A stretch of DNA of 64,000 bases from Rhizoclosmatium globosum (lineage: Eukaryota; Chytridiomycota; Chytridiomycetes; Chytridiales; Chytriomycetaceae), in the NCBI GenBank assembly GCA_002104985.1, contig MCGO01000025.1, positions 434,001-498,000 on the forward strand, read 5' to 3'. Positions 1-64,000 of the stretch are shown piece after piece. Numbering within the stretch: position 1 is the first letter of the stretch; each line of letters opens with the position of its first letter. A model generated the notes under the pieces. That model saw nothing but the letters and a program-made list of their open reading frames with translations, was not told the DNA's origin and searched no databases. Made by a program: the position numbers and the translations under genes.

Positions 1-173
1 CGTACCGTATGTGATGCGTCTGCCTCGACTGTGAATGACTTCTGCTGGATGGTCTTGATGGTGAGTTGCATCCTTGATTTGATTTTTGGTTTTTTCGAAT
101 TGCGTGGACGCGTTTGCTTGACACACACAACGTTCCTTCCCCCTTTCTTTATTTATATTTGAAATAAATGATT

Positions 174-1030
174 TTATACTGATGCATACGTAGTTGCTCT
201 ATTCAGCGACTTGATTCTCTCTTGCACCTTATTTTCCCTCTCCTTCTTTTCAAAATGGAGCATCACTTTCATGCGAAAGAGAAGAAGGTACATAACTGTA
301 GAAAACAGAAATCCAGCCAAAAACGCATCGGCGTCACCGAGCAGAACATTAAATGTGTAACAAACGATTATCAACAAGCACACCACTACGGAGGCAATTC
401 CATGGCGACTTATAATAAGAAACTGGTTATCCTCCCCTTTTTTTTCTGTTACAGACGTTCTTTTTAGAAACTTGGTGAAGGCCACGAGGCTCGTGACATC
501 AAAGGCAAATATAAACAGTGCAATCAGAGCGGGAATGACTTGATCGCATTCGGAAATAATTTTTAAAGCCTCGGGGTTATCCAGGGATAAAACACGCGCT
601 ACTCCAATGCCCACTTGGAAAACAAAAAGTATGGGCATAAGCTTCATTCCCAATGCCAAAGCGGAGCAGTCCTAGGAAATACTTCCTCTAGCAATGGAGC
701 TGCGCGAAGATAACTGTAAAATAAATACGCCGCTCTTGGATAACAATGAAGCAACCCTGTGCTGCATACAATCGTGCATATTCACTTGTCCACCGATACG
801 CCTTTTCTGAAAACGCAAATATTTCACAAAAATATACTCCCATTTGAGACGTAATCATGAGCATCAGTAGACTAGAAAATGGCGTGAAAATTGATTTGAC
901 ACAGAGCTCCTTCCTCGACCATGTACTTCACACACCATGATGAAATATATCAAAGCCAGTAGGAGGCCAAATGAAATTCCTGCCATCATCGCAGCAATAT
1001 AGGTTCCGGTTTGGACACGTTGAAATCCAT
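174..1030 (-). pseudogene. Decayed tandem copy of the multi-spanning membrane gene at 1441-2253
   Basis: The open frame at 174-659 matches the C-terminal half of the intact neighbour (shared GMKLMPILFV, FLKRTSV, FLFST.MYLLLFRMKVMLH). The N-terminal part is split into other frames at 864-1125, including a recognisable start at 1028-1030 followed by a Lys/Pro/Glu-Pro segment like that of the intact gene. Compared with the intact copy there are several single-base indels (for example one g missing where the intact copy reads gcgggag) plus many substitutions, and the C-terminal tail differs. The copy lies in a direct repeat unit of about 1.24 kb: the first 75 bases of the window recur near 1231-1305. 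It is most likely a pseudogene. Some indels could be sequencing errors, but the substitution load shows a real, diverged duplicate. Confidence 0.65.
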
Positions 1031-1440
1031 TGTTTATGGGAAAGTTGAAGACAATATCCACCCAATCCATTTAATAGAAGAGGTGTCAAAATGTGGATGA
1101 AATTTGATGTGTTTTTTTTAACCATGAATTATGTTGCGTCCAAAGCTGATGATGACATGATCCGAATGGAAATCTGTGTGTGGAACAAGTGAAGCAAGGA
1201 TGGTTACTCCTGGGCTTCCCTGCAGTTCATTCATTTATCAGTTCGTATGTGATGAGTCTGCATCGACTGTGAATGACTTCTGTTGGATGCTCTTGACGGT
1301 GAGTTTTGGTTTTTTTCGATTTGGGTGAACGCGTTTGCCTGGCACACACCACGTTCCTTCCCCTTTCTTTATTTATTATTTGAAATTGATGATCTTAAAC
1401 TGATGCACTTGTTCGATGCGCAGTTGATCCATTCAATGAT
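1031..1440. other. Intergenic spacer of the tandem duplication
   Basis: No gene is seen in this 410-bp stretch. It holds the promoter side of the decayed copy and the 3' side of the intact copy. From about 1231 it repeats the sequence at the very start of the window with a few substitutions, which marks the boundary of the duplicated unit. Confidence 0.6.
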
Positions 1441-2253
1441 CTAATTCTCTCTTGCGCCTTTCTTTCTTTCGCCAAGATGGAGCATCACCTTCATGCGAAA
1501 GAGAAGGAGATACATGATTGTAGAAAATAGAAATCCAAGCAAAAGCGCATCTGCGCTTCCAAAGAGAGCGGTGATGGCATAACAAACAATGATCAAGAAA
1601 CACACCACAACAGCAGCAATTCCATGATGGCTTATAATAAGAAACTGCTTATCCTCCATTTTCTCGGCTACAGATGTTCTCTTGAGAAACGTCGTAAAGG
1701 TCACAAGACTTGTGATGTCAAACGTTAGCATGCACACTGCAATCAGAACGGGAATGAATTGATCACACTGAGCAATAATTTCAAAAGGCTCAGGATCGTC
1801 GAAGAATACGACACGTGCCACTCCAATTACTCCTTGGCAAACGAAAAGAATGGGCATAAGTTTCATTCCTAATGCCAACGCGGGAGCAATCCTTGGGAAC
1901 ACGTCCTCAAACAATGGAGCTGCGCGAAGATAACTATAAAATAAATATGACGCTTCTTGCAGAACGATGAACCATGTTTGCACGGCAAACAATTCAGCAT
2001 ATTCTCTTGTCCACCGATACGCCTTCTCTGAAAACGCAAAGATTTCGCAAGCATATACTCCGGTTTGACACGTAATCATTAGGATCAGTAGACTTGAAAA
2101 TGGTGTGAAAATTGTTTTGAGGCTCAACTCTTTTTCACGGGTGTAGATTTCACACACGATTATGAAATAGATCAATCCTAGGAGGAGAAAAACGGAGACG
2201 GCTGTCATTATCGAGGCAATGTATGGCTCTGGTTTGGACGTGTTGAAATCCAT
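1441..2253 (-). CDS. Orphan seven-helix-type integral membrane protein (270 aa)
   Basis: An intronless frame with ATG at 2251-2253. The protein is almost entirely hydrophobic segments joined by short charged loops. I count about seven membrane helices: near residues 12-35, 45-70, 88-110, 125-148, 160-185, 205-228 and 232-252. It ends in a short basic tail (GERKKGAREN). The layout resembles the 7TM receptor-like families common in chytrids, but no DRY, NPxxY or retinal-lysine motif is evident, so I assign no function. It is the intact member of a tandem pair; the upstream copy at 174-1030 is broken. Confidence 0.7.
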   Translation of the reverse strand: MDFNTSKPEPYIASIMTAVSVFLLLGLIYFIIVCEIYTREKELSLKTIFTPFSSLLILMITCQTGVYACEIFAFSEKAYRWTREYAELFAVQTWFIVLQEASYLFYSYLRAAPLFEDVFPRIAPALALGMKLMPILFVCQGVIGVARVVFFDDPEPFEIIAQCDQFIPVLIAVCMLTFDITSLVTFTTFLKRTSVAEKMEDKQFLIISHHGIAAVVVCFLIIVCYAITALFGSADALLLGFLFSTIMYLLLFRMKVMLHLGERKKGAREN

Positions 2254-2483
2254 TGTTTATAGGAAAGTATTAAAAACAATACCCCACATAATCCATTACC
2301 ATATCAAAGAGGATGTGCAACAAACCTCCTTTTTTAAACTTTTGGAATAAACGAGTTTGTTTTGATCATGAATCATGTTGCGTCCAAATTGTCCAAATTC
2401 TGCTGATGAGTCACACTGATTTCCCCCCTTCAAAAGAAGAGACTCCCAAAACTCTGCTTCCACAAAAAAACATAAACACCAAA

Positions 2484-3140
2484 ATGGACGTCTTTTCCGA
2501 AGCACAGACATATCCAAACGAAGCTCCAGCAGCCAATACTACAACCGCCATGACTGCAAGCATGAGCGAAGTGGTACCCCACCACCCCGACGACGAACAC
2601 CACTCCCACGAATCCTTCAAACGCATCGTCGCCATCGCCATCGATTCCTCCCTCTTTGCCGAACACGCCTTAAACTGGGCAATCGCAAACTACCTCCAAA
2701 CAACCGACCTCGTGGTTCTCCTGAACGCGCGGACCTTTGTCACGCCGCCGGGAACCGTGTATATGGACGTTGCGAACTGGATTGATCAGCAGGAAGCCTT
2801 TTCCCGGTCCGCGAGTCATAAGCTTCTTCGCAGTGTGGCTGCGAGGTTGAAGGGGCTTGGGTTCGCGTGTAAGGCGATTGCGTTGAAGGGGGATGTGAAG
2901 GATGAGATTTGTAGGAAGGCGAAGGAGGTGCATGCGGATACGTTGATTGTGGGGTCGCGTGGGTTGGGGTACTTTTCGAGGGCGCTTGTGGGGTCGTTAG
3001 TGATTACTGTGTTCATTACGCGCATTGTCGGTTCTTGTTATTAAGCCGTCTGAGGAGGAGTTGGCGGCTTTGAAATGGCGCATTCAAACCAAGATTCGGC
3101 TGTGAATGTGAACTTGAATCCAGAACAAGTCGCTGCTTGA
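2484..3140 (+). CDS. Universal stress protein (UspA-fold), C-terminus split by three one-base deletions
   Basis: The start ATG at 2484 is in good context (aaaATGg). An acidic, His-rich N-terminal tail of about 45 residues precedes a Usp domain: KRIVAIAIDSSLFAEHALNWA (strand 1 and helix 1), and the nucleotide-loop signature in ADTLIVGSRGLGYFSRALVGS (the G-x2-G-x9-G(S/T) ATP motif). As read, the frame stops at 3042-3044. The remaining conserved strand (SDYCVHYAHC, then VLVIKPSEEE) is present but needs one extra base near 2997, near 3031 and near 3076. After the third correction the original frame is restored and runs to a stop at 3138-3140. Usp proteins bind ATP and act in stress survival. The domain identity is solid; whether the breaks are real is not known. 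Confidence 0.75.
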
Positions 3141-3331
3141 TTGTCATTCCCTGTATATTATTCGCTTTCTGCATTTTCACCTTTAATATATTTTTGTTTG
3201 CAATCTTTCATGGTATACGTCATAATTGGTCAATCTATAAAAATAGCCTATCTTTATTAAAACAAAATGAATCAGAATAAAAGAATATTGAAGCGGAACC
3301 CTAACTCCTCTTGACGTAATTAACGAAAACA

Positions 3332-5505
3332 CTAATCCAAATCCATCAATTCCAAGCACTCTTCCACCACTACCAAAGTTTTCTCTGTGACTGAAAGTTC
3401 TTCCAATATGTTTCTGATTGGCTCCCAATCATTTCGATCCACAAACTCCGAACGGCCTCTCATTGTTGCCTCTTCCCGCAGAATCTCTCGCAAGCCCTCA
3501 CAGATACATCGCACAACACCATCCCCATTCATACACCCATCCAAAACCTCCAACCACCCTTCATCAACCCAACAACCCTCTTACAACTCAGCCCCCACTC
3601 CTCAACCACAATCTGAACCCCAAACTCCAAACCTTTACATAAAATCATCCACCCATCCGTAACCACAACCGGCACAACCTTCCTCACCCTCGAATCATAC
3701 TCATTCACCCTCCAAACCCCACGACACTCTCGCAACGCCCCATCAACAGTCTCAATCACAACCGCCATCCAAACCCTCCACGTCTCAACCGCACCCCGTC
3801 CACCCCTCCCAGCCTCCACAACCGCATCCAAACACGCCTCGTCCGAAAAACACGCGACACAAGCCGGAACGCGTGGGGAGCAGGAACGGCGACATCTCCT
3901 GTGTCGGGTCAAAGTTCTGCGTGGATTCCAGGGCGGCGGCGAGGATGTCTGTGAGGCTGCTTGTTTGGCTGAGGGTGAGTGTGTTTGGGGAGGGTGATGT
4001 TGTTGGGAGGGAGGATGTGAGGAGGGGAGGAGGATGTGGATTGATGAAGGGGAGATTAGGTCTTTTTTGAGGAGGAGGGTGTAGCCGTGGAGGAGGCGGA
4101 ACATTGTTTGGATTGGAGGGCGGGTTGATGTGGGGAAAGGCGGAGGAGTTTTGAGAGCGCGTTGTTGTGTGGATTGTGTCTGGGTCCAGGATTCCTATCG
4201 AGTTTGGTGTCCAATCTTGTTGGAGCGTGTCTTCGTGGTGGCTTTCGATTGATGTTATTATTTTTGTGAGGTGACTGAGAAGGAGGTTTCGAATCTGGTG
4301 TGTTGTGGTAATGGCTTCATCTTCTGAGTCGGAATCATTTGCGAGTGTGAATAGGTTGTTGCTCTTTGTCGGCCGTTCTTTACAACTTTGTGTGTTGTAC
4401 ATATAAGAAACGAGTTTCTTGTCGTATTCCGTTTGAGCTTGCATCCGCTGTGCGGTCCGTATTTTTCTTTCCACATCCTGGATTGATAGAACTGATGACT
4501 GTTCATTGTCTGCTTTGAAAGAGTCCATGGTTGAGTGGTAATCCCTCAAGGCTCCAGAATAATCTTGCAAATTCTGCCTCGCCATTCCTCTCCGAAATAT
4601 TGCGGTTCGTAAAATCTCTTTGTCCGTGTTACCATCCAAAGATGTTTTCAAGCCCGTACTTTCGAGTACCCGTTCCAGCACCATATCACAATCATCCACA
4701 GCCCCATAAAAATCATGAAGAGAGAGTTTTGCTGAGGCCCGGTCACAAAATAAGGATTGATCTGGTGCAATAGGAACAGGGTCTGGGACCTGGCACAACC
4801 CGTAAAACGCAAACTTGAGCCTCAATTGCTGCAGTATGTATTCTGGCTTTGAATGTACTTTATCATATTGAATTATTTGTTGGTATGAAGGATGTAGGCA
4901 TATTTCAATGGCCTTGGTATAATTCAGTATAGCCGACGCAGGGTCACGGTTCACGATTGCTTTTTGGGCCAGAGTTTTGTAGTGAGCAGATATTTGCACT
5001 AGCTTGTTTGTGATTGTGTGCAAATGTTTTTGTTTTGGTTGATGGTCTTTTTTTGGAGGTTTTGTTGGTGTTGTGGAGGAGGAGGCGTGATTGAGGTACC
5101 AATCTCTATTATCGCATCACTTAATTTTGCGGACATGAATAGGTGTTTAAGAGACGATTGTTTTCGGAGAGTGATGTCAGACCTTGGGGTGGCTGGAAGT
5201 TGGTCGATATCATTGAAATCGAGGTTTACACAGCAAGAGTCTTGCTTATCAATAGCCTAAGAACAATAAAACGTGAGAACTTTGGGGTTGCTGATAGTAC
5301 GACAGTTTGAGGGAAACGCGCTTACATTTGCATTGTTCAGTCGGAAGGGGTCGTTTCGGATTGACACGAAATCCGGGGGTTGCGAGTAGAGCACGTCAAT
5401 CTCGGCCGTGAGAGTATCCGTTGAGCTTTTCGTCCGTGATCGTGTCTCATTTTTCCAGACTGTTGGCTGTGTGGACAAGGGAGAAGGGGAACGGGTTGGC
5501 TTCAT
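3332..5505 (-). CDS. Tetratricopeptide-repeat protein, frame interrupted
   Basis: The probable start ATG is 5503-5505. Exon 1 ends near 5327 at an intron GTAAGC...TTAG (to about 5262). Exon 2 then stays open to a run of seven A near 5063, where one more A joins it to the long frame 3785-5023. That frame has two or three TPR-like helical pairs near its N-terminus (AQKAIVNRDPASAILNYTKA; LHDFYGAVDDCDMVLERV; ARQNLQDYSGALRDYHSTMD), as in TPR co-chaperones. A low-complexity Ser/Thr/Pro region follows. A further C-terminal segment needs one base fewer in a C4 run near 3877 and one base more near 3550, ending at the stop at 3332-3334. The middle, proline-rich part may itself be misframed. TPRs mediate protein binding, often to Hsp70/Hsp90; the partner is unknown. 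Confidence 0.5.
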
Positions 5506-5583
5506 TGTGACTTCAAATTTTGCGACTGTCCCTTCAAACACAACCAACCACCACCACACACTTTCAGCACCATTTGACCCACC

Positions 5584-8500
5584 ATGATGACCACAATACC
5601 TACCATAGAATCATTCAGAGCAGCTACTTCGAAGCTTATGGATATTAATACGGGCGATAATGTAAGCTCGCATCTACACTAATGGATCAGTTGACAGCTT
5701 GCTCACCTTCGTTACCACAATCTGAATCAGGTGCAGGACGACCTCTCTTTCATTACAGCCTATTCAGTCATTCTCAATTCGGCATTTGGCGACGACAAAC
5801 TGAAGCTTCTCGCAGCCAATTCAATTCCAAAGTACGTTGCGTCGTTTCCAAAGCTGATGGACGAAGCGGTGGAGCGCCAGCTGGTGCGTTGAATCAATTA
5901 AGTGCTGTTCAGTGGGCTAATGCGCATCAACTGAAGGATCTCTGTGAGGACGATGATGCAAACATTCGACATGCGGCAATTAAGGCTCTTCCCCAGTTTG
6001 TCAGGCATAATACACACTTTGCCTTCAAAATATCAGATGTTCTGTGTCAGTTGATGCAAACAGGCTAGTTTGCGTGTACTCACTCTCTCCCTCTTTGCTC
6101 ATACCTTTTCAGAGATAACTCTCGAATTTGCATCGTTGAAACTGCCCTTCTCTCATGCTATTCATACAATCCATGCTCACTGCAAATACAATATTTGGCC
6201 AGTTATACTCTGGAGCTATCCCTCAGATCCGGGAAAAGATTCTGTCGTTTGTCCTCTCCAAACTGAACCCATCCCTTTTGATTCAAAGACTTGCTTGTCG
6301 CTACTTGGCTGGAATCGACACATTCTTGGCGAAATCCTGTATGTCTGTAGCGCAGGGAAAGGGGCCTGGATATCGGAGGAAGCTTTCTCCAAGCTCATGG
6401 ATTTTGTTACACAACACGTTTGACGAAGGAATTCCAAAGCAAGATCCCCTTATTGGAGAGCTTGTGTTGAAAATCTTGGTTGGATCTATTGAAGCTCGGG
6501 TACCGTATGACGTGAGTTAACCTTCGAATTTCTCCTTTCACCTTCAAGAAATCTAATTCAAGGCATATAGCCTGCTCGACCTGACTCTATCAAAACACTT
6601 TCAAAAAATCTCAAACTCGCAAGACCATTGTGTCTCCCGCCGTACAATCACAAACCCCTCGCCCTCATCAAATTCTTTCTTCTCCGAGTCATTGTTCGTG
6701 ACCAGTTTCAGCGATTCGCCACCGAATCAAAGCGTCACAGTGCGCTTAAAATTCTTGCAGATACTGTTAAATTGGGTGCAAGGCTGATATGATGATGCCT
6801 GTTTGGATCGTTGCATTGACGGATTTGACGAAAGTGAGTGACATTTCGAATGTCTTTTTACCGGTAGTTTATAACATGCAATAGCGGCATATTCCAACGA
6901 GTAGAGACGATAATCTTGAAACCCTCATGTTTTCAAAACTAGAATGTATCCTCTATGTCTTTTATGAAGTACAAAGTCAGGTGCGTCTCTGTTTATCGTA
7001 CCTGCGGTCAGAAAGACTGATTTCGATTTCTTGTCTTTTCAGAATTCTGAGTATTTATCCAAAACCCTGTCAGTTCAGCGTTGACAGACTACTTGAAAGC
7101 ATTATACTCGGCTACACAACGACTGTTGTCAATCTCAAATGCACAATACTCTCACGTACAACAACGCGTTCTGGAAAATTGCAAGCTTCTCGCGACGGAA
7201 CTCATGAAGCCAATCACGAAGCGTATGAATCATTCTCGATTCATGAACAACTTCAAAGTCTCTTGGATCCATACAAACACTGATGAAAAGGCAAATGTGG
7301 AAGTTATCGTGATAGATTCGGTTGATGGAAGTCCTGTTGATTCCAAGAAACGAAGGGCTGTCGTGGAACAGGCCTCAGATATACCACAGAAGCGCGGAAA
7401 GACGATTGTGGGTGCGTCAGCGTCCTCGTCAGCTGCGACAAGTATTTATATAGTCGAAAAGTCACCCATTAGAAAGATTGTGTGGGAAACTCCGAAAAGA
7501 TCAAATAGCCCAGAACACCCTCCAACGCATGGGTTGAAAGGAAATCTGGTGGAACAAATTCCGGTCGTCGTTCCTGAGCCACGCAAGAATATCGCAGAAC
7601 GCCTTTCATTGCCTACTCCATGGTTGTACCGACTAAACCTTCTTTGTCTATTGCGGAACGACTATCTCGGCCTCCACCAGCTCCTCCTATGCCACTTCAA
7701 CCTCTTACACCGTATATTCCACTACGAGATCACCTGTTTCACAAGTGTTAATCCAATCTGCGACACTGACGCAAACTAGTCCATCAACTCCACCACCTCC
7801 ACCACCTCCCCCGCCACCGAAAACGTTGAAGCTGTTGTTACATCGACACAAACGAGTCCACCAAAGCCTCCTCCACCTCCACGCACACGGGAAATGCATA
7901 CGCAAACAAATAAGCCTGAGCCACAGCCTCGTAAACAACTTACATTTTCGGAAGTCAAAACGGTGGATGTTTTCCCAGAGGTTTACAGTGTGAATTCTGG
8001 TAGCGAAAGCCAGCCTATTTATTATAGGCAGCCTCAACAACAGCCACATCCATACTACGGACAACACGTTGTAGTTTTACAGCAACCACAGCAACAGCAG
8101 TCTATGTTTGTACAGCAACAACCTATTGGAGTTCCCAGTACCTCCTTTGTTCCTCTAGAACAACAACATCGACGCGGTTCCCAACAACAAGTCACCATGG
8201 TAGAATGTGCTTTTGTGTCACAACAGCAACAACAACAACAGCATCGGCCCGTCAATATTGCAGGTGTTGCTTCGCAGCAGTCACGAGGATTGAATATTGC
8301 TGGAAAAGCACTGCAACAGTTTCAACAAGCTCCAGCACCTCCTTTAATTCAACAACATCAAAATGGGCAAGCTTACTTTGTGCCGCAACATGGCGAGCAT
8401 GTAACTCAAATGATGATGAATCCAATTCCTTCACAGCAGACACAAATAGGGGCTTCTTCTGTCATTGAAATGCGCGCATCTCCATTTGATGGTATCCCAG

Positions 8501-8694
8501 AGAAAGATGGTCGTCGGATAATGAAGGTTCCTCAAGCACAGTCGCAACAGACACAAGGAATTAATGTGTTGGGTCGTGCAAGTGCAACTCCACAGCCACA
8601 TGCAGAGCTGCAACCGCAACCACAACAACCTCAGTTGAAACAAGAACAAATCAGTATTGTGAATAGGAGTATAGTGGGACGAGGAAGTCGTTAA
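5584..8694 (+). CDS. API5-like (apoptosis inhibitor 5) HEAT-repeat protein with Gln-rich C-terminal extension
   Basis: ATG at 5584. Exon pieces match the API5/AAC-11 helical repeat fold: LLAANSIPKYVASFPKLMDE and ERQL, spliced to DLCEDDDANIRHAAIKALP by a 53-bp intron (5884-5936), then FGQLYSGAIPQIREKILSFV. More introns fall near 5659, 6070-6112, 6518 and 6830-7045. The API5-like part ends near 7260. The tail is basic, Ser/Pro-rich and then Gln-rich (runs of 4-7 Gln), with several short repeats of the type [I/V]-N-[I/V]-[A/L]-G-x-A and [N/S]-I-A-E-R-L-S. Three missing bases (near 7621, 7712 and 7822) must be supplied to read 7081-8694 as one frame, and together they restore the starting frame. 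API5 family proteins are nuclear and anti-apoptotic in animals. The long Gln-rich tail is not part of the usual family. Confidence 0.65.
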
Positions 8695-9039
8695 CTCGGA
8701 TGACGAATCCGTTCCCTCCTTTTTCTTCGCGTGTTGTATAGTTATGCTGAATAAAAACGTGGATTCTATTTTTGCTTAGTGTTGTATTTTCCGAAGCAGA
8801 GCAAGGGACAATGGATCTGAGTGAGGAGGTTCACAATTTTTCCCCTCAACACACACTTCCCCCATCAAACAACGCAAAGGTGAGGATTACCGATCACCGC
8901 GCCCCCCAGATCAAACACCTTTCGAGGATATTAAACGAGGCTCTAATGGACGGTCTCCACCTTAAAACCCCCTTCCCCTTGTGAACAACCCCACCACCTA
9001 ACACACACAACCAAAACCCAACCCAAAAACAAACCCAGA
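8695..9039. other. Intergenic region between the API5-like and PKA regulatory genes
   Basis: No gene is seen. A polyadenylation-type AATAAA near 8751 lies just downstream of the API5-like stop. The stretch 8985-9038 is a C/A-rich, purine-poor leader immediately before the next start codon, typical of a fungal 5' UTR. Confidence 0.5.
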
Positions 9040-10635
9040 ATGGCAGGCGACACGGACATGGACGAGTTCGCAGTTCCCGCCGAGTTTCCCGAAATCCTCA
9101 AAGATCTGAACCGCGAAGTTCTTCGTGCGCAGCCAAAGGACATTTACCAGTTCTGCTCAACGTATTTCCACAACAAACTGGCTGAGCAGCGGAAGGAGCT
9201 TATTGAACTTGGTGAGTAGTGAAGGGGGTGTTTTAGGGACTGGGAAGGGAGGTGGTGGGACTGGGTGGCTGTGAAGGGGACGGGATCATCAATGAATTAG
9301 TTTGGGGTGGTTGGTTTGTCTGTTGTGTATCATTAGGGCTGCCCCAGGCTTCCTCTCTTCTCTCCCCTGTCTCTCTTATAAATGTAATTATTAATTTATT
9401 CTTCTTCTCTTTAATCCCTCCTTCTCACTGTCCTTGTCTGTGTCCATCCAATATCCACGTCACCACCACGTACCACTGGATTAATTACACACACTATTCA
9501 AACGCCCATTTTCAAAACACTGGATTTGATGAACAATCAGCCGCTGGAATCACCAGCACCGAAGACGATGAGGGCGTTGCTCAAAAGTCAAAGTCCAAAC
9601 AAGACTTGAAAGAGGAAGATAGCGATGAGGATTCTGACGAGGAATCCGATGAAGAGCCTGCTGCACCACCTCCACCACCAACAAACCATAACCGTGGACG
9701 TCGTACTTCTGTTTCCGCCGAATCAATGGCCCCAACCTTGGACAAGGACTTTGTCGCCGTTGTTATCCCCAAATCCGCTGAGCAAAAGTCCCGGATCCAG
9801 GCCTCTATCAAAAATAACTTCCTCTTCAGAACTTGTGATGAAGAACAGTACAGGGATGTTGTTGACGCAATGTCTGAGAAGCGCGTGGCCGCTGGTGAAG
9901 AAGTCATTAAGCAGGGTGGTGTCGGTGACTTCTTCTATGTCGTTGAAACCGGTACTCTCGATGTCTTTGTCTCCAAAAACGGAAACCCACCTGTCAAGGT
10001 GTACGAGTACGGTGACGGAGGCAGTTTCGGTGAACTTGCTTTGATGTACAACGCTCCTCGTGCTGCTACTGTCGTGGCTACAAGTGAAAGCGTCTTGTGG
10101 GCTTTGGACCGTGTCACTTTCCGTCGAATCTTGATGGAGAACACGAGCAGAAAGAGAAGGATGTATGAAGGGTTCTTGGAGGAGGTCAAGCTGTTGTCTA
10201 GTTTGGAGCCATACGAGCGTCACAAGATTGCTGATGTCTTGGAGAGTCAAGTTTTCAATGAGGGAGAGATTGTGATTCGACAGGGCGATGTTGGAGAACA
10301 GTTTTACATTATTGAGAGTGGAGAGGCTGCTGTTTCTAAACTGATTGATGGAGTGGAGCACCAGTACCCCAACCTGAAGAAGGGTGATTACTTCGGAGGT
10401 ACGCTTGTTTTTCGTTCAAGTTTATCACTTATTTTAACTCCCTTCCATTACAAAAGAACTTGCTCTGTTAACAGACCAACCTCGTCAAGCTACCATTCGT
10501 GCCACTGCTGGGCGATTGAAGGTTGCCACTATGGGTAAAAAGGCCTTTGTTCGTCTTCTCGGACCCGTTGTGGACATTATTAAGCGAAACGCCAACGACT
10601 ATGCACAAATCAAGAGTCATATTGCTAGCCCCTAG
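9040..10635 (+). CDS. cAMP-dependent protein kinase regulatory subunit with RIIa docking domain
   Basis: Exon 1 (from ATG 9040) encodes a RIIa dimerisation/docking domain ([24 protein letters not shown]). The first intron starts GTGAGT at 9212; I could not fix its acceptor, which lies somewhere before about 9545. Exon 2 has an acidic linker, a proline run and the inhibitor site [10 protein letters not shown], an RII-type phosphorylatable site, then cyclic-nucleotide domain A with the phosphate-binding cassette [16 protein letters not shown]. Domain B is interrupted by a 58-bp intron (10399-10456), after which the cassette continues [14 protein letters not shown], ending at stop 10633-10635. 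It binds cAMP and releases the PKA catalytic subunit. A close paralogue lies 214 bp downstream and an adenylyl cyclase just beyond it. Confidence 0.9.
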
Positions 10636-10849
10636 ACTTTCTTATTCTTTCTGTTCATTGTTTTTGAGTGGTTGAAGGTTGGGGCACTATGGAACTTAAA
10701 AGTTGGAGTTTGTTTTTGCTTTTCCATCTTTGTTTCTTTTTCGTTTCCTTTTTTTAGTTTTTGAATGAATAAAGCAGGTTTTCTCCTTCACTTTTTGATT
10801 CAACTGACAATTCTGTTGTAAAAAGACCCAGACCCCTTGTCGCTAAATC

Positions 10850-12028
10850 ATGAGCTGTTGCCGCGTCAAAAAAGAAGACACTGTGAACACATCTGTTCCG
10901 TCAAAGCCAGCTAATGATAAACGCGTACACCATAATCCTGATTTTGGGCCTCCAACTCCTGCAACCCAGCCAAATCGTTCTCCTCAAAAAGTAACTACAC
11001 CAACTGCAACTCATCAAGAAGAGCGAAACCACACTCCTCAAAAAGTTACTGCACCAACTGCAACGCATCAAGAAGAGCATAGAGACTCCTTACAATCAAA
11101 CGAAACCGAAGATGACATCGACGATAGTGACGTATTAACCAAACCAATTCCGAAATCAGTTACAATCAGAGGTCGTAGAGTCTCAGTCTCAGCCGAATCC
11201 ATGTCACCATCAAAAACTGAACCATTCGTTCCCATCGTCATCCCAAAATCTGACGAGCAGAAAGAACGAATCAACGTGACCATCGCCAAAAACATTTTAT
11301 TCCGAGGTTGCGATGAAGATCAGATGCATAATGTTGTTGACGCCATGATGGAAAAGAAAGTCGGTCTCGGTGAAGAAATCATCACGCAAGGTGCTGTTGG
11401 GGATTACTTTTACGTCATTGAAAACGGAACGTTCGACGTCTTTGTAAATGGAAACAAAGTGCACACATACAACAACGAAGGCTGTTTTGGTGAACTGGCT
11501 TTAATGTACAACTCTCCACGCGCGGCAACAATCACATCGACAAGCGAGGCAACAGTCTGGGCGTTGGATCGCGTCACGTTCCGTCGAATCTTGATGGAAA
11601 ACACGAACCGCAAACGTAGGATGTATGAATCGTTCCTCGAGGAGTTGAAACTGCTTTCGAGTTTGGAGCCATATGAACGCGCCAAGATTGCGGATGCTTT
11701 GGAGAGTCGAACGTATACTGATGGGGAGGTTGTGATTCAACAGGGGGATGTTGGGGATCAGTTCTATATAATCGAGAGCGGAGAAGCGAGTGTGAGTAAA
11801 ACGGAGGATGGTGTTGAAAAGACTTTCCCAGGGTTGAAGAAGGGGGATTATTTTGGGGAATTGGCGCTTTTGACGGATAAACCGCGGCAGGCTACTGTGA
11901 AGGCGAATGGAAAGTTAAAAGTTGCAACGCTGGGAAAGGCTGCATTCGTGCGTTTGTTGGGACCTGTTGTGGACATTCTGAAACGAAACACGGAAAACTA
12001 TGCACAAATTCAGGCTTCAATACATTAG
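10850..12028 (+). CDS. Second PKA regulatory subunit paralogue, intronless and lacking the RIIa domain
   Basis: A single open frame of 392 aa. The N-terminus is MSCCRVKKED rather than a RIIa domain; two adjacent cysteines followed by basic residues could be palmitoylated (inference). The linker carries a duplicated segment (PQKVTTPTATHQEE / PQKVTAPTATHQEE). The inhibitor site GRRVSVSAESM precedes domain A (cassette [15 protein letters not shown]) and domain B (cassette FGELALLTDKPRQAT). Both cassettes keep the Glu and Arg needed for cAMP binding. It lacks the domain-B intron of its neighbour, which fits an origin by retrocopy or intron loss followed by a new 5' end. Without RIIa it should not dimerise or bind AKAPs in the usual way. 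The next gene, the cyclase, converges on it with only 57 bp between stops. Confidence 0.88.
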   Translation: MSCCRVKKEDTVNTSVPSKPANDKRVHHNPDFGPPTPATQPNRSPQKVTTPTATHQEERNHTPQKVTAPTATHQEEHRDSLQSNETEDDIDDSDVLTKPIPKSVTIRGRRVSVSAESMSPSKTEPFVPIVIPKSDEQKERINVTIAKNILFRGCDEDQMHNVVDAMMEKKVGLGEEIITQGAVGDYFYVIENGTFDVFVNGNKVHTYNNEGCFGELALMYNSPRAATITSTSEATVWALDRVTFRRILMENTNRKRRMYESFLEELKLLSSLEPYERAKIADALESRTYTDGEVVIQQGDVGDQFYIIESGEASVSKTEDGVEKTFPGLKKGDYFGELALLTDKPRQATVKANGKLKVATLGKAAFVRLLGPVVDILKRNTENYAQIQASIH

Positions 12029-12085
12029 CAAAACTTCCAAAGAATAGATTTTTAATAATTATATACACGAATTCAAAATGCTTTT

Positions 12086-15000
12086 TTAATGTTCTCCGCT
12101 GAGTTTATAGACTTTCATTCCTGCGACTTTTATGTCAGTCAATTCAAGTTTGAAGCCATCATAGTTGTTGACCATATCGTATGTTACTTCAGAAATATAA
12201 ACATACGGAATTTCACAATGCTCTTGTACTTTTTCCGCGTTTACCACTAGTAAGTACCGTTGTTAGAACAAAATCATAAGAATGCCGACATCATTAATAC
12301 CTGTATCACCCATCAAATCATAACGAAAATTCTTATCTCCTCCCATAATAGCCCCATAACACGGCCCAGAGTGAATGCCAATCCTCATTGAAATTGTTTG
12401 ATTGAATTTGTCACGCATTACATAAGACGTGTTGACTTGATTCACAATAAAAGACTGCATCTTCAACGCCATAATGCAAACTGATATTGCAGATGTCCGT
12501 GGGTCAGACTCTTTTCCCAAGTTCGACGATACAACATACGCATCGCCAATAGTTGTGATTTTTTCGAGATGAAAGTCCTGTGTAAGATGGTCAAAGTACG
12601 TGAAGAGGTTATTGAATATCTTGACAATGTCCAGTGGTTCCAATTTCGTGGACATTGCCGTGAATCCGGCAATATCCATATGCAGCACAGTTACGAGAGG
12701 GAATTCTTCAAAAAACATTGTGTTTGGGTCTTCGAGTAGTTTTACGATAATTCGTTTGGGCAGAATAGTGGCGAGGATGTGTTCGGACTTCACGGCTTCT
12801 TCATTCACCAAATTCGCCTGTGTCGTGGCGATAAGCTGCATCAGGTATTCCGACTTAAGGGTGATTTCCTTCGAATGGAATATTGTCATATACGGTATTA
12901 TGAGTAGCAGTGGCGCATATGAGACACAGGTCTTATAATTGAATAAGAGATAAAATACTGCCAGAAACAGAGATATTTGAACTTTTCGAATGTAAGATAT
13001 TCCGTCCAGCATGAAGGTATGAATTATGGGAAACTGAGGAAGGACCAGGGGAATCAGCAGAGTGTAGTACTCTAGCCCAAACCATGAAGCCGATGCTAAT
13101 GTTACTATAGTTGAAAGCGTAATGGCAGACCAAAATCCAAGAAACAATACAGCTCTTGGAGATAGCTGGGTTTTCTCTGGTATTGTTGTGACGGCGGTTA
13201 TCATGACTTGGCTTCCAGTTGCAATAAATATGATGAGAATGACACTGACAACAATTCCGGATGCATTAAGTGAAGTGTTTTCAGTAAGGTACAAGTTGAC
13301 CATGGCTATTGATATGACAATAAGCTCACAAATGATACCTTTCACCGAGAAGTTCCAAAACGTTTCATTGTGCTTTTGATTCGTATCAGCGATATATCTT
13401 GATTCAAGCTCTTTGCTGATAAACAAAAGATACGGAGTCATTGAGTTTTGTACCACAGTCATACACATATCACTCATCAAGAACTTTAATGTGCCGGTAT
13501 GCTCCAATATGGCGTGTTCTTCGTCTGTCAGCTCTTCTTTGGCACCTCCAACCAGTGCTAGAGTCGTTAAAAGTAGGACGTATTTCGCCTTATCTGTTTG
13601 AAAGTTTGTCGTAATGATTTCTTTGATGGATTGAATTTCAACTTCGGGATAAGAAATGCTTTCCTTGGATTCCAAGTCTGGTACTTCTGGATCGGCGAAG
13701 ATCGTTTTCTTCTTCTTGATTTCAGTGACTTCCTTTAACAGAAGTGGAGCATCTTCATCAACCCAAGCCGAGGAATCAATGCTCATTCGACCTTTCCTCG
13801 ACGACTTCACTGTTGAAATCCTTTTGATGATTTCTTCGGATTCAATGGCCAGCGTATTATCTTGGTTTGGTTGAAGAGTCGACGATAACCTTTTTTGAAA
13901 CGTGGGTTTACGCGAAATTGCTGTATCATTTGTAAACACCAACGCCGACCAACGCCGTTCTTTTGTATCTTTTCCACCACCAACACTGAGATTAAAGAAA
14001 GTACCATCTTGAGCCATGCTGCTCCTTCGGCTAGCGTCTATGACAGGTATCTCTGCTGGTAAGTATTCAAGTGAATCAACCACTTCAATGTTTGGCACTT
14101 CAATATCTGGAACAGTTATTTTAAACCCAACAGTTCTTGTTGTTTTAGAGCTTCGAGTTGATAACTTCCTGACTTGTGTTGAAGTAGTGTTTTCCGACTG
14201 CAATGAAGTTGTTGATGAAGGGAGTGTTGGAAGAGAATATTTCAGAGGCAGTGCTAATGTCTCGTTACTATCAATCTGCTCCATATTTCGTTTTTTCAAG
14301 GTTTTTCTCTTCAGTAACCTATTTTCGTCGCCTGTTTCAATGACTGATGTGAGAATAGATGCATCGATACGGCGTTCAGCCACAGGTGTGATAATTGAAG
14401 CCTTTCGCGCCCTCATGGCACGCTCCTCTGAGCCCCTCTTTATGTTATTGCATGGAAGCTCACTAACTATAGAATTCCTTGCTTCACGGACTCCTTCGAC
14501 ATTATAGATTTTCATCAACCCTTTCCCTTTCACTTCTCGCTCTCCAATGCAAAACCCAACGAAATCTTAAAACAATTTTTAAGTTAATCTAAGGTGAACA
14601 TTTCACTCACAATTTTCAATTCGTTCCCAAACAGTAGAGGTGACAATTATCTGGCCCTCCTTCGCGATAGCCAGCATTCGGCTTGCAGTATTGACAACAT
14701 CTCCGTAGACCTTAAAACAAGTTAAATTATTTTCCAGCAGAAAATATTAGTACCTCATAACAAAACGTCTTTTTCCCTACAATACCTGCCACTAGTGGTC
14801 CTATATTTCATTCTTTAATCATAATGGCTAAAACATATATTCATACCTATGTGAATTCCGATGCCAATATGAAGCTTTACTTTCAAATCACTGTCATCAC
14901 CAGCATATCTAACTTCATCTTTGAACATATCGCGGTATACCAAGGCCATGTCAACAAGCTCAAGTAAGTGATCCACATCATCTAGTTTATCCAGGCCGCC

Positions 15001-16786
15001 CACAATAAGCATCTTTGAATTGATAGTCTAAACACATTATTAGCTTTCCTGTGACTTTTACAAGATCTTTAACCTTGATTCTTTCCAAGTTTCGAAATGA
15101 ATTTCGGACTTCGTCCATATGATGAAAAATGGTATTTAGTAAGTTGACTCCGAGTCGAGTTGATATTGTGTGTGACACATCCTTGTAGTTTTTAATGTCT
15201 GCAAACATAACAGATGCTGTGATACAGATGAAAAATGTTAGACGCAATGAAGAGACCAGGTTTTAATGTTTACTTAAGTCAAATCGTTCTGCGATTAAGT
15301 CAAAATTGCTTGTTCCAACTTCCTTCAGTTTTGAGACGATCATAGGAGGCAGTGTAAGAGAAAGCAAATACTCTGTTTTTTGACTCCCAGCTTGTAAACC
15401 GTTGAGTCTGGCTTGAATAATCTTTGTATTTAAAAGTCTGTTGGCTTGTATTAGTAACAATGCAAAGCAACAGAAAAACATACCTCATTCTTCGTTCTTT
15501 ATCTCCATGATATACCACGTCCGCGCAGAGGACACAGGTTGTTACAATAGGAAGTAAGTAAATTGTGAAGTCAGACCACATGCCCGTTCTCGCAATCAAT
15601 ACTGCTTTTGCAGCAACGACACTCAATATACAAATCAAGCCAAAAATCCTTTCAATGAAAGTTCCTGATAACCCCGTTGTCAACAAAAAGCAAAATATGA
15701 CCACATTGGAACCTGATCCAAGGGAGTCAGTGACATTTACAACATTCAGAAAGTCGTAAGAAACGGCCGAGCAAAGAATAGTAATCTGAATTGATGGTGA
15801 GTAAACGCAGGCTTAACGAAAGACGTCACCTTCAGCAAAGCTAGCAGAATTCTACCCAACTGACTCGAGGAATACATTTGTACATACAGTTTTCCCTTCT
15901 TCCAAGTCGATAAAATAAATCCTATCAGGCATAAAGAGCAAATCATTGAGATGATTCCATATTTCCAAGGTGGTCCTTGAGATCCTGATGTGGCCCCAAA
16001 CCATACCAAATAGCCTAAGGAATAAATCCCCAATATAGCTGAACCCAAACGCAAATGAATCACACGCATTGGAAGTAGCACACTAAATAGGTATTCGTTT
16101 TCGAGCAGTTTGGATCGAAACCTCAGGGTTTTTGACATGAACTCTTTTCCCACATCAAACTCAGCATTTGCAAGCATTCCGTACGATGGTGATGCCTCGA
16201 CGGGCGAATCTTTACTTTTTCCGAGATGTCTGGCTTCTAGTGCTTTCCAATTTAAAGGTTCCTTTGAACTGCTTTCATCGCCAGTCAGGACAGAATGACC
16301 GACTGTGTAATCCCGCCCTTCGTGCACAGCGCAAAAGTATAGTATGCTCCATTCAAACACGTTTTGGATAAGTTTGCTATGTTTCGAAGATGTATTGGCC
16401 TCAGTCGCGGCACTGATTTCCAAGTTTGGGTATTTAGGAGGTTGCGGCACTAAAGGAGAACTCATAGGGCTCTTTGGCATCGAAGGAGAAGTTAAAAACG
16501 AGCTCATAGGGCCATGTCGGGACTCTGCGGCGTGTACAGCAGGGGAGTTAAGGGGAGTTTCCACTTTCCGCCTTTGGTTACTCTGTTCCCGAAGAGTCGT
16601 AATCTGAGGCAGTCCTGGTTTTCCTTGCAGCTGAGATCGCGGTGTTTTCGTCGTTTCCGAGGGCAGAATGGGTAGTTGTCCTGAATCTTCAAACCCAGTT
16701 TGAGTTGTTTTCAGTGGAGGTAACGATCGAGGAACGACTCTTCCTGTAAGACTAAACTCATTGTCGATAGGAGTTACTTTGGACAT
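12086..16786 (-). CDS. Twelve-helix transmembrane adenylyl cyclase with two class III catalytic domains
   Basis: One gene with about eight short introns (for example 12247-12300) joins frames at 15746-16786, 15300-15704, 14815-15247 and 12263-14533. Order: Ser/Pro-rich N-terminus; about six membrane helices; catalytic domain 1 (SVMFADIKNYKD, ERIKTINSKM, CYEVYGDVVNTASRM, VKGKGLMKIYN); a cytosolic linker of about 300 residues; six more helices; catalytic domain 2 (VTVLHMDIAGFTAM, EKITTIGDAYVV, RYDLMGDTVVNAEK), with a last exon to stop 12086-12088. This is the layout of animal membrane adenylyl cyclases, not of the LRR-type Cyr1 of yeasts. Domain 1 keeps the adenine-type Lys and the Asn/Arg pair but has Asn-Ser where the second metal Asp should be. 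Domain 2 keeps both metal Asp but lacks the Arg. Together they would make one ATP-to-cAMP site. No frame breaks were found. Confidence 0.85.
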
Positions 16787-17114
16787 CGGTCTTTCAGTCA
16801 GTGCGGGTCGTGCCTTTTGGAAGGCTGTTTGGTGATCCCTTCAAGTATCTGACAATTCCACCTTTCCAAACCCACCATTTCTGCTGACATGGATTTAACT
16901 CACTTTAATATCCTCATTGATTGTGATATATCTTTACTCAGAGTCTTAAAACATGTTTTATTTTACTTTCTAAATAAGAACACAAAATAACAAGAATCAG
17001 CATGCATACATGTAAACGGGGAAAACAAAAGTGTTCAGTTTGTTCTCAAGGTTTCTTTTTCTTTCGGTTTCTTTATTTATTCACTGGCAATCTCATTTGA
17101 AAGATTGACTGAAC
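16787..17114. promoter_or_regulatory. Shared divergent intergenic region between adenylyl cyclase and CNBD channel 1
   Basis: Only 328 bp separate the start codons of the cyclase (minus) and the first cyclic-nucleotide-gated-type channel (plus). The stretch is A/T-rich in its centre with a pyrimidine-rich run (tttctttttctttcggtttcttt) just before the channel start. No gene is present. The region is inferred to hold both promoters and so may co-regulate cAMP synthesis and a cAMP-responsive channel. Confidence 0.5.
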
Positions 17115-20100
17115 ATGCCCGAAACATACAACACTGCACTCACAAAGGGAATCGAAGAACTTCGCTGTGACATCAATACCAAAGTAGATAAACTACTCGC
17201 ACTACTTTCACTTCAGCAAGCAATATTAGATCGACATCCTGGTCTAAACCAACGACGCGTTTCTATTCAGCAGTCCTTCCCCACAACACAATCAACACAA
17301 AAATCTCAATTTTCTCTTAAATCAAGTCATTTAGAGTTGGGAATCCGATGGGACGGCGACGATTATGCCACAACTATTGACGCAAACAAATCAGCTCGTG
17401 AAGCCGTATTTTCAGCAAAATCACTGTCCAAAACTCCGAGTCTTCCTAAAAAAAGCCTCCATTCAAAAGAATCAATGAACGAACTCAACAACCCGTTTGT
17501 AATCAAGGAGGAAAAAACTGGGTCAAAGGGAGAAATGAAAATAAGTCACGTAGTCGAGGTTAAAACAAGTGAAGAAGGCTCCCTTCCATCTTTACATTCA
17601 TCGGGATATTTCGAAGCTGAGCAAACCAAACAACGTCGAAGATCCTTTGCATCTAAAACTGCTTTGAGTCCTAGAATTCTACCGACACCAATTGGATCCT
17701 TTCCTTTCAGTGAAAACGAATTTTCGGTGAAACGGTTGAGGAAACAATCAACGCCTGTTATATCAGTTTCAGTACCAACACAAAAGAGAACCCCTTCTTC
17801 CTTTAAACCAGAATCTGTCTCTGATCCAAAAATGTTCTCGTCTTCATTTGCAACTGATGTATCTTTGACTCCTGATTTGCCACAAATTCCTATCGCTTCT
17901 AATCCCGTTGGTGAAATCGATTCCATAGATTCGCTCTGTGGAAATGCATCAGAATCCTCGGGAGACTCATTCAATCGCAAAGAGTTCATGGAATACATGA
18001 CAACTCCCAAACTCGGATTGATTCACCCTGCTCAAAATTACACTCCAAAATTTAATGGGATCCAAGAAAAATTCATTACAATAGCGGAGCCATGGATAGA
18101 CCCTGACCTTGAAGATGATCCTATGATTAAAAAAACCCTTCAACGAAGAACTACTGTAAGAAGGCTCGACATTCAATCTGAGGTTGGAAAAGTGGGAACA
18201 TCCGCTGATAACTTCTCTCGATCATTCCTACTCCCCGCATTTGATTCGAAAGGTTCTCCTGCACTATTAAGTAGCTTCGATCAATCTGATCTTGACAGTA
18301 TGCACTTTGGGCTGAATGGTCTTCACCCAAAATCAAAATTTCAAACTAATTTTGATTTAATCTTGATAGGTTAGAAAATTTCAAATCTTATTATTCTAAT
18401 TTATCTTCAGGCGTCCATATTGCTTCAATATGCTTTGTGCCATTTCTTATTGGATTTCACGATTTGATTGATCCCACTACAACGAATTTCTTTGATGCCA
18501 TGTAGGTGCTTCCCCGTGTTCTATTATCGATCTGACAGAAGTGCAGAATTACGGCTGTTTACTTTCTGGAGGCTCTTTTATCCTTAGTTACACCAATGTC
18601 AGAACTGAAGAGCAGAATTTACAGCATCAGAGAATATGAAATGATGAGACCTTATTTGTCCGACTGGATTATATCGCAGAGTTTTCAACTTATCTTGGAT
18701 GTTCTCTCAACATTACCATTCAGAACGATTTTCAACTCACTGAACGGTTGCGAATTCTTTCTTCTTCTACGACTGATTCGAATATTTCGTTTACCTGGAA
18801 TTGTGCACAGATGTGCGTACTGCACAAAACTGCAATTGCACACAGAAAAGCTGATGGGGGTCGGCGGGTCAAAAATAGTCCCTATTGGATTGACAATATT
18901 TGTGTTCATTCACTATAATGCATGTATGCTGTACTATTCAGGTCGAAGTAATGGATTTGTTGGCTGGGAAACATTTTGGTTTGGACTAAAATCAGCAAAT
19001 TTGTGGGATAGTTATGTCTTGGCGTTCCTACTAGTTTGTATTTAGTGCAAGAAATTTTGTATTGATTTTACTTCAGGGAGTTGGGAATATGTTTCCCATG
19101 TCTTTCAAGTGAGTTTACATTAAATTACTCGTCAACATCAATATTAACTGCATCCTAGACCTCAAACTATTTCTGAGCAACTTATCGATATATTTTTTAT
19201 CTTCGCTGGCGCCTGCTTGGTTTGTTTTGTTCTAGTCGTTGGGAAACTAAATGGTTTGTCTGCTACAGTATGCCATCCTTGTGGGTTACATTTCGTCAGC
19301 AGCGATATCATTTGATAACTCGGGCCGTCTATACAACCAAAAAATGGAAGAGTTGATTGATTACATCAAATGGAAGAAGCTTTCTCCAGAAACCCGCCAA
19401 AAGCTTGTAAGCTATTACGAAACAAAGTACCGAGGAAAGTATTTCGAAGAAGAAACGTTGCTGGCGGACATGAATGAGTCACTCAGAACGGTTTGTGTTC
19501 TTCATCCATTAAATGACACATCCGCCTTCTAAATTTAACAGGAAATTTCACTGCACAATACTCGAAACTTGATCATGAAAGTACCGTTCCTCCAACGCGA
19601 AACTGGGGACCATCGAGACGAAATCTTTTACAGTCGAATCGCGTCAGCCCTGCATGCTCGGTATTACATTCCAGGTGATAGTATCACAAAGCAGGGAGAA
19701 TCTGGTGCCGATATGTTTTTTATTCTTTCTGGGAAAGTGGACGTTTTTGTTGATGGCAGGTACAGAGTGTCATTGTATGATGGGTCGTATTTCGGAGGTC
19801 TGGAAATTTGATTTGCTGACTTGTCCTTCTCAATATTTCTTTCAGAGGTTGCATTAATAACGAAAGTACTGAGAACGGCGACTGTGCAGGCCACAATGCC
19901 CAGTGTTCTTTACCGTCTCACCAACAAGGATTTCCACACAATTATCACAGAGTTTCCAGATATAAAGCAAAGAATTGATGTTCTCGCTTTTGAGCGGGAA
20001 AAGTTGCTGGCTCTGGCTGAAAGTGCGCGTGCGGAACAAGAAGGAGAAAAAGAGGAAAGCAAAATTCAGCTTGAAGGCCAAATAGATGAGGATATAAGTG

Positions 20101-20117
20101 ACGGGAAAATACATTAA
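17115..20117 (+). CDS. Cyclic-nucleotide-binding-domain ion channel (CNBD channel 1)
   Basis: Several short introns. Exon 1 (17115 to about 18370) encodes a coiled N-terminus, a long Ser-rich cytosolic region and a motif (LLPAFDSKGS...HPKSKFQTNFD) like that before S1 in HCN-type channels. Later exons give S1 (SICFVPFLIGF), S2-S3, an S4 with few charges (LLRLIRIFRLP), S5 (PIGLTIFVFIHYNACMLYY), a pore with filter GVGNMFP, S6 (DIFFIFAGACL spliced to YAILVGYISSAA), a C-linker (YNQKMEELIDYIKWKKLS...SYYETKYRGKYFEEETLL) and a CNBD. The CNBD cassette FGEVALITKVLRTATV keeps the Glu and Arg used for cNMP binding. The filter resembles the GFGN of EAG/KCNH channels more than the GYG of HCN, so K+ conduction is plausible but inferred. 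Its paralogue follows 97 bp downstream. Confidence 0.82.
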
Positions 20118-20214
20118 ATTATTATGACATAACTTAAGAAGGTTTATCGAAATGATGAGAAGATTCTGAGACAGATCGACGCTAGGATTTTCATCCTAAG
20201 TTCCTTCCCAGTCA

Positions 20215-23200
20215 ATGGCCGACCTGAACACTGTCCTTCTTCAGAAGTTATTGGACCTTAAGTCTGAAACCGACTCCAAAATTGAAGAGCTGGTATTAAT
20301 GATACAACAGACTCAAACATTTCCAGCATCGAAAGCGCGAAACACACAAAAATCAAATCCATCGTTAAAAGCTAATCATATCAATATGGGAGTCCGTTGG
20401 GAAGCTGAGGACTATTCTCCAAATATTGAACTTAATAACTCGTCGCGTCCCAACTTCTTTGTCAGCAAGGTCACCAAAGACACGTCTGCAGGAACTAAAG
20501 CCTCTGTGGAGTCTTTGAAAATAAGCGGCTCCAATTTGATGAACGGCTCACAGTTTCTAGCTTTTCGAGCAAGACGGGGATCACTCCAAGACCATACTCC
20601 TCTTAAAAAGACCCATCTCGATAATATTATTCGTTTGGAAAGTGTCGTCTCAAGATCAAGTTCGTGTGATTCTATTGCGATGACTTCGCCAAAGTGGACA
20701 GATAATCCACAATTTTTGGCAACATTAACGCGGTCAGGGTCGTCAGATAGTGGGATTAACTTTGACAGGAGGACGTCTGTCAGTAATTCACTCCAAAGAA
20801 AATCTATGGCGGCACAAGGAATAGCCGTAAAGAAGTCATCAAATCTTGTTAGTCAGTCAGTGTTGGCGTCAGCGGTACACACGGAGGGTGATGGGAGGAT
20901 TTCAACACTTCCACGAAACAGTAAAACATCATCACTTAAGTCAGCACAAAGATCAGAAATATCTGAAGAAGCGAAATCGAATCCAAAAACGAACGCAGAA
21001 TCGAATTCGTCCTTGAATGTTTCTGATTCACTCTGTAGGGAAAACAAGATTAAACCGGCATCAATATCTCATACTCAACAATTGATAATCCCAAAGCACC
21101 TTAACCACTTACGAGAATCAAGCTTATCCCAATCTGTTTCGTCATTTGACTCAATGGAGTTCGATAAATTTGTCGAAGATGTGAAGTTGTTTGCGTCACC
21201 CTCTCCGAACAAAATTAATATCACTGAGTTAACGAACGTCGAGGTTGTGCAGCCGTCGCTTCCCCCGCCGTTCATTCCAGTACCTAAAAATGCCGGTGAT
21301 GCCCCTCAATCTCAAACCGTTTCTCAAACACCAAGCACAACTCCATCAAGGCCTGTAGTAGAACCTCAACCACCTCCGAAGCAACATCGATTTTCGTACT
21401 CAACAGCATCGCGACAAGCTAAAAAATTGGACTCTGCTCAGAAAAAGCAAATTCTTAAAAGTATTCAATCAATGCCCCTTCTGGGTGATGTTGAATCAAG
21501 CTGGTTATATGATATGATTTCTTACTGGTGCCTTTTCCCCGCATACGATTCAAAGGGACGACAGATTTCGGTTGACCAATTTGACAAGTCTGATTTTGAT
21601 GCCATGAAGTTTGTTGTTAATGGAATCCATCCAAAATCACTTTTCATCACCAACTTTGACTGTTTCATGATCAGTGAGTTAAACTACTTTGGGATAATTT
21701 GTTGACGATCCACACGCTTAGTTGTACATTTCATTTGTATCTCGTTGGTTCCCTTTGTAATAGGATTTTATGAGCTTTTGAACTATGAGGTGTTGAATTT
21801 GTTTGATATCGGGTGAGTGGGAAGGCTAGAATCCAAATAGACTAGCATCTAACTTAGTTTACTCTAGTATCACTGTGTTCTACACATTGGAGTCCCTGAT
21901 CACTATTATCACACCACAATCCAAAATGCGGTCAACAATCTACAGCATCCGCGAATACGAATCAATGCGTCCCTTTCTATCTGCCTGGATAACATCATGG
22001 CTCAAGTCGCATTTAATTTTCGACCTCATCTCCACTGTCAGTTTCACCCCCATTTTCCACTTCCAACAACAAAGCCTTAAACATCCCTTATCTATCTTTA
22101 GATCCCGTTCGCCGCAATCTTCCCAACTTCTCTCACAGGATCGTACCGCTTCCTAACACTCCTCCGCCTCGTCCGAATCTTCCGACTCCCTACAACTATC
22201 AAACGATGTGCTTACTACACACTCATTCGTATCAAAACCGAGAAACTGATTGGAATTGGATACTCTAAAATCGTGCCTATTGGTATCGCGATATTTATTT
22301 ATATTCATTACAATGCGTGCATGTTGTATTACTGTGGACTTGTGAACGGATTCCCTGGATGGACTTCACTTTGGGGAAGTATTGATACGGCGAGTCTTGG
22401 GGAGCGATATACTTGGGCGTTTTTGCTGGGGGTGGGGAACATGTTTCCGTTGTCATTCAAGTTGAGTTGAAATCGTTGATTGTTTGCTGTGTAGTTTACT
22501 TAAGTTGATTCTAAAAAGGCCGCAAAGTCTTGGTGAACAGATTTTATCGATTCTATTTATCTTTGTTGGGGCTGCTTTGGTATGTTTTTCTTTAATGGAT
22601 GTCTGGGAATAACAACTCAAATCAGTATGCAACGTTCGTCGGTTACATTTCTTCAGCAGCCATTACGATTGATAATTCAGGGCGTTTGTATAATCAGAAA
22701 ATGGAGGAGTTGGTGGACTACATCAAATGGAGGAAACTATCTGATGAAACAAAACTCAAACTCGTCAGTTATTACGAAACAAAATACCGTGGAAAGTATT
22801 TTGAGGAGGATACTTTGCTTTCGGAAATGAATGAGGCTTTGCGAACGGTATTATTGCCTTTGAGTCAAGAAACACATCCGATAATTCTAATTCAACAGGA
22901 AATCAAACTGCACAATACGCGAGATTTAATTGTCAAAGTTCCATTCCTTCGTCGGGAAATGGGAGACAATCGAGATGAAATCTTTTACAGTCGAATTGCG
23001 TCTGTCCTACATGTCCGATACTTTATCCCAGGAGATAACATTACAAAGCAAGGCGAATCGGGTGCTGACATGTTTTTTATACTTTCTGGGAAAGTGGATG
23101 TGTTTGTGGATGGCAAGTACAAGGTGTCGTTGTATGATGGGTCGTATTTCGGAGGTTTTGGAAATTTGATTTGCTGACTTGTCCTTCTCACTATTTCTTT

Positions 23201-23511
23201 CAGAGGTTGCGCTGATTACAAAAGTATTACGAACGGCTACAGTAAAAGCTACAATGCCAAGTGTATTATACAGACTCACGTACAAGGACTTCCATACAAT
23301 AATCAATGAATTCTTGGATGTCAAAATACGTATAGACCAGCTTGCACTCGAACGTCGCGAGAAGTTGCTTCTACTTGCAGAAGAAGCGCGGAATGAAACA
23401 GAGACTCGGACGGAACGAGAGGTTGAACGCAGGCACGATACTACAGGTATAGAAAACCAGAACTCCATGAACAGAAAAACATCAAACATGGAGATTGACA
23501 AAAAGGAATAA
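20215..23511 (+). CDS. Cyclic-nucleotide-binding-domain ion channel (CNBD channel 2)
   Basis: A tandem paralogue of the gene at 17115-20117 with the same exon plan. Exon 1 (20215 to about 21670) has a coiled N-terminus (LLQKLLDLKSETDSKIEEL), a Ser-rich region about 80 residues longer than in channel 1, and the pre-S1 motif (FPAYDSKGRQISVDQFDKSD, HPKSLFITNFD). S4 is RFLTLLRLVRIFRLP after an intron GTCAGT...CTTTAG near 22036-22102. The pore is LLGVGNMFPLSF; the C-linker is YNQKMEELVDYIKWRKLS; the CNBD has GDNITKQGESGADMFFILSG and, across an intron near 23153-23204, the cassette end EVALITKVLRTATV. A basic/acidic C-terminal helix ends at the stop 23509-23511. Channels of this class open or shift gating on cAMP binding. 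Confidence 0.82.
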
Positions 23512-23556
23512 ATAAAATATAAATAACTATAAATAAGCAAATTTTCATCACAAAAA

Positions 23557-24976
23557 ATGAACAGAGGAGACGAGCGGCCAACGGGATGGCTCGAAGCCAC
23601 GATCGCCGGTGGGCATGTCAATATTGTATCCGTGGCACGCGTCTTAGGACCTCAATTTGAGGAAGCGCGACTGGTTTCCGCGGTCAAGGCCACGCAGCAC
23701 CGACACTTTAACCTTCGCATTCGCATTTCACCCGATGGCCGCTCATTAGTCAGCGCTGATTCATCCGTGGTCCGCGTGGCTCAGGCGTCAGTTGGTTCTG
23801 CGGCAGAGTTTGAAACGCTGCTCGGTCAAATGCAAAACGAGGCTCTTTCGCCGGATTTGGATTCGCAGATTGATTTGCCGTGGCTCGTTGAAGCTGTGTT
23901 TGTGCGTGAATTAAATGCGACGATGCTTTGTGTGGCGATTCATCATGCAATCGCGGATGGGACTTCTGTGGTGGGTGCTAAATTCGTGTTTTTTCACTTT
24001 CGCCTTTTTCTGACCCATGCCAACACTCACGCCATGCTATATCAATGAATAGTATGTTATTACACATGATATTCTCTCGCACTATGCGGACCCATCCACA
24101 CCTCGCTTCAAAATGCAGCTGCCTCCACTCCCCAGTGTCGAAGCCCTCTCCCTGACAGCTTTTGGCGCAGACGATTTGAAAGACGACGCGCTCCTCGCAA
24201 AACTTGTGGCAGCGCGTTCAAACTGGAAACCTACTCTCCCCTCCCAGTTTCTTCCTTCCTCTGATTCTCGCGTGCCAAACGGATTCCTTCTGAGAGACAT
24301 TTCTGTTGAACGAATGGTTCGTTTGAGGAACAAGTGTCACGTTGAGAACGTGACTGTTGGATCGCTTCTTGTTGCTGCACTTCACTTTGCCGTTGCGCGT
24401 GTCGTGGCCAAGGAAACCAGTGGTGGGATCCAGTTCCCCTTCAAATTTGTGCATGATGTGGATGCAAACTTGAGACGCCGGTTGGGAGGTTCTGTTGACC
24501 TTGGTGACGAACACGTTGGACTCTTGATTGGAATGATGGCCATCGACGTGCCTTTGACAAGTACTTCCGAAACGATCTTTGGTTTTGCACAGAAAGTCAA
24601 GGCCTGGTTTGGAAAGGAGCTTGATGCAAACACACCACACAAATATCACTTTGCAAACAAGAGATTTGATGCAGAATGTGAACCACCTGCAACTCGTGTG
24701 TCGGACTTGAACTTTAGTAATGTTGGTGTATACCCCTTCCAGACCAAGTATGGCGATCACTCCCTCTCTCACTTTTATGAGGTTGGTTCTTGGTGTCCTT
24801 TTGGTGGTACACATGTCTTTCTCATCAATACTGTTGCTGGACGCATGTGTTTGAGCTGGGTATTTGAGGAAACACCAGTGAACCGCAGTGTTGCCTGCCA
24901 GTTGATGGATGGTGTGGTTGGACTATTGGAGGAAGTTTGCGACGGTCCTGATGTTGTTCTTGCTGATTTGATCTGA
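23557..24976 (+). CDS. CoA-dependent acyltransferase of the condensation/alcohol-acetyltransferase fold
   Basis: Two exons, 23557-23970 and 24053-24976, joined in phase 0 by an 82-bp intron (GTGGGT...ATAG), giving about 445 aa. Exon 1 ends just after the HHAIADGTS motif, the catalytic HHxxxDG of the condensation/BAHD/alcohol acetyltransferase superfamily. Exon 2 supplies the second half of the fold: VTVGSLLVAALHFAVARVVA, and a late DLNFSNVGVYPF segment at the place of the structural DFG-like motif of related enzymes. Length and layout fit stand-alone acyltransferases of the alcohol acetyltransferase/PapA5 type, which move an acyl group from CoA or a carrier to an alcohol or amine. The substrate cannot be told. 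The codons are more GC-rich than those of the neighbouring channels. Confidence 0.7.
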
Positions 24977-25100
24977 TCCAATTTCATCCAGAAAATGAAA
25001 GAATAAAAGGAGAAAACTCGAGAGCATTTATTTCTCTTTCGAACAACATCAACCCAAGAATGAAAACCCCCCTTTAGCAGAAGAGGTGAAAACAAGGGGC

Positions 25101-25306
25101 TTATTCTTTGTTGAAGACGTAGGTCAAACCACACTTTTTAGAGTACTGAGCCCTGAAGACATCAGCACCGCAAATCTTGTTAGGACACTCACGAAGCAGA
25201 AGGGTGATCTTGCCCTTAGCGTCAACCTTGTAGAACTTGAGAATAGTCAACTTGACTTTCTTTTCTTGTGCTTGATCTTCTTTGGGGTAGTGTAAGTAGA
25301 GTCTTA
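25101..25306 (-). pseudogene. Fragment of ribosomal protein eS31 (Rps27a) without its ubiquitin part
   Basis: Read on the minus strand, this gives [14 protein letters not shown], then after one missing base [33 protein letters not shown] and [12 protein letters not shown] with stop at 25101-25103. These are the C-terminal two thirds of the eS31 protein, normally made as a ubiquitin fusion. An in-frame stop lies just upstream, and no ubiquitin coding sequence fits in the roughly 200 bp before the divergent F-box gene. The zinc-binding part is about four residues short and lacks the third of the usual four Cys. The most likely origin is a 5'-truncated, decayed copy, perhaps a retrocopy. A terminal exon of a gene with a very long intron is possible but less likely. 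Confidence 0.6.
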
Positions 25307-25524
25307 TTTATACCCCTAATTTCGGCCGCCTTCTCCATAATAACTTAACGGTTGAGAATCAATTAATCGAATTCTCTTAAATTAACTGCTTCAGCGAGAC
25401 ATAACGAAACAATAATGAAACTACCGAAGTATGTTTCAAAACAGTCTCAGCGTCCCCCACCCCCAATCTGAACCCCCTGAAACGCTTCCAAATTCAGTTT
25501 CGCATTTCATAAGCGGCCTTCTCA

Positions 25525-26264
25525 ATGAGGCCACTCACATTCACCAATCTTCCCACGGAACTGTTGGAATGTATTGTATTCCAGTGCACACCACAAGACG
25601 CATTCATGATTCTTCGTCCAACGTGCACAACATTCAAGTTCATTGGAACACTCTCCTTCTGCCGATTGTTGAAGGACAGAGTACGTGAATGGAGTCTGGA
25701 AAAGTTACCTATTCCTTATGTGACCGTATTTCTCGACGTCAAATATCCAGTCTACCTCTCAACTGTTCCGTGGGGAGACGAAAAGATTGCTAGAGCTGTC
25801 GCGCTGGGGTTATTACATCAGCCGCACTTGCCGAATCTAGATTTCATGCTCCAACAAGCATGTTTGCATGGATACACACGATTAGCAGAAACACTTTTGG
25901 AGAGTGGCTTGTGTAGTGTGTGGGCGGATGATGGATATGCAGTGCAAGTTTCATGTGAGCAGGGAAATTTGGAGATTCTCAAGTTATTGATGAAAGTGGA
26001 TCGTCAATATTTGGATTGGATAGCGAAAATTGCGTGTGAGAAGGGGAGGCTGTTGGTTTTCAAGTGGTTGGTGTTGGAGGAAGGGTGGAGGTTTGTGGAA
26101 TGGGATATCTGCAAACTGCCGCATCACGTGGATGGTATGAGATTGTTCAGTTCTTGGTGGAAACTGGGAGAGTAGATTTGAATGAAGATGATGGAATTGC
26201 GTTATCCCTGGCAAGTTTATTGGGACATGACAAGTGTGTGCAAATTCTGAGGGAGCACTCGTAG
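25525..26264 (+). CDS. F-box protein with ankyrin-like repeats, one-base frame break
   Basis: ATG at 25525. Residues 5-45 (FTNLPTELLECIVFQCTPQDAFMILRPTCTTFKFI) look like an F-box, the Skp1-binding module of SCF ubiquitin ligases. Ankyrin-like helical repeats follow (LPNLDFMLQQACLHGYTRLA; AVQVSCEQGNLEILKLLMK; WIAKIACEKGRLLVFKWLVL). As read, the frame ends at 26173-26175. Adding one base in the ggg run near 26104 continues the repeat register exactly (YLQTAASRGWYEIVQFLVE, then ASLLGHDKCVQILREHS) to the stop at 26262-26264. F-box/ankyrin proteins are expanded in chytrids and would select targets for ubiquitination; the target is unknown. Confidence 0.6.
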
Positions 26265-26297
26265 ATCCCTTTTCTATGCCATAAATCTTATTTACAT

Positions 26298-27710
26298 TTA
26301 TTCATTCGACCACATTGGTGTTAACGAATTGTTATGTGTTGTTGCGGAATGCTCAACCGAAACAGATGTTATCTGAAACGAGGCTCGACGGTCTTTCGGT
26401 TTTGATCGTCGCGGCTGGATAGCAGTAACCAAGTTGACTGATTCTGATGATATTAGAATGCTGCTGTTATCATTGTTCTTGAAACTAGTCTTTTGTCCCT
26501 CGGATGGTAGCTTCACGGAAAGTGCCGATGGCCTCCGCAACGTTGGATTGGGACTTGAACGTCTAATATGTTCGGCGGCGGGATCAAGATCAATTGATAG
26601 ACTCTTTCCTCCCGTACTACGATTGTCGGTAATACCCAAGGTTCGGGGCATACTGTGATGATTACAGTGACTTGCAATGGAATATTGGCTTTGATTTGTC
26701 GATTTATCCAACCTTCCTATTCTGTCATTGCTTAAGAATAAATCAGGTGTATCCTGTGAAATGAGCCTTGACGACGGGTCAAAACTATTTTTGCGACTTG
26801 CGATTTCAGTCCATGCTTGTTTAACTTCGTCGTCAATAATATTTTGAGGCACTCGAGACTGGGACATGGATCGTTTTAAAGATTGAGTTAGTTTCTTGGC
26901 TACTGTTCCAACTGTTTGCCACTTGTCCGGATCTACAGTAAAGAGCAAGTCATAGTTAACGCAGCGCGCAAGGATATAGGTTTGCATGTTCCAAGCCATG
27001 GCGAGGGCGTATTGGTCAGTCCAAGCGACAGAAGCATACATCAAAAAAGAAGCTTGTGCTATGATAACAATAGAACGAGATACTAAACGAAATGTTTATG
27101 GTTTAACAGCTCACTTATGAAAAGAGAGTTATTTAGAAGAACATACCATTTTTCTCGAGAATAGAACGAACGAGTTGTGAACTTGAACTAAATCTCTTAC
27201 TTGTGATCCACAACACAGTAGCTGTTGCATAAAAGTCGCATATAAGATCTGAACAGTTGTATCCAAGACCTGTTATTTCATACTGATTATAATTGCAGGA
27301 AAATGCCTCGGAGTCCCAACTTGCTGATGAAAGAATAATGTCAGCAACAGCCCAAACCAATCTATTCAATAAAACCAAGCAGCTCAATCGATACACTATT
27401 TTATCCTTATTGGCCACGTAGAAAGTGACAAAAAGGACGAACACGTCAAATGAGACTAGAAACAAGTGACTTGTAAGATTCAGTGCAATACCAAACCCCT
27501 GACAGGTTTTTTCCGTGGATACATAAGAAAAACTCATGGATACGGCGGTATAGAGTATACAAACACGTTTGAGGTGAATATAAGAGCTAAGCCAAGTCGC
27601 GACTTTATAGGGCCATGTAGTTTGCTGATAATATTCAATATTCCTCCGAAAGCGACTTCAATACAAAGACCTGAGATAAGTCCTTCGTACAACACTTCTC
27701 GTGCAGGCAT
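26298..27710 (-). CDS. Orphan multi-spanning membrane protein with long cytosolic tail (copy A)
   Basis: The inferred start is ATG at 27708-27710. Exon 1 (GLISGLCIEVAFGGILNII...) matches copy B at 27786-29514 helix for helix but needs one extra t near 27582 to run on into CILYTAVSMSFSY. Later exons give further helices (TSHLFLVSFDVFVLFVTFYV; LNRLVWAVADIIL) and a shared loop motif (ITGLGYNCSDLICDFYATA). After an intron near 27050-27150, the last exon starts with a helix and continues into a tail of about 200 residues rich in Ser and basic residues, with a conserved block RCVNYDLLFTVDPDKWQTVG. The 6-7 helix topology plus a phosphorylatable tail is receptor-like, but no known receptor motif is recognised. 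Stop at 26298-26300. Confidence 0.6.
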
Positions 27711-27785
27711 AGGCGAGTGGAACGGATAGATTTACAGCTGGTTGCTGATGAAATGAAAATCCGTTTTCTTTTTAACCCTATCGTT

Positions 27786-29514
27786 TTATTTTGAGACTCG
27801 AATTCTTTTTAAGAATTGATTTTTGGATGTTCCGGTTGCGCTGTCCACTGATCGTATTGAGCATTGGCTGCCTGTTTCGGCGCCTTGTGGTTTCAGTCCA
27901 GCGCTTGTTCGACGTGTTCTTGGAGAGAATTTCGTGTTGATGGAAGGTTGAGAGCTTGATATGATTGCATCTGTTGCTTGTAGAGGTACAAGGCCGCTCT
28001 GTTTTATGGTAGGTTTTTGGCTGGGAATTCCCATTTCGCTGCACGTTGATCTTCGAGGGTGCGAACGGTTTATGCTACTGTTGCTTCTAACTGAAGCCAT
28101 GCTTCCGTTCGTGCTATGACTCGCTGGACTCGCTGCAGAACTAGTTCGATCATTGGGTGGGGGCATGGGTACTTCCTCAACATCGTTTTCCCGTTCCTGT
28201 ATACTCGTACTCGATATCTTTCCGCGAATCACGGGTATTTTGTTCATACTGTGTTGCGAAACCTTTCGATCCATTCCCAACTTTGACCGTATGGGGACGG
28301 GGTGAAATTCAGCCTCTTCAAAGAGTCGCGGGGAACCGACTGTGGTACTAAACATGGATTCCATGCTAGCTTCGAGGACGATTGATACACAGCTTTTCGC
28401 GTTGGGATTCAAAACAACAGAATCGCGGCCTCCTTGAAGTGATGGGGCTATACTTCCACGGCGACTGTGAGTTACAGATCCATTACCTCCCATGTTTTCG
28501 CTCATTGCTACACTGCAACGACGACCGGCTTCTGAGGCAAGGGCGACCCATGCTTCTTTCGTTTCCTCACTGTGAATCTTTCCTGGTACCACAAGACTTT
28601 TGATGCTCTTTGAAGCTCGCCGTAATGCACTTCCGAGTGTTTGATAATTATCTGGATCGACATTGAATAGAAGGTCGTAGTTTAGACATCGTCCCATTGT
28701 GTATGTTTGAATTAGCCACGTTACGGATTGAGCGAATTGAGTTTGATTTGTAGCACTGAAAACTGTGAGTGTTATGCTCTGTAAAAAAATTATTGCCGTT
28801 CTGCAAACTAGCAATGTTGTTGAGCAAATTCAAGGTCAAAAATCACAGCAGAAAGCCACACACCGTTCTTTTCCATCAAAGCTCGGACAAGTAGGGATTT
28901 AGGATTGAATCTTTTTCTTGATGCGTATATCGCACTGACGGTTGCAAAGATGTCTGTGATGATGTCGGCACAGTTATATCCAATTCCTGTAATTGAATTT
29001 TGGGTATACGAGCATTGGTTCCCATCCCAATAGCCTCTGGACATGTATATATCCGCGATAGCCCATACAAATCGATGTATCAGCAGTATGTAATTGACTT
29101 GACGTAGTTTCTTGTCCTTGTTTGTAATATAATACGTCACAAACAGCACAAAAGCGTCTGAATAACATGATATCAATCATCAGAGCTTCCAATTTATCAT
29201 TAAATACTACCAAATGCTAAGAAAAACAAGTGGCTGGAAATATTGCTCACGATCGCAAAACCAAAACAAGTTGTCGGATTAGAGATGAGCCAAAAGCCCA
29301 GCTGCATACCAGTATACCAGAGACAAAGTATATTGCAGGCTCCGACTATTGAGACAGTCACTTTTGACTTCAAAGGTCCTTGAAGCTTTGTGGCAATAGT
29401 CAGGAGACCACCAATCGCGACTTCAAAACAGAGGCCACTGAGTGCCCCAAGAACAAAGAAATGTGGTGGAAAGGAGGGCCAATGGGGGAATATGTGCGTG
29501 GGCAAGGTGGTCAT
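27786..29514 (-). CDS. Orphan multi-spanning membrane protein with long cytosolic tail (copy B)
   Basis: ATG at 29512-29514, three exons: 29514 to about 29210; about 29165 to 28860; about 28805 to 27786. Helices: FVLGALSGLCFEVAIGGLL, VTVSIVGACNILCLWYTGM, IVSNISSHLFFLAFG, DAFVLFVTYYIT, LIHRFVWAIADIYM, and two more around ITGIGYNCADIITDIFATVS and FLQSITLTVFSA. The tail (about 300 residues) starts with RCLNYDLLFNVDPDNYQTLG, nearly the same as in copy A, and continues Ser-rich with basic patches. It is a tandem paralogue of the gene at 26298-27710, upstream of it on the same strand. The function is unknown; a lineage-specific sensor/receptor is an inference from topology alone. Confidence 0.65.
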
Positions 29515-29583
29515 TTTTGAAGTGAGATTTACAATCCCATAGAATATGGAAAAGGATAATCTTCTGACATAATTTTCAATGTT

Positions 29584-30583
29584 TTATTGGAGTTCTGGAT
29601 CCTTTTCTGAATCCTGAGTATCTACGTTCTCGCATAGCTTCCAAAACTGTTCTGCGTTGACGTCGCCTTCTAGCTTCTCTGTGTTTTCGAACGTGTGATA
29701 ACTAGTGTTGTTGAAAACGTCAGCTCGATCATATGCTTCCTTTGTGAGTGAGACTTCAGTTACGTAAGGAACGATTCTTGTTAGGTATGGGCTTTGTGAT
29801 TCCAACAGTTTTTGTCGAGGCCTGTTTGGCGACATAAACGTGTGAAACAAAATACTAATGAATAAATTACATGCATGCGTATCCTGAGAAGCTGTTGCCG
29901 ATTATTCCAATCAGGTTGAGCTTTCCTTTGACCCAATTTGCCCCCAGCACATTCGAATACATACTGTTTCCGCAGTGTGGCATGTAAAACAACGTTTCGG
30001 ATTCTATAGGTCGTTTTCCTTGCTCGTTGTCGGTGATAACTTCAACCTTCAGTTCATTCAAGATTGATGTGTCAAGGTCTGAGAAGATTGGGTCAAACGC
30101 TTCCATCTTTGAAAACTAAGTCGAAAATAGAAGAATTAGAGCAGTTGTGGATAATTTGTCCGATATGTACCTGATACTCTTCAGCTAACAGGAGCAGAAA
30201 TGCCAGTTGGTGTCGAGAGATGACGCTTTCAACGATTGAACCTATGCCGTAACAGATGCAATGACAGTCCTTCGAAACTGGTTTTGTTGATTCATTCATG
30301 TCCTTGATGGCTTGTGTATAGAATGATGTTCGCTTCATGGCATCCCTGTTGACAGGTTTAGTGAGATTGGAACAAGGACAGCATGAACTAACATTATATC
30401 TCTTATTGAAGTAATGATAGAGCTTGCTGAAGGTACTGCTGTCTTTGCATTCTGTTTTGGAGACTGTTTGTAGGTGAATCCAGACTGAGCTTTAGAGGTA
30501 GTTGGAAGTTGAGGCGATGCTGGCTTTGCAGAAGACGAGCTCTTTCCCTTCTTTTTGACTAGTGTGAAGCCATCATCTTCCAT
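29584..30583 (-). CDS. SRR1-domain protein
   Basis: Four exons. Exon 1 starts at ATG 30583 (MEDDGFTLVKKKGK, a lead-in common in SRR1/BER1 family members). An intron with donor GTTAGT near 30395 leads to DAMKRTSFYTQAIKDM. The SRR1 domain follows: CHCICYGIGSIVESVISRHQLAFLLLL, DPIFSDLD, TLFYMPHCGNSMYSNVL and NLIGIIGNSFSGY are the family's signature blocks, in order and with normal spacing. The C-terminus continues in a last exon to the stop at 29584-29586. SRR1 family proteins affect circadian input in plants and microtubule stability and heme-related regulation in yeast and animals; the biochemical role is not settled. Confidence 0.85.
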
Positions 30584-30704
30584 GATTAAGTTTGTTGAGT
30601 GTGAGTTTTGGAAAAAAGAAAGAATTACAGTTATAACATTAACTTTCGAGTAAAGTCTTGGCCGATTTAAACAACTGCCTTTATTATTCTATTATTATTA
30701 TCAC

Positions 30705-31621
30705 TCAGAGATCCGGCATCTCAATCTCTATATCATCAAATAATGTGTTTAACTCCTGCTTTACTTCGTCTGTGATAACAATGCCACCAATCTTCAACGG
30801 CTTTCGTCGAAATCCGAATCTTGGCAGCCTCCATTTACTCTTCTGAAGTCGAGGCACATTTGTTGAAGAAGAATGGGTTGATGGAAGGGGTTGTCCCACC
30901 AAGGTAGAATCTATCACTTCTTCGTTCTGCAAATATTCAGACAGAGAGGCAAGGGTATTGGCGTCTAATGCAGGGGTGAATAAGCTTGCAACTGTTGCAG
31001 GCTCCAATATACGTTTCGGCAGTGTTTCACCATCTCCCCGTCTAAACATACATTTATTTTACTTTTTAAATAAATAGAAAAAGAAGATTGAAATCGAGGG
31101 AATCGCACTCACGCCAGTGAAACGTCAAACGACAGATCATCAAACACGCTACTGACTTCCTTCCGCACCTTCTCGTCCACTACCACACCACCAACAGTAA
31201 TCGTCCTTTCCTGGCCGGCCAGGCTTCGCAGTCCGTTCATGAGCATTGCAATTCTTGTTGTTTCTGGGGCGATCGAGGCTGAGGAAACGGAGGCTGCGTC
31301 GTCGGATTTGTCAGCCGCCGTCGTTGCCGTCGCCGCTTCTTTCGGTGCGCCAAAGCCAAGTGCGCCGAGAAACGACATTGTTTGGCGCTTGGCTTGGGCG
31401 GCGAAGGTTTGGGCTTGTGCTTGGACGGGGACGTCTTTGAGTGACTTGAGTGACGGTGGGCGGGAAGCTGAAGAGTCCATTGACGGCCGAGGTTGCTTTC
31501 GGTCTGTCGGTGACTCCATCGAAAGTTGCGCATTCAGTTTGAGCAGATCGGTTAGTTCATCGAGATTGGTCGTTGGCGGCGGCAGAGCTGTCACAGATCC
31601 AGGGACACTCACTTCTACCAT
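30705..31621 (-). CDS. Unknown protein with a duplicated GG-[IV]-V...E-V...FDD motif
   Basis: Two exons: 31621 to about 31113 and about 31049 to 30705, joined through an intron whose acceptor lies near 31050. The first half is low-complexity (Ser, Ala, Gln, Pro). Exon 1 ends with VGGVVVDEKVRKEVSSVFDD followed by LSFDVSLA. Exon 2 ends with IGGIVITDEVKQELNTLFDD followed by IEIEMPDL. These are two copies of one roughly 28-residue module, each closing its exon, so the second may come from exon duplication. I do not recognise the module. It ends at a normal stop at 30705-30707. Confidence 0.55.
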
Positions 31622-31721
31622 CTTTTCTTTATTGCCAATTTATTAAGATACGAAACGAGAAAGAGACTCAAATAATAATTGGTATTTATTCATATTGAGG
31701 CTAAATATATGCACTCGTCTT

Positions 31722-33013
31722 TTATTGTGATACTGATTGGGCCAGAGGTCCTTCCAACTCCTCTTCGTACTCCACAGTAACCTTGGCTTTGGCTGTAACA
31801 AAAGAGGAATGCAAATTAGAATCGAACTATTTTCTAGTTTATCAAGAAACAACTCACGTTTCTTTGGTGTTGCCTTCTTTCCTTTACCAGACTTTTCGTC
31901 GTCACTGTCGTCATCGGCAGCAGAGCCACGCTTTCGTTTCGACAACGCAGCAAGAATCTTTTTGTTTGCAGCAGCACTAGCCCCCGATTCTTCAATATCA
32001 TCGTCACTTTCGTCATCTGAAGGATCCGAAACAAACTCTCTATCAAACTAACCCAGAACAAAGTCAGTATCCTGTTCAAAAGCCAACGAAACCAAAGTTA
32101 AAAGAACTTACCGCATCCACATCCTCCTCATCCCATCCTCATACTCAAACTCTCCACCCTCTCCATCCTCCTCCTCCTCTTCATCTTCATAATCCTCCAA
32201 CTCCCCTTCCTCCTCCATCTCATCCTCAATCTTATCCAACGCCTTCTCAAACACACTCTGGTTCAAATTCACAATCCCATCCACAGAGTCATACACACCC
32301 TTCCTCAACCGTTCCATCAACTCCTTCTCAATAGACTGCTCCAACCGCGCGGCGGCTTCGGCTTTCTGCTCCCGTCGCGCCTCGCGTCTGTCAATCTTCT
32401 TTTTGATTCCTTCGAGCTTCTTTGTCGAGGTTTTCATGAGCAGGCGGCGGGATCGGATCAGCATTTGGGTTAGTTTTGTCGCGCGTTGTTTGCATTTGTG
32501 GATTGTGAAGGAGGGCCAGTGTTGTAGTTCTGTGTCAATCTAATTTGGGCAAAGGTGTTTAGTGTTTTTTTGTTTTTTTCGAAGTTGATGAGGGAGGGGG
32601 GGAGAGAGTACTTTGACTTGAAACACATCCTTTCCTATACAGGCCCAATAATAAACAAAGACAGCAACAAGACGAACCTGTTCCAAAGCCTGCGCATAAT
32701 TCTTACTCAACTGCACACGTTCCCACATCTTGGCTGGTGTATGCGCTCGTTCGATCGTCTTCATGTACAGATACAAGACACCCTTATCCTCCTTCACAGT
32801 TGCATATCGCGAGTTTGCAAGTGGACATGATTGACGGTTGCAGAGTCCTGTCACGTTGTATTCGTTCCTGCAAAAGTTTGCTTTCACAGTTTTGACCTTG
32901 TATGAACAGAACTGGTGGTTGATTGTTGTCCAAATGACCTTTTTTTTTACAGGGTTGTATGTTAGTAGGGAAGGGGAAAAGGGAGGGGCAAGGTGTACCT
33001 CGTCGATTTGCAT
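31722..33013 (-). CDS. MAK16: MAK16 ribosome biogenesis factor
   Basis: ATG at 33011-33013. A tiny first exon (MQIDE) is followed by an intron GTACAC...AAAG, then [37 protein letters not shown] and [20 protein letters not shown], which is nearly invariant in MAK16. A 140-bp intron follows [10 protein letters not shown], then [20 protein letters not shown] and an acidic region. One g is missing in a ggg run near 32131; supplying it gives EDGDEEDVDA and a clean phase-0 splice to [10 protein letters not shown]. The tail [16 protein letters not shown] and a last small exon ([17 protein letters not shown]) end at 31722. MAK16 is a nucleolar protein of the pre-60S particle, working with RPF1, and essential in yeast, so the frame break is probably a sequence error. 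Confidence 0.92.
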
Positions 33014-33221
33014 CTTGGTGTGTGTTTGACTTTCCAAAAAGAAAAAAGAAAGAGAAACAGTGGAATACAAAAGAATCATAAAAGGCATCATTTCCTATTT
33101 TTTCCATGGAATATATTATCCAACATAATAACCAGTATCCCCACCAACCTGCCTTACCTACACCACATCAAAACACATTTCCCCCCCAACATCAAACCCC
33201 AAACAAAAAACCCTAAACAAC

Positions 33222-35880
33222 CTAATCATCTTTACTCAACACCCCTCTCCCACCCTTCCGTCTCCTCTCCCCTTCCTCCTCCTCCAAAAACTGACTCGCA
33301 CCAGGACTCAACTCCTCAATCCCACTCTCCGTAACCATCCCAATCGACTTCCCACCAAGGTTCAGGAGCCCCAAGTACCCACCCGCCGTTGAAAAGACAA
33401 TGTATGCAAAGAGAGAGAACATGTGGAATACGTTGTTACGTTTCTAAAGAGAGAGGAGGAGGAGGGGGTATTAGTGTAAGCGCGGGGGGGCGAGAGGAAT
33501 GGGAGAGGGCGTACAGGGTATACTTCAAAAATCTTGTTTCGGTACATGATGTTATAATGGGGTGGGGATTTACTCTTTTGGAGAATCTGGATGGATGCTG
33601 TTGAATCTGTTTTAGGAATCAATTCAGTTAAAAACCTGAGTTGATTTCTTATGGAAATCGAGGAGGTCACCTGGTTTCTGCTCTACACCCACGTAATACT
33701 TTGTCGTGAACGCGTTGTTCCATCCACCCATCTGTTCATCGAAAAACTTGCATACAAGGTGCACAACGATTTCCGCGTCGCTGGGGACTTTCACTGGAAG
33801 TGTGTTTGTTGCTGTTGTTGTGTTGTTGTTTGAAGGTGTGGCGGTTGAAGTGGAGGTTGAAGACTGTTTGTCGTTGATGGACCGTTGTGCTGTAAAGAAC
33901 CCGACAACACTGCTGAGGGACTGTGAGAAGAGGGCGGTTCCAGTGGTTCCGGACGTTGACACGTCCCATTGGAAGGAAGCGAGTCCTCCGCTTCGTGCGA
34001 GTGCTTGGATGCGGTCAATGACGTAGGAACGGGAGCCGGGGTATTCAGGCATCCAGAGGTACGTTTCAATCTTGAGGCGTTCTTGGGCGAGTGGATTTGT
34101 GCCGTACATGTTTTGGAGGTCGTATAAGTTTTGGGGCTTTGGACCTGTTCCTGGTTGTTGCTGGGGTTGCTGAGTGGATCCACCAAAAGTGGATGTAGAT
34201 GCGCCGAATCCTCCAAACGTACTAGTGGAAGCACCACCACCAAAAAGGCTGGAGGTTGCTGGTTGGGAAGCACCAAATAAACTTGTTGCTGCAGGTTTGG
34301 CACCAAACAAACTCCCCCCACCAAAACCACTTTGTGGTTGCTGTTGTTGCTGTCCACCAGCCATAGGATTCAAAACCCCACCACCCCATACACATCCAAC
34401 GCCGACATTAGCCAAATCCCAACCAAGACTTGGAACACTCTTCTCCCACGCCTCAATCCGTCCAACCAGTACCTTGACAACCCGGTCACTAATCCACCAT
34501 CGCATTCCTTCACCCCACGCATCAATAACAGATTCGACACCGAGATGGGTAACGACAGAGAGGGGGTCACGAATGAGGAAACCACCTTCGATACGGTCTT
34601 GCTTTTTAGTGGAGGTTGTAGGTTTTGAGGTGGATGCTGGTTGGAATTTACCAGCGTTTGAGAGGGGCATTGTTGAGAGGGAGGGTTGGGATTGGCGAAG
34701 TGGTGTGGAGGATGTTGATGAACGAGGGAAGGGGGATTTTTGGTTGGAGGGAGTTAATGTTGCTGTTGAGGTGGTGTCGGATGACTCTTGGAGGAGTCTT
34801 TGGAGAGAGTTGAGGTCTCGGATGGGTGTTGTTGTTGAGAGAAGAGATGTTTGTGCTGTCAAGGGACTGTTTGGAAGAGTTGAAGTTGAAGGAGATGCAA
34901 AGATAGATTGTGGAAGTGACTTCGCGTTTGCATTTGTGGAGTTTTGTGCTGGTGTTTGTGGTTGCGATGCAGCCGTTGTGGATGCAGCAGAAGGACGGGT
35001 CAAAGGAGTCGAAAAGAGGGACGAATTCATTGAACCGGAACCACGAAGAAACGACTGTTGTTTGATTGGCGTTCCATTTGATCTTTGGTGGGCAACAAGT
35101 TCTTCTGGTTTGAACGACTCTTTCTTGTCAACGCCCAACAACACTTTTTCACGCGGAGTCAACGGAACCTTTGAAAAGTTTGGCTTCTCGTCCTTTTTAA
35201 GCAATTTTGGGATGAGGAGAGAGACATTGAGGGTTGGGACAGCGAGAACGACGAGGAAGGCTGTGATGATCGACTGGTACGAAGTTGACGTGAGGGCGGC
35301 AATCAGACTGGGGTTGATGAGTGGGTTAGAACGAGAACGAGAACGAGAACGAGAACGAGAACGAAGGGAGAAAAGAAAGACACGCACGTCAGGTAACCAC
35401 CCGCCCAAGTTGCAACAAGAACGACCAGGGCAAACACGTTCCAAACAAGACGCGTTGAATCGAGAGTGGAAAAGGCGGTCGACTGGTGCAGCGACTGGAC
35501 TAGGGCGAGCTTGGGCGTCTCCCACTGCTTTGGTTTGATTGGTTGGATTGGTTGGACTGTGGTGGTTGTGGTTGTGGTTGGTTGTGCTAGTAGTTGCTGC
35601 TGCTTTGAAGAAGGACCACTCTGCTTCGATGTTGATGCAAGAAGTCTGTTTGGGTTTAGTTTTAAAGTTAGGGTGTCGAAGGAGTCCCTCACTTCTTCAA
35701 CGGCGACAGAGTCTCGTTTGGTGTGTAAAACTGTGTTTGGTTCTGGTTCTGGCTCTGGCTCTGGCTCTGGTTCGGCGACATTGTCTGCGAAAGTGGTGTG
35801 CGTGGGACCGGACTCTGATTTGCGGAAAAGAGTGGCCGTGTCCGTTGTTGTTGCTGCTGTTGCTTCAATGGTGTTTCCAT
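33222..35880 (-). CDS. TMEM209-like nuclear-envelope membrane protein carrying FG repeats
   Basis: ATG at 35878-35880. A Gln/Asn/Ser-rich N-terminus, then a 47-bp intron (35646-35692). Helix 1 is WNVFALVVLVATWAGGYL; an intron with a GTTCTC tandem array follows; helix 2 is SIITAFLVVLAVPTLNVSLL, followed by the LTPREKVLLGV segment seen in TMEM209 (cytochrome b561 N-terminal family). A Ser/Thr-rich region precedes LRWWISDRVVKVLV-like helices and an FG-rich stretch (GFGGGSLFG, TSLFGAS, SSLFGGG, STFGGFG, STFGG). The C-terminal domain includes YLWMPEYPGSRSYVIDRIQ, CKFFDEQMGGWNNAFTTKYY, PPHYNIMYRNKIFEVYP and, across an intron, KRNNVFHMFSLFAYIVFS. Animal TMEM209 sits at the nuclear envelope and binds NUP205. 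FG repeats are not typical of this family. Confidence 0.75.
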
Positions 35881-35971
35881 TTTTTCATAGTTATAAAATC
35901 AATGTTTATTGGTCTAACAGAAAGAGAAGCAAAAAACCAAGAAAAAGATATGTACTGTCCTTCTAGCTCAA

Positions 35972-37818
35972 TCAACGAGAACTTCCGAGGAACACTCCGG
36001 ATAAATGCCCCGTCACATCACGAATTATAGTTGCAATCTTCGGGACAGCCTCGGCTCTGGATACATTAGGGACAGCCTCGGCTCTGGGTTCATACTTTGG
36101 TAATGGGTCCCCCAAGGCATGGTTGACGTAAGCTTGAACGAGAAGTTCAACCTGGTCGGCAACAATGCTTCGGTTGTCAGCAACAACACTCTTGTACAAG
36201 TCGATACATCCAATAAAAAACCGTAAGTCACACATTTCGCTCTTACATTGCTGAAGCGCTTTCTCATACTGAGCCAAAGAGTTGTTTAACGAGTCCAATG
36301 CAGTCTCATTTCCTCCCAATTGCATCCCAACCTGCTTCAAATGCGCCTTTTGACTGATAAGTAATTCTTTCTTGGATTCTATCGTGCTTTTCAAGACTGC
36401 AATACGCAATTTATAGACGTCACGTCTTGTCGTGAACAAGCGCACGCGACCATGCCAACCACGAATAACGCCACCCATCAATCCAACCGAATATTGTTTT
36501 TTTTGCTGCTTTTCATTTCTCCATGGATTTTCAAATGGAACCATTTTGACCTTTGTCACGTCTACAATATCAAACTCCGTAACCGCTTCCTTCACTTTCA
36601 CAATGTGCGGCTGAAAAAAAAACGTCGGATTCTCATTCCACTCCAAACTTCCGCATTCAATGTACTCCTCAGTGTCAAGATTTTGAAGCTCCTGAGTCAT
36701 CGTGAAGATTTTTCCTGAAATTTCAGCCACTTCATCTGCCAGTTTGCTGTACTTTGCATTTTCCGCTTCATTTCCAATAGAATACTTTGCAAGTTCAGAT
36801 TTTGTCTTTTCAATATGATATTTGATACGTTGAAGAATGTGCTGATCTCTATCAAGAAAAATAAGTGGCTTCGTCACTTGAATGTTCTGGACCTGCGTTG
36901 GTTTCAAGTCCTGTAAAATACTCAAAAACTTTGACATTCCATCGTAGAAAAAGGCGCGGTGACATGGTTTGGAATATTTATCCGCCTTGTTGTCCATTGC
37001 AACATGTATTGGTTGGGATCCCCACTGAATTCCGTATGTAACAAAAAAGTCGTTCAAGGCATTCACACGTGGACTGATATCACCAAGAACAAAATTGGTA
37101 TTGTTCCGTTTCGCTTCTTCCATGGCTTGTTGAACATTGTACTTTGTGTGCAGAATGATGAAGTTCTGAGTGAGCTGGGACAGGTTTTTGGAGTAAGTCA
37201 ACAACGCATTTGCGAGTGAGCCTGAAAATGAGGAGGTCATGCCCAAAACTAGTACAACTGCGTGGATTTCTTTAAAGGCTTTGACTTTCATTAGAACATT
37301 GGCCAGATGCGTGACGTCAACTGTGTCGTCCTTGACAGTATCGGTATCGTCAAGTCCGGGGGTATCAATTCTGCAAATCATTGAGAAACAGTGTTTGATG
37401 AAGATATCGTAACTTACATATTTAGTAGGAATGGTGTCTCCATCTGCTTGGACTCAATTTCAAAATCATTGGTTTTCGCACTCGCATGGTAAAAGTCATC
37501 CAGCTCATCCACTTTGAATTCAGCTTCCGTCTTACGCTCCTTTTCAAATACGTGAAAACGTCCCTTGATTTTGTCCTGGACAGACTTGACAGAGTTTTCC
37601 CATGCATCCACAAACGGCTGTTTGTTGATTTTCGGAACTTTGAAGGCATTGAATTGGAGGGTATACAAGTCGGATGCTTTTGTGATTGCTTCGTTTCCTT
37701 TTCCAATTTTCAGTCGAGTTGGTTCCACTTCGCAGCCTGCATAATCGTGGAGACCTTTGATGAACTGGCTCTTGCCACTTTGAGTGACTCCAATGACAAT
37801 AACGTTGAATTCTTTCAT
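35972..37818 (-). CDS. P-loop GTPase with coiled-coil extension (AIG1/IMAP-like layout)
   Basis: Exon 1 starts at ATG 37818 with FNVIVIGVTQSGKSQFIKGL, a Walker A (GxxxxGKS). An intron GTAAGTT...TTGCAG near 37381-37421 leads to IIDTPGLDDTDTV, a G3/switch II motif (DTPG) as in septins and AIG1-type GTPases, then AVVLVLGMTSSFSGSLANALL. The likely G4 region is FIILHTKYN (THxKxD replaced by TKYN). The rest (about 350 residues) is mostly helical with long charged coiled coils, and ends with a repeated PRAEAVPNVSRAEAVPK segment encoded by a short direct DNA repeat (near 36041-36090). It most likely binds GTP and acts at a membrane or cytoskeleton; the substrate process is unknown. Confidence 0.65.
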
Positions 37819-38092
37819 GATGTAGTTTTCAAAAGGAGTACTGTCAACCCTTAAATAGGCTGGTTTCCCTTAAATCTCCTCACTCAATAAACTCAATTTT
37901 TAAGGGGCCACCTTCCAAGGACATCTGTTAAAGATATCTCACCAATACTATTTGGTCACAAAGTCAGCACCATTTGTTGTTAAACCAACTTTTATGTATT
38001 CATGTTTAAATTGAGTCTCGTGATCAATCTTCAAATTTTATTTTCTTTCAAAGACAACTGCTTGGTCAACGCCGTCTGATAGTGAAGGAAGA

Positions 38093-39787
38093 ATGAGATC
38101 TTATGGGCAGCGACTACGCTCCCCGCAGCGATCACCTGCTGAATCGCGGAACACCAGCAATGACCCCACGGAGTTTTGGACGTCGTCATATAGAAGCTGG
38201 ATTGAATACTATGCCATGGTTGTGTCCAATGCCGCTTACAATGATGTGAATGAAGGACCAAATGTCTACTTTTACAGAGGTGGATCTGATTCAGAGAGTT
38301 TCCTCATACATTACGTCAATCAAACGGCATTCATTGGTTTTGGAGGAACAAACATCAAGAATTCTGAACATTGTCATCAAGCTCAAGACATTGACTTGGC
38401 TGGAATCCGAGATGGAAGTAGCAAAAAAGGAATGTCGGGTTACTTGAAGGTTATGAAAACTGTTAAGTCTTTCTTTCACTTCCGGAAATTTTTTGGATTT
38501 TTTTCTCCTTCCTTTAAGCTGACACTGCCTTAAAACAGATTTCTCTTAATCTGGAAACGGTTGAGGCCAAGGGAGTTACGCACGTTGTGTTTTGCGGTCA
38601 CTCGAGAGGCGGTATTCTTGCAATGCTCAAACTTGCCGAATACTTCCTCAACCCGTCCACAAATTTAAATTCTAAGATTGTCTATGAAGCGATTGCGTAT
38701 GGTGCACCTTACTGTTTCAATCAAAGCGCCTCAAACTATTTTCTGGACATGAAATTGAGCAAATATTTTACGACTCTCGCAAATACTGGGGATGTTGTTC
38801 CGACCGTGTTTTGGGCTATTGGCCACGCAAACAACTCGGATTTTGGTACACTCTTGCATGAATTGGGATGGCTGACCATCAAGGTTTTTCACTTTTTCGG
38901 AATGTTCTGGTTGGATATAACAAATATTCAACATATGCGAGAAATTCTGAAGCAATATTTCCCAGTTGGATCTTATAGAGTGTTGGGGGATAATGATTTA
39001 ATGTCGCCTAATGCCTATGTGAGTTGGATGGTAGCGAAATGGAGAACCTGTAATAGGGATCCATCTCTGTTTTTTCAAGCTCATATGAGCGAAAATTACT
39101 TGAATTTCGTGAAGGAGGTCTTTTCTGGCGTTGAGAACACTGGGATGCCGCTAATGACTGCCGCACAGAATGACGATATGCAAACCTTGATGCTTCTACT
39201 TCCGCAGTTTGCAGCAAATAATTTCAAACGGAGAGATAAAACAGGAAAAACTCCATTAATGGTAGCTGCTCAGTTTGGGCGAATGGCAGCCACGGAATAT
39301 CTTCTGAAATACGAAGTTTATTTGAAACTACTGGAGACAAACAAAAGTATTCAATTTGAAAAAGTGGATGTAAACGTTGAGAAAAAATCTGTATTTGATG
39401 TGCTTCGTATTTCAGGTGAGCCTTTATCTTTACTTATTTGTATTAATATTTTTTATTAGACAATTATGGACAGACTCCATTGATGTTTGCAATTTGTAAT
39501 CGTCAGACCAAGTTAGTCAAATATTTCTTGCTTGTGGTGCGGATGTCAATTCTGACAACAATTACGGAGAGACGCCATTAATCATGGCAGCCAAGATTGG
39601 GGAAATAGCTTGTGTTCGTCTGTTATTGGAGTATGGAGCAGATGTAAATGCTGAGAGTCATGTTGGTTTATCTGCAGTGCATGCTGCCGTGAAAAAAGGG
39701 CATATGGAAGTTGCTGACATATTAATTGAAAATAACGCTTCAGTGAAAGACGTGACATTGCAGATGATTCGGTTGGCAATTAGTTAA
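38093..39787 (+). CDS. Class 3-type lipase domain fused to ankyrin repeats
   Basis: ATG at 38093. The first exon carries an alpha/beta-hydrolase N-terminal part (VYFYRGGSDSESFLIHYVNQ; FIGFGGTNIKN, an oxyanion-type strand). After an intron at about 38469-38538 comes THVVFCGHSRGGILAMLKLAEY with the nucleophile elbow GHSRGG. Possible acid and base residues are in NTGDVVPTVFWAIG and later His residues. From about residue 320 on come ankyrin repeats (GMPLMTAAQNDDMQTLMLLL; TGKTPLMVAAQFGRMAATEY), a second intron near 39415-39460, then further repeats (YGETPLIMAAKIGEIACVRLL; VGLSAVHAAVKKGHMEVADIL). One base is missing near 39520 (KYFL then ACGADVNSD). It probably hydrolyses lipid at a site chosen by the ankyrin part. 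A decayed copy of the ankyrin end lies at 42370-42590. Confidence 0.65.
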
Positions 39788-40040
39788 AAAACAAGATTTT
39801 GTTACTTTTGCAAAGTCTAGAAAAGATCAGGCGTTATTACAATTTTCTTTTAGTTCCTGAAAGAGGCATTTGACTGGAATATATTTCTATTTAGAGTATG
39901 TGTGATCACACCCGAACTATGTAGGTATGTAGGATTGATTTGCCGGAGAGTTTGGTGCAATCAATTTATTAAGAATATGAATATACTTAAACAAAAATTG
40001 AAGTTGTGAAAATGAATTATTATGAAGAATATGAAAATCA

Positions 40041-42230
40041 TCAAGAGGGTGGAGGAATGCAGGAAATGCCTTTTGGATATCCAGAATACTGACTCTTGAG
40101 AGTAGGATTATCAATAGTTGCCCATGATGAACTTATATTTGGTCTAATAAAGACCGGGCAAGGTCGGTAGCCCATTTTAGAATATTGGCCAGCATTATAT
40201 CCAGGGTATCCAGACTGATAAACCAAGGGCGAACTTGTAATAGGCCAGTTCAAGAAGGGTGGACGCTTTTGACCGTTCACCGTCTCAATGGGACTCTTGA
40301 TCATCCAATCATCTCCTGCATTAGCCATATACGCATATTGCTTCCAAAGAGTGTTTCTATTGCTGTCCGTGTAAGTCAAGTGTGCTCTCAAAATAGAGCT
40401 TTGAGGATCTTGAAACTGGAACAAAGTTGAGTTCAAGATTTTGCTTTTGAATGCAGTGAGTTTATCCAGCAAGGTAGAGCCAACAAAGTCGTTCGGATTC
40501 GCAGCTTCGACAGCAAAGCCAGCCGAGTCATTTCTGGAAAGATATGCATGGAAAGAACGATCGTTTTGATACTTGAAAGCAGTCAAGTCCAAAACCTGAC
40601 TCGATGCTATTGAAATCAAAACAGAGTTATTTCCGAACCCGTAGAAAAGATAGTAAACTGGGCTTGGAGAATTCGGGTTACAAAGTTTCGCTGCACAGTC
40701 AGAAATCAGAACGCTATCGGGAAACTCTTTGGATGATGGCATATTTCCAATAACAAATGGTTGTGGAATTAACGTCTTGTCAATGCTGTTCAAGGCGTTG
40801 TCTACCACAAGGAGGTAAGTTGATTTTTCAAGCATCCATTCTTGCGGATATCCGTTCCATTTATAGTCACCACTAAAATAGTCGTTGGACGGTACACCCA
40901 TGTAAAAGTTGGATCTAGATGCGTTGTATGTAGAGGAATGACCATTCCAAAAAATGCCTGGAAGTGTTGATTGGCCGGGAATCGCTTCATGTGAAACCAC
41001 TGGAGTGTTACCTATGGGATATTTGAATTAACTTGAAACCTTATAATCAATTTCTAACTTACTGATGTAGATTGCATAAGAGTCAGTAATAAACGATTGG
41101 AGGAAGAATGTGTACTCTCCCGGGCCGTAAACTTGGACAGCACGTGGGCCAGTCAGCTTTGAAACAGCCAAAATAGTGGGATCAATATGATAATTCACAG
41201 ACGCAGAATAGGTGAGAAGATAACTTGAAGCGCTTTGACCCAAAATATTAATCTCCGAATCTCCAAAGTAAACCCACAAATCTGCCAAGAACCACCAAAT
41301 ATTGTTATTGTGATATCCGTTTGACTCACATCTCATGCACTGTGTTGCGAGCCTGTCGGACCACCAAACCGCGGCGTATCTGGCCATTCCGACTTGGACT
41401 CCAACATCAGCTATGGATGCAAGAGCAGAATCATTTGAAAAATGCGCAATTGTTACAAAACAGAACAGGTCGTACACGCCATAATCTTGACTTGCATATT
41501 CCGCCACTTGGCCATAGTATAAAGCTCTTGCTCGGTCCTTTACTAACTGGTAACCTGTTTTATCCGAGTTATACGATACAAATGTACTGTTTGGAAACGT
41601 TTGGCCAATAAGGTATCGCGTTGTAGCTGCCAATAGTGCCAAATTCGAAGTCGTCCATCTTCCTGCAGTGAAGTCCACAGTTTGATAATACTTAAGCACA
41701 CTTGCAGTGATTTCTGGTGTAACAAGACACTGGGCACGAAGATATGCGTCAAGGAATAACCAATTTTCGAATTCCATTGCTGCGTTGATAAGAGGCTCGT
41801 TTTTGGAAAGGATCAAAGCCATCACCTTATTGGCGTAATAAACGTCGGTAAGGTTGTATCCGTCCAGAGCAGTTTGATAGAACATAAAGTTCATAATATT
41901 ACGACTTGGGTTCGTTTGGGCTAAAACGGCTTGGTATGTTGCGGCAGAATCATAATTTCCGTTGGAGAACTTGAGTGCAATCTGACGAACTCCTAAACGA
42001 CGCGATTCGATTTCTGGAATCGGGGCATGATTGTTTGGGTTTTGATTGTTGCAAATTCCGTTGGGGAATGGGTAGACTGGGAGTTCAGATCTGGATTTAT
42101 TTACCAAGAAGGTGGGAGTGTAGAGAGTTGATGGCGCCGAGCTTGTTTGAGTTGTAAGGGGTTGATTGACTGGAAGAGTAAAACCAGAGCTGACGAGTAT
42201 GAGCAGCAATAGAGACTGCAGACTTGACAT
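40041..42230 (-). CDS. Large secreted protein, possible helical-toroid carbohydrate-active enzyme
   Basis: I chose ATG 42228-42230 because it gives a clean signal peptide (MSSLQSLLLLILVSSGFTLP); upstream Met codons exist. Two exons are joined by an intron at about 41005-41061 (GTAAGTT...ATAG). The N-terminal half is made of amphipathic helices with many aromatic residues (FENWLFLDAYLRAQC, NSNGYHNNNIWWFLADLWVYFG-like segments), as seen in alpha/alpha-toroid polysaccharide lyases and related folds. The second half is beta-rich, aromatic and Asn-rich with many N-glycosylation sequons. That half-and-half layout resembles heparinase/alginate-lyase-type enzymes, but I see no diagnostic catalytic motif, so the enzyme role is speculative. 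It sits between the lipase-ankyrin gene and a decayed copy of its 3' end. Confidence 0.5.
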
Positions 42231-42369
42231 TGTTTGCAGTTTTCGGTAGATTTTCGTCATGTACATCCCTTCGTTGTTGATTGACCGCCGAATTAGCGAC
42301 ATAAATACACAACAGTGATTAAGAAAAATCTGCATTGAGACGGCGTCAAAAGCTGTTTATGGAAAGTCC

Positions 42370-42590
42370 AATATATTTCGGAAGCAACACCGACAACAAT
42401 TACGAGACGCGATTAATCAGTCATGGAAATAGATTGTGTCGTATGTTATTAGAGTATGGAGCGAATTTAAACATTGTTATTGGTATTTGCCGTGAAAAAT
42501 AAGCATATGGATGTGGCTGGTTTGTTGATCGAAAATAAAGCTTCTGTGAATAACGTGACGATGCAGATGATTCAGTTGGCAAATAGTTAA
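42370..42590 (+). pseudogene. Decayed copy of the ankyrin 3' end of the lipase-ankyrin gene
   Basis: This segment matches about 39550-39790: the shared text includes a tract around 'gacaacaattacg', 'ttattagagtatggag', 'catatgga.gt.gctg', and the ending that reads VTMQMIQLANS-stop here versus VTLQMIRLAIS-stop in the gene. Internal deletions and frame breaks leave no open reading frame. Similarity continues past the stop into the 3' UTR (a run ending near 'gcgttat.a.aattt'). The copy lies on the other side of the secreted-protein gene, which is therefore flanked by a direct repeat. Confidence 0.65.
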
Positions 42591-42746
42591 ACACAAGCAA
42601 ATAAACTGAGGTTTTGTTCATTTAGCAAAGTGTCACTTTGAAATATGGAATAATAAGTCAAGCGTTATAATTCCGTTTATTTTCAGTTGAATTCCCTCAT
42701 GCATTCTTTAACCAACATTAATTTTGTTTCCCCAAGAACTCCTTCT

Positions 42747-44125
42747 TTACTCCTTCTTCTTTGAGATTGAAGGATCCTCAAGGATCTCATCGAGAAGAGA
42801 AGATAATCCATCTGTTCGTTTTTGAAGGTACTCTGGCATCTTCTTGGTTTCTCCGTCACTCTTTGTTACGTCCGAAGCAGCGGCACCAGCGTTTCTCTTT
42901 CTCTGGTTAAAGTTGTTGTTATTGTTGTTTCCACCACGCGCACGCATATTCTGAAGAACTGAAGAAGAATCCAATGAAGAAGCAGAAGATTTTGCAAACG
43001 CCGAGTTCTTGGAAGCATTCGAAAGCCAGGCACCCGTACGGTTATTCGCCGAAGCACCCAAAGGATTCTTAAAGAAAGATTGACCCGACGGAGAATCAAA
43101 CAAGAAACTCTGCCCAGAAGGATCCTTTTGAGAAACCCCGATTCTCCAGCGACCCAACGCTGCATCCCACGATACATCTTGAATGTACACGACAATTTCG
43201 TTTCCTGGTTTACGTTCATGTGAGTCGGCGAATTCTCTGAGGAGGTGGCTTCTGCCTGACTCTGAGGTTGGGCGGGCAGAGATTGAGGACGAGTTGGATG
43301 AGGAAAAGGAGACTGTTTCTGCGTCTGGAAGGAAAGCCACGAATCCAGAGATACCAATTGCGTGACCGTTGTGGACGGGGTTGAGGTAACGGGCAGTGAT
43401 TGGGACTGAACGTGGGTCCTTTTGGGAAGCTGTGGAAGTGGATGGATCAGAGGAAAGGACTACTGGAGCAGCAGCGTCCTGAGTCGTTGAAGCAGATGAT
43501 GGGGACCAGTAAATTGGAGCGTGGATGTTCTTTTGGTTCTCGTTCGCAGGAAGGACATTGAGAGCAGATTCCCACGACAGTTTATCGCCTTCTGAAAGAG
43601 CCTTTGCCTTAGCGACCAATGCTTCGAATTCCGAGTCTGAGATAGTTGCGAGATCGAAGGCCGGAGCAGTACTAGTAGTAGTAGTAGTGGTAGTAGTAGT
43701 AGTGCTAGGAGTAGTAGTAACCAAAGAAGGAGTCGACACAAAAGCAGCAAAGAGTCGCGTGAATCTATTTTGGGCAGCCACGTCTTTTGTCGCAGTTCTC
43801 CAACTTGATTTGAGTGGCGATGCGACATTCGAAACAAAGACAGTTGATGGTTTTGTGTTTGGAGGAAGCGAGTGTTTGGTGCCCCATTCGCCTGTGTTTT
43901 GTCGTTGTTTTTAGATTGAAAAGAAGGTGAATCTAGGACTGGTAGTTCCTAGGAGGTGCTAGGAGGTGCAAGGAGATACTAGGAACAGTCCTTACCTTTC
44001 TCACGGTGTGCCAATGGTGTTGTCAGCACGTGGTGTCCAATGCTTTCCGAAGTGTACGTGACGGATGCAAACTTGGATGCTCGGAAGAGACTCGCGAATG
44101 ACTGGTGCGTTGTTGCTCCGGCCAT
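42747..44125 (-). CDS. Mrp51-like (bS1m) mitochondrial small-subunit ribosomal protein
   Basis: Exon 1 starts at ATG 44123-44125 with QSFASLFRASKFASVTYTSE, and a 100-bp intron (about 43898-43999, GTAAGG...CACAG) joins it to GEWGTKHSLPPNTKPSTVFV. A SLFRxSKFAS start and a WGxKxxLP block are features of the fungal Mrp51 family, the mitochondrial counterpart of bacterial S1. Later blocks are YLNPVHNGHAIGISGFVAFLP and EIVVYIQDVSWDAALGRWRI. The protein has a poly-Thr tract encoded by a trinucleotide repeat (about 43676-43720), a Ser-rich C-terminal half and an Asn run. Mrp51 helps place mitochondrial mRNAs on the small subunit. The family call rests on short blocks only. Confidence 0.5.
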
Positions 44126-44482
44126 CCTTTCTTTCTTTTGTTGGTTGTTGGTTCGGTTGTCAAGAAAAACGAAGAATGGGAAATGTGAACAAGAAAAGGA
44201 GTAACTACTCAGAAGATCTTTTATTCATTGGTAATTATCAATGCATCTTTGCTGTTATCAATATAGTAAATGTGTCTTTTTATGCTCTGCCGCTCTTGGC
44301 AATACACATTCTAATTCTGTCTCTGGAAAGATTTAAAGTAAAGCACCTGTAAGCATTTACTAAAATAATCCATGTCACATTACAAATGAAATAGGTTTGT
44401 TTTGGTGGCTGGAACGAAAGGCAAATGAAACGAGACAAACCAATCAAAAGAAGATTCTTCTTCTGATTCCAAGCCAGAAAGA
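44126..44482. promoter_or_regulatory. Divergent intergenic region between the Mrp51-like gene and the CSC1-type channel
   Basis: This 357-bp stretch has no gene. It separates two divergently transcribed genes and must hold both promoters. It is A/T-rich around 44215-44400; no specific binding site stands out. Confidence 0.4.
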
Positions 44483-47306
44483 ATGTCAAACGAAACATTG
44501 TCAGTTCCAGACGACCTCAGTTTCTCCAACTTTCAAGCATCGTTACTATTCAATGGCCTCGTATCATTAGCACTTCTCTCAGCCTTCCTTGTCCTGCGCC
44601 CGCTCTTTCCTCTCACTTACTCTCCCCGTCAAAACTCTGGTTCAAAACTAACACTCCACTGGTTCTCTGTCTTTAATGTCCTCAGAGCAAGTGATACTGA
44701 GCTACTCCTGTCCTGTGGCCATGATGGTAACCAACTCTTGTAATTGGTCTCCTGTATTAAACCCTTTCCCCTTCCACAACCACCCCCACCTAGCATTCGC
44801 AATCATCTTTTACACACGAACACTCTTCTTTCTCTTCATATCAATCTCCCTCCCGGCACTCGCTCTCATCCTTCCAATCAACGCAACTGGCCAACAAGGG
44901 CTGATAGGCCTCAACCTCTTGACGATGGGGAACGTGAAGGATCAACGGGTGCTTTGGGTTCATTTTGCGTTCACGGTTTATGTTGTGGTGGTGACGTTGT
45001 ATGCCGTGTTTAGGTTGGTTGGGATGAGTGCTAGGTTGAGACAGAATTTCTTGGCGGTGCCGCCTGGCGGGGATGTGTATCTTGCTGCACGGTGAGTTGT
45101 TTTTTAGTTTTTCAGTGGTGTGTGGAGTGTTGGTGGGGAGTTGTGTGGTGAAGGAGGAATGGATCGAAATGTGAGCAAAGAAGTGAATGAGGGGTTTTGA
45201 CGAAGCAAAGTGTATGAGCGGAGCTTGTTGGTGCATAACTATGAGCGCAGCGAACGAGATTTGGCAAAAAGAAGAGTGCCCAAGCGATGAATATATGGAA
45301 TGAACTAACAGTTTCGATACACAGAACGGTAATGGTCAGAGATGTTCCGGTAGAATGGCGGAACCAATCGACAATGAAACAAGTCTTTGGGAAAGTGTGC
45401 CCAGGTGGACCTGATGGTGTCGAGAAAGTGTTTGTGGGCAGACAGGTTCCATTCTCCGTCCTTGTCAAGGCATTGGATGTGAAGCGGGCGAGGAGGAAGT
45501 TGGAAGACGCTGTTACGCGATTCTTTTCAAAGACTGTTAGGAGGAAGAGTCGGGGAGACGGTGATGTGGTTGAACGTATTTTGGTGAGGGAGAAGGGTCT
45601 GTTTGGAGGGAGGAAGGTGGATGCTGTTCAATTGTGTTTGGAGCAGTATTGTAAGTTGCAAGGTGAAGTTAAGAAATTGTGGGAGGAGCAGCGGGAGATG
45701 GAGATCGATAGCACTGTCTTTGTAGTTTTCAAGGAGCCGTTTATGGCGCAAGTTGCGAGCCTTGTTACACTGCATGATGCTCCTGCTGTTGCGAGTGAGC
45801 GGATTTGTTGTGTGGATTCGGGGGATGACGTTGTGTGGGAAAACTGCAATGTGAATTACTTTGCACGACAGTGGCGGGGAGTTGTTACCAAGGCTGGGCT
45901 TGTCGCGTTGATTTTGTTCTGGGCCAGTATGGGTAAAATCGACTTTCATCCGTCTCACTTTGCTTGCTAAATGGTTCTCCAGTCGCCTCGATCTCAACAT
46001 TAACAAACCTCAACAACATTGCCCAGTCAAGCCAACAAGTAGCCAATTTCCTCCGCGACCATGCAGACCTCGCTAAAATGATTGGCGGTATCTTACCTCC
46101 AGCAATCATCGCCCTCCTCATTCAATGCATCCCTCCACTTCTCCGATTCCTCATCATCGTCGCAGGATCTCCTCTAAAATCAAAAACCGAGCAAGAAGTA
46201 TATACCCAATTCTTTTGGTTCCAAATCTGCAACGTTGTCATCATCAACATTGTCGGCGTTTCCCTCCTCACCAGTTTCGACAGCTTGAAACAAAACCCAT
46301 CGAGCGTGATGGACACGCTTGCGAAAAGTATACCAAAGAGTGCGAGTTTCTTTATCCAGTATTTGCTCGTGATTGGACTCATCAGGCCGTCTGTGGAGGT
46401 TGTGCAAGTCTTGCCACTGTTGATCAACCCCATATATTTGTGGTTGTTTGGGAAAACTCCGCGGACGATATTTCACGCGAAGCAAGCGCCTGAATGGCAA
46501 TACGGTCCTGCGCTTGCGTTTCACGATGTGACAATCACGATTGGACTGGTTTATTGTGTCATTGCGCCGCTCGTTACTGTCTTTGTCACGCTGTATTTTT
46601 GTCTGTATACGTTTGTGTATTTGTACATGATGCAGCATGTGTATGTGTTGAAGAGTCAAACGGGAGGACGATTTTTGTTTTCAGCGGCGAATCATATGTT
46701 TGTGGGGCTTTTTGTTATGGGTGAGTGTTAAAAATGATTTTAATTTTGAGTTGCTCATCATGTTCGTGTTCATTAGAGTTCATGGTCTTTGCACTGTTTT
46801 CGTTGAACCAGAACATCACTATCTCCTCGTTAATGCTCTTGATTGTGATGATGACTGTATGGGCTTATAGCCGCGCAAGACAGTTTACCAGCGTGATTGA
46901 TACGATTCCTGTTCAATCTGTGATGGAGCTTGAGGCGAGGACATTTGGGCGACGCAAATCGGAGGGGAAGCCGACGATGTACAGCAAATTGATCAATTTG
47001 TTCTTTCCGGGACTTGTTATCCCGCTGGATCATGTTGAAGTTGGGTTGATGAGGGGGTCGGAAGGTGATGGACATCGGATACCGGAGAATGCGTTTTTGC
47101 ATCCTGCTGTTGGATTGGATTTGTTGAATGTATGGATTCCTCATTGTGGGGATGATGAAGTGACTCGAAACATGATTGAAGAAATTGTTGAGGGCTCTAT
47201 GGCGTGCATTTCTCCAGATCGTGTTGTGACGACGGGAGCGACGATGGATGGGAAGGGAAATGTCGTTCTTGCTGATGGTCTAAATGAGGTGATGGTAAAG
47301 TTGTAG
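44483..47306 (+). CDS. CSC1/OSCA/TMEM63-type osmosensitive cation channel
   Basis: ATG at 44483. Exon 1 holds the first helix (LFNGLVSLALLSAFLVLRPL) and SDTELLLSCGHD, spliced to AFAIIFYTRTLFFLF and LPINATG, the N-terminal CSC1 signature. Next come LWVHFAFTVYVVVVTLYAVF and RTVMVRDVPVEWRNQ with the RNA-recognition-like cytosolic domain (STVFVVFKEPFMAQVA), then ENCNVNYFARQWRGVVTKAG. After an intron near 45927-45984 the 7TM channel core follows (ILPPAIIALLIQCIPPLLRF; TQFFWFQICNVVIINIVGVS; FFIQYLLVIGLIRPSVEVVQ; YGPALAFHDVTITIGLVYCV). The last exon ends in a cytosolic tail at 47304-47306. These dimeric channels open on hyperosmotic or mechanical stress and pass Ca2+. Order and length fit the family. 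Confidence 0.88.
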
Positions 47307-47333
47307 ATTATATAAAGACGTCATATTTTTATA

Positions 47334-50308
47334 TTATTTTGACTTTGACGTTGAGAGTAATGATACGTTGTCCATCTCAGACTCAGCTCGTGCCTCCTCT
47401 GCCAACCTGAGAAGTTTTTCACGTTCAAAAACCAGCAAGTCAATTCGCTGTTGAATATCAGGAAATTCGGCGATGATTTCATGGAAATCTTGGTGGGAGA
47501 GGCGATAAAGTACAGAAGGTGCTGACGCTTTGACAGACGCAGTTCTCAAGACCTTTGTTATCAAAGCCACCTCTGTGATAATAAATTAATGCTTTACCTC
47601 GGTTAATGTCCTGTTAAGTACCTCCAAAATAGGCTCCGTCATAGAGTGCCACTTTCCAATGGCCATTGACAAATACATCAACCTTTCCAGAAAGGATAAA
47701 AAACATATCGTTTCCAGACTCTCCTTCCTTTGTAATATAGTCTCCAGGTATGAAATACCGAACATGCAGAGCTGATGCGATTCTACTGTAAAATATTTCG
47801 TCTCTATGATCACCAGTTTCACGGCGAAGAAACGGAACCTTGACAATCAAGCTGCGTGTATTATGAAGTGAAATTTCCTGGCGAAGTGAGTCAGTAAATT
47901 ACACTGAAAAATGTGGGATGCAAACGAACAGTACGTAAAGACTCGTTCATTTCTGAGAGCAAGGTATCTTCTTCAAAATACTTCCCGCGATATTTTGTTT
48001 CGTAATAGCTTACGAGTTTTTGGCGGGTTTCTGGAGAAAGCTTCTTCCATTTGATGTAGTCTATAAGTTCCTCCATTTTTTGGTTATATAGCCGACCTGA
48101 GTTGTCGATGGATATAGCTGCCGAGGAAATGTATCCGACAAGAATACCATACTATATCGGATAACTCGGGTTAGTTTCGTTTTGACTTACAAAGGACCAC
48201 GAACCAGTCCGGCTCCAATAAATATATAGAAAATTGCAACGAATTGCTCCATGACTGTTTGCGGCCTACATTGAAAGATTTAAGAAACAAAAAAAGGAAA
48301 AACTTAAGAGTCACTTGAAAGACATGGGGAACATATTTCCGACTCCCTGCAAAATGAAAATCAATATATAGTTCAACGTTAAATAATCCTACCAGTAAGA
48401 ATGCGAGAGTATAGCTCTCCCACAGATTCGCCGTCTTCAACTCAAACCAAAAAGTTTCCCATCCAACAAATCCATTTGTCCGAGCGGAATAGTAAAGCGA
48501 GCAAGCATTATAATGGATAAAAAAATATATGCCTAATCCTATCGGTGCGATCTTTGATCCCCCAACTCCAAACATCTTCTCAAATAGAATTCTAATTCGT
48601 CGATAATGCGAACACCGCGCTATTATCACTGGTAAGCGTATCACTCGAATTAATCTGAATATCATAAAGAATTCCGTTCCATTGAAAGGTGCTATTTCGT
48701 GGAGAAACCATGAAAACGGAATCTATGATGTCCTGTCAAACACGAAAAGAACAAAAACCATCGCCATACCACAGAAAATAAGTCAAACAGAAAGTACCCC
48801 GTGTACCAAATTCTTGTCCATTCATACAGCGAAGGTCTCATTTGCTCGAATTCTCGAATATTATAAATTTGGCTTTTGAGCTTTGATTGAGGTGTCAATA
48901 ACGATGCTATTGAGTCCAGCAAATACACTATTGTGTATCTACACATCAAATCATTAAGATTAAATAATGCATAACAAAGCAAGTAAGCTTACAAGCACTC
49001 AAAGTAAGTCTTGGTTGTTGATTCGATGAAAAACCCAAAACCAATCAAAAAAGGAACAAGGAATATGCACAAAACGTGAAAGACTATTGAAAACCTTGAA
49101 TGGTTTGTCTTACAATCAAAGGATTCAAACTTACGTGACATGATGAAATCAAAATTTGTGATGAACCTTGACTTTGGGTGAAATCCGTTTCGCAAAAAAC
49201 TAATGGCCGCAATATCGACTTCGTCAAAATTATCTACTGAAATTAAGGCTCCCTTGCTGTCGTACGCTGGAATTAGACAATAGAAGGAGAATATCGGTTG
49301 CAGCCAAGGATATCGGAGGGGTTGAGGCGGTGTTTCGGGTTTTTGATTTCTTTCGATCGTTGTGTCTGGCAATGTTTGGTGCTGTGAGAATGAGATTTTA
49401 CGTCTGGATGAAATTTGGTTTCTTTCATGATTTGAGGTTCGTCCCATCTCGCCTCCATTTAGGTCTGGCGGAGCCAAAAGAGAAGATTTGATTGGAACTT
49501 TAATTTCAATCGATGATTCGGATGTATTTGCAACGATTGATGTGACCGAGTGTCGTTGAGTTGTGGTTGACTCTCGATTCATTCGACTAGTTGCGTTGAC
49601 TTCGATTGGCGGTGTTTCGGAATTACGACCATTTTCATGATCTTTTGGCAGCGATTTTCCCGACCCTGTACGCAATTCCCTGTCTTGATACGGAGTCTCC
49701 TCATCTTGGTTGTCGCTGTCTGCATTTGTTACAACAAATGCACGTTTTGACAAAAAGCCTGGGCTTCGCTTCATTGATGGAATATGGCCTTTGTCCATAA
49801 GATTGTTCGCGGAATCAATAGTTTCTAGTGTGATAACATAATTGCCGTTGTCTAGCCTTTTCTGTGATGTTTTCTTGCGCAGCTTTACAGCCGAGGTTTC
49901 CCTCTGCGCCACAGACGACCGAATATGCTTGTTTCTGTATTCTTCAAATTGATTCGTGGCTTGAGATTTTGGTGACTCGGTTTTTGAGGAGCGATTGCTT
50001 CGTGACTTTCTTCGTTCAGGTTTCCCGAATATGCTTGGACGGTTTGACTCGACGCGTTCTGAGGCGGCTGTTGCGTAGTCATCACCGTCCCATCGGATTC
50101 CCATGTCTGATGAAAATGTTGATTTGATTGAGTGGTTTGATCGTCGATGTGATGAAGCAGCTTTCACGATGGGGGACGCCTGTGACGATTGAAGTCCTGA
50201 CGGGCCATTGAGGAGGCTGACTAGCTTATCTACTTTGGAGACGAGTTCTGATTTTAACTCCAGTATGTTTTGAAGGAGGATGGAATTGAGAGTTGGAAGG
50301 TGGGTCAT
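47334..50308 (-). CDS. Cyclic-nucleotide-binding-domain ion channel (CNBD channel 3)
   Basis: The third paralogue, on the minus strand and about 24 kb from the tandem pair. ATG is at 50306-50308. The coiled N-terminus (LNSILLQNILELKSELVSKVD), Ser-rich region and pre-S1 motif (IPAYDSKGALISVDNFDEVD, HPKSRFITNFDFIM) mirror channels 1 and 2. S4 is MIFRLIRVIRLP. The pore exon again reads GVGNMFPMSF (near 48320-48355), the C-linker SYYETKYRGKYFEEDTLL and the CNBD GDYITKEGESGNDMFFILSG, with the cassette end across an intron giving EVALITKVLRTASV. Exon junctions are at the same places as in the tandem copies. Stop at 47334-47336, 27 bp from the convergent CSC1-type gene. Confidence 0.82.
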
Positions 50309-50383
50309 TATAGGAAGAAGATTTACGGACGATCTTAGTCGCTCAAGTTGTAATAAATTCAGAAGTTTATTTTTTTTGAATTC

Positions 50384-51055
50384 TTACATTCTGATTTTTG
50401 CCTGGACGGACGGAACAGGGATTCCAGTGACAACGGTGCTTTGAGAAACTTGAGATACAGTAGCAGTGGAGGAAGCTGAAGAATTAAAAGGCGAAGTTGA
50501 ATTATTGGCTAACGTTTGAGCAGTAGTGGGGGCTGGAGGGGGCATCAGTGTAAATGGGAGATAGAAGGTCCAGTACAAAGAGGAAATAATAGTACTTGGA
50601 GAGCATCCAATATCTCCTAAAATATATGCGGTTGGATTTGGGGGTATGCTGCAGGATGACAACGTGAGTACACCACTACTGATTGTTGCCGTCACACCAG
50701 TTCCCAAATGTGAATTTGGAGAGCAGTAGTTGAGAGCGCTTGCAATCAAAGAACTAGGAGGCCCATTGGCTTCCGAACACGTCATGTCTCCGTTGAAGAA
50801 TTTTCCAATCACGTACTGTGGATGTGTGGAGGGTCCAAACAGTGTCGAAGCTTTCACGAAAAAGTCCGTTTCAAACGTTGGGGTGGTTGGAATGCAGCTG
50901 ACTGTTTGGAACCCTCCTTCACGCAGGGGTTGACAGGTCACTGCTTGCTGTGCACAGTCGGACGCGGCCATCGACGGTTTAAGAAAGTACTCATAAAAGT
51001 TTCCTGGGGTACAGATTGGGTCACTGAAGTACTGAATCGTCATGGAGACGGCCAT
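50384..51055 (-). CDS. Orphan Cys- and Ser/Thr-rich protein
   Basis: An intronless 223-aa frame from ATG 51053-51055. It has about a dozen Cys spread through the first 150 residues, in spacings such as C-x7-C-x3-C, and a Ser/Thr/Asn-rich C-terminal part with several N-glycosylation sequons (NNSTS, NSSAS). This suggests an extracellular or cell-wall protein, but no signal peptide is visible at the chosen start; an upstream exon may be missing. No known family is recognised. Confidence 0.45.
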   Translation of the reverse strand: MAVSMTIQYFSDPICTPGNFYEYFLKPSMAASDCAQQAVTCQPLREGGFQTVSCIPTTPTFETDFFVKASTLFGPSTHPQYVIGKFFNGDMTCSEANGPPSSLIASALNYCSPNSHLGTGVTATISSGVLTLSSCSIPPNPTAYILGDIGCSPSTIISSLYWTFYLPFTLMPPPAPTTAQTLANNSTSPFNSSASSTATVSQVSQSTVVTGIPVPSVQAKIRM

Positions 51056-51138
51056 CTTTGTTTGGTTTATGTGACAATTCTAGGAAGAGAATAGAAAGTT
51101 CGTCGCGTTTGCAAGTAAACAAACATTATCATATTCAT

Positions 51139-51608
51139 TCAAAATGTAAAGTTAAAGTCAGCTAGAGTCTTTTGGTCAAACTCCTTCATTCGTGAAATGG
51201 CAAGAATCAAACGCGAAAACCGATTCCAACAGTAGTACAAGTCTGTTTATCGAAAGTGAGCGAAATTAACAGCAAAGCAAGTAATGTATTCTTACAAAAG
51301 CAAAGTGAGCTGGCAATGAAACTTAAGACGGGGCTTTCGAAGGGATTGTATTCGTCGTTCATAAAAATGAGTACAAACAGGCTCATTGCTAATGTAGTCA
51401 TGGCAGCATATCCCAATATAAGAAACAGATTGAATAGTTTTTCCCAGAATCCGCCTAGTGTTCCGAGTTGGGTTGAGGTCGGCTTTTGGGTCCATTGGGG
51501 ATAGAGTACAAATACACTCATATGATAGAGACGCGCTGAAGACAAACAAGCTGTTACACCAGTGATGTAGAGAGAAATGATGTCTTCGAAGGACAGCGTG
51601 GGTTGCAT
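51139..51608 (-). CDS. Small orphan membrane protein, two exons
   Basis: ATG at 51606-51608. Three to four hydrophobic helices (FEDIISLYITGVTACLSSAR; LFNLFLILGYAAMTTLAMSLF; SPVLSFIASSLCF). As a plain frame it stops at 51207. A good intron (GTAAGA...AACAG, roughly 51242-51295) instead joins SSLCF to YLYYCWNRFSRLILAISRMK and ends at the stop at 51139-51141, about 137 aa. The basic, amphipathic ending is a typical cytosolic tail. The function is unknown. Confidence 0.45.
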
Positions 51609-51720
51609 CTCCTGATCGCTGTCAAATTCGAATTAAAAGATAATTGTCAATATTCCGATAGAAGAACTAATAACAAGGAAAAGAAGATGAAAGAAATGAG
51701 AAGGAAAAGAACAAGAAAAG

Positions 51721-53386
51721 ATGATTTTGGAAGGGCGCAAACCTGGATCAACCCGCACGTTTTCATGTCCTTCATGCAAGACACTTGTTGAATTCACAGT
51801 TCCGAGTGGAACAGGCACAGACTATTCAGTCCGTTGTTTCTCATGCAACTCCGTGTCAAGTGCAACTGGATCAGCGCCGGCTCCTTCAAGCACTGCACCA
51901 CCATCAGGTAACAGTCCATACTCTGCCACCTTTTAAGCTTAAAGCACCCAACTTAACAAACCAGGCCGAGTTGCGGACCTCGAATACTACGAGCTCCTCG
52001 GCGTAACCCCCGATGCATCGCCAGCCGACATCAAGAAAGGGTACCGCTCCGCCGCCCTCAAATTCCACCCAGACAAGAACCAGGGCGATCCAGACGCTGA
52101 GCGCAAGTTCAAGGCCGTCAGCGAAGCCTACCAAGTCCTGTCGGACCCGCAACGACGCGCAGCCTACGATCGCCAGGGCAAGGCAAAGGAAGGGAAGGAA
52201 GGATCGTTCATGGATCCTCAGGAATTCTTTATGCAGCAGTTTGGTGGCGAGAGCTTCAGGGATATCATTGGGTATGTGGCTTGCACGTGGGTTGTCTCAC
52301 ACTCACACTCACCTTTATTTTTATTACTTCAGAGAGATTTCAATGGCACGCGACTTTAAGGGAATGATGTCGGAATCTGGAGGCGAACCTCAAAAGGAAC
52401 TGACGATGCAGGAACGAATGGCGATTCGTGAAGAGCGAGTGGATCGGCTGGCACGAAAGTTGAAGGACAAGTTGTCCATTTACGTGAATGGATTTCCAAT
52501 GGACGAAAAGTATACTTATGAAAGTGCACCGAATCCTGCGCTCGGTGCTACAAGCTGGACTTCTGCACAATTGGGTGAGTTTTATTGGATTAACGTCATA
52601 CCAATCTAACCTTTTCAGACTACGAAATAGATCAGGACTCAATTGCACATGGACCGACACAGAAATCAGCTATGGAGAACTTCAGAAAGGAAATCGAACG
52701 TGAAGCGGAAACCCTTAAACAAGAGTCTTTTGGAGTCGAGCTGCTCCATGCCGTCGGGTTTACTTACTCTTTGAAATCATCGCAAGCAAAAGCAAAATTG
52801 GATGCCGAGAGTGGAAGTACGGTATATGCCCGTTGGCTAGGTGCTGGAAACAGATGGATCGGTGCAGCTCGGTAAGTTATACCTTGACACAACACACACG
52901 GAAAGAATCTCAAGTCTCTAAATTTATACCAATTTTAGCGAGAAGGCGCATATTGTAAGTGAGACTGTCGGTACAATCAAAACAGCAATCGATCTACAAT
53001 CCTCCTTTGCCAAAATCCAAGAACTCGACAAAAAGGCAGACCCTAATGCTCCTCCCGAAGACCCAAAGAATGAAAAGAAGAAGTCAACTATTCATGATGG
53101 ACCACGTGGACCTGATGGAATGACAGATGCCGAACGTGAGTTACGATCAAAGCTCGAACAGGAAGCAGCCAAGAAAGGATTGAATGCAATGTGGCGTGGA
53201 AGCAAATTGGAGATCGAGAGTGTTCTGCGTGAAGTATGTGACAAAGTCATTTCTGATGTCGATGGAGGACTTGAAGTCCAAAGACGAAGAGTGGATGCTT
53301 TGGGTGTGGTTGGGGAAGTGTATTCCAAAGTCAAGGGCGAATCCGGTGATGTAGGAGCTGCTGGAGAAAAGAAAGATGAGGAGTAA
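51721..53386 (+). CDS. Zinc-ribbon/J-domain protein of the Djp1/Caj1 (DnaJ-X) type
   Basis: ATG at 51721. Exon 1 encodes a putative zinc ribbon ([12 protein letters not shown] ... VRCFSCNSV: two CxxC pairs). An intron (GTAACA...ACCAG) leads to the J-domain: [20 protein letters not shown], with HPD in [20 protein letters not shown] and [20 protein letters not shown]. Then come [20 protein letters not shown] and, over further introns near 52273, 52575 and 52874, the DnaJ-X C-terminal domain ([52 protein letters not shown]). Yeast Djp1 and Caj1 of this type aid peroxisomal import and phospholipid homeostasis with Hsp70. The N-terminal CxxC/CxxC module is an addition I do not know from those proteins. 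Confidence 0.85.
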
Positions 53387-53659
53387 ATTCATTACAGTAT
53401 ATTTGCTACATAATATATCAGTTTACATAGTTTGGCATGTTGTTTTTTGGTTGAACCTTTTCAAGACCATGTTGGAACCTTGTTGATGAACAATGAATCA
53501 GAATGAGTAGGATTAAATTGAAGTTCCGCCCTCCCGCCGTCGGGATTCAATTTCTCCACCTCGAACCTTGAGCCAACAAGGGATATCCCTCCTCACTTTC
53601 ATTTCAGAGTCAAAGCACTCAACCAAACCAAAACTTATCACCAAAACACATCAACAAGA

Positions 53660-54273
53660 ATGTCAAAATACCCAGCATTGACTAAGTCACTCCCACCTAT
53701 TGTAAATGCCAAGGTTGGCGATGCTTGCTCCGCGGTTGGAGTTTTCGCTTGTTCGTGGAATGCAGCCACCAAGTCAGACTCTATCGTGATGTGTGCTGGA
53801 GGTGAGACAACCTCTGCAATTGCATTTCTTACAATAACTGCTCGCGTATATAAGGAGCTGTACAACAGGTCCAAGATTGCGTTGCTAGTGCTGGAGGTCA
53901 AGGCCCAGTATGCCAGTATATGGAGCCAGCGGTTACTGCCGTTAATGCCACTGCATACTATGTCCCATATTGTAACAAGGGCACGGTGAGTCAATATTTT
54001 GGGAGAAGGTTATGCTTGGCTGATGGTATTTTGTTGAAGGCACCAACTGCTCCTGCCACCCAGGCGACAGTAGTAATTAATGGCACTGCTATTCCAGTGA
54101 GCTTTGATGGAAAGGTTATCAACGATGCTAGTGCGAATGGAAATGGGGTTTCGACTGGTGGTTTGTCTGCACAAGGAACTGGCACTGGTAGTGCAACGAA
54201 AGGATCATCCAGTGGTGCTTGGACTTTGACTGTTGGACTTTTGTCGACGGTCGGGGCCATGTTGTTAGCTTGA
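53660..54273 (+). CDS. Cys-containing surface protein with GPI-type tail
   Basis: Three exons from ATG 53660. Splicing at GTGAGA...ATATAAG (about 53802-53851) and GTGAGT...GTTGAAG (about 53985-54039) yields a Cys-rich domain (CSAVGVFACS, CVASAGGQGPVCQYMEP, YYVPYCNKG). A Ser/Gly/Thr-rich stretch and a hydrophobic C-terminus (WTLTVGLLSTVGAMLLA) follow after SSSGA, typical of a GPI anchor signal. A signal peptide is not seen at this start, so a first exon may lie upstream. Likely a wall- or surface-attached protein of unknown role. Confidence 0.55.
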
Positions 54274-54533
54274 AAGAATCCTTGGAACTTTAATGTATTT
54301 AGCGATAATAAAGCATCTTTAAGTGAACAGGAAAGACGCAGCTCTGAATCGCGACATGCACGGTCGCGTGCCTGTTGCTATCAGCCAAAGAGATCAAAGA
54401 GATAACTTGGAAAAGGACCCCTTTCTCCACAAAGGCTTTCCCGACAAATCTTCCGTTATCAAAGAACCTTGTGATATCGAATTGTCTAACAAATTTTAAG
54501 TACCCAACCAAAGCGCGTCCAGCCTGAGCTTTG

Positions 54534-55919
54534 ATGGAGCCAGTTGACGGGAGCAAATTGCCGTCGTTCAGTGCATTTGTGGCGTCGGTTGAACTTGGAC
54601 GGCGTTCGGACGGACCATTGACACCGGCTGAAGGGGGGACATTGACAAACTCTGTAGCTTCCTCAGCGGGATCATCCTCACTGAATTCAGAGACTTTAAA
54701 TGGTGTAAATCAATCAGTAGAAACTGGAAACGGTGAAGGAGGACAAGGAGAGGGACAAGGACAAGGACAGGGAAGCAATGGAGTCCTGCACATGCAACCA
54801 CTCTTGAATCAACCTACTCCTATTGGAACTCCGCCCGATGCTCCTGCTTCATCAGCAATGTTTCCCAATTCTCTGCTTGGATCTATGAACCAATCCATCC
54901 ATCAGAGCATCAGTGCTTCGTTATCTCCGTCAGAGATAAGCTGCGATCCACCGATTCCCTTCCCTTTCAACTACGGAATCCTGCACCAGGATGCTTTTCA
55001 ACTTCAACAACATATCCAGAATCGATTGGTGCAACAGTCTGATACTGGGATGGTTTCGGCGTCACCCCTTTCAACTCAACACCAGATACCAATCCATTCC
55101 CTTAATCCGCAGCAACAATTGCAACAACAACAACCACCACCACAGCAACAACAACAATCTAGTAATCACCACCAGTCACACTTTCCTGCACACAATCGAT
55201 CATTTGCATGTAGTCATCCGGGCTGTGGAAAGCAGTTTGCATATTTAAGCATATTGAAAGTCCATACTCGAGTTCACACGGGAGATCGGCCGCATAAGGT
55301 ATATTATCGTATTTGGACGTTTGTGTTTCTATTCTCGCCCAACTCAACAATCGACTCACCCAGTGCACACTCTGTGAAAATTCATACACAACGAGCTCTC
55401 GTCTTAAAATCCATATGCGAAGTCATACCAACGAAGCTCCTTACATCTGTGAATACCCGAATTGCGGAAAACGGTTCAAAAGCAACAGCAACCTCGCGCA
55501 ACACTCTCGAGTCCACATGGATAAACGGGAACGAGAAGAATTCGAGGCAAGAAATAAGCGGACGATTGTTTGTAAAGTCTGTGGGAATTTGTATAAGGTA
55601 ATTCTTTTTTGGGTGTGCATATTATGTTTCGTAACCATAAACTCTTATTTATATTTAGACTGTGAAAAGCATGGATCAGCATTTTTGGAGGGAGCATGTG
55701 GGGAAGGGGGGCGATAGAAGTGACGGTGGTGGTTCTAAAGGAAATGGAAGTGGCAGTGGAAGTCGGGACTCGGTACGAGAAAATGAAAATCGAAACAATG
55801 GATCCAGTAGCAGTAACAATAACGGCGTTGGAAAACGTGGGATGTCTCAATCTGCAGGAGAGGATGACGACGAGGACGACGAAGATGACGAGGAAGAGGT
55901 GGACGAAGAAGAAGATTAG
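54534..55919 (+). CDS. C2H2 zinc-finger transcription factor
   Basis: ATG at 54534. The first 220 residues are low complexity: Ser, Gly-Gln repeats (GEGQGQGQG) and Gln runs, typical of activation regions. Finger 1 is FACSHPGCGKQFAYLSILKVHTRVH (C-x4-C-x12-H-x3-H), with a TGDRPHK linker. An intron (GTATAT...CACCCAG, about 55300-55361) leads to finger 2, CTLCENSYTTSSRLKIHMRSH, then finger 3 CEYPNCGKRFKSNSNLAQHSRVH, and a fourth partial finger CKVCGNLYK...QHFWREH across another intron. The tail is Gly/Ser/Asn-rich and ends in a run of Asp/Glu to the stop at 55917-55919. It binds DNA in the nucleus; targets are unknown. Confidence 0.8.
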
Positions 55920-56192
55920 ATGTAATGTGATGTGGATGCAATATGGTTTTTGAATATAATGTCTGTATACTTATATTAAAAAGAGCTCCAGGTCTTCGTA
56001 GTGAGTGAAAGTAACAGAAACTGCTGAAGACTTGTAAGACACACAAGTATTCTGCAATACATATTAACGTGTATGAGCGGGGGGCCTTCTATCGTCTTTT
56101 TCTCCATTTCTATTTAACTTGCCGAGCGGCGAAACGGAATTAAAAGGAAGGAGTGCCCGCTCTTCCAAAACATCAAACTTACACCCATTTGA

Positions 56193-57107
56193 ATGATACG
56201 CCATCCTATCCTGGTGTTTGCTATCGTGATCGCCATCGCGGTGTTATCAGCAGCGGATACATCTACAGAATGCCAGGCGTTGAACTCTTTCAATTCTCAG
56301 CTTTTTAGCAACACAGATGCACCGTCATGTCTTAACTATAACTTTCAGAATGGAAACAGTGTCATGTAAGTATACAAGATTGAAGCAATCATTATGCTAA
56401 CGAGAAAGTTAAGTGACATAAAATCTACAAATGGAGAGAACATTGACTCAATGTAAGCAATAGAAAAACAAAGCATTCTTTAACAATTCTGTGCGTAGCA
56501 AAATTACAGGATTTGAGCTGACATGGCAACTTCTCCTTTTTCAAAGTGACAAATTTCCACTCCTCACTTCGCTTGACTTATCCAACAACAAACTTTCTGG
56601 CGCTGTTACTTCCTCGACAAGTCAATACTTTGGCTGTGGTCTAAAGTTATTCGACCTTTCACACAACCTTTTGACATCAGATTATGTTTGCAATGATGGC
56701 ATTTATACGAAAACCAATAGCTGGATTGATTATAATTGTTTCGCTGATTATGCAGACTTTGGACTGACCTTAAATCCCGCATGCCCGTTTTTCTGCGATG
56801 ATTGCGGGCTGCTGACAACTTGGTGGCCTCAAGTCTTCACATATAACTCATCCAAAACATATCATTGCCTGAGAGTTAACATAACCACAACGGACTCCAC
56901 CGCGTGAGCTTTCAATTCTGTCGATTTTTCCCCACTGATACTTACTTCATATAGCATTACTAAGTCAAAAAATCCGCACACTTCTATAAGTACACTGTAA
57001 GCTATCTTTTTCTACATTTGAATGACTTACGAAAGTGCAGCGTCGCATCTGGATTTGGTTTAAGTGGATCCTTGCCTGACATCACACAATTGAAAGACTT
57101 GGAATTG
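56193..57107 (+). pseudogene. Secreted leucine-rich-repeat protein, cut by an LTR element
   Basis: ATG at 56193 opens a signal peptide (HPILVFAIVIAIAVLSAA) followed by an N-terminal Cys-containing cap (STECQALNSFNSQLF, PSCLNYNFQNG). Several small exons follow. The largest (about 56500-56906) has LRRs (FPLLTSLDLSNNKLSGAV; GLKLFDLSHNLLTSDYV) and a Cys-rich loop. A last exon reads FGLSGSLPDITQLKDLEL and then runs directly into the LTR at 57108. The plant-receptor-like repeat style (LxxLxLSxNxLSG) fits extracellular LRR proteins of chytrids. The 3' part lies beyond the insertion and outside the window if it survives. Gene structure between the small exons is uncertain. Confidence 0.6.
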
Positions 57108-57704
57108 TGACCGGGATACCGGCTCGGCCGTCGCCAAGCACGTCAGGTTGTCCATGTCCGACGTAACGGTACCTAGCACGTAGTCAATAGTATCTCACTC
57201 ATACATAAAAAAGGAAAACGTCACCTTATCACCGATCCCCTCATCTCGGATGCGCCAGTGGAAGTCCCCTCCTTCCCACAGTCCGTCCAGTAGGTCCAAG
57301 CCCACATTACAGCGAATCCCTGTCGCAAGCCGTCCTGTTCGCATCCGCAGTCGATCACTGTCCTCGGTCCACATCCACCGAACCCGTCCAGTGATCCCCG
57401 GTTGATCGTTGATCAGCTCCCTATTCCCGTAGCGCGGGTCTGGGTAGGTGGGAAACCATCCAGCTTTGAAACCCGTACTAACCCTCCTGTCCTTACATGC
57501 CTGCAGTCATGGTGCCTCCCTTCCATCCCTTACAGGAGGTCAACCCGACGCTCAGGCTAGACACTACGCTCAAAAGGGGGAGAAACGTACCTAGGCCACC
57601 TCGCTCAAGTATGTCGGGTGGCGCCCCGTCCTGTTCCAGACGCCCTCCACCAACGAAGCCCGTTCGCACGCTGCTTTGTTCACAAGGTAGTTTCTATTTT
57701 TACA
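57108..57704 (-). repeat. LTR of a Ty3/gypsy element (3' LTR in element orientation)
   Basis: The block starts TGACC and ends TACA, so it reads TG...CA on both strands, as LTRs do. Directly inside it, on the minus strand, lies a 12-base polypurine run (GGAAGGGGAAAA, 57705-57716) in the right place for the plus-strand primer. The outer edge falls exactly where the LRR gene stops. The sequence is more GC-rich than the neighbourhood. The second LTR and the target-site duplication are outside the window, so the limits rest on these signals alone. Confidence 0.6.
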
Positions 57705-58103
57705 TTTTCCCCTTCCGGTGCTTTCTCACACAGCCACCGGATAATAAACAAATAAATAAAGAAAGAATAAAAGAGAAGTCCGAAACCCTCCCTCCGTCAG
57801 ATCCCCTGACAGTGGGCCCTTTTCCAAAAAACCCCTAGGTACTCCGTTACCTTGAGTCTGAAACAAGGAAAGGCTACTGACATGTCCAAACGAAACTAAA
57901 AAACCAACACAACCAACTCCACCACTCATCCAGCTGCTGAAGAAATGAAAGGGCTGTTCTCAACTCGCTCCAGGGCGCGAGCCATGAGAACACCTTTCTT
58001 GCCATAATTATATGAGTAGGCGCGTTCGTCCTAGTAGTGCCCTGGTCACCAGTGGATCTAAAAACCTTGTATTTAATTACCTAAAAGTGGTGTTAGGAAG
58101 GGG
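57705..58103 (-). other. 3' untranslated part of the retroelement between pol stop and LTR
   Basis: About 400 bp with no reading frame of note. It starts (minus strand) after the pol stop at 58104-58106 and ends in the polypurine tract that abuts the LTR. It includes an A-rich stretch near 57741-57775. Confidence 0.5.
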
Positions 58104-61100
58104 CTACTTGCGGGTAGCCTCATCCTCTTTTTGATTCCTCTTAAGTAATCTTAAAGCTCTTTGTTCAACGGCGTCGGTAACTACAGGTGGTTGGATAATC
58201 TTTTCTACCGGTTTGGCTTTTGTCTTTCTTTTCTGCTGTTGGACTTCAGTTGGAGTCGTGTCAATCTCAAGTGGTATTGCTAAGTCACCACTAACTTTCT
58301 CAGACATTCGCTCTTTCATCTTTTTGTATTCATTCCATAAAGGCCTATACTTTCTTTTATTTTGTTCCCAGAAGTCACTTATAACTTCCAAGGGCATATC
58401 CTCTTCTCGTTGCCAATGGCGTTCCTTTCGTCCCCACATCTCCCAACTGGTGAGATACTCAAAGGAGGTTGGATTGACAGTCTTTTTAACATCTAAGATT
58501 TTATCAATAATTAATTTTGGGTTATCAATGTCTTCTTGACTAAAAGTAGGGTCAATCTTTGCAAGTAGCCAAGGGCTTGCGCCGGATGCATATTGTTGTT
58601 TGTGGGTAGGTCTTCTTGTTAGCTTCTCATCGTCTAACCATTTCTTGTACTCAGTCTCAAAGTCATCACCTGCTAATTTCATGGCATCCTCTGCACTGTC
58701 AACAGGTACTCGCGCTGTGAATGGTCTGAGTCGACTAGCATGCACTGTTCTAACAACAATTTGGTTACCAGGGAATCGTTCAACGACTCTATATTTTGTT
58801 TGAGCGTCTCCTTCCGCTCGGTCAACAATTCTAACAGGTCCAACCCATCGTGGAATAAACTTCTTTCCAACTTTAAGGCGTTGCGCTTCAGCAGTAAGGG
58901 GAACCGCCAACCAGGCGCGCTCTCCTACTCTAAATTCATGAGAAGGGTCAACATTACTATTTGTTTGGGTTGCATACTTTTCTTGTTCTTTATTAACATT
59001 ATCTATAATGACAGATCTAGAAGCTTGTAGGCCTCTTACTAATCTCTCAGTAAATGATTTGATGTCTTCTGGTGAGGTTTCGCCAACCACCGCTACATCA
59101 TCAAAGTCACTGTCCATCTCGTTCACTAAAGTAATGGGAGTTTCATCATTTGTGGGTTCAAAGTCATTAATTATAAAAGTTTGGATAGGAGCTTCATCAA
59201 ATAAGAAGGATTCACCAACTGTAAAGAATTGAGTGGCTCCATCCCACAAAGGGACACCTCTCACTACAACAAAGTCTTTAGTAGTTGCATCAACTAAAGG
59301 TATGATGTAATCCACATATGTTTTAGTGGTAAAGTTATAGGCGCGGTACATACAGCGTAAAATACCTGGTGTTCCCAAGAACAGCTGAGGTTCAGGGTTA
59401 TCTTCAGGGAGACTATCAGGTAAGTTGTTTCCTATTTGTATTAAGTTCTTTCGGGAGAAGACATTTATTATTCTTTTTGCAGGTTTGTTCTCAAGTACAG
59501 TTCTGGCTTTGCCATCCGCTGTTGCCGCTCCAATGCGGAAGTTCCCAATTCTTGGGATATCTGTCCCATCTTCTAATTTAAAAGTATATGGAACTGGGTA
59601 GTCTGTTCGATAATCTTGTTTTGGGTGTAAGTTGTGAATGAGGACTATTGCATCTAAGTTGTATTTTTCAAACAGTTTCCTCAATACGCGTTGTGGGTTA
59701 TATTCTGTTTCGTATCCATAAAGATGTTTGGATAGTTTACTTTGAATAAACTGTCGAAAGGATCGGTAGGACGCGATGGCTATTTTAGGGAGTTTTTCCG
59801 GGAATGGTTCTTCAACAGTTTCTTGGGAAGTCATAGTGAGTGTCTGTGGGGTGGGGTCAAGAGAAGTTGGTTTTTCAGTAAGGTCTGCCTCACAATCAGG
59901 TAGGACTTTTTCAATGTCAATGGGGTTAATTCCCAGAAGTAAGTCAGAAGGTAATCGCGCGTCAAATCCATGGAACATAAAGAATGGTGTTTCTCCTGTA
60001 GTGCCATGGGCATGAGTTCTATACGCAAATAAAACATAAGGGAGTATGGTTTCCCAATCATCAAAAGTGTATTTATTAATGTAATGTCTTATTCGTTCTG
60101 ATAAGTTTTTGATAAGTCGCTCGACCATCCCATTTGCTCTGGGCCAGTAGGGACTGGTGAACGTCTTATAAAATCCAAATCTCCTGGAGAGTTGCAACAT
60201 AAGATTGCTGTTGAAGGGTTCTCCACCGTCAGAATGTAAGTAAACAGGGACGCCGGTATGGCAGAATACTTTCTCTACTAACGCCTCAGCGACTGTTTTG
60301 GCTTTAAGGTCCGGTATTGGGATGGCTTCTGCCCATTTAGTGAAAGAGTCTACAACAACCATGATGTATTTGTTACCTGTTTTCTCATCTGGTTTTGGTG
60401 GTTGCATAAAGTCAACAAACACTCTTTCCCAAGGGTGTTTTCCAATTGGAATTGGAAAGACATATCCAGCTTTTTGCCGGAAATCTTTGGCAGTATTACA
60501 TTCAGGACAAGATTTTATTTCATTTTCTAAATCGTTCTTTACTGTTGGCCACCAATAGCGATCAAGGAGGGGTGTATAAACTTTCTCAAACCCATAATGT
60601 CCAGCAAACAGGTCTGAGTGGAGGAGATCCAGGATTTCTCGTCGCATGTTGTCTGGTACACATAACGTCACGCGCGCTGGTTGCTTTCGAACTTGTTGTT
60701 TTGAGGCGTTATGGATTTTGAAAAGGAGTCCATTGCTGTCGACGATGAGGTCCTTTGACAATGCAATTAGGTTATCTTTTGTTAAAGTTGTTTCACCCTC
60801 CTTTGGTTCAGGTACTGTACCATACTGGCGAAATCTTAAAAGTGGGCCAAAGTGGGTATCGGCGAGTTGAAGTTCACAGATTTCCTTAACTGTTTTACCT
60901 GAATTCGGTAATGTTATGTTAAGATTTGTTTCAAAGTTATCAATGTTTACATCTGAACAGAAGGTATAGTATTGAGGATTCTCTTTATTTGTCCATGATG
61001 TTCTGTCAATCAAAATCGATTTATCATTTCCGTGGAAAGTTGTGTGTAACTGCAGGGCGACGTGGTCGCTTTCCCATTTTCTTGAGTCGATCCTCACGTC

Positions 61101-63022
61101 GAAGTGTTTCTTATCAATCCTATTGTCTATAAGTATGTGGTCAACTCTCCAAAAAGGGTATACTTTATTATCATATGCTTTTAAAAGCCAAGTAGAGCCA
61201 TGAGGTTCTGGGTGTTTTACTCGAAAGCCGTCGTGGAAGTGTTCAGTCATTGATTTGAACCAAATTTGTTCTTCGGCGCTGATAGTCGAACCGAAACAAT
61301 CCACCAAGTTTTCTTCGACGGCAAACGGCATCACATCTTTCTCCGAATCTGGGGCAATGTTTAAGTCGCCCATAAGCAGAACAAAGTGTTTCTTACGTAG
61401 GTGTAGGCAGTGTCGTTTTAATTTTTCAAGGAAGTTTATTTTAAATAGATGTCTTTTCTCATCTCTATTCCCACTTGGTGCGTAACAGTTGACAATAGCA
61501 AAGTCGCCGAGTGTAATGGTAAGGATACGACCCTCCGGGTCAGCTTCCTCCATCGCGCCGTACGAGTGAATCTCGCCTTTCAAGTCCTTTCTCCATAGAG
61601 TGGCTACTCCGTAATGTCCCGAAAGGTTGTCGCTTATAGCGCAACTCCAATTTGGAAGGGTTTGCATTTGTGAAAGGAGTTTTGTGGACTTGCGTCCCAG
61701 TCGCGTCTCTTGAAAACATATGACGCTTCCTCCTAACATGTCTAAGTATCGTTCCATAATTGTAGCCTCGGTCTGTTCTTCATTTATTTCGGTATTACTC
61801 TTCTTCCAAGCTGTGTATGAATTACTAAAACCATTTAGGTTCTGAGACGTGAAGTTCAGACTTGGGCATCGCGTTCCTTCGAGTGGTTCGCAGTGTTTCT
61901 TATAGGCCTCGAAAGATGGGATCTTTTTATTGACAGCACGTAGCTGGTCGTTCTTCTTTTGTAGTTTCTTCCATATTCCTCGCATCGTATCACCAAGTGA
62001 GGTAAATTTGTTGATTGTTTCGTTTGCAAGTTTAATAAAAGCAGTTTTATTGTTTTGAGATAAAGCTTGAACCAATGTTGTTGGTTCTGTTTGAGTACCA
62101 ACGTTCTCAAATTCTTTTTCTTTTCGTCCTAAATATACTCTTGATAGAGTGTCGGCAACAATTTGCGTGTCGCCGGGAACATGGACTAGTGTCAAGTCGT
62201 AATGCGAAAGGGCATAGGCCCATCTTGAGAACCGTCCGGTAAGTGCTCCATTTTTGAAAAGGCTTAATAAGGCGCTATGATCGGTTTCGATAGTCGCCGG
62301 TTGGTTGAAGATATATCGATCGAAACAGGTTACTGCCCATATCACCGCGAGCCCTTCGCGATCCGTATTTGAGTAACGTTTTTCGACGTCTGTAAGTGTT
62401 CTAGATATAAATGCGACCGGTTTACGGTCAGTTTTCTTGTTCGATTCTCCTTGAATAAAAAGAGCTCCGCCAAGTCCCGTGCCGGACGCATCGCACTCAA
62501 TCACTAATTTATCACCTTCTTTTGGAATTGTCATAAGCGAATCCTTGCAAAGTTCGCGTATAAGTGTATCGAAGGCGTGTTGACACCAAGGGTCCCAAAT
62601 AAACTTTACACCGTCTTTTATTAGGTTATAAAGAGGTGCTGATATATTAGCAAAATCTTTAATAAAACGTCGGAAGTATTGCGCGAACCCTAAGAATCGT
62701 TGCATTTTGGAGACGCTTGTTGGCCGTTCCCAATTTCGTAGGTCCTGCATTTTACTTGGATCTTTTCTGAGGCCGTCCTCGGAGATTACATGTCCTAAGA
62801 AAGGGAGTGAAGTATGGAAGAGTTTACATTTACTTGGTTTCAATTTTAAGTTGAACTGTTCGAGTCTACTGAAAATCTCTTCTAAGTGTTTGAAGTGTTC
62901 GTCAACCGAGTCACTAAATATTATAATGTCGTCGACGTAAACGGTAAATACCCATTTAAAACCAAAAAGGACTCGATTTGCACGTTGGGATGTTGGGAGT
63001 GCGTTAATCAATCCGAAAGGCG
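58104..63022 (-). mobile_element. Ty3/gypsy pol polyprotein with an APE-type endonuclease domain between RNase H and integrase
   Basis: One uninterrupted frame of about 1635 aa. Domains by residue: C-terminal part of reverse transcriptase (YVDDIIIF at 25-32); RNase H (IECDASGTGLGG about 171-182, DREGLAVIWAV 217-227, TDHSALLSLF 243-252); spacer; ExoIII/APE1-like nuclease about 384-657 (LNFTSQNLNGF, VICFQETRLG, FVLLMGDLNIAPDSE, FWRVDHILID, ESDHVAL); spacer; integrase with HHCC (H798, H805, CPEC) and D867/D928/E964; about 285 residues of unknown type; GPY/F-like module about 1358-1430 (WVGPVRIVDR, VHASRLRPF); chromodomain-like segment about 1500-1550 (IIDKILDVKK, RHWQREEDMP). The frame opens with ATPFGLINA just after a stop near 63024, so the fingers and first palm motif of the RT are not in this frame. 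It is a chromovirus-like LTR element with an unusual extra nuclease. Confidence 0.85.
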
Positions 63023-64000
63023 TAGCTTAAGTCTTCAGTGATGGGGATTTGTCAAACCACCGAGAGTTACCACAATGTGGTCTTTAAGCATTGCTGTCCT
63101 TCCTAAACCTTCAAAAAGGGGAATCTTTGCACCTGGGTTGAATTTAATTTCATGTGGTGGTAGTCTTTCCGTACCAGTCACGATGCCTTTGCGGAAGACA
63201 TTCGCGAAGCTTCGTATCATAGCGTCCATTCGAGCGAGAACATTGTCGCCAAAAGTTCTAGAAATATGGGAGTGTGGAATCTATTCCCAGATTTCATCGT
63301 CCGTCAATGTACTTGCCGGCGGTAGATAATTGAGATGATCTTCCCGACTCTTATCTTTTGTTGGTATAGAGTTCATGATGAGATTAGAATTGTGGTCTTC
63401 GCCTATTTCAGTTGTAGACGTCAAAGATCAACGGTGTTCGGGGTGATTTCGATCGATAAAGTAGTGAATAGATTTTATCAAAGTTTGGGACTTTGGCTTG
63501 TTCGCAGATCGACAGTGTTGACCAATTCGATTCATTCGAGATTAAGCTACAACAGTCGTCATCAAATTCTTCGGCGGCGTCGATAGTCGGTGTTTTGAAG
63601 TAAAGGGCCGTTTCTGAATAGTCAGTTTTTTTTTTTATTCAAGAAATAATAGGTAAGATGTGAAAGAAAGGGAAGAAGAGAGGACTTGCGTTCCTCTGGC
63701 TGGTCAGAATATTCCGACGTACCCAAAAATTTCATTTGTCGTTTTCTTCCTTCACATCCTTGTCAACCAGGCAAGGCTCAAGTGATTCATATTCGTAAAA
63801 TAAAGAGTTTATTCGATTCGTAAAGTGTAAAAGGTATTAGGGTAGGTGAGGGGAGTTGGAATAAGCCTGCTCCTTCCATCCTCCAGTCACTACAGTCTTG
63901 TGTTTGTTACACTACTGAATCGTTTCGGAATCGATTTCGAAGTGTATGGTGCTGTATTTGTAGTTGTTGTTGTTGTAGTTGCTGGCGATCCTCGATGATT
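63023..64000 (-). mobile_element. Upstream, broken part of the retroelement (protease/RT linker remains)
   Basis: On the minus strand, 63035-63229 reads SFANVFRKGIVTGTERLPPH followed by EIKFNPGAKIPLFEG, the linker that precedes RT in Ty3/gypsy elements (LPPHxxxxxxxPGAxP). About 100 expected RT residues between it and the pol frame are missing, including the first catalytic Asp. Short open pieces continue upstream to about 63600 in different frames (for example LPPASTLTDDEIWE). From 63600 to 64000 I see no clear coding sequence; there is a poly-T run near 63628. Gag, primer-binding site and 5' LTR are not identified and may lie beyond the window. Confidence 0.5.

Follow-up and report, generated by a model that had tools for sequence, protein, structure and literature searches.

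An ExoIII/APE1-type nuclease between RNase H and integrase in Ty3/gypsy-like retroelements of Rhizoclosmatium globosum

Retroelements usually observe a division of enzymes, with AP-type nucleases found in non-LTR elements and integrases in LTR ones. LINEs, which have neither LTRs nor a DDE integrase, use their nuclease to prime on the target. The pol of lentiviruses carries a dUTPase between RNase H and integrase, as stated in an excerpt of one report (PMC4531489). In addition, an excerpt describing the Kuafuorterviruses notes an Exo_endo_phos domain that is "only present sporadically" and is perhaps host derived (PMC11673190); in the literature that we found, only this sporadic domain comes near the arrangement described below.

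Our analysis concerns a polyprotein in which a nuclease and an integrase occur together, both with active-site residues under selection. The window, a stretch of 64,000 nucleotides of DNA from the chytrid fungus R. globosum, contains a 5'-truncated pol frame of 1640 uninterrupted codons. Within it, Pfam domains follow the order RVT_1 (C-terminal part only), RNase H, Exo_endo_phos, Integrase_H2C2, and rve, which bears out the original prediction of one continuous frame with the end of RT, RNase H, nuclease, and integrase. The nuclease motifs that it named are also present in the block assigned to that domain. The features of the window copy are as follows.

58104-63026, minus strand: pol frame, 1640 aa (open reading frame and Pfam)
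62784-63020, minus strand: C-terminal part of RT (RVT_1 profile 120-205), with YVDD inside (Pfam)
62199-62597, minus strand: RNase H, PF17919/PF17917 (Pfam)
61041-61862, minus strand: ExoIII/APE1-type endonuclease/exonuclease/phosphatase domain, residues 389-662 of the stop-to-stop frame
60486-60659, minus strand: integrase zinc-binding domain H2C2 (Pfam)
60144-60437, minus strand: integrase core, rve (Pfam)
58239-58523, minus strand: chromodomain-like tail, not confirmed (profile comparison, probability 6%)
57106-57811, minus strand: 3' LTR of family A, 706 bp, TG...CA; GAAT adjoins it and also lies past the 5' LTR, at C168:503128
63076-63637, minus strand: decayed remnant of the upstream RT belonging to this copy; its pieces match the long copy at 79-89% identity
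63725-64000, minus strand: remnant of the 5' leader, 88% identical to the long copy

Just past the window, from C168:498217 onward, comes the 5' LTR. This copy is defective: its RT is truncated on the 5' side, with about 250 bp missing, and it lacks about 5 kb that in the long copy on contig C113 holds the gag-protease part. The original prediction was in this respect too strong, and likewise for the chromodomain-like end, which was not confirmed: Pfam gave no match there at E 0.1, and the 6% probability came from comparing profiles with two chromodomains found elsewhere in this genome (E 0.006 when a single template was used).

The domain is almost certainly an ExoIII/APE1-type nuclease that has been kept as part of pol. 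In a profile check, residues 395-655 matched Exo_endo_phos, as predicted (E 3e-9; 37.4 bits against a cut-off of 24.5). The curated ExoIII model TIGR00633 was passed with 106.3 bits (cut-off 99.05), and the score for the narrower model TIGR00195 was below its cut-off (97.3 against 182.55 bits). Structural comparison assigned the nuclease an ExoIII/APE1 fold, and in PDB it matched ExoIII/APE1, whereas the one LINE nuclease tested (L058) matched LINE-1 EN. LINE endonucleases were absent among the 50 structural matches listed, which does not amount to an exclusion of LINE likeness. Residues E52, Y127, R137, D166, N168, D211, R239, D241, S265, D266, and H267 are found in 14/14 retroelement nucleases compared. 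Furthermore, the tryptophan equivalent to W280 of APE1, which there lines the abasic-site pocket, is present in 8/8 members of the window lineage and 11/11 ExoIII/APE1 proteins, and in 0/4 LINE and 0/3 APE2 nucleases. Identity to aligned ExoIII-like proteins is about 21-28%, and the nuclease forms its own clade in the tree. It resembles cellular AP endonucleases more than it does the LINE endonucleases of the same genome.

The window copy belongs to a family. Beside its own subfamily there are four more (A to E in total), with nucleases 39-51% identical to that of the window, and the order RT-RNase H-EEP-H2C2-rve occurs in a single frame in subfamilies A to E (six frames), reaching up to 3901 aa. 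RNase H and H2C2 are 514-561 aa apart; in L008, a chromovirus that this genome also contains, the distance is 88 aa. The RT motif, read by eye, is YVDD or YIDD; CCHC was seen in subfamilies B, C, and E, and a protease-like DTG in C and E. At 32/79 integrase-core matches across the genome, a nuclease precedes the core by 0.58-0.91 kb in the same orientation, and 18 of the 50 rows of nuclease matches are full length and stop free. The pN/pS of the nuclease was 0-0.17 in eight unsaturated within-subfamily pairs, with the E pair (L035-L037), within-subfamily but saturated, counted among the saturated pairs. Flanking pol gave 0.017-0.046 where comparable (subfamilies A and B), the downstream part excluding the A and E pairs since one row had stops there. 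As originally predicted, an in-frame ExoIII/APE1-type nuclease is part of a Ty3/gypsy-like pol. It is found in numerous copies, and purifying selection acts on it; the block recurs in other copies, in an order common to five subfamilies, and its active-site residues are invariant. The best explanation is that the nuclease was gained before the five known subfamilies split and has since been kept as a functional component of pol.

Another gypsy-like lineage (G2-G4), distant from the first, has such a nuclease as well, either before RT, in the nuclease-first elements G3 and G4, or between RNase H and integrase. The latter position is the junction at which lentiviruses have their dUTPase. The pocket tryptophan occurs in 0/6 nucleases of G2-G4, so what the two lineages have in common may not be AP specificity.

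Beyond this genome, we recovered polyproteins of 902-2870 aa with this nuclease from 0/391 candidates. Since this database search also failed to bring up R. globosum's own long frames, it does not show absence outside the species. Among proteins of 385-1225 aa there were seven matches, five with Exo_endo_phos and PF06839 (the make-up of APE2) and two with PolA-type domains. Proteins of 150-480 aa gave 2508 matches; among the best 120 listed, two are R. globosum fragments and the remainder are Exo_endo_phos proteins, the named ones being ExoIII. A scan of IMG/VR returned 44 pattern matches and no relative, with records near the genome of the window possibly outside the scan.

The original prediction had derived the domain from a LINE-type or a host APE. 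Similarity (TIGR00633, PDB) speaks against the LINE source, but the trees reject no LINE grouping. These trees took 14 retroelement and 4 LINE nucleases, 8 of the best 120 short-protein matches listed, and 3/7 mid-length matches, and omitted host EEP loci L112, L113, L115, and L119, near-duplicates L116 and L118, and LINE L123. In AU tests, none of the following was rejected: G1 with LINE (p 0.36) or with ExoIII/APE1 (0.19), G2-4 with LINE (0.29) or with ExoIII/APE1 (0.25), all retroelement nucleases with ExoIII (0.34), and G3 and G4 together (0.079). Dropping four long rows made the donor no clearer. The best tree joins G1 and G2-4 with support of only 57/57, which does not separate one capture from two, and neither can the RT tree, which spans three groups only. 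When we sought a host APE1/APE2 gene in the genome, we found weak candidates only (e.g., C113:179077).

How these elements insert can be read from their ends. The LTR pairs of family A on C113 (706 bp) and family B on C114 (953 bp) are each 100% identical, LTR ends are TG...CA, and an exact 4-bp target duplication flanks 19/22 insertion sites of two subfamilies. By simple count, there are 18 different words among the 19 duplications, and insertions with differing duplications sit on different contigs. Of the three other sites, two have a likely reason: C286 seems recombinant, its right flank being that of C79, and C268, no solo LTR, has element interior next to it; C101 simply lacks a duplication. 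The LTRs and 4-bp duplications indicate insertion by integrase in the ordinary way and make target cutting by the nuclease unlikely. The proposed role in target choice or cutting thus found no support, and we rejected LINE-like target-primed insertion given the LTRs, the integrase, and the fixed 4-bp duplications. After the 5' LTR lies a conserved block, for which a 12-nt test found no matching tRNA 3' end; its 12-nt complement has no tRNA gene among its five non-element places, and no complement was found within the element's own LTR.

With target cutting left to integrase, as the 4-bp duplications suggest, the nuclease is free for another job, most simply repair of the element's own cDNA. 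With slightly less than even confidence, we propose that it would travel with pol and act on element cDNA in the double role of AP endonuclease and 3' end-cleaner. The nuclease would be made and packaged together with pol and released by the protease. It would then nick cDNA at abasic sites and strip blocked 3' ends, allowing cDNA synthesis to finish, after which integrase would insert the product with a 4-bp stagger. Where the lentiviral dUTPase keeps uracil out of cDNA, such an enzyme would be its counterpart in repair. Pfam found no dUTPase or glycosylase domain in the stretches scanned, so the analogy is one of position and chemistry only. We found no description in the literature of such a nuclease job in a Ty3/gypsy element, and with the isolated domain the idea that cDNA damage limits retroelements becomes testable.

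Alternatively, the nuclease could trim or mature cDNA ends before integration, removing primer remnants or extra terminal nucleotides by 3'-5' exonuclease action or cleavage of RNA/DNA hybrids. ExoIII-type enzymes have both 3'-5' exonuclease and RNase H activities, and the block after the LTR, matching neither tRNA nor LTR complement, hints that priming and end formation are perhaps unusual. Yet the LTR ends are ordinary and pol already has an RNase H, and we regard this alternative as rather unlikely. It is improbable that the nuclease nicks chromosomal DNA to guide or open the target site in the manner of LINE endonucleases: the fold family is common to those enzymes, the second lineage has the domain in the LINE-like position before RT, and a LINE grouping survives in the trees, but the duplications are exact and varied in sequence, H2C2 and rve are intact, and the domain scores as ExoIII/APE1 where the tested LINE nuclease scores as LINE-1 EN. 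Equally improbable is work outside element replication, for example against host defense or competing elements, which would be compatible with long-term selection, whereas fusion between two cDNA-acting enzymes in the five subfamilies scanned points to the particle. Finally, that the domain is a captured, functionless gene or an assembly artifact is hardly credible, for nothing beyond the defective window copy itself speaks for it: this reading predicts a pN/pS close to 1 and decay of the active sites, neither of which was seen, which rejects a neutral passenger, and chance insertion or mis-assembly is rejected by the many full-length, stop-free copies, their fixed order, their invariant active sites, and their differing target duplications on different contigs.

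Repair of element cDNA is our preferred reading, and of the roles raised in the original prediction we favor AP-site use or cDNA processing. A broader proposal, which we advance tentatively, is that LTR retroelements can encode base-excision repair, exemplified by two distant gypsy-like lineages with the nuclease at two positions in pol. If true, uracil or abasic damage to cDNA would be a recurrent barrier that retroelements have answered with a repair enzyme of their own.

Among known systems, the Kuafuorterviruses are an LTR element group for which the same Pfam family has been noted; compared by description only, from an excerpt, they differ in being elements of animals with RT motifs IADD, VADD, or LADD instead of YVDD or YIDD (PMC11673190). 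APE-type LINEs are also retroelements coding for a nuclease of the EEP fold, but the window family has LTRs, an integrase, and 4-bp duplications, and its similarity to LINE nucleases is lower. Cellular ExoIII/APE1 enzymes (TIGR00633, xth) share the fold, the catalytic set, the pocket tryptophan, and a score over the curated cut-off, whereas the window nuclease is part of a retroelement polyprotein. Chromovirus-like Ty3/gypsy elements (Metaviridae) are alike in LTRs, CCHC (B, C, and E), protease-like DTG (C and E), the order RT-RNase H-H2C2-rve, and a short fixed target duplication (4-6 bp class); the family described here departs from them in its nuclease between RNase H and integrase, the resulting distance from RNase H to H2C2, and its very long single frame. 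Lastly, the lentiviral dUTPase is, according to the excerpt cited above, likewise an extra pol enzyme in the same position that deals with uracil in DNA, although its fold and chemistry are unrelated (PMC4531489).

The nuclease in pol is not a one-off. Other copies with the same domain order, sought after the original prediction of an ExoIII/APE1-type domain in frame between RNase H and integrase, were found: RT, RNase H, Exo_endo_phos, H2C2 and rve follow one another in a single frame in all six long frames scanned, which cover subfamilies A to E of the Ty3/gypsy-like element (the window copy belongs to A). When the nuclease was used as a query against the single assembly of the chytrid R. 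globosum (56.9 Mb, 420 contigs), we obtained 50 match rows, including 18 full-length, stop-free nucleases, although copy counts may contain haplotype duplicates (contigs C68 and C79 are alike in number and kind of stops). Identity of the intact nucleases to that of the window was 99-100% in A, 48-49% in B, 50% in C, 51% in D and 39-40% in E. Two R. globosum proteins in the database matched the nuclease family.

Among the genome's 79 integrase-core hits, 36 are preceded on the same strand, at a distance of up to 6 kb, by a nuclease; 32 of these 36 show the window-type arrangement. The remaining 43, examined in part, include three gypsy/chromovirus-like loci without a nuclease in the stretch read (L001, L008 and L124 on C399) and a copia element (L002). 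The spacing from RNase H to H2C2 is 514-561 aa in A-E, compared with 88 aa in chromovirus-like L008. Longer reads revealed CCHC in B and C (Pfam) and E (by motif), along with a protease-like DTG in C and E; there was no such DTG in the stretches of A and B read. In families A to C, some 700 aa C-terminal of the integrase core lack a solid Pfam match; this region holds a GPV-type motif, discerned by eye, and a putative chromodomain-like end.

Constraint on the active site is borne out by conservation. Residues E52, Y127, R137, D166, N168, D211, R239, D241, S265, D266 and H267 are kept in 14/14 retroelement nucleases compared, and N8 in 13/13, one further fragment beginning past that position. 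W238 is present in 8/8 nucleases of the window's lineage. We take the APE1 counterparts of the conserved residues to be N68, E96, Y171, D210, N212, W280, D283, D308 and H309. Comparison of synonymous and nonsynonymous change, also proposed in the original prediction, points the same way. Our 17 nuclease pairs comprised five identical, eight unsaturated within-subfamily and four saturated pairs. In the unsaturated pairs, pN/pS ranged from 0 to 0.173 (A: 0.096, 0.041, 0.045; B: 0.000, 0.056, 0.050, 0.173; D: 0.017), with replacements below neutral expectation in each (binomial p <=0.006; the pairs share sequences and are non-independent). L011 differs from the window copy by 3 replacement and 8 synonymous changes. 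Flanking pol gave 0.017, 0.046 and 0.039 (pairs L011-L013, upstream only, and L021-L028). The saturated pairs (C-D, two E copies, B-C, A-C; pS 0.79-0.93) yielded 0.13, 0.21, 0.30 and 0.36, which are upper guesses.

A similar nuclease is also carried by further gypsy-like frames, which form a second lineage of three groups:

G2: L059 (C13) and L055 (C383), order RT, RNase H, nuclease, H2C2
G3: L053 and L067 (C146), order nuclease, RT, RNase H, H2C2, rve
G4: L066 and L120 (C301), order nuclease, RT, RNase H, H2C2, rve
G4: L111 and L121 (C368), order nuclease, RT, RNase H, H2C2

L110 was assigned to G2 from the tree only. G2 had no Pfam rve match at E 0.01; a D, D, E triad is discernible by eye. 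RT active-site motifs on C146, C301 and C368 seem unusual by eye (QDD, FIDD, FVDD). The nuclease tree places A-E (G1) in one clade (99/99) and G2-G4 in another (99/99), and the RT-RNase H tree recovers the same two (97/98 and 100/100); the trees gave no resolved branching of G1 versus G2-G4, nor of either versus ExoIII/APE1 or LINE nucleases. The pocket tryptophan occurs in 0/6 G2-G4 nucleases. The curated ExoIII model TIGR00633 (cut-off 99.05 bits) was passed by the G2 and G3 nucleases (4/4 scanned) and by C368 (121.5); the C301 nuclease fell under it (68.7), as did the genome's LINE nucleases (L058 35.7, C212:299580 85.3, C69:32583 79.2). L058, the sole LINE nuclease compared with PDB, matched nine sequences, all LINE-type. 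C212:299580 (read over the nuclease only), C69:32583 and C46:635822 are LINE-type frames with their own nuclease below the ExoIII cut-off.

Among the matches listed, PMC titles and abstract openings described no Ty3/gypsy lineage with such a nuclease; subscription papers, Repbase reports and preprints fall outside this scope. In the portions of the sources consulted, Exo_endo_phos is "only present sporadically" and possibly host-derived in Kuafuorterviruses (PMC11673190), is listed from the LINE order in fungi (PMC10799480), and appears in a figure legend for dinoflagellate retrotransposons termed LINE and DIRS (PMC5890265). Apurinic endonuclease domains are attributed to chytrid LINEs (PMC9926174). 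Similarly partial texts mention extra domains, chromodomains among them, as well as complex elements arising through multiple insertions (PMC3248453), name chromodomain and DnaQ-like exonuclease as LTR-element accessory domains (PMC6338049), or, in the sections available, make no mention of such a domain (PMC8778642).

The element boundaries bear on insertion:

Family A LTR, 706 bp
Family A element, C113:327074-340132, 13.06 kb, two LTRs identical
Family B LTR, 953 bp
Family B element, C114:7168-22328, 15.2 kb, two LTRs identical
Window copy 3' LTR, window 57106-57811
Window copy 5' LTR, past the window from C168:498217, interrupted by ~4.2 kb of other sequence (C168:498792-502991)

Other LTR pairs were compared only by equal scores to the query. 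The interior adjoining the 5' LTR holds a conserved block, GGGGGCCCAAC, in families A (C113:327780 onward) and B (C114:21375 downward); its 12-nt complement, sought as a minus-strand primer, was in no tRNA gene found, nor in the LTR. Elsewhere, the window encodes a cyclic-nucleotide-binding protein (9237-10538, +); ~1.7 kb away, another frame carries an adenylate/guanylate cyclase domain (12263-14566, -).

A role for the nuclease in target choice or cutting is not supported: exact 4-bp flanking duplications, the footprint left by a DDE integrase, occur at 19/22 sites, including the window copy (GAAT), and target opening by the nuclease would not be expected to produce so constant a stagger. 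These comprise 17/20 sites in one set plus C113 (GAAC) and C114 (GGTC), read by eye; the duplicated words differ, with 18 distinct among 19.

Our preferred, still tentative, interpretation is that the nuclease is a cDNA-repair enzyme of the element, predicted to be an AP endonuclease with 3' end-cleaning. It would travel with pol, presumably being packaged, and may act on cDNA in both capacities. We favor this because ExoIII/APE1 identity is retained together with the pocket residue, because the nuclease sits in pol between two cDNA-handling enzymes, and because selection is strong and the insertion footprint is of the integrase type. The main rival, that the nuclease trims cDNA ends, strikes us as less likely. 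Repair of cDNA by a pol-encoded enzyme would have a counterpart in the lentiviral dUTPase, whose coding region, according to the part of the source consulted, lies between those of RNase H and IN (PMC4531489). The two enzymes are alike in their place in pol and would be alike in the problem that they address.
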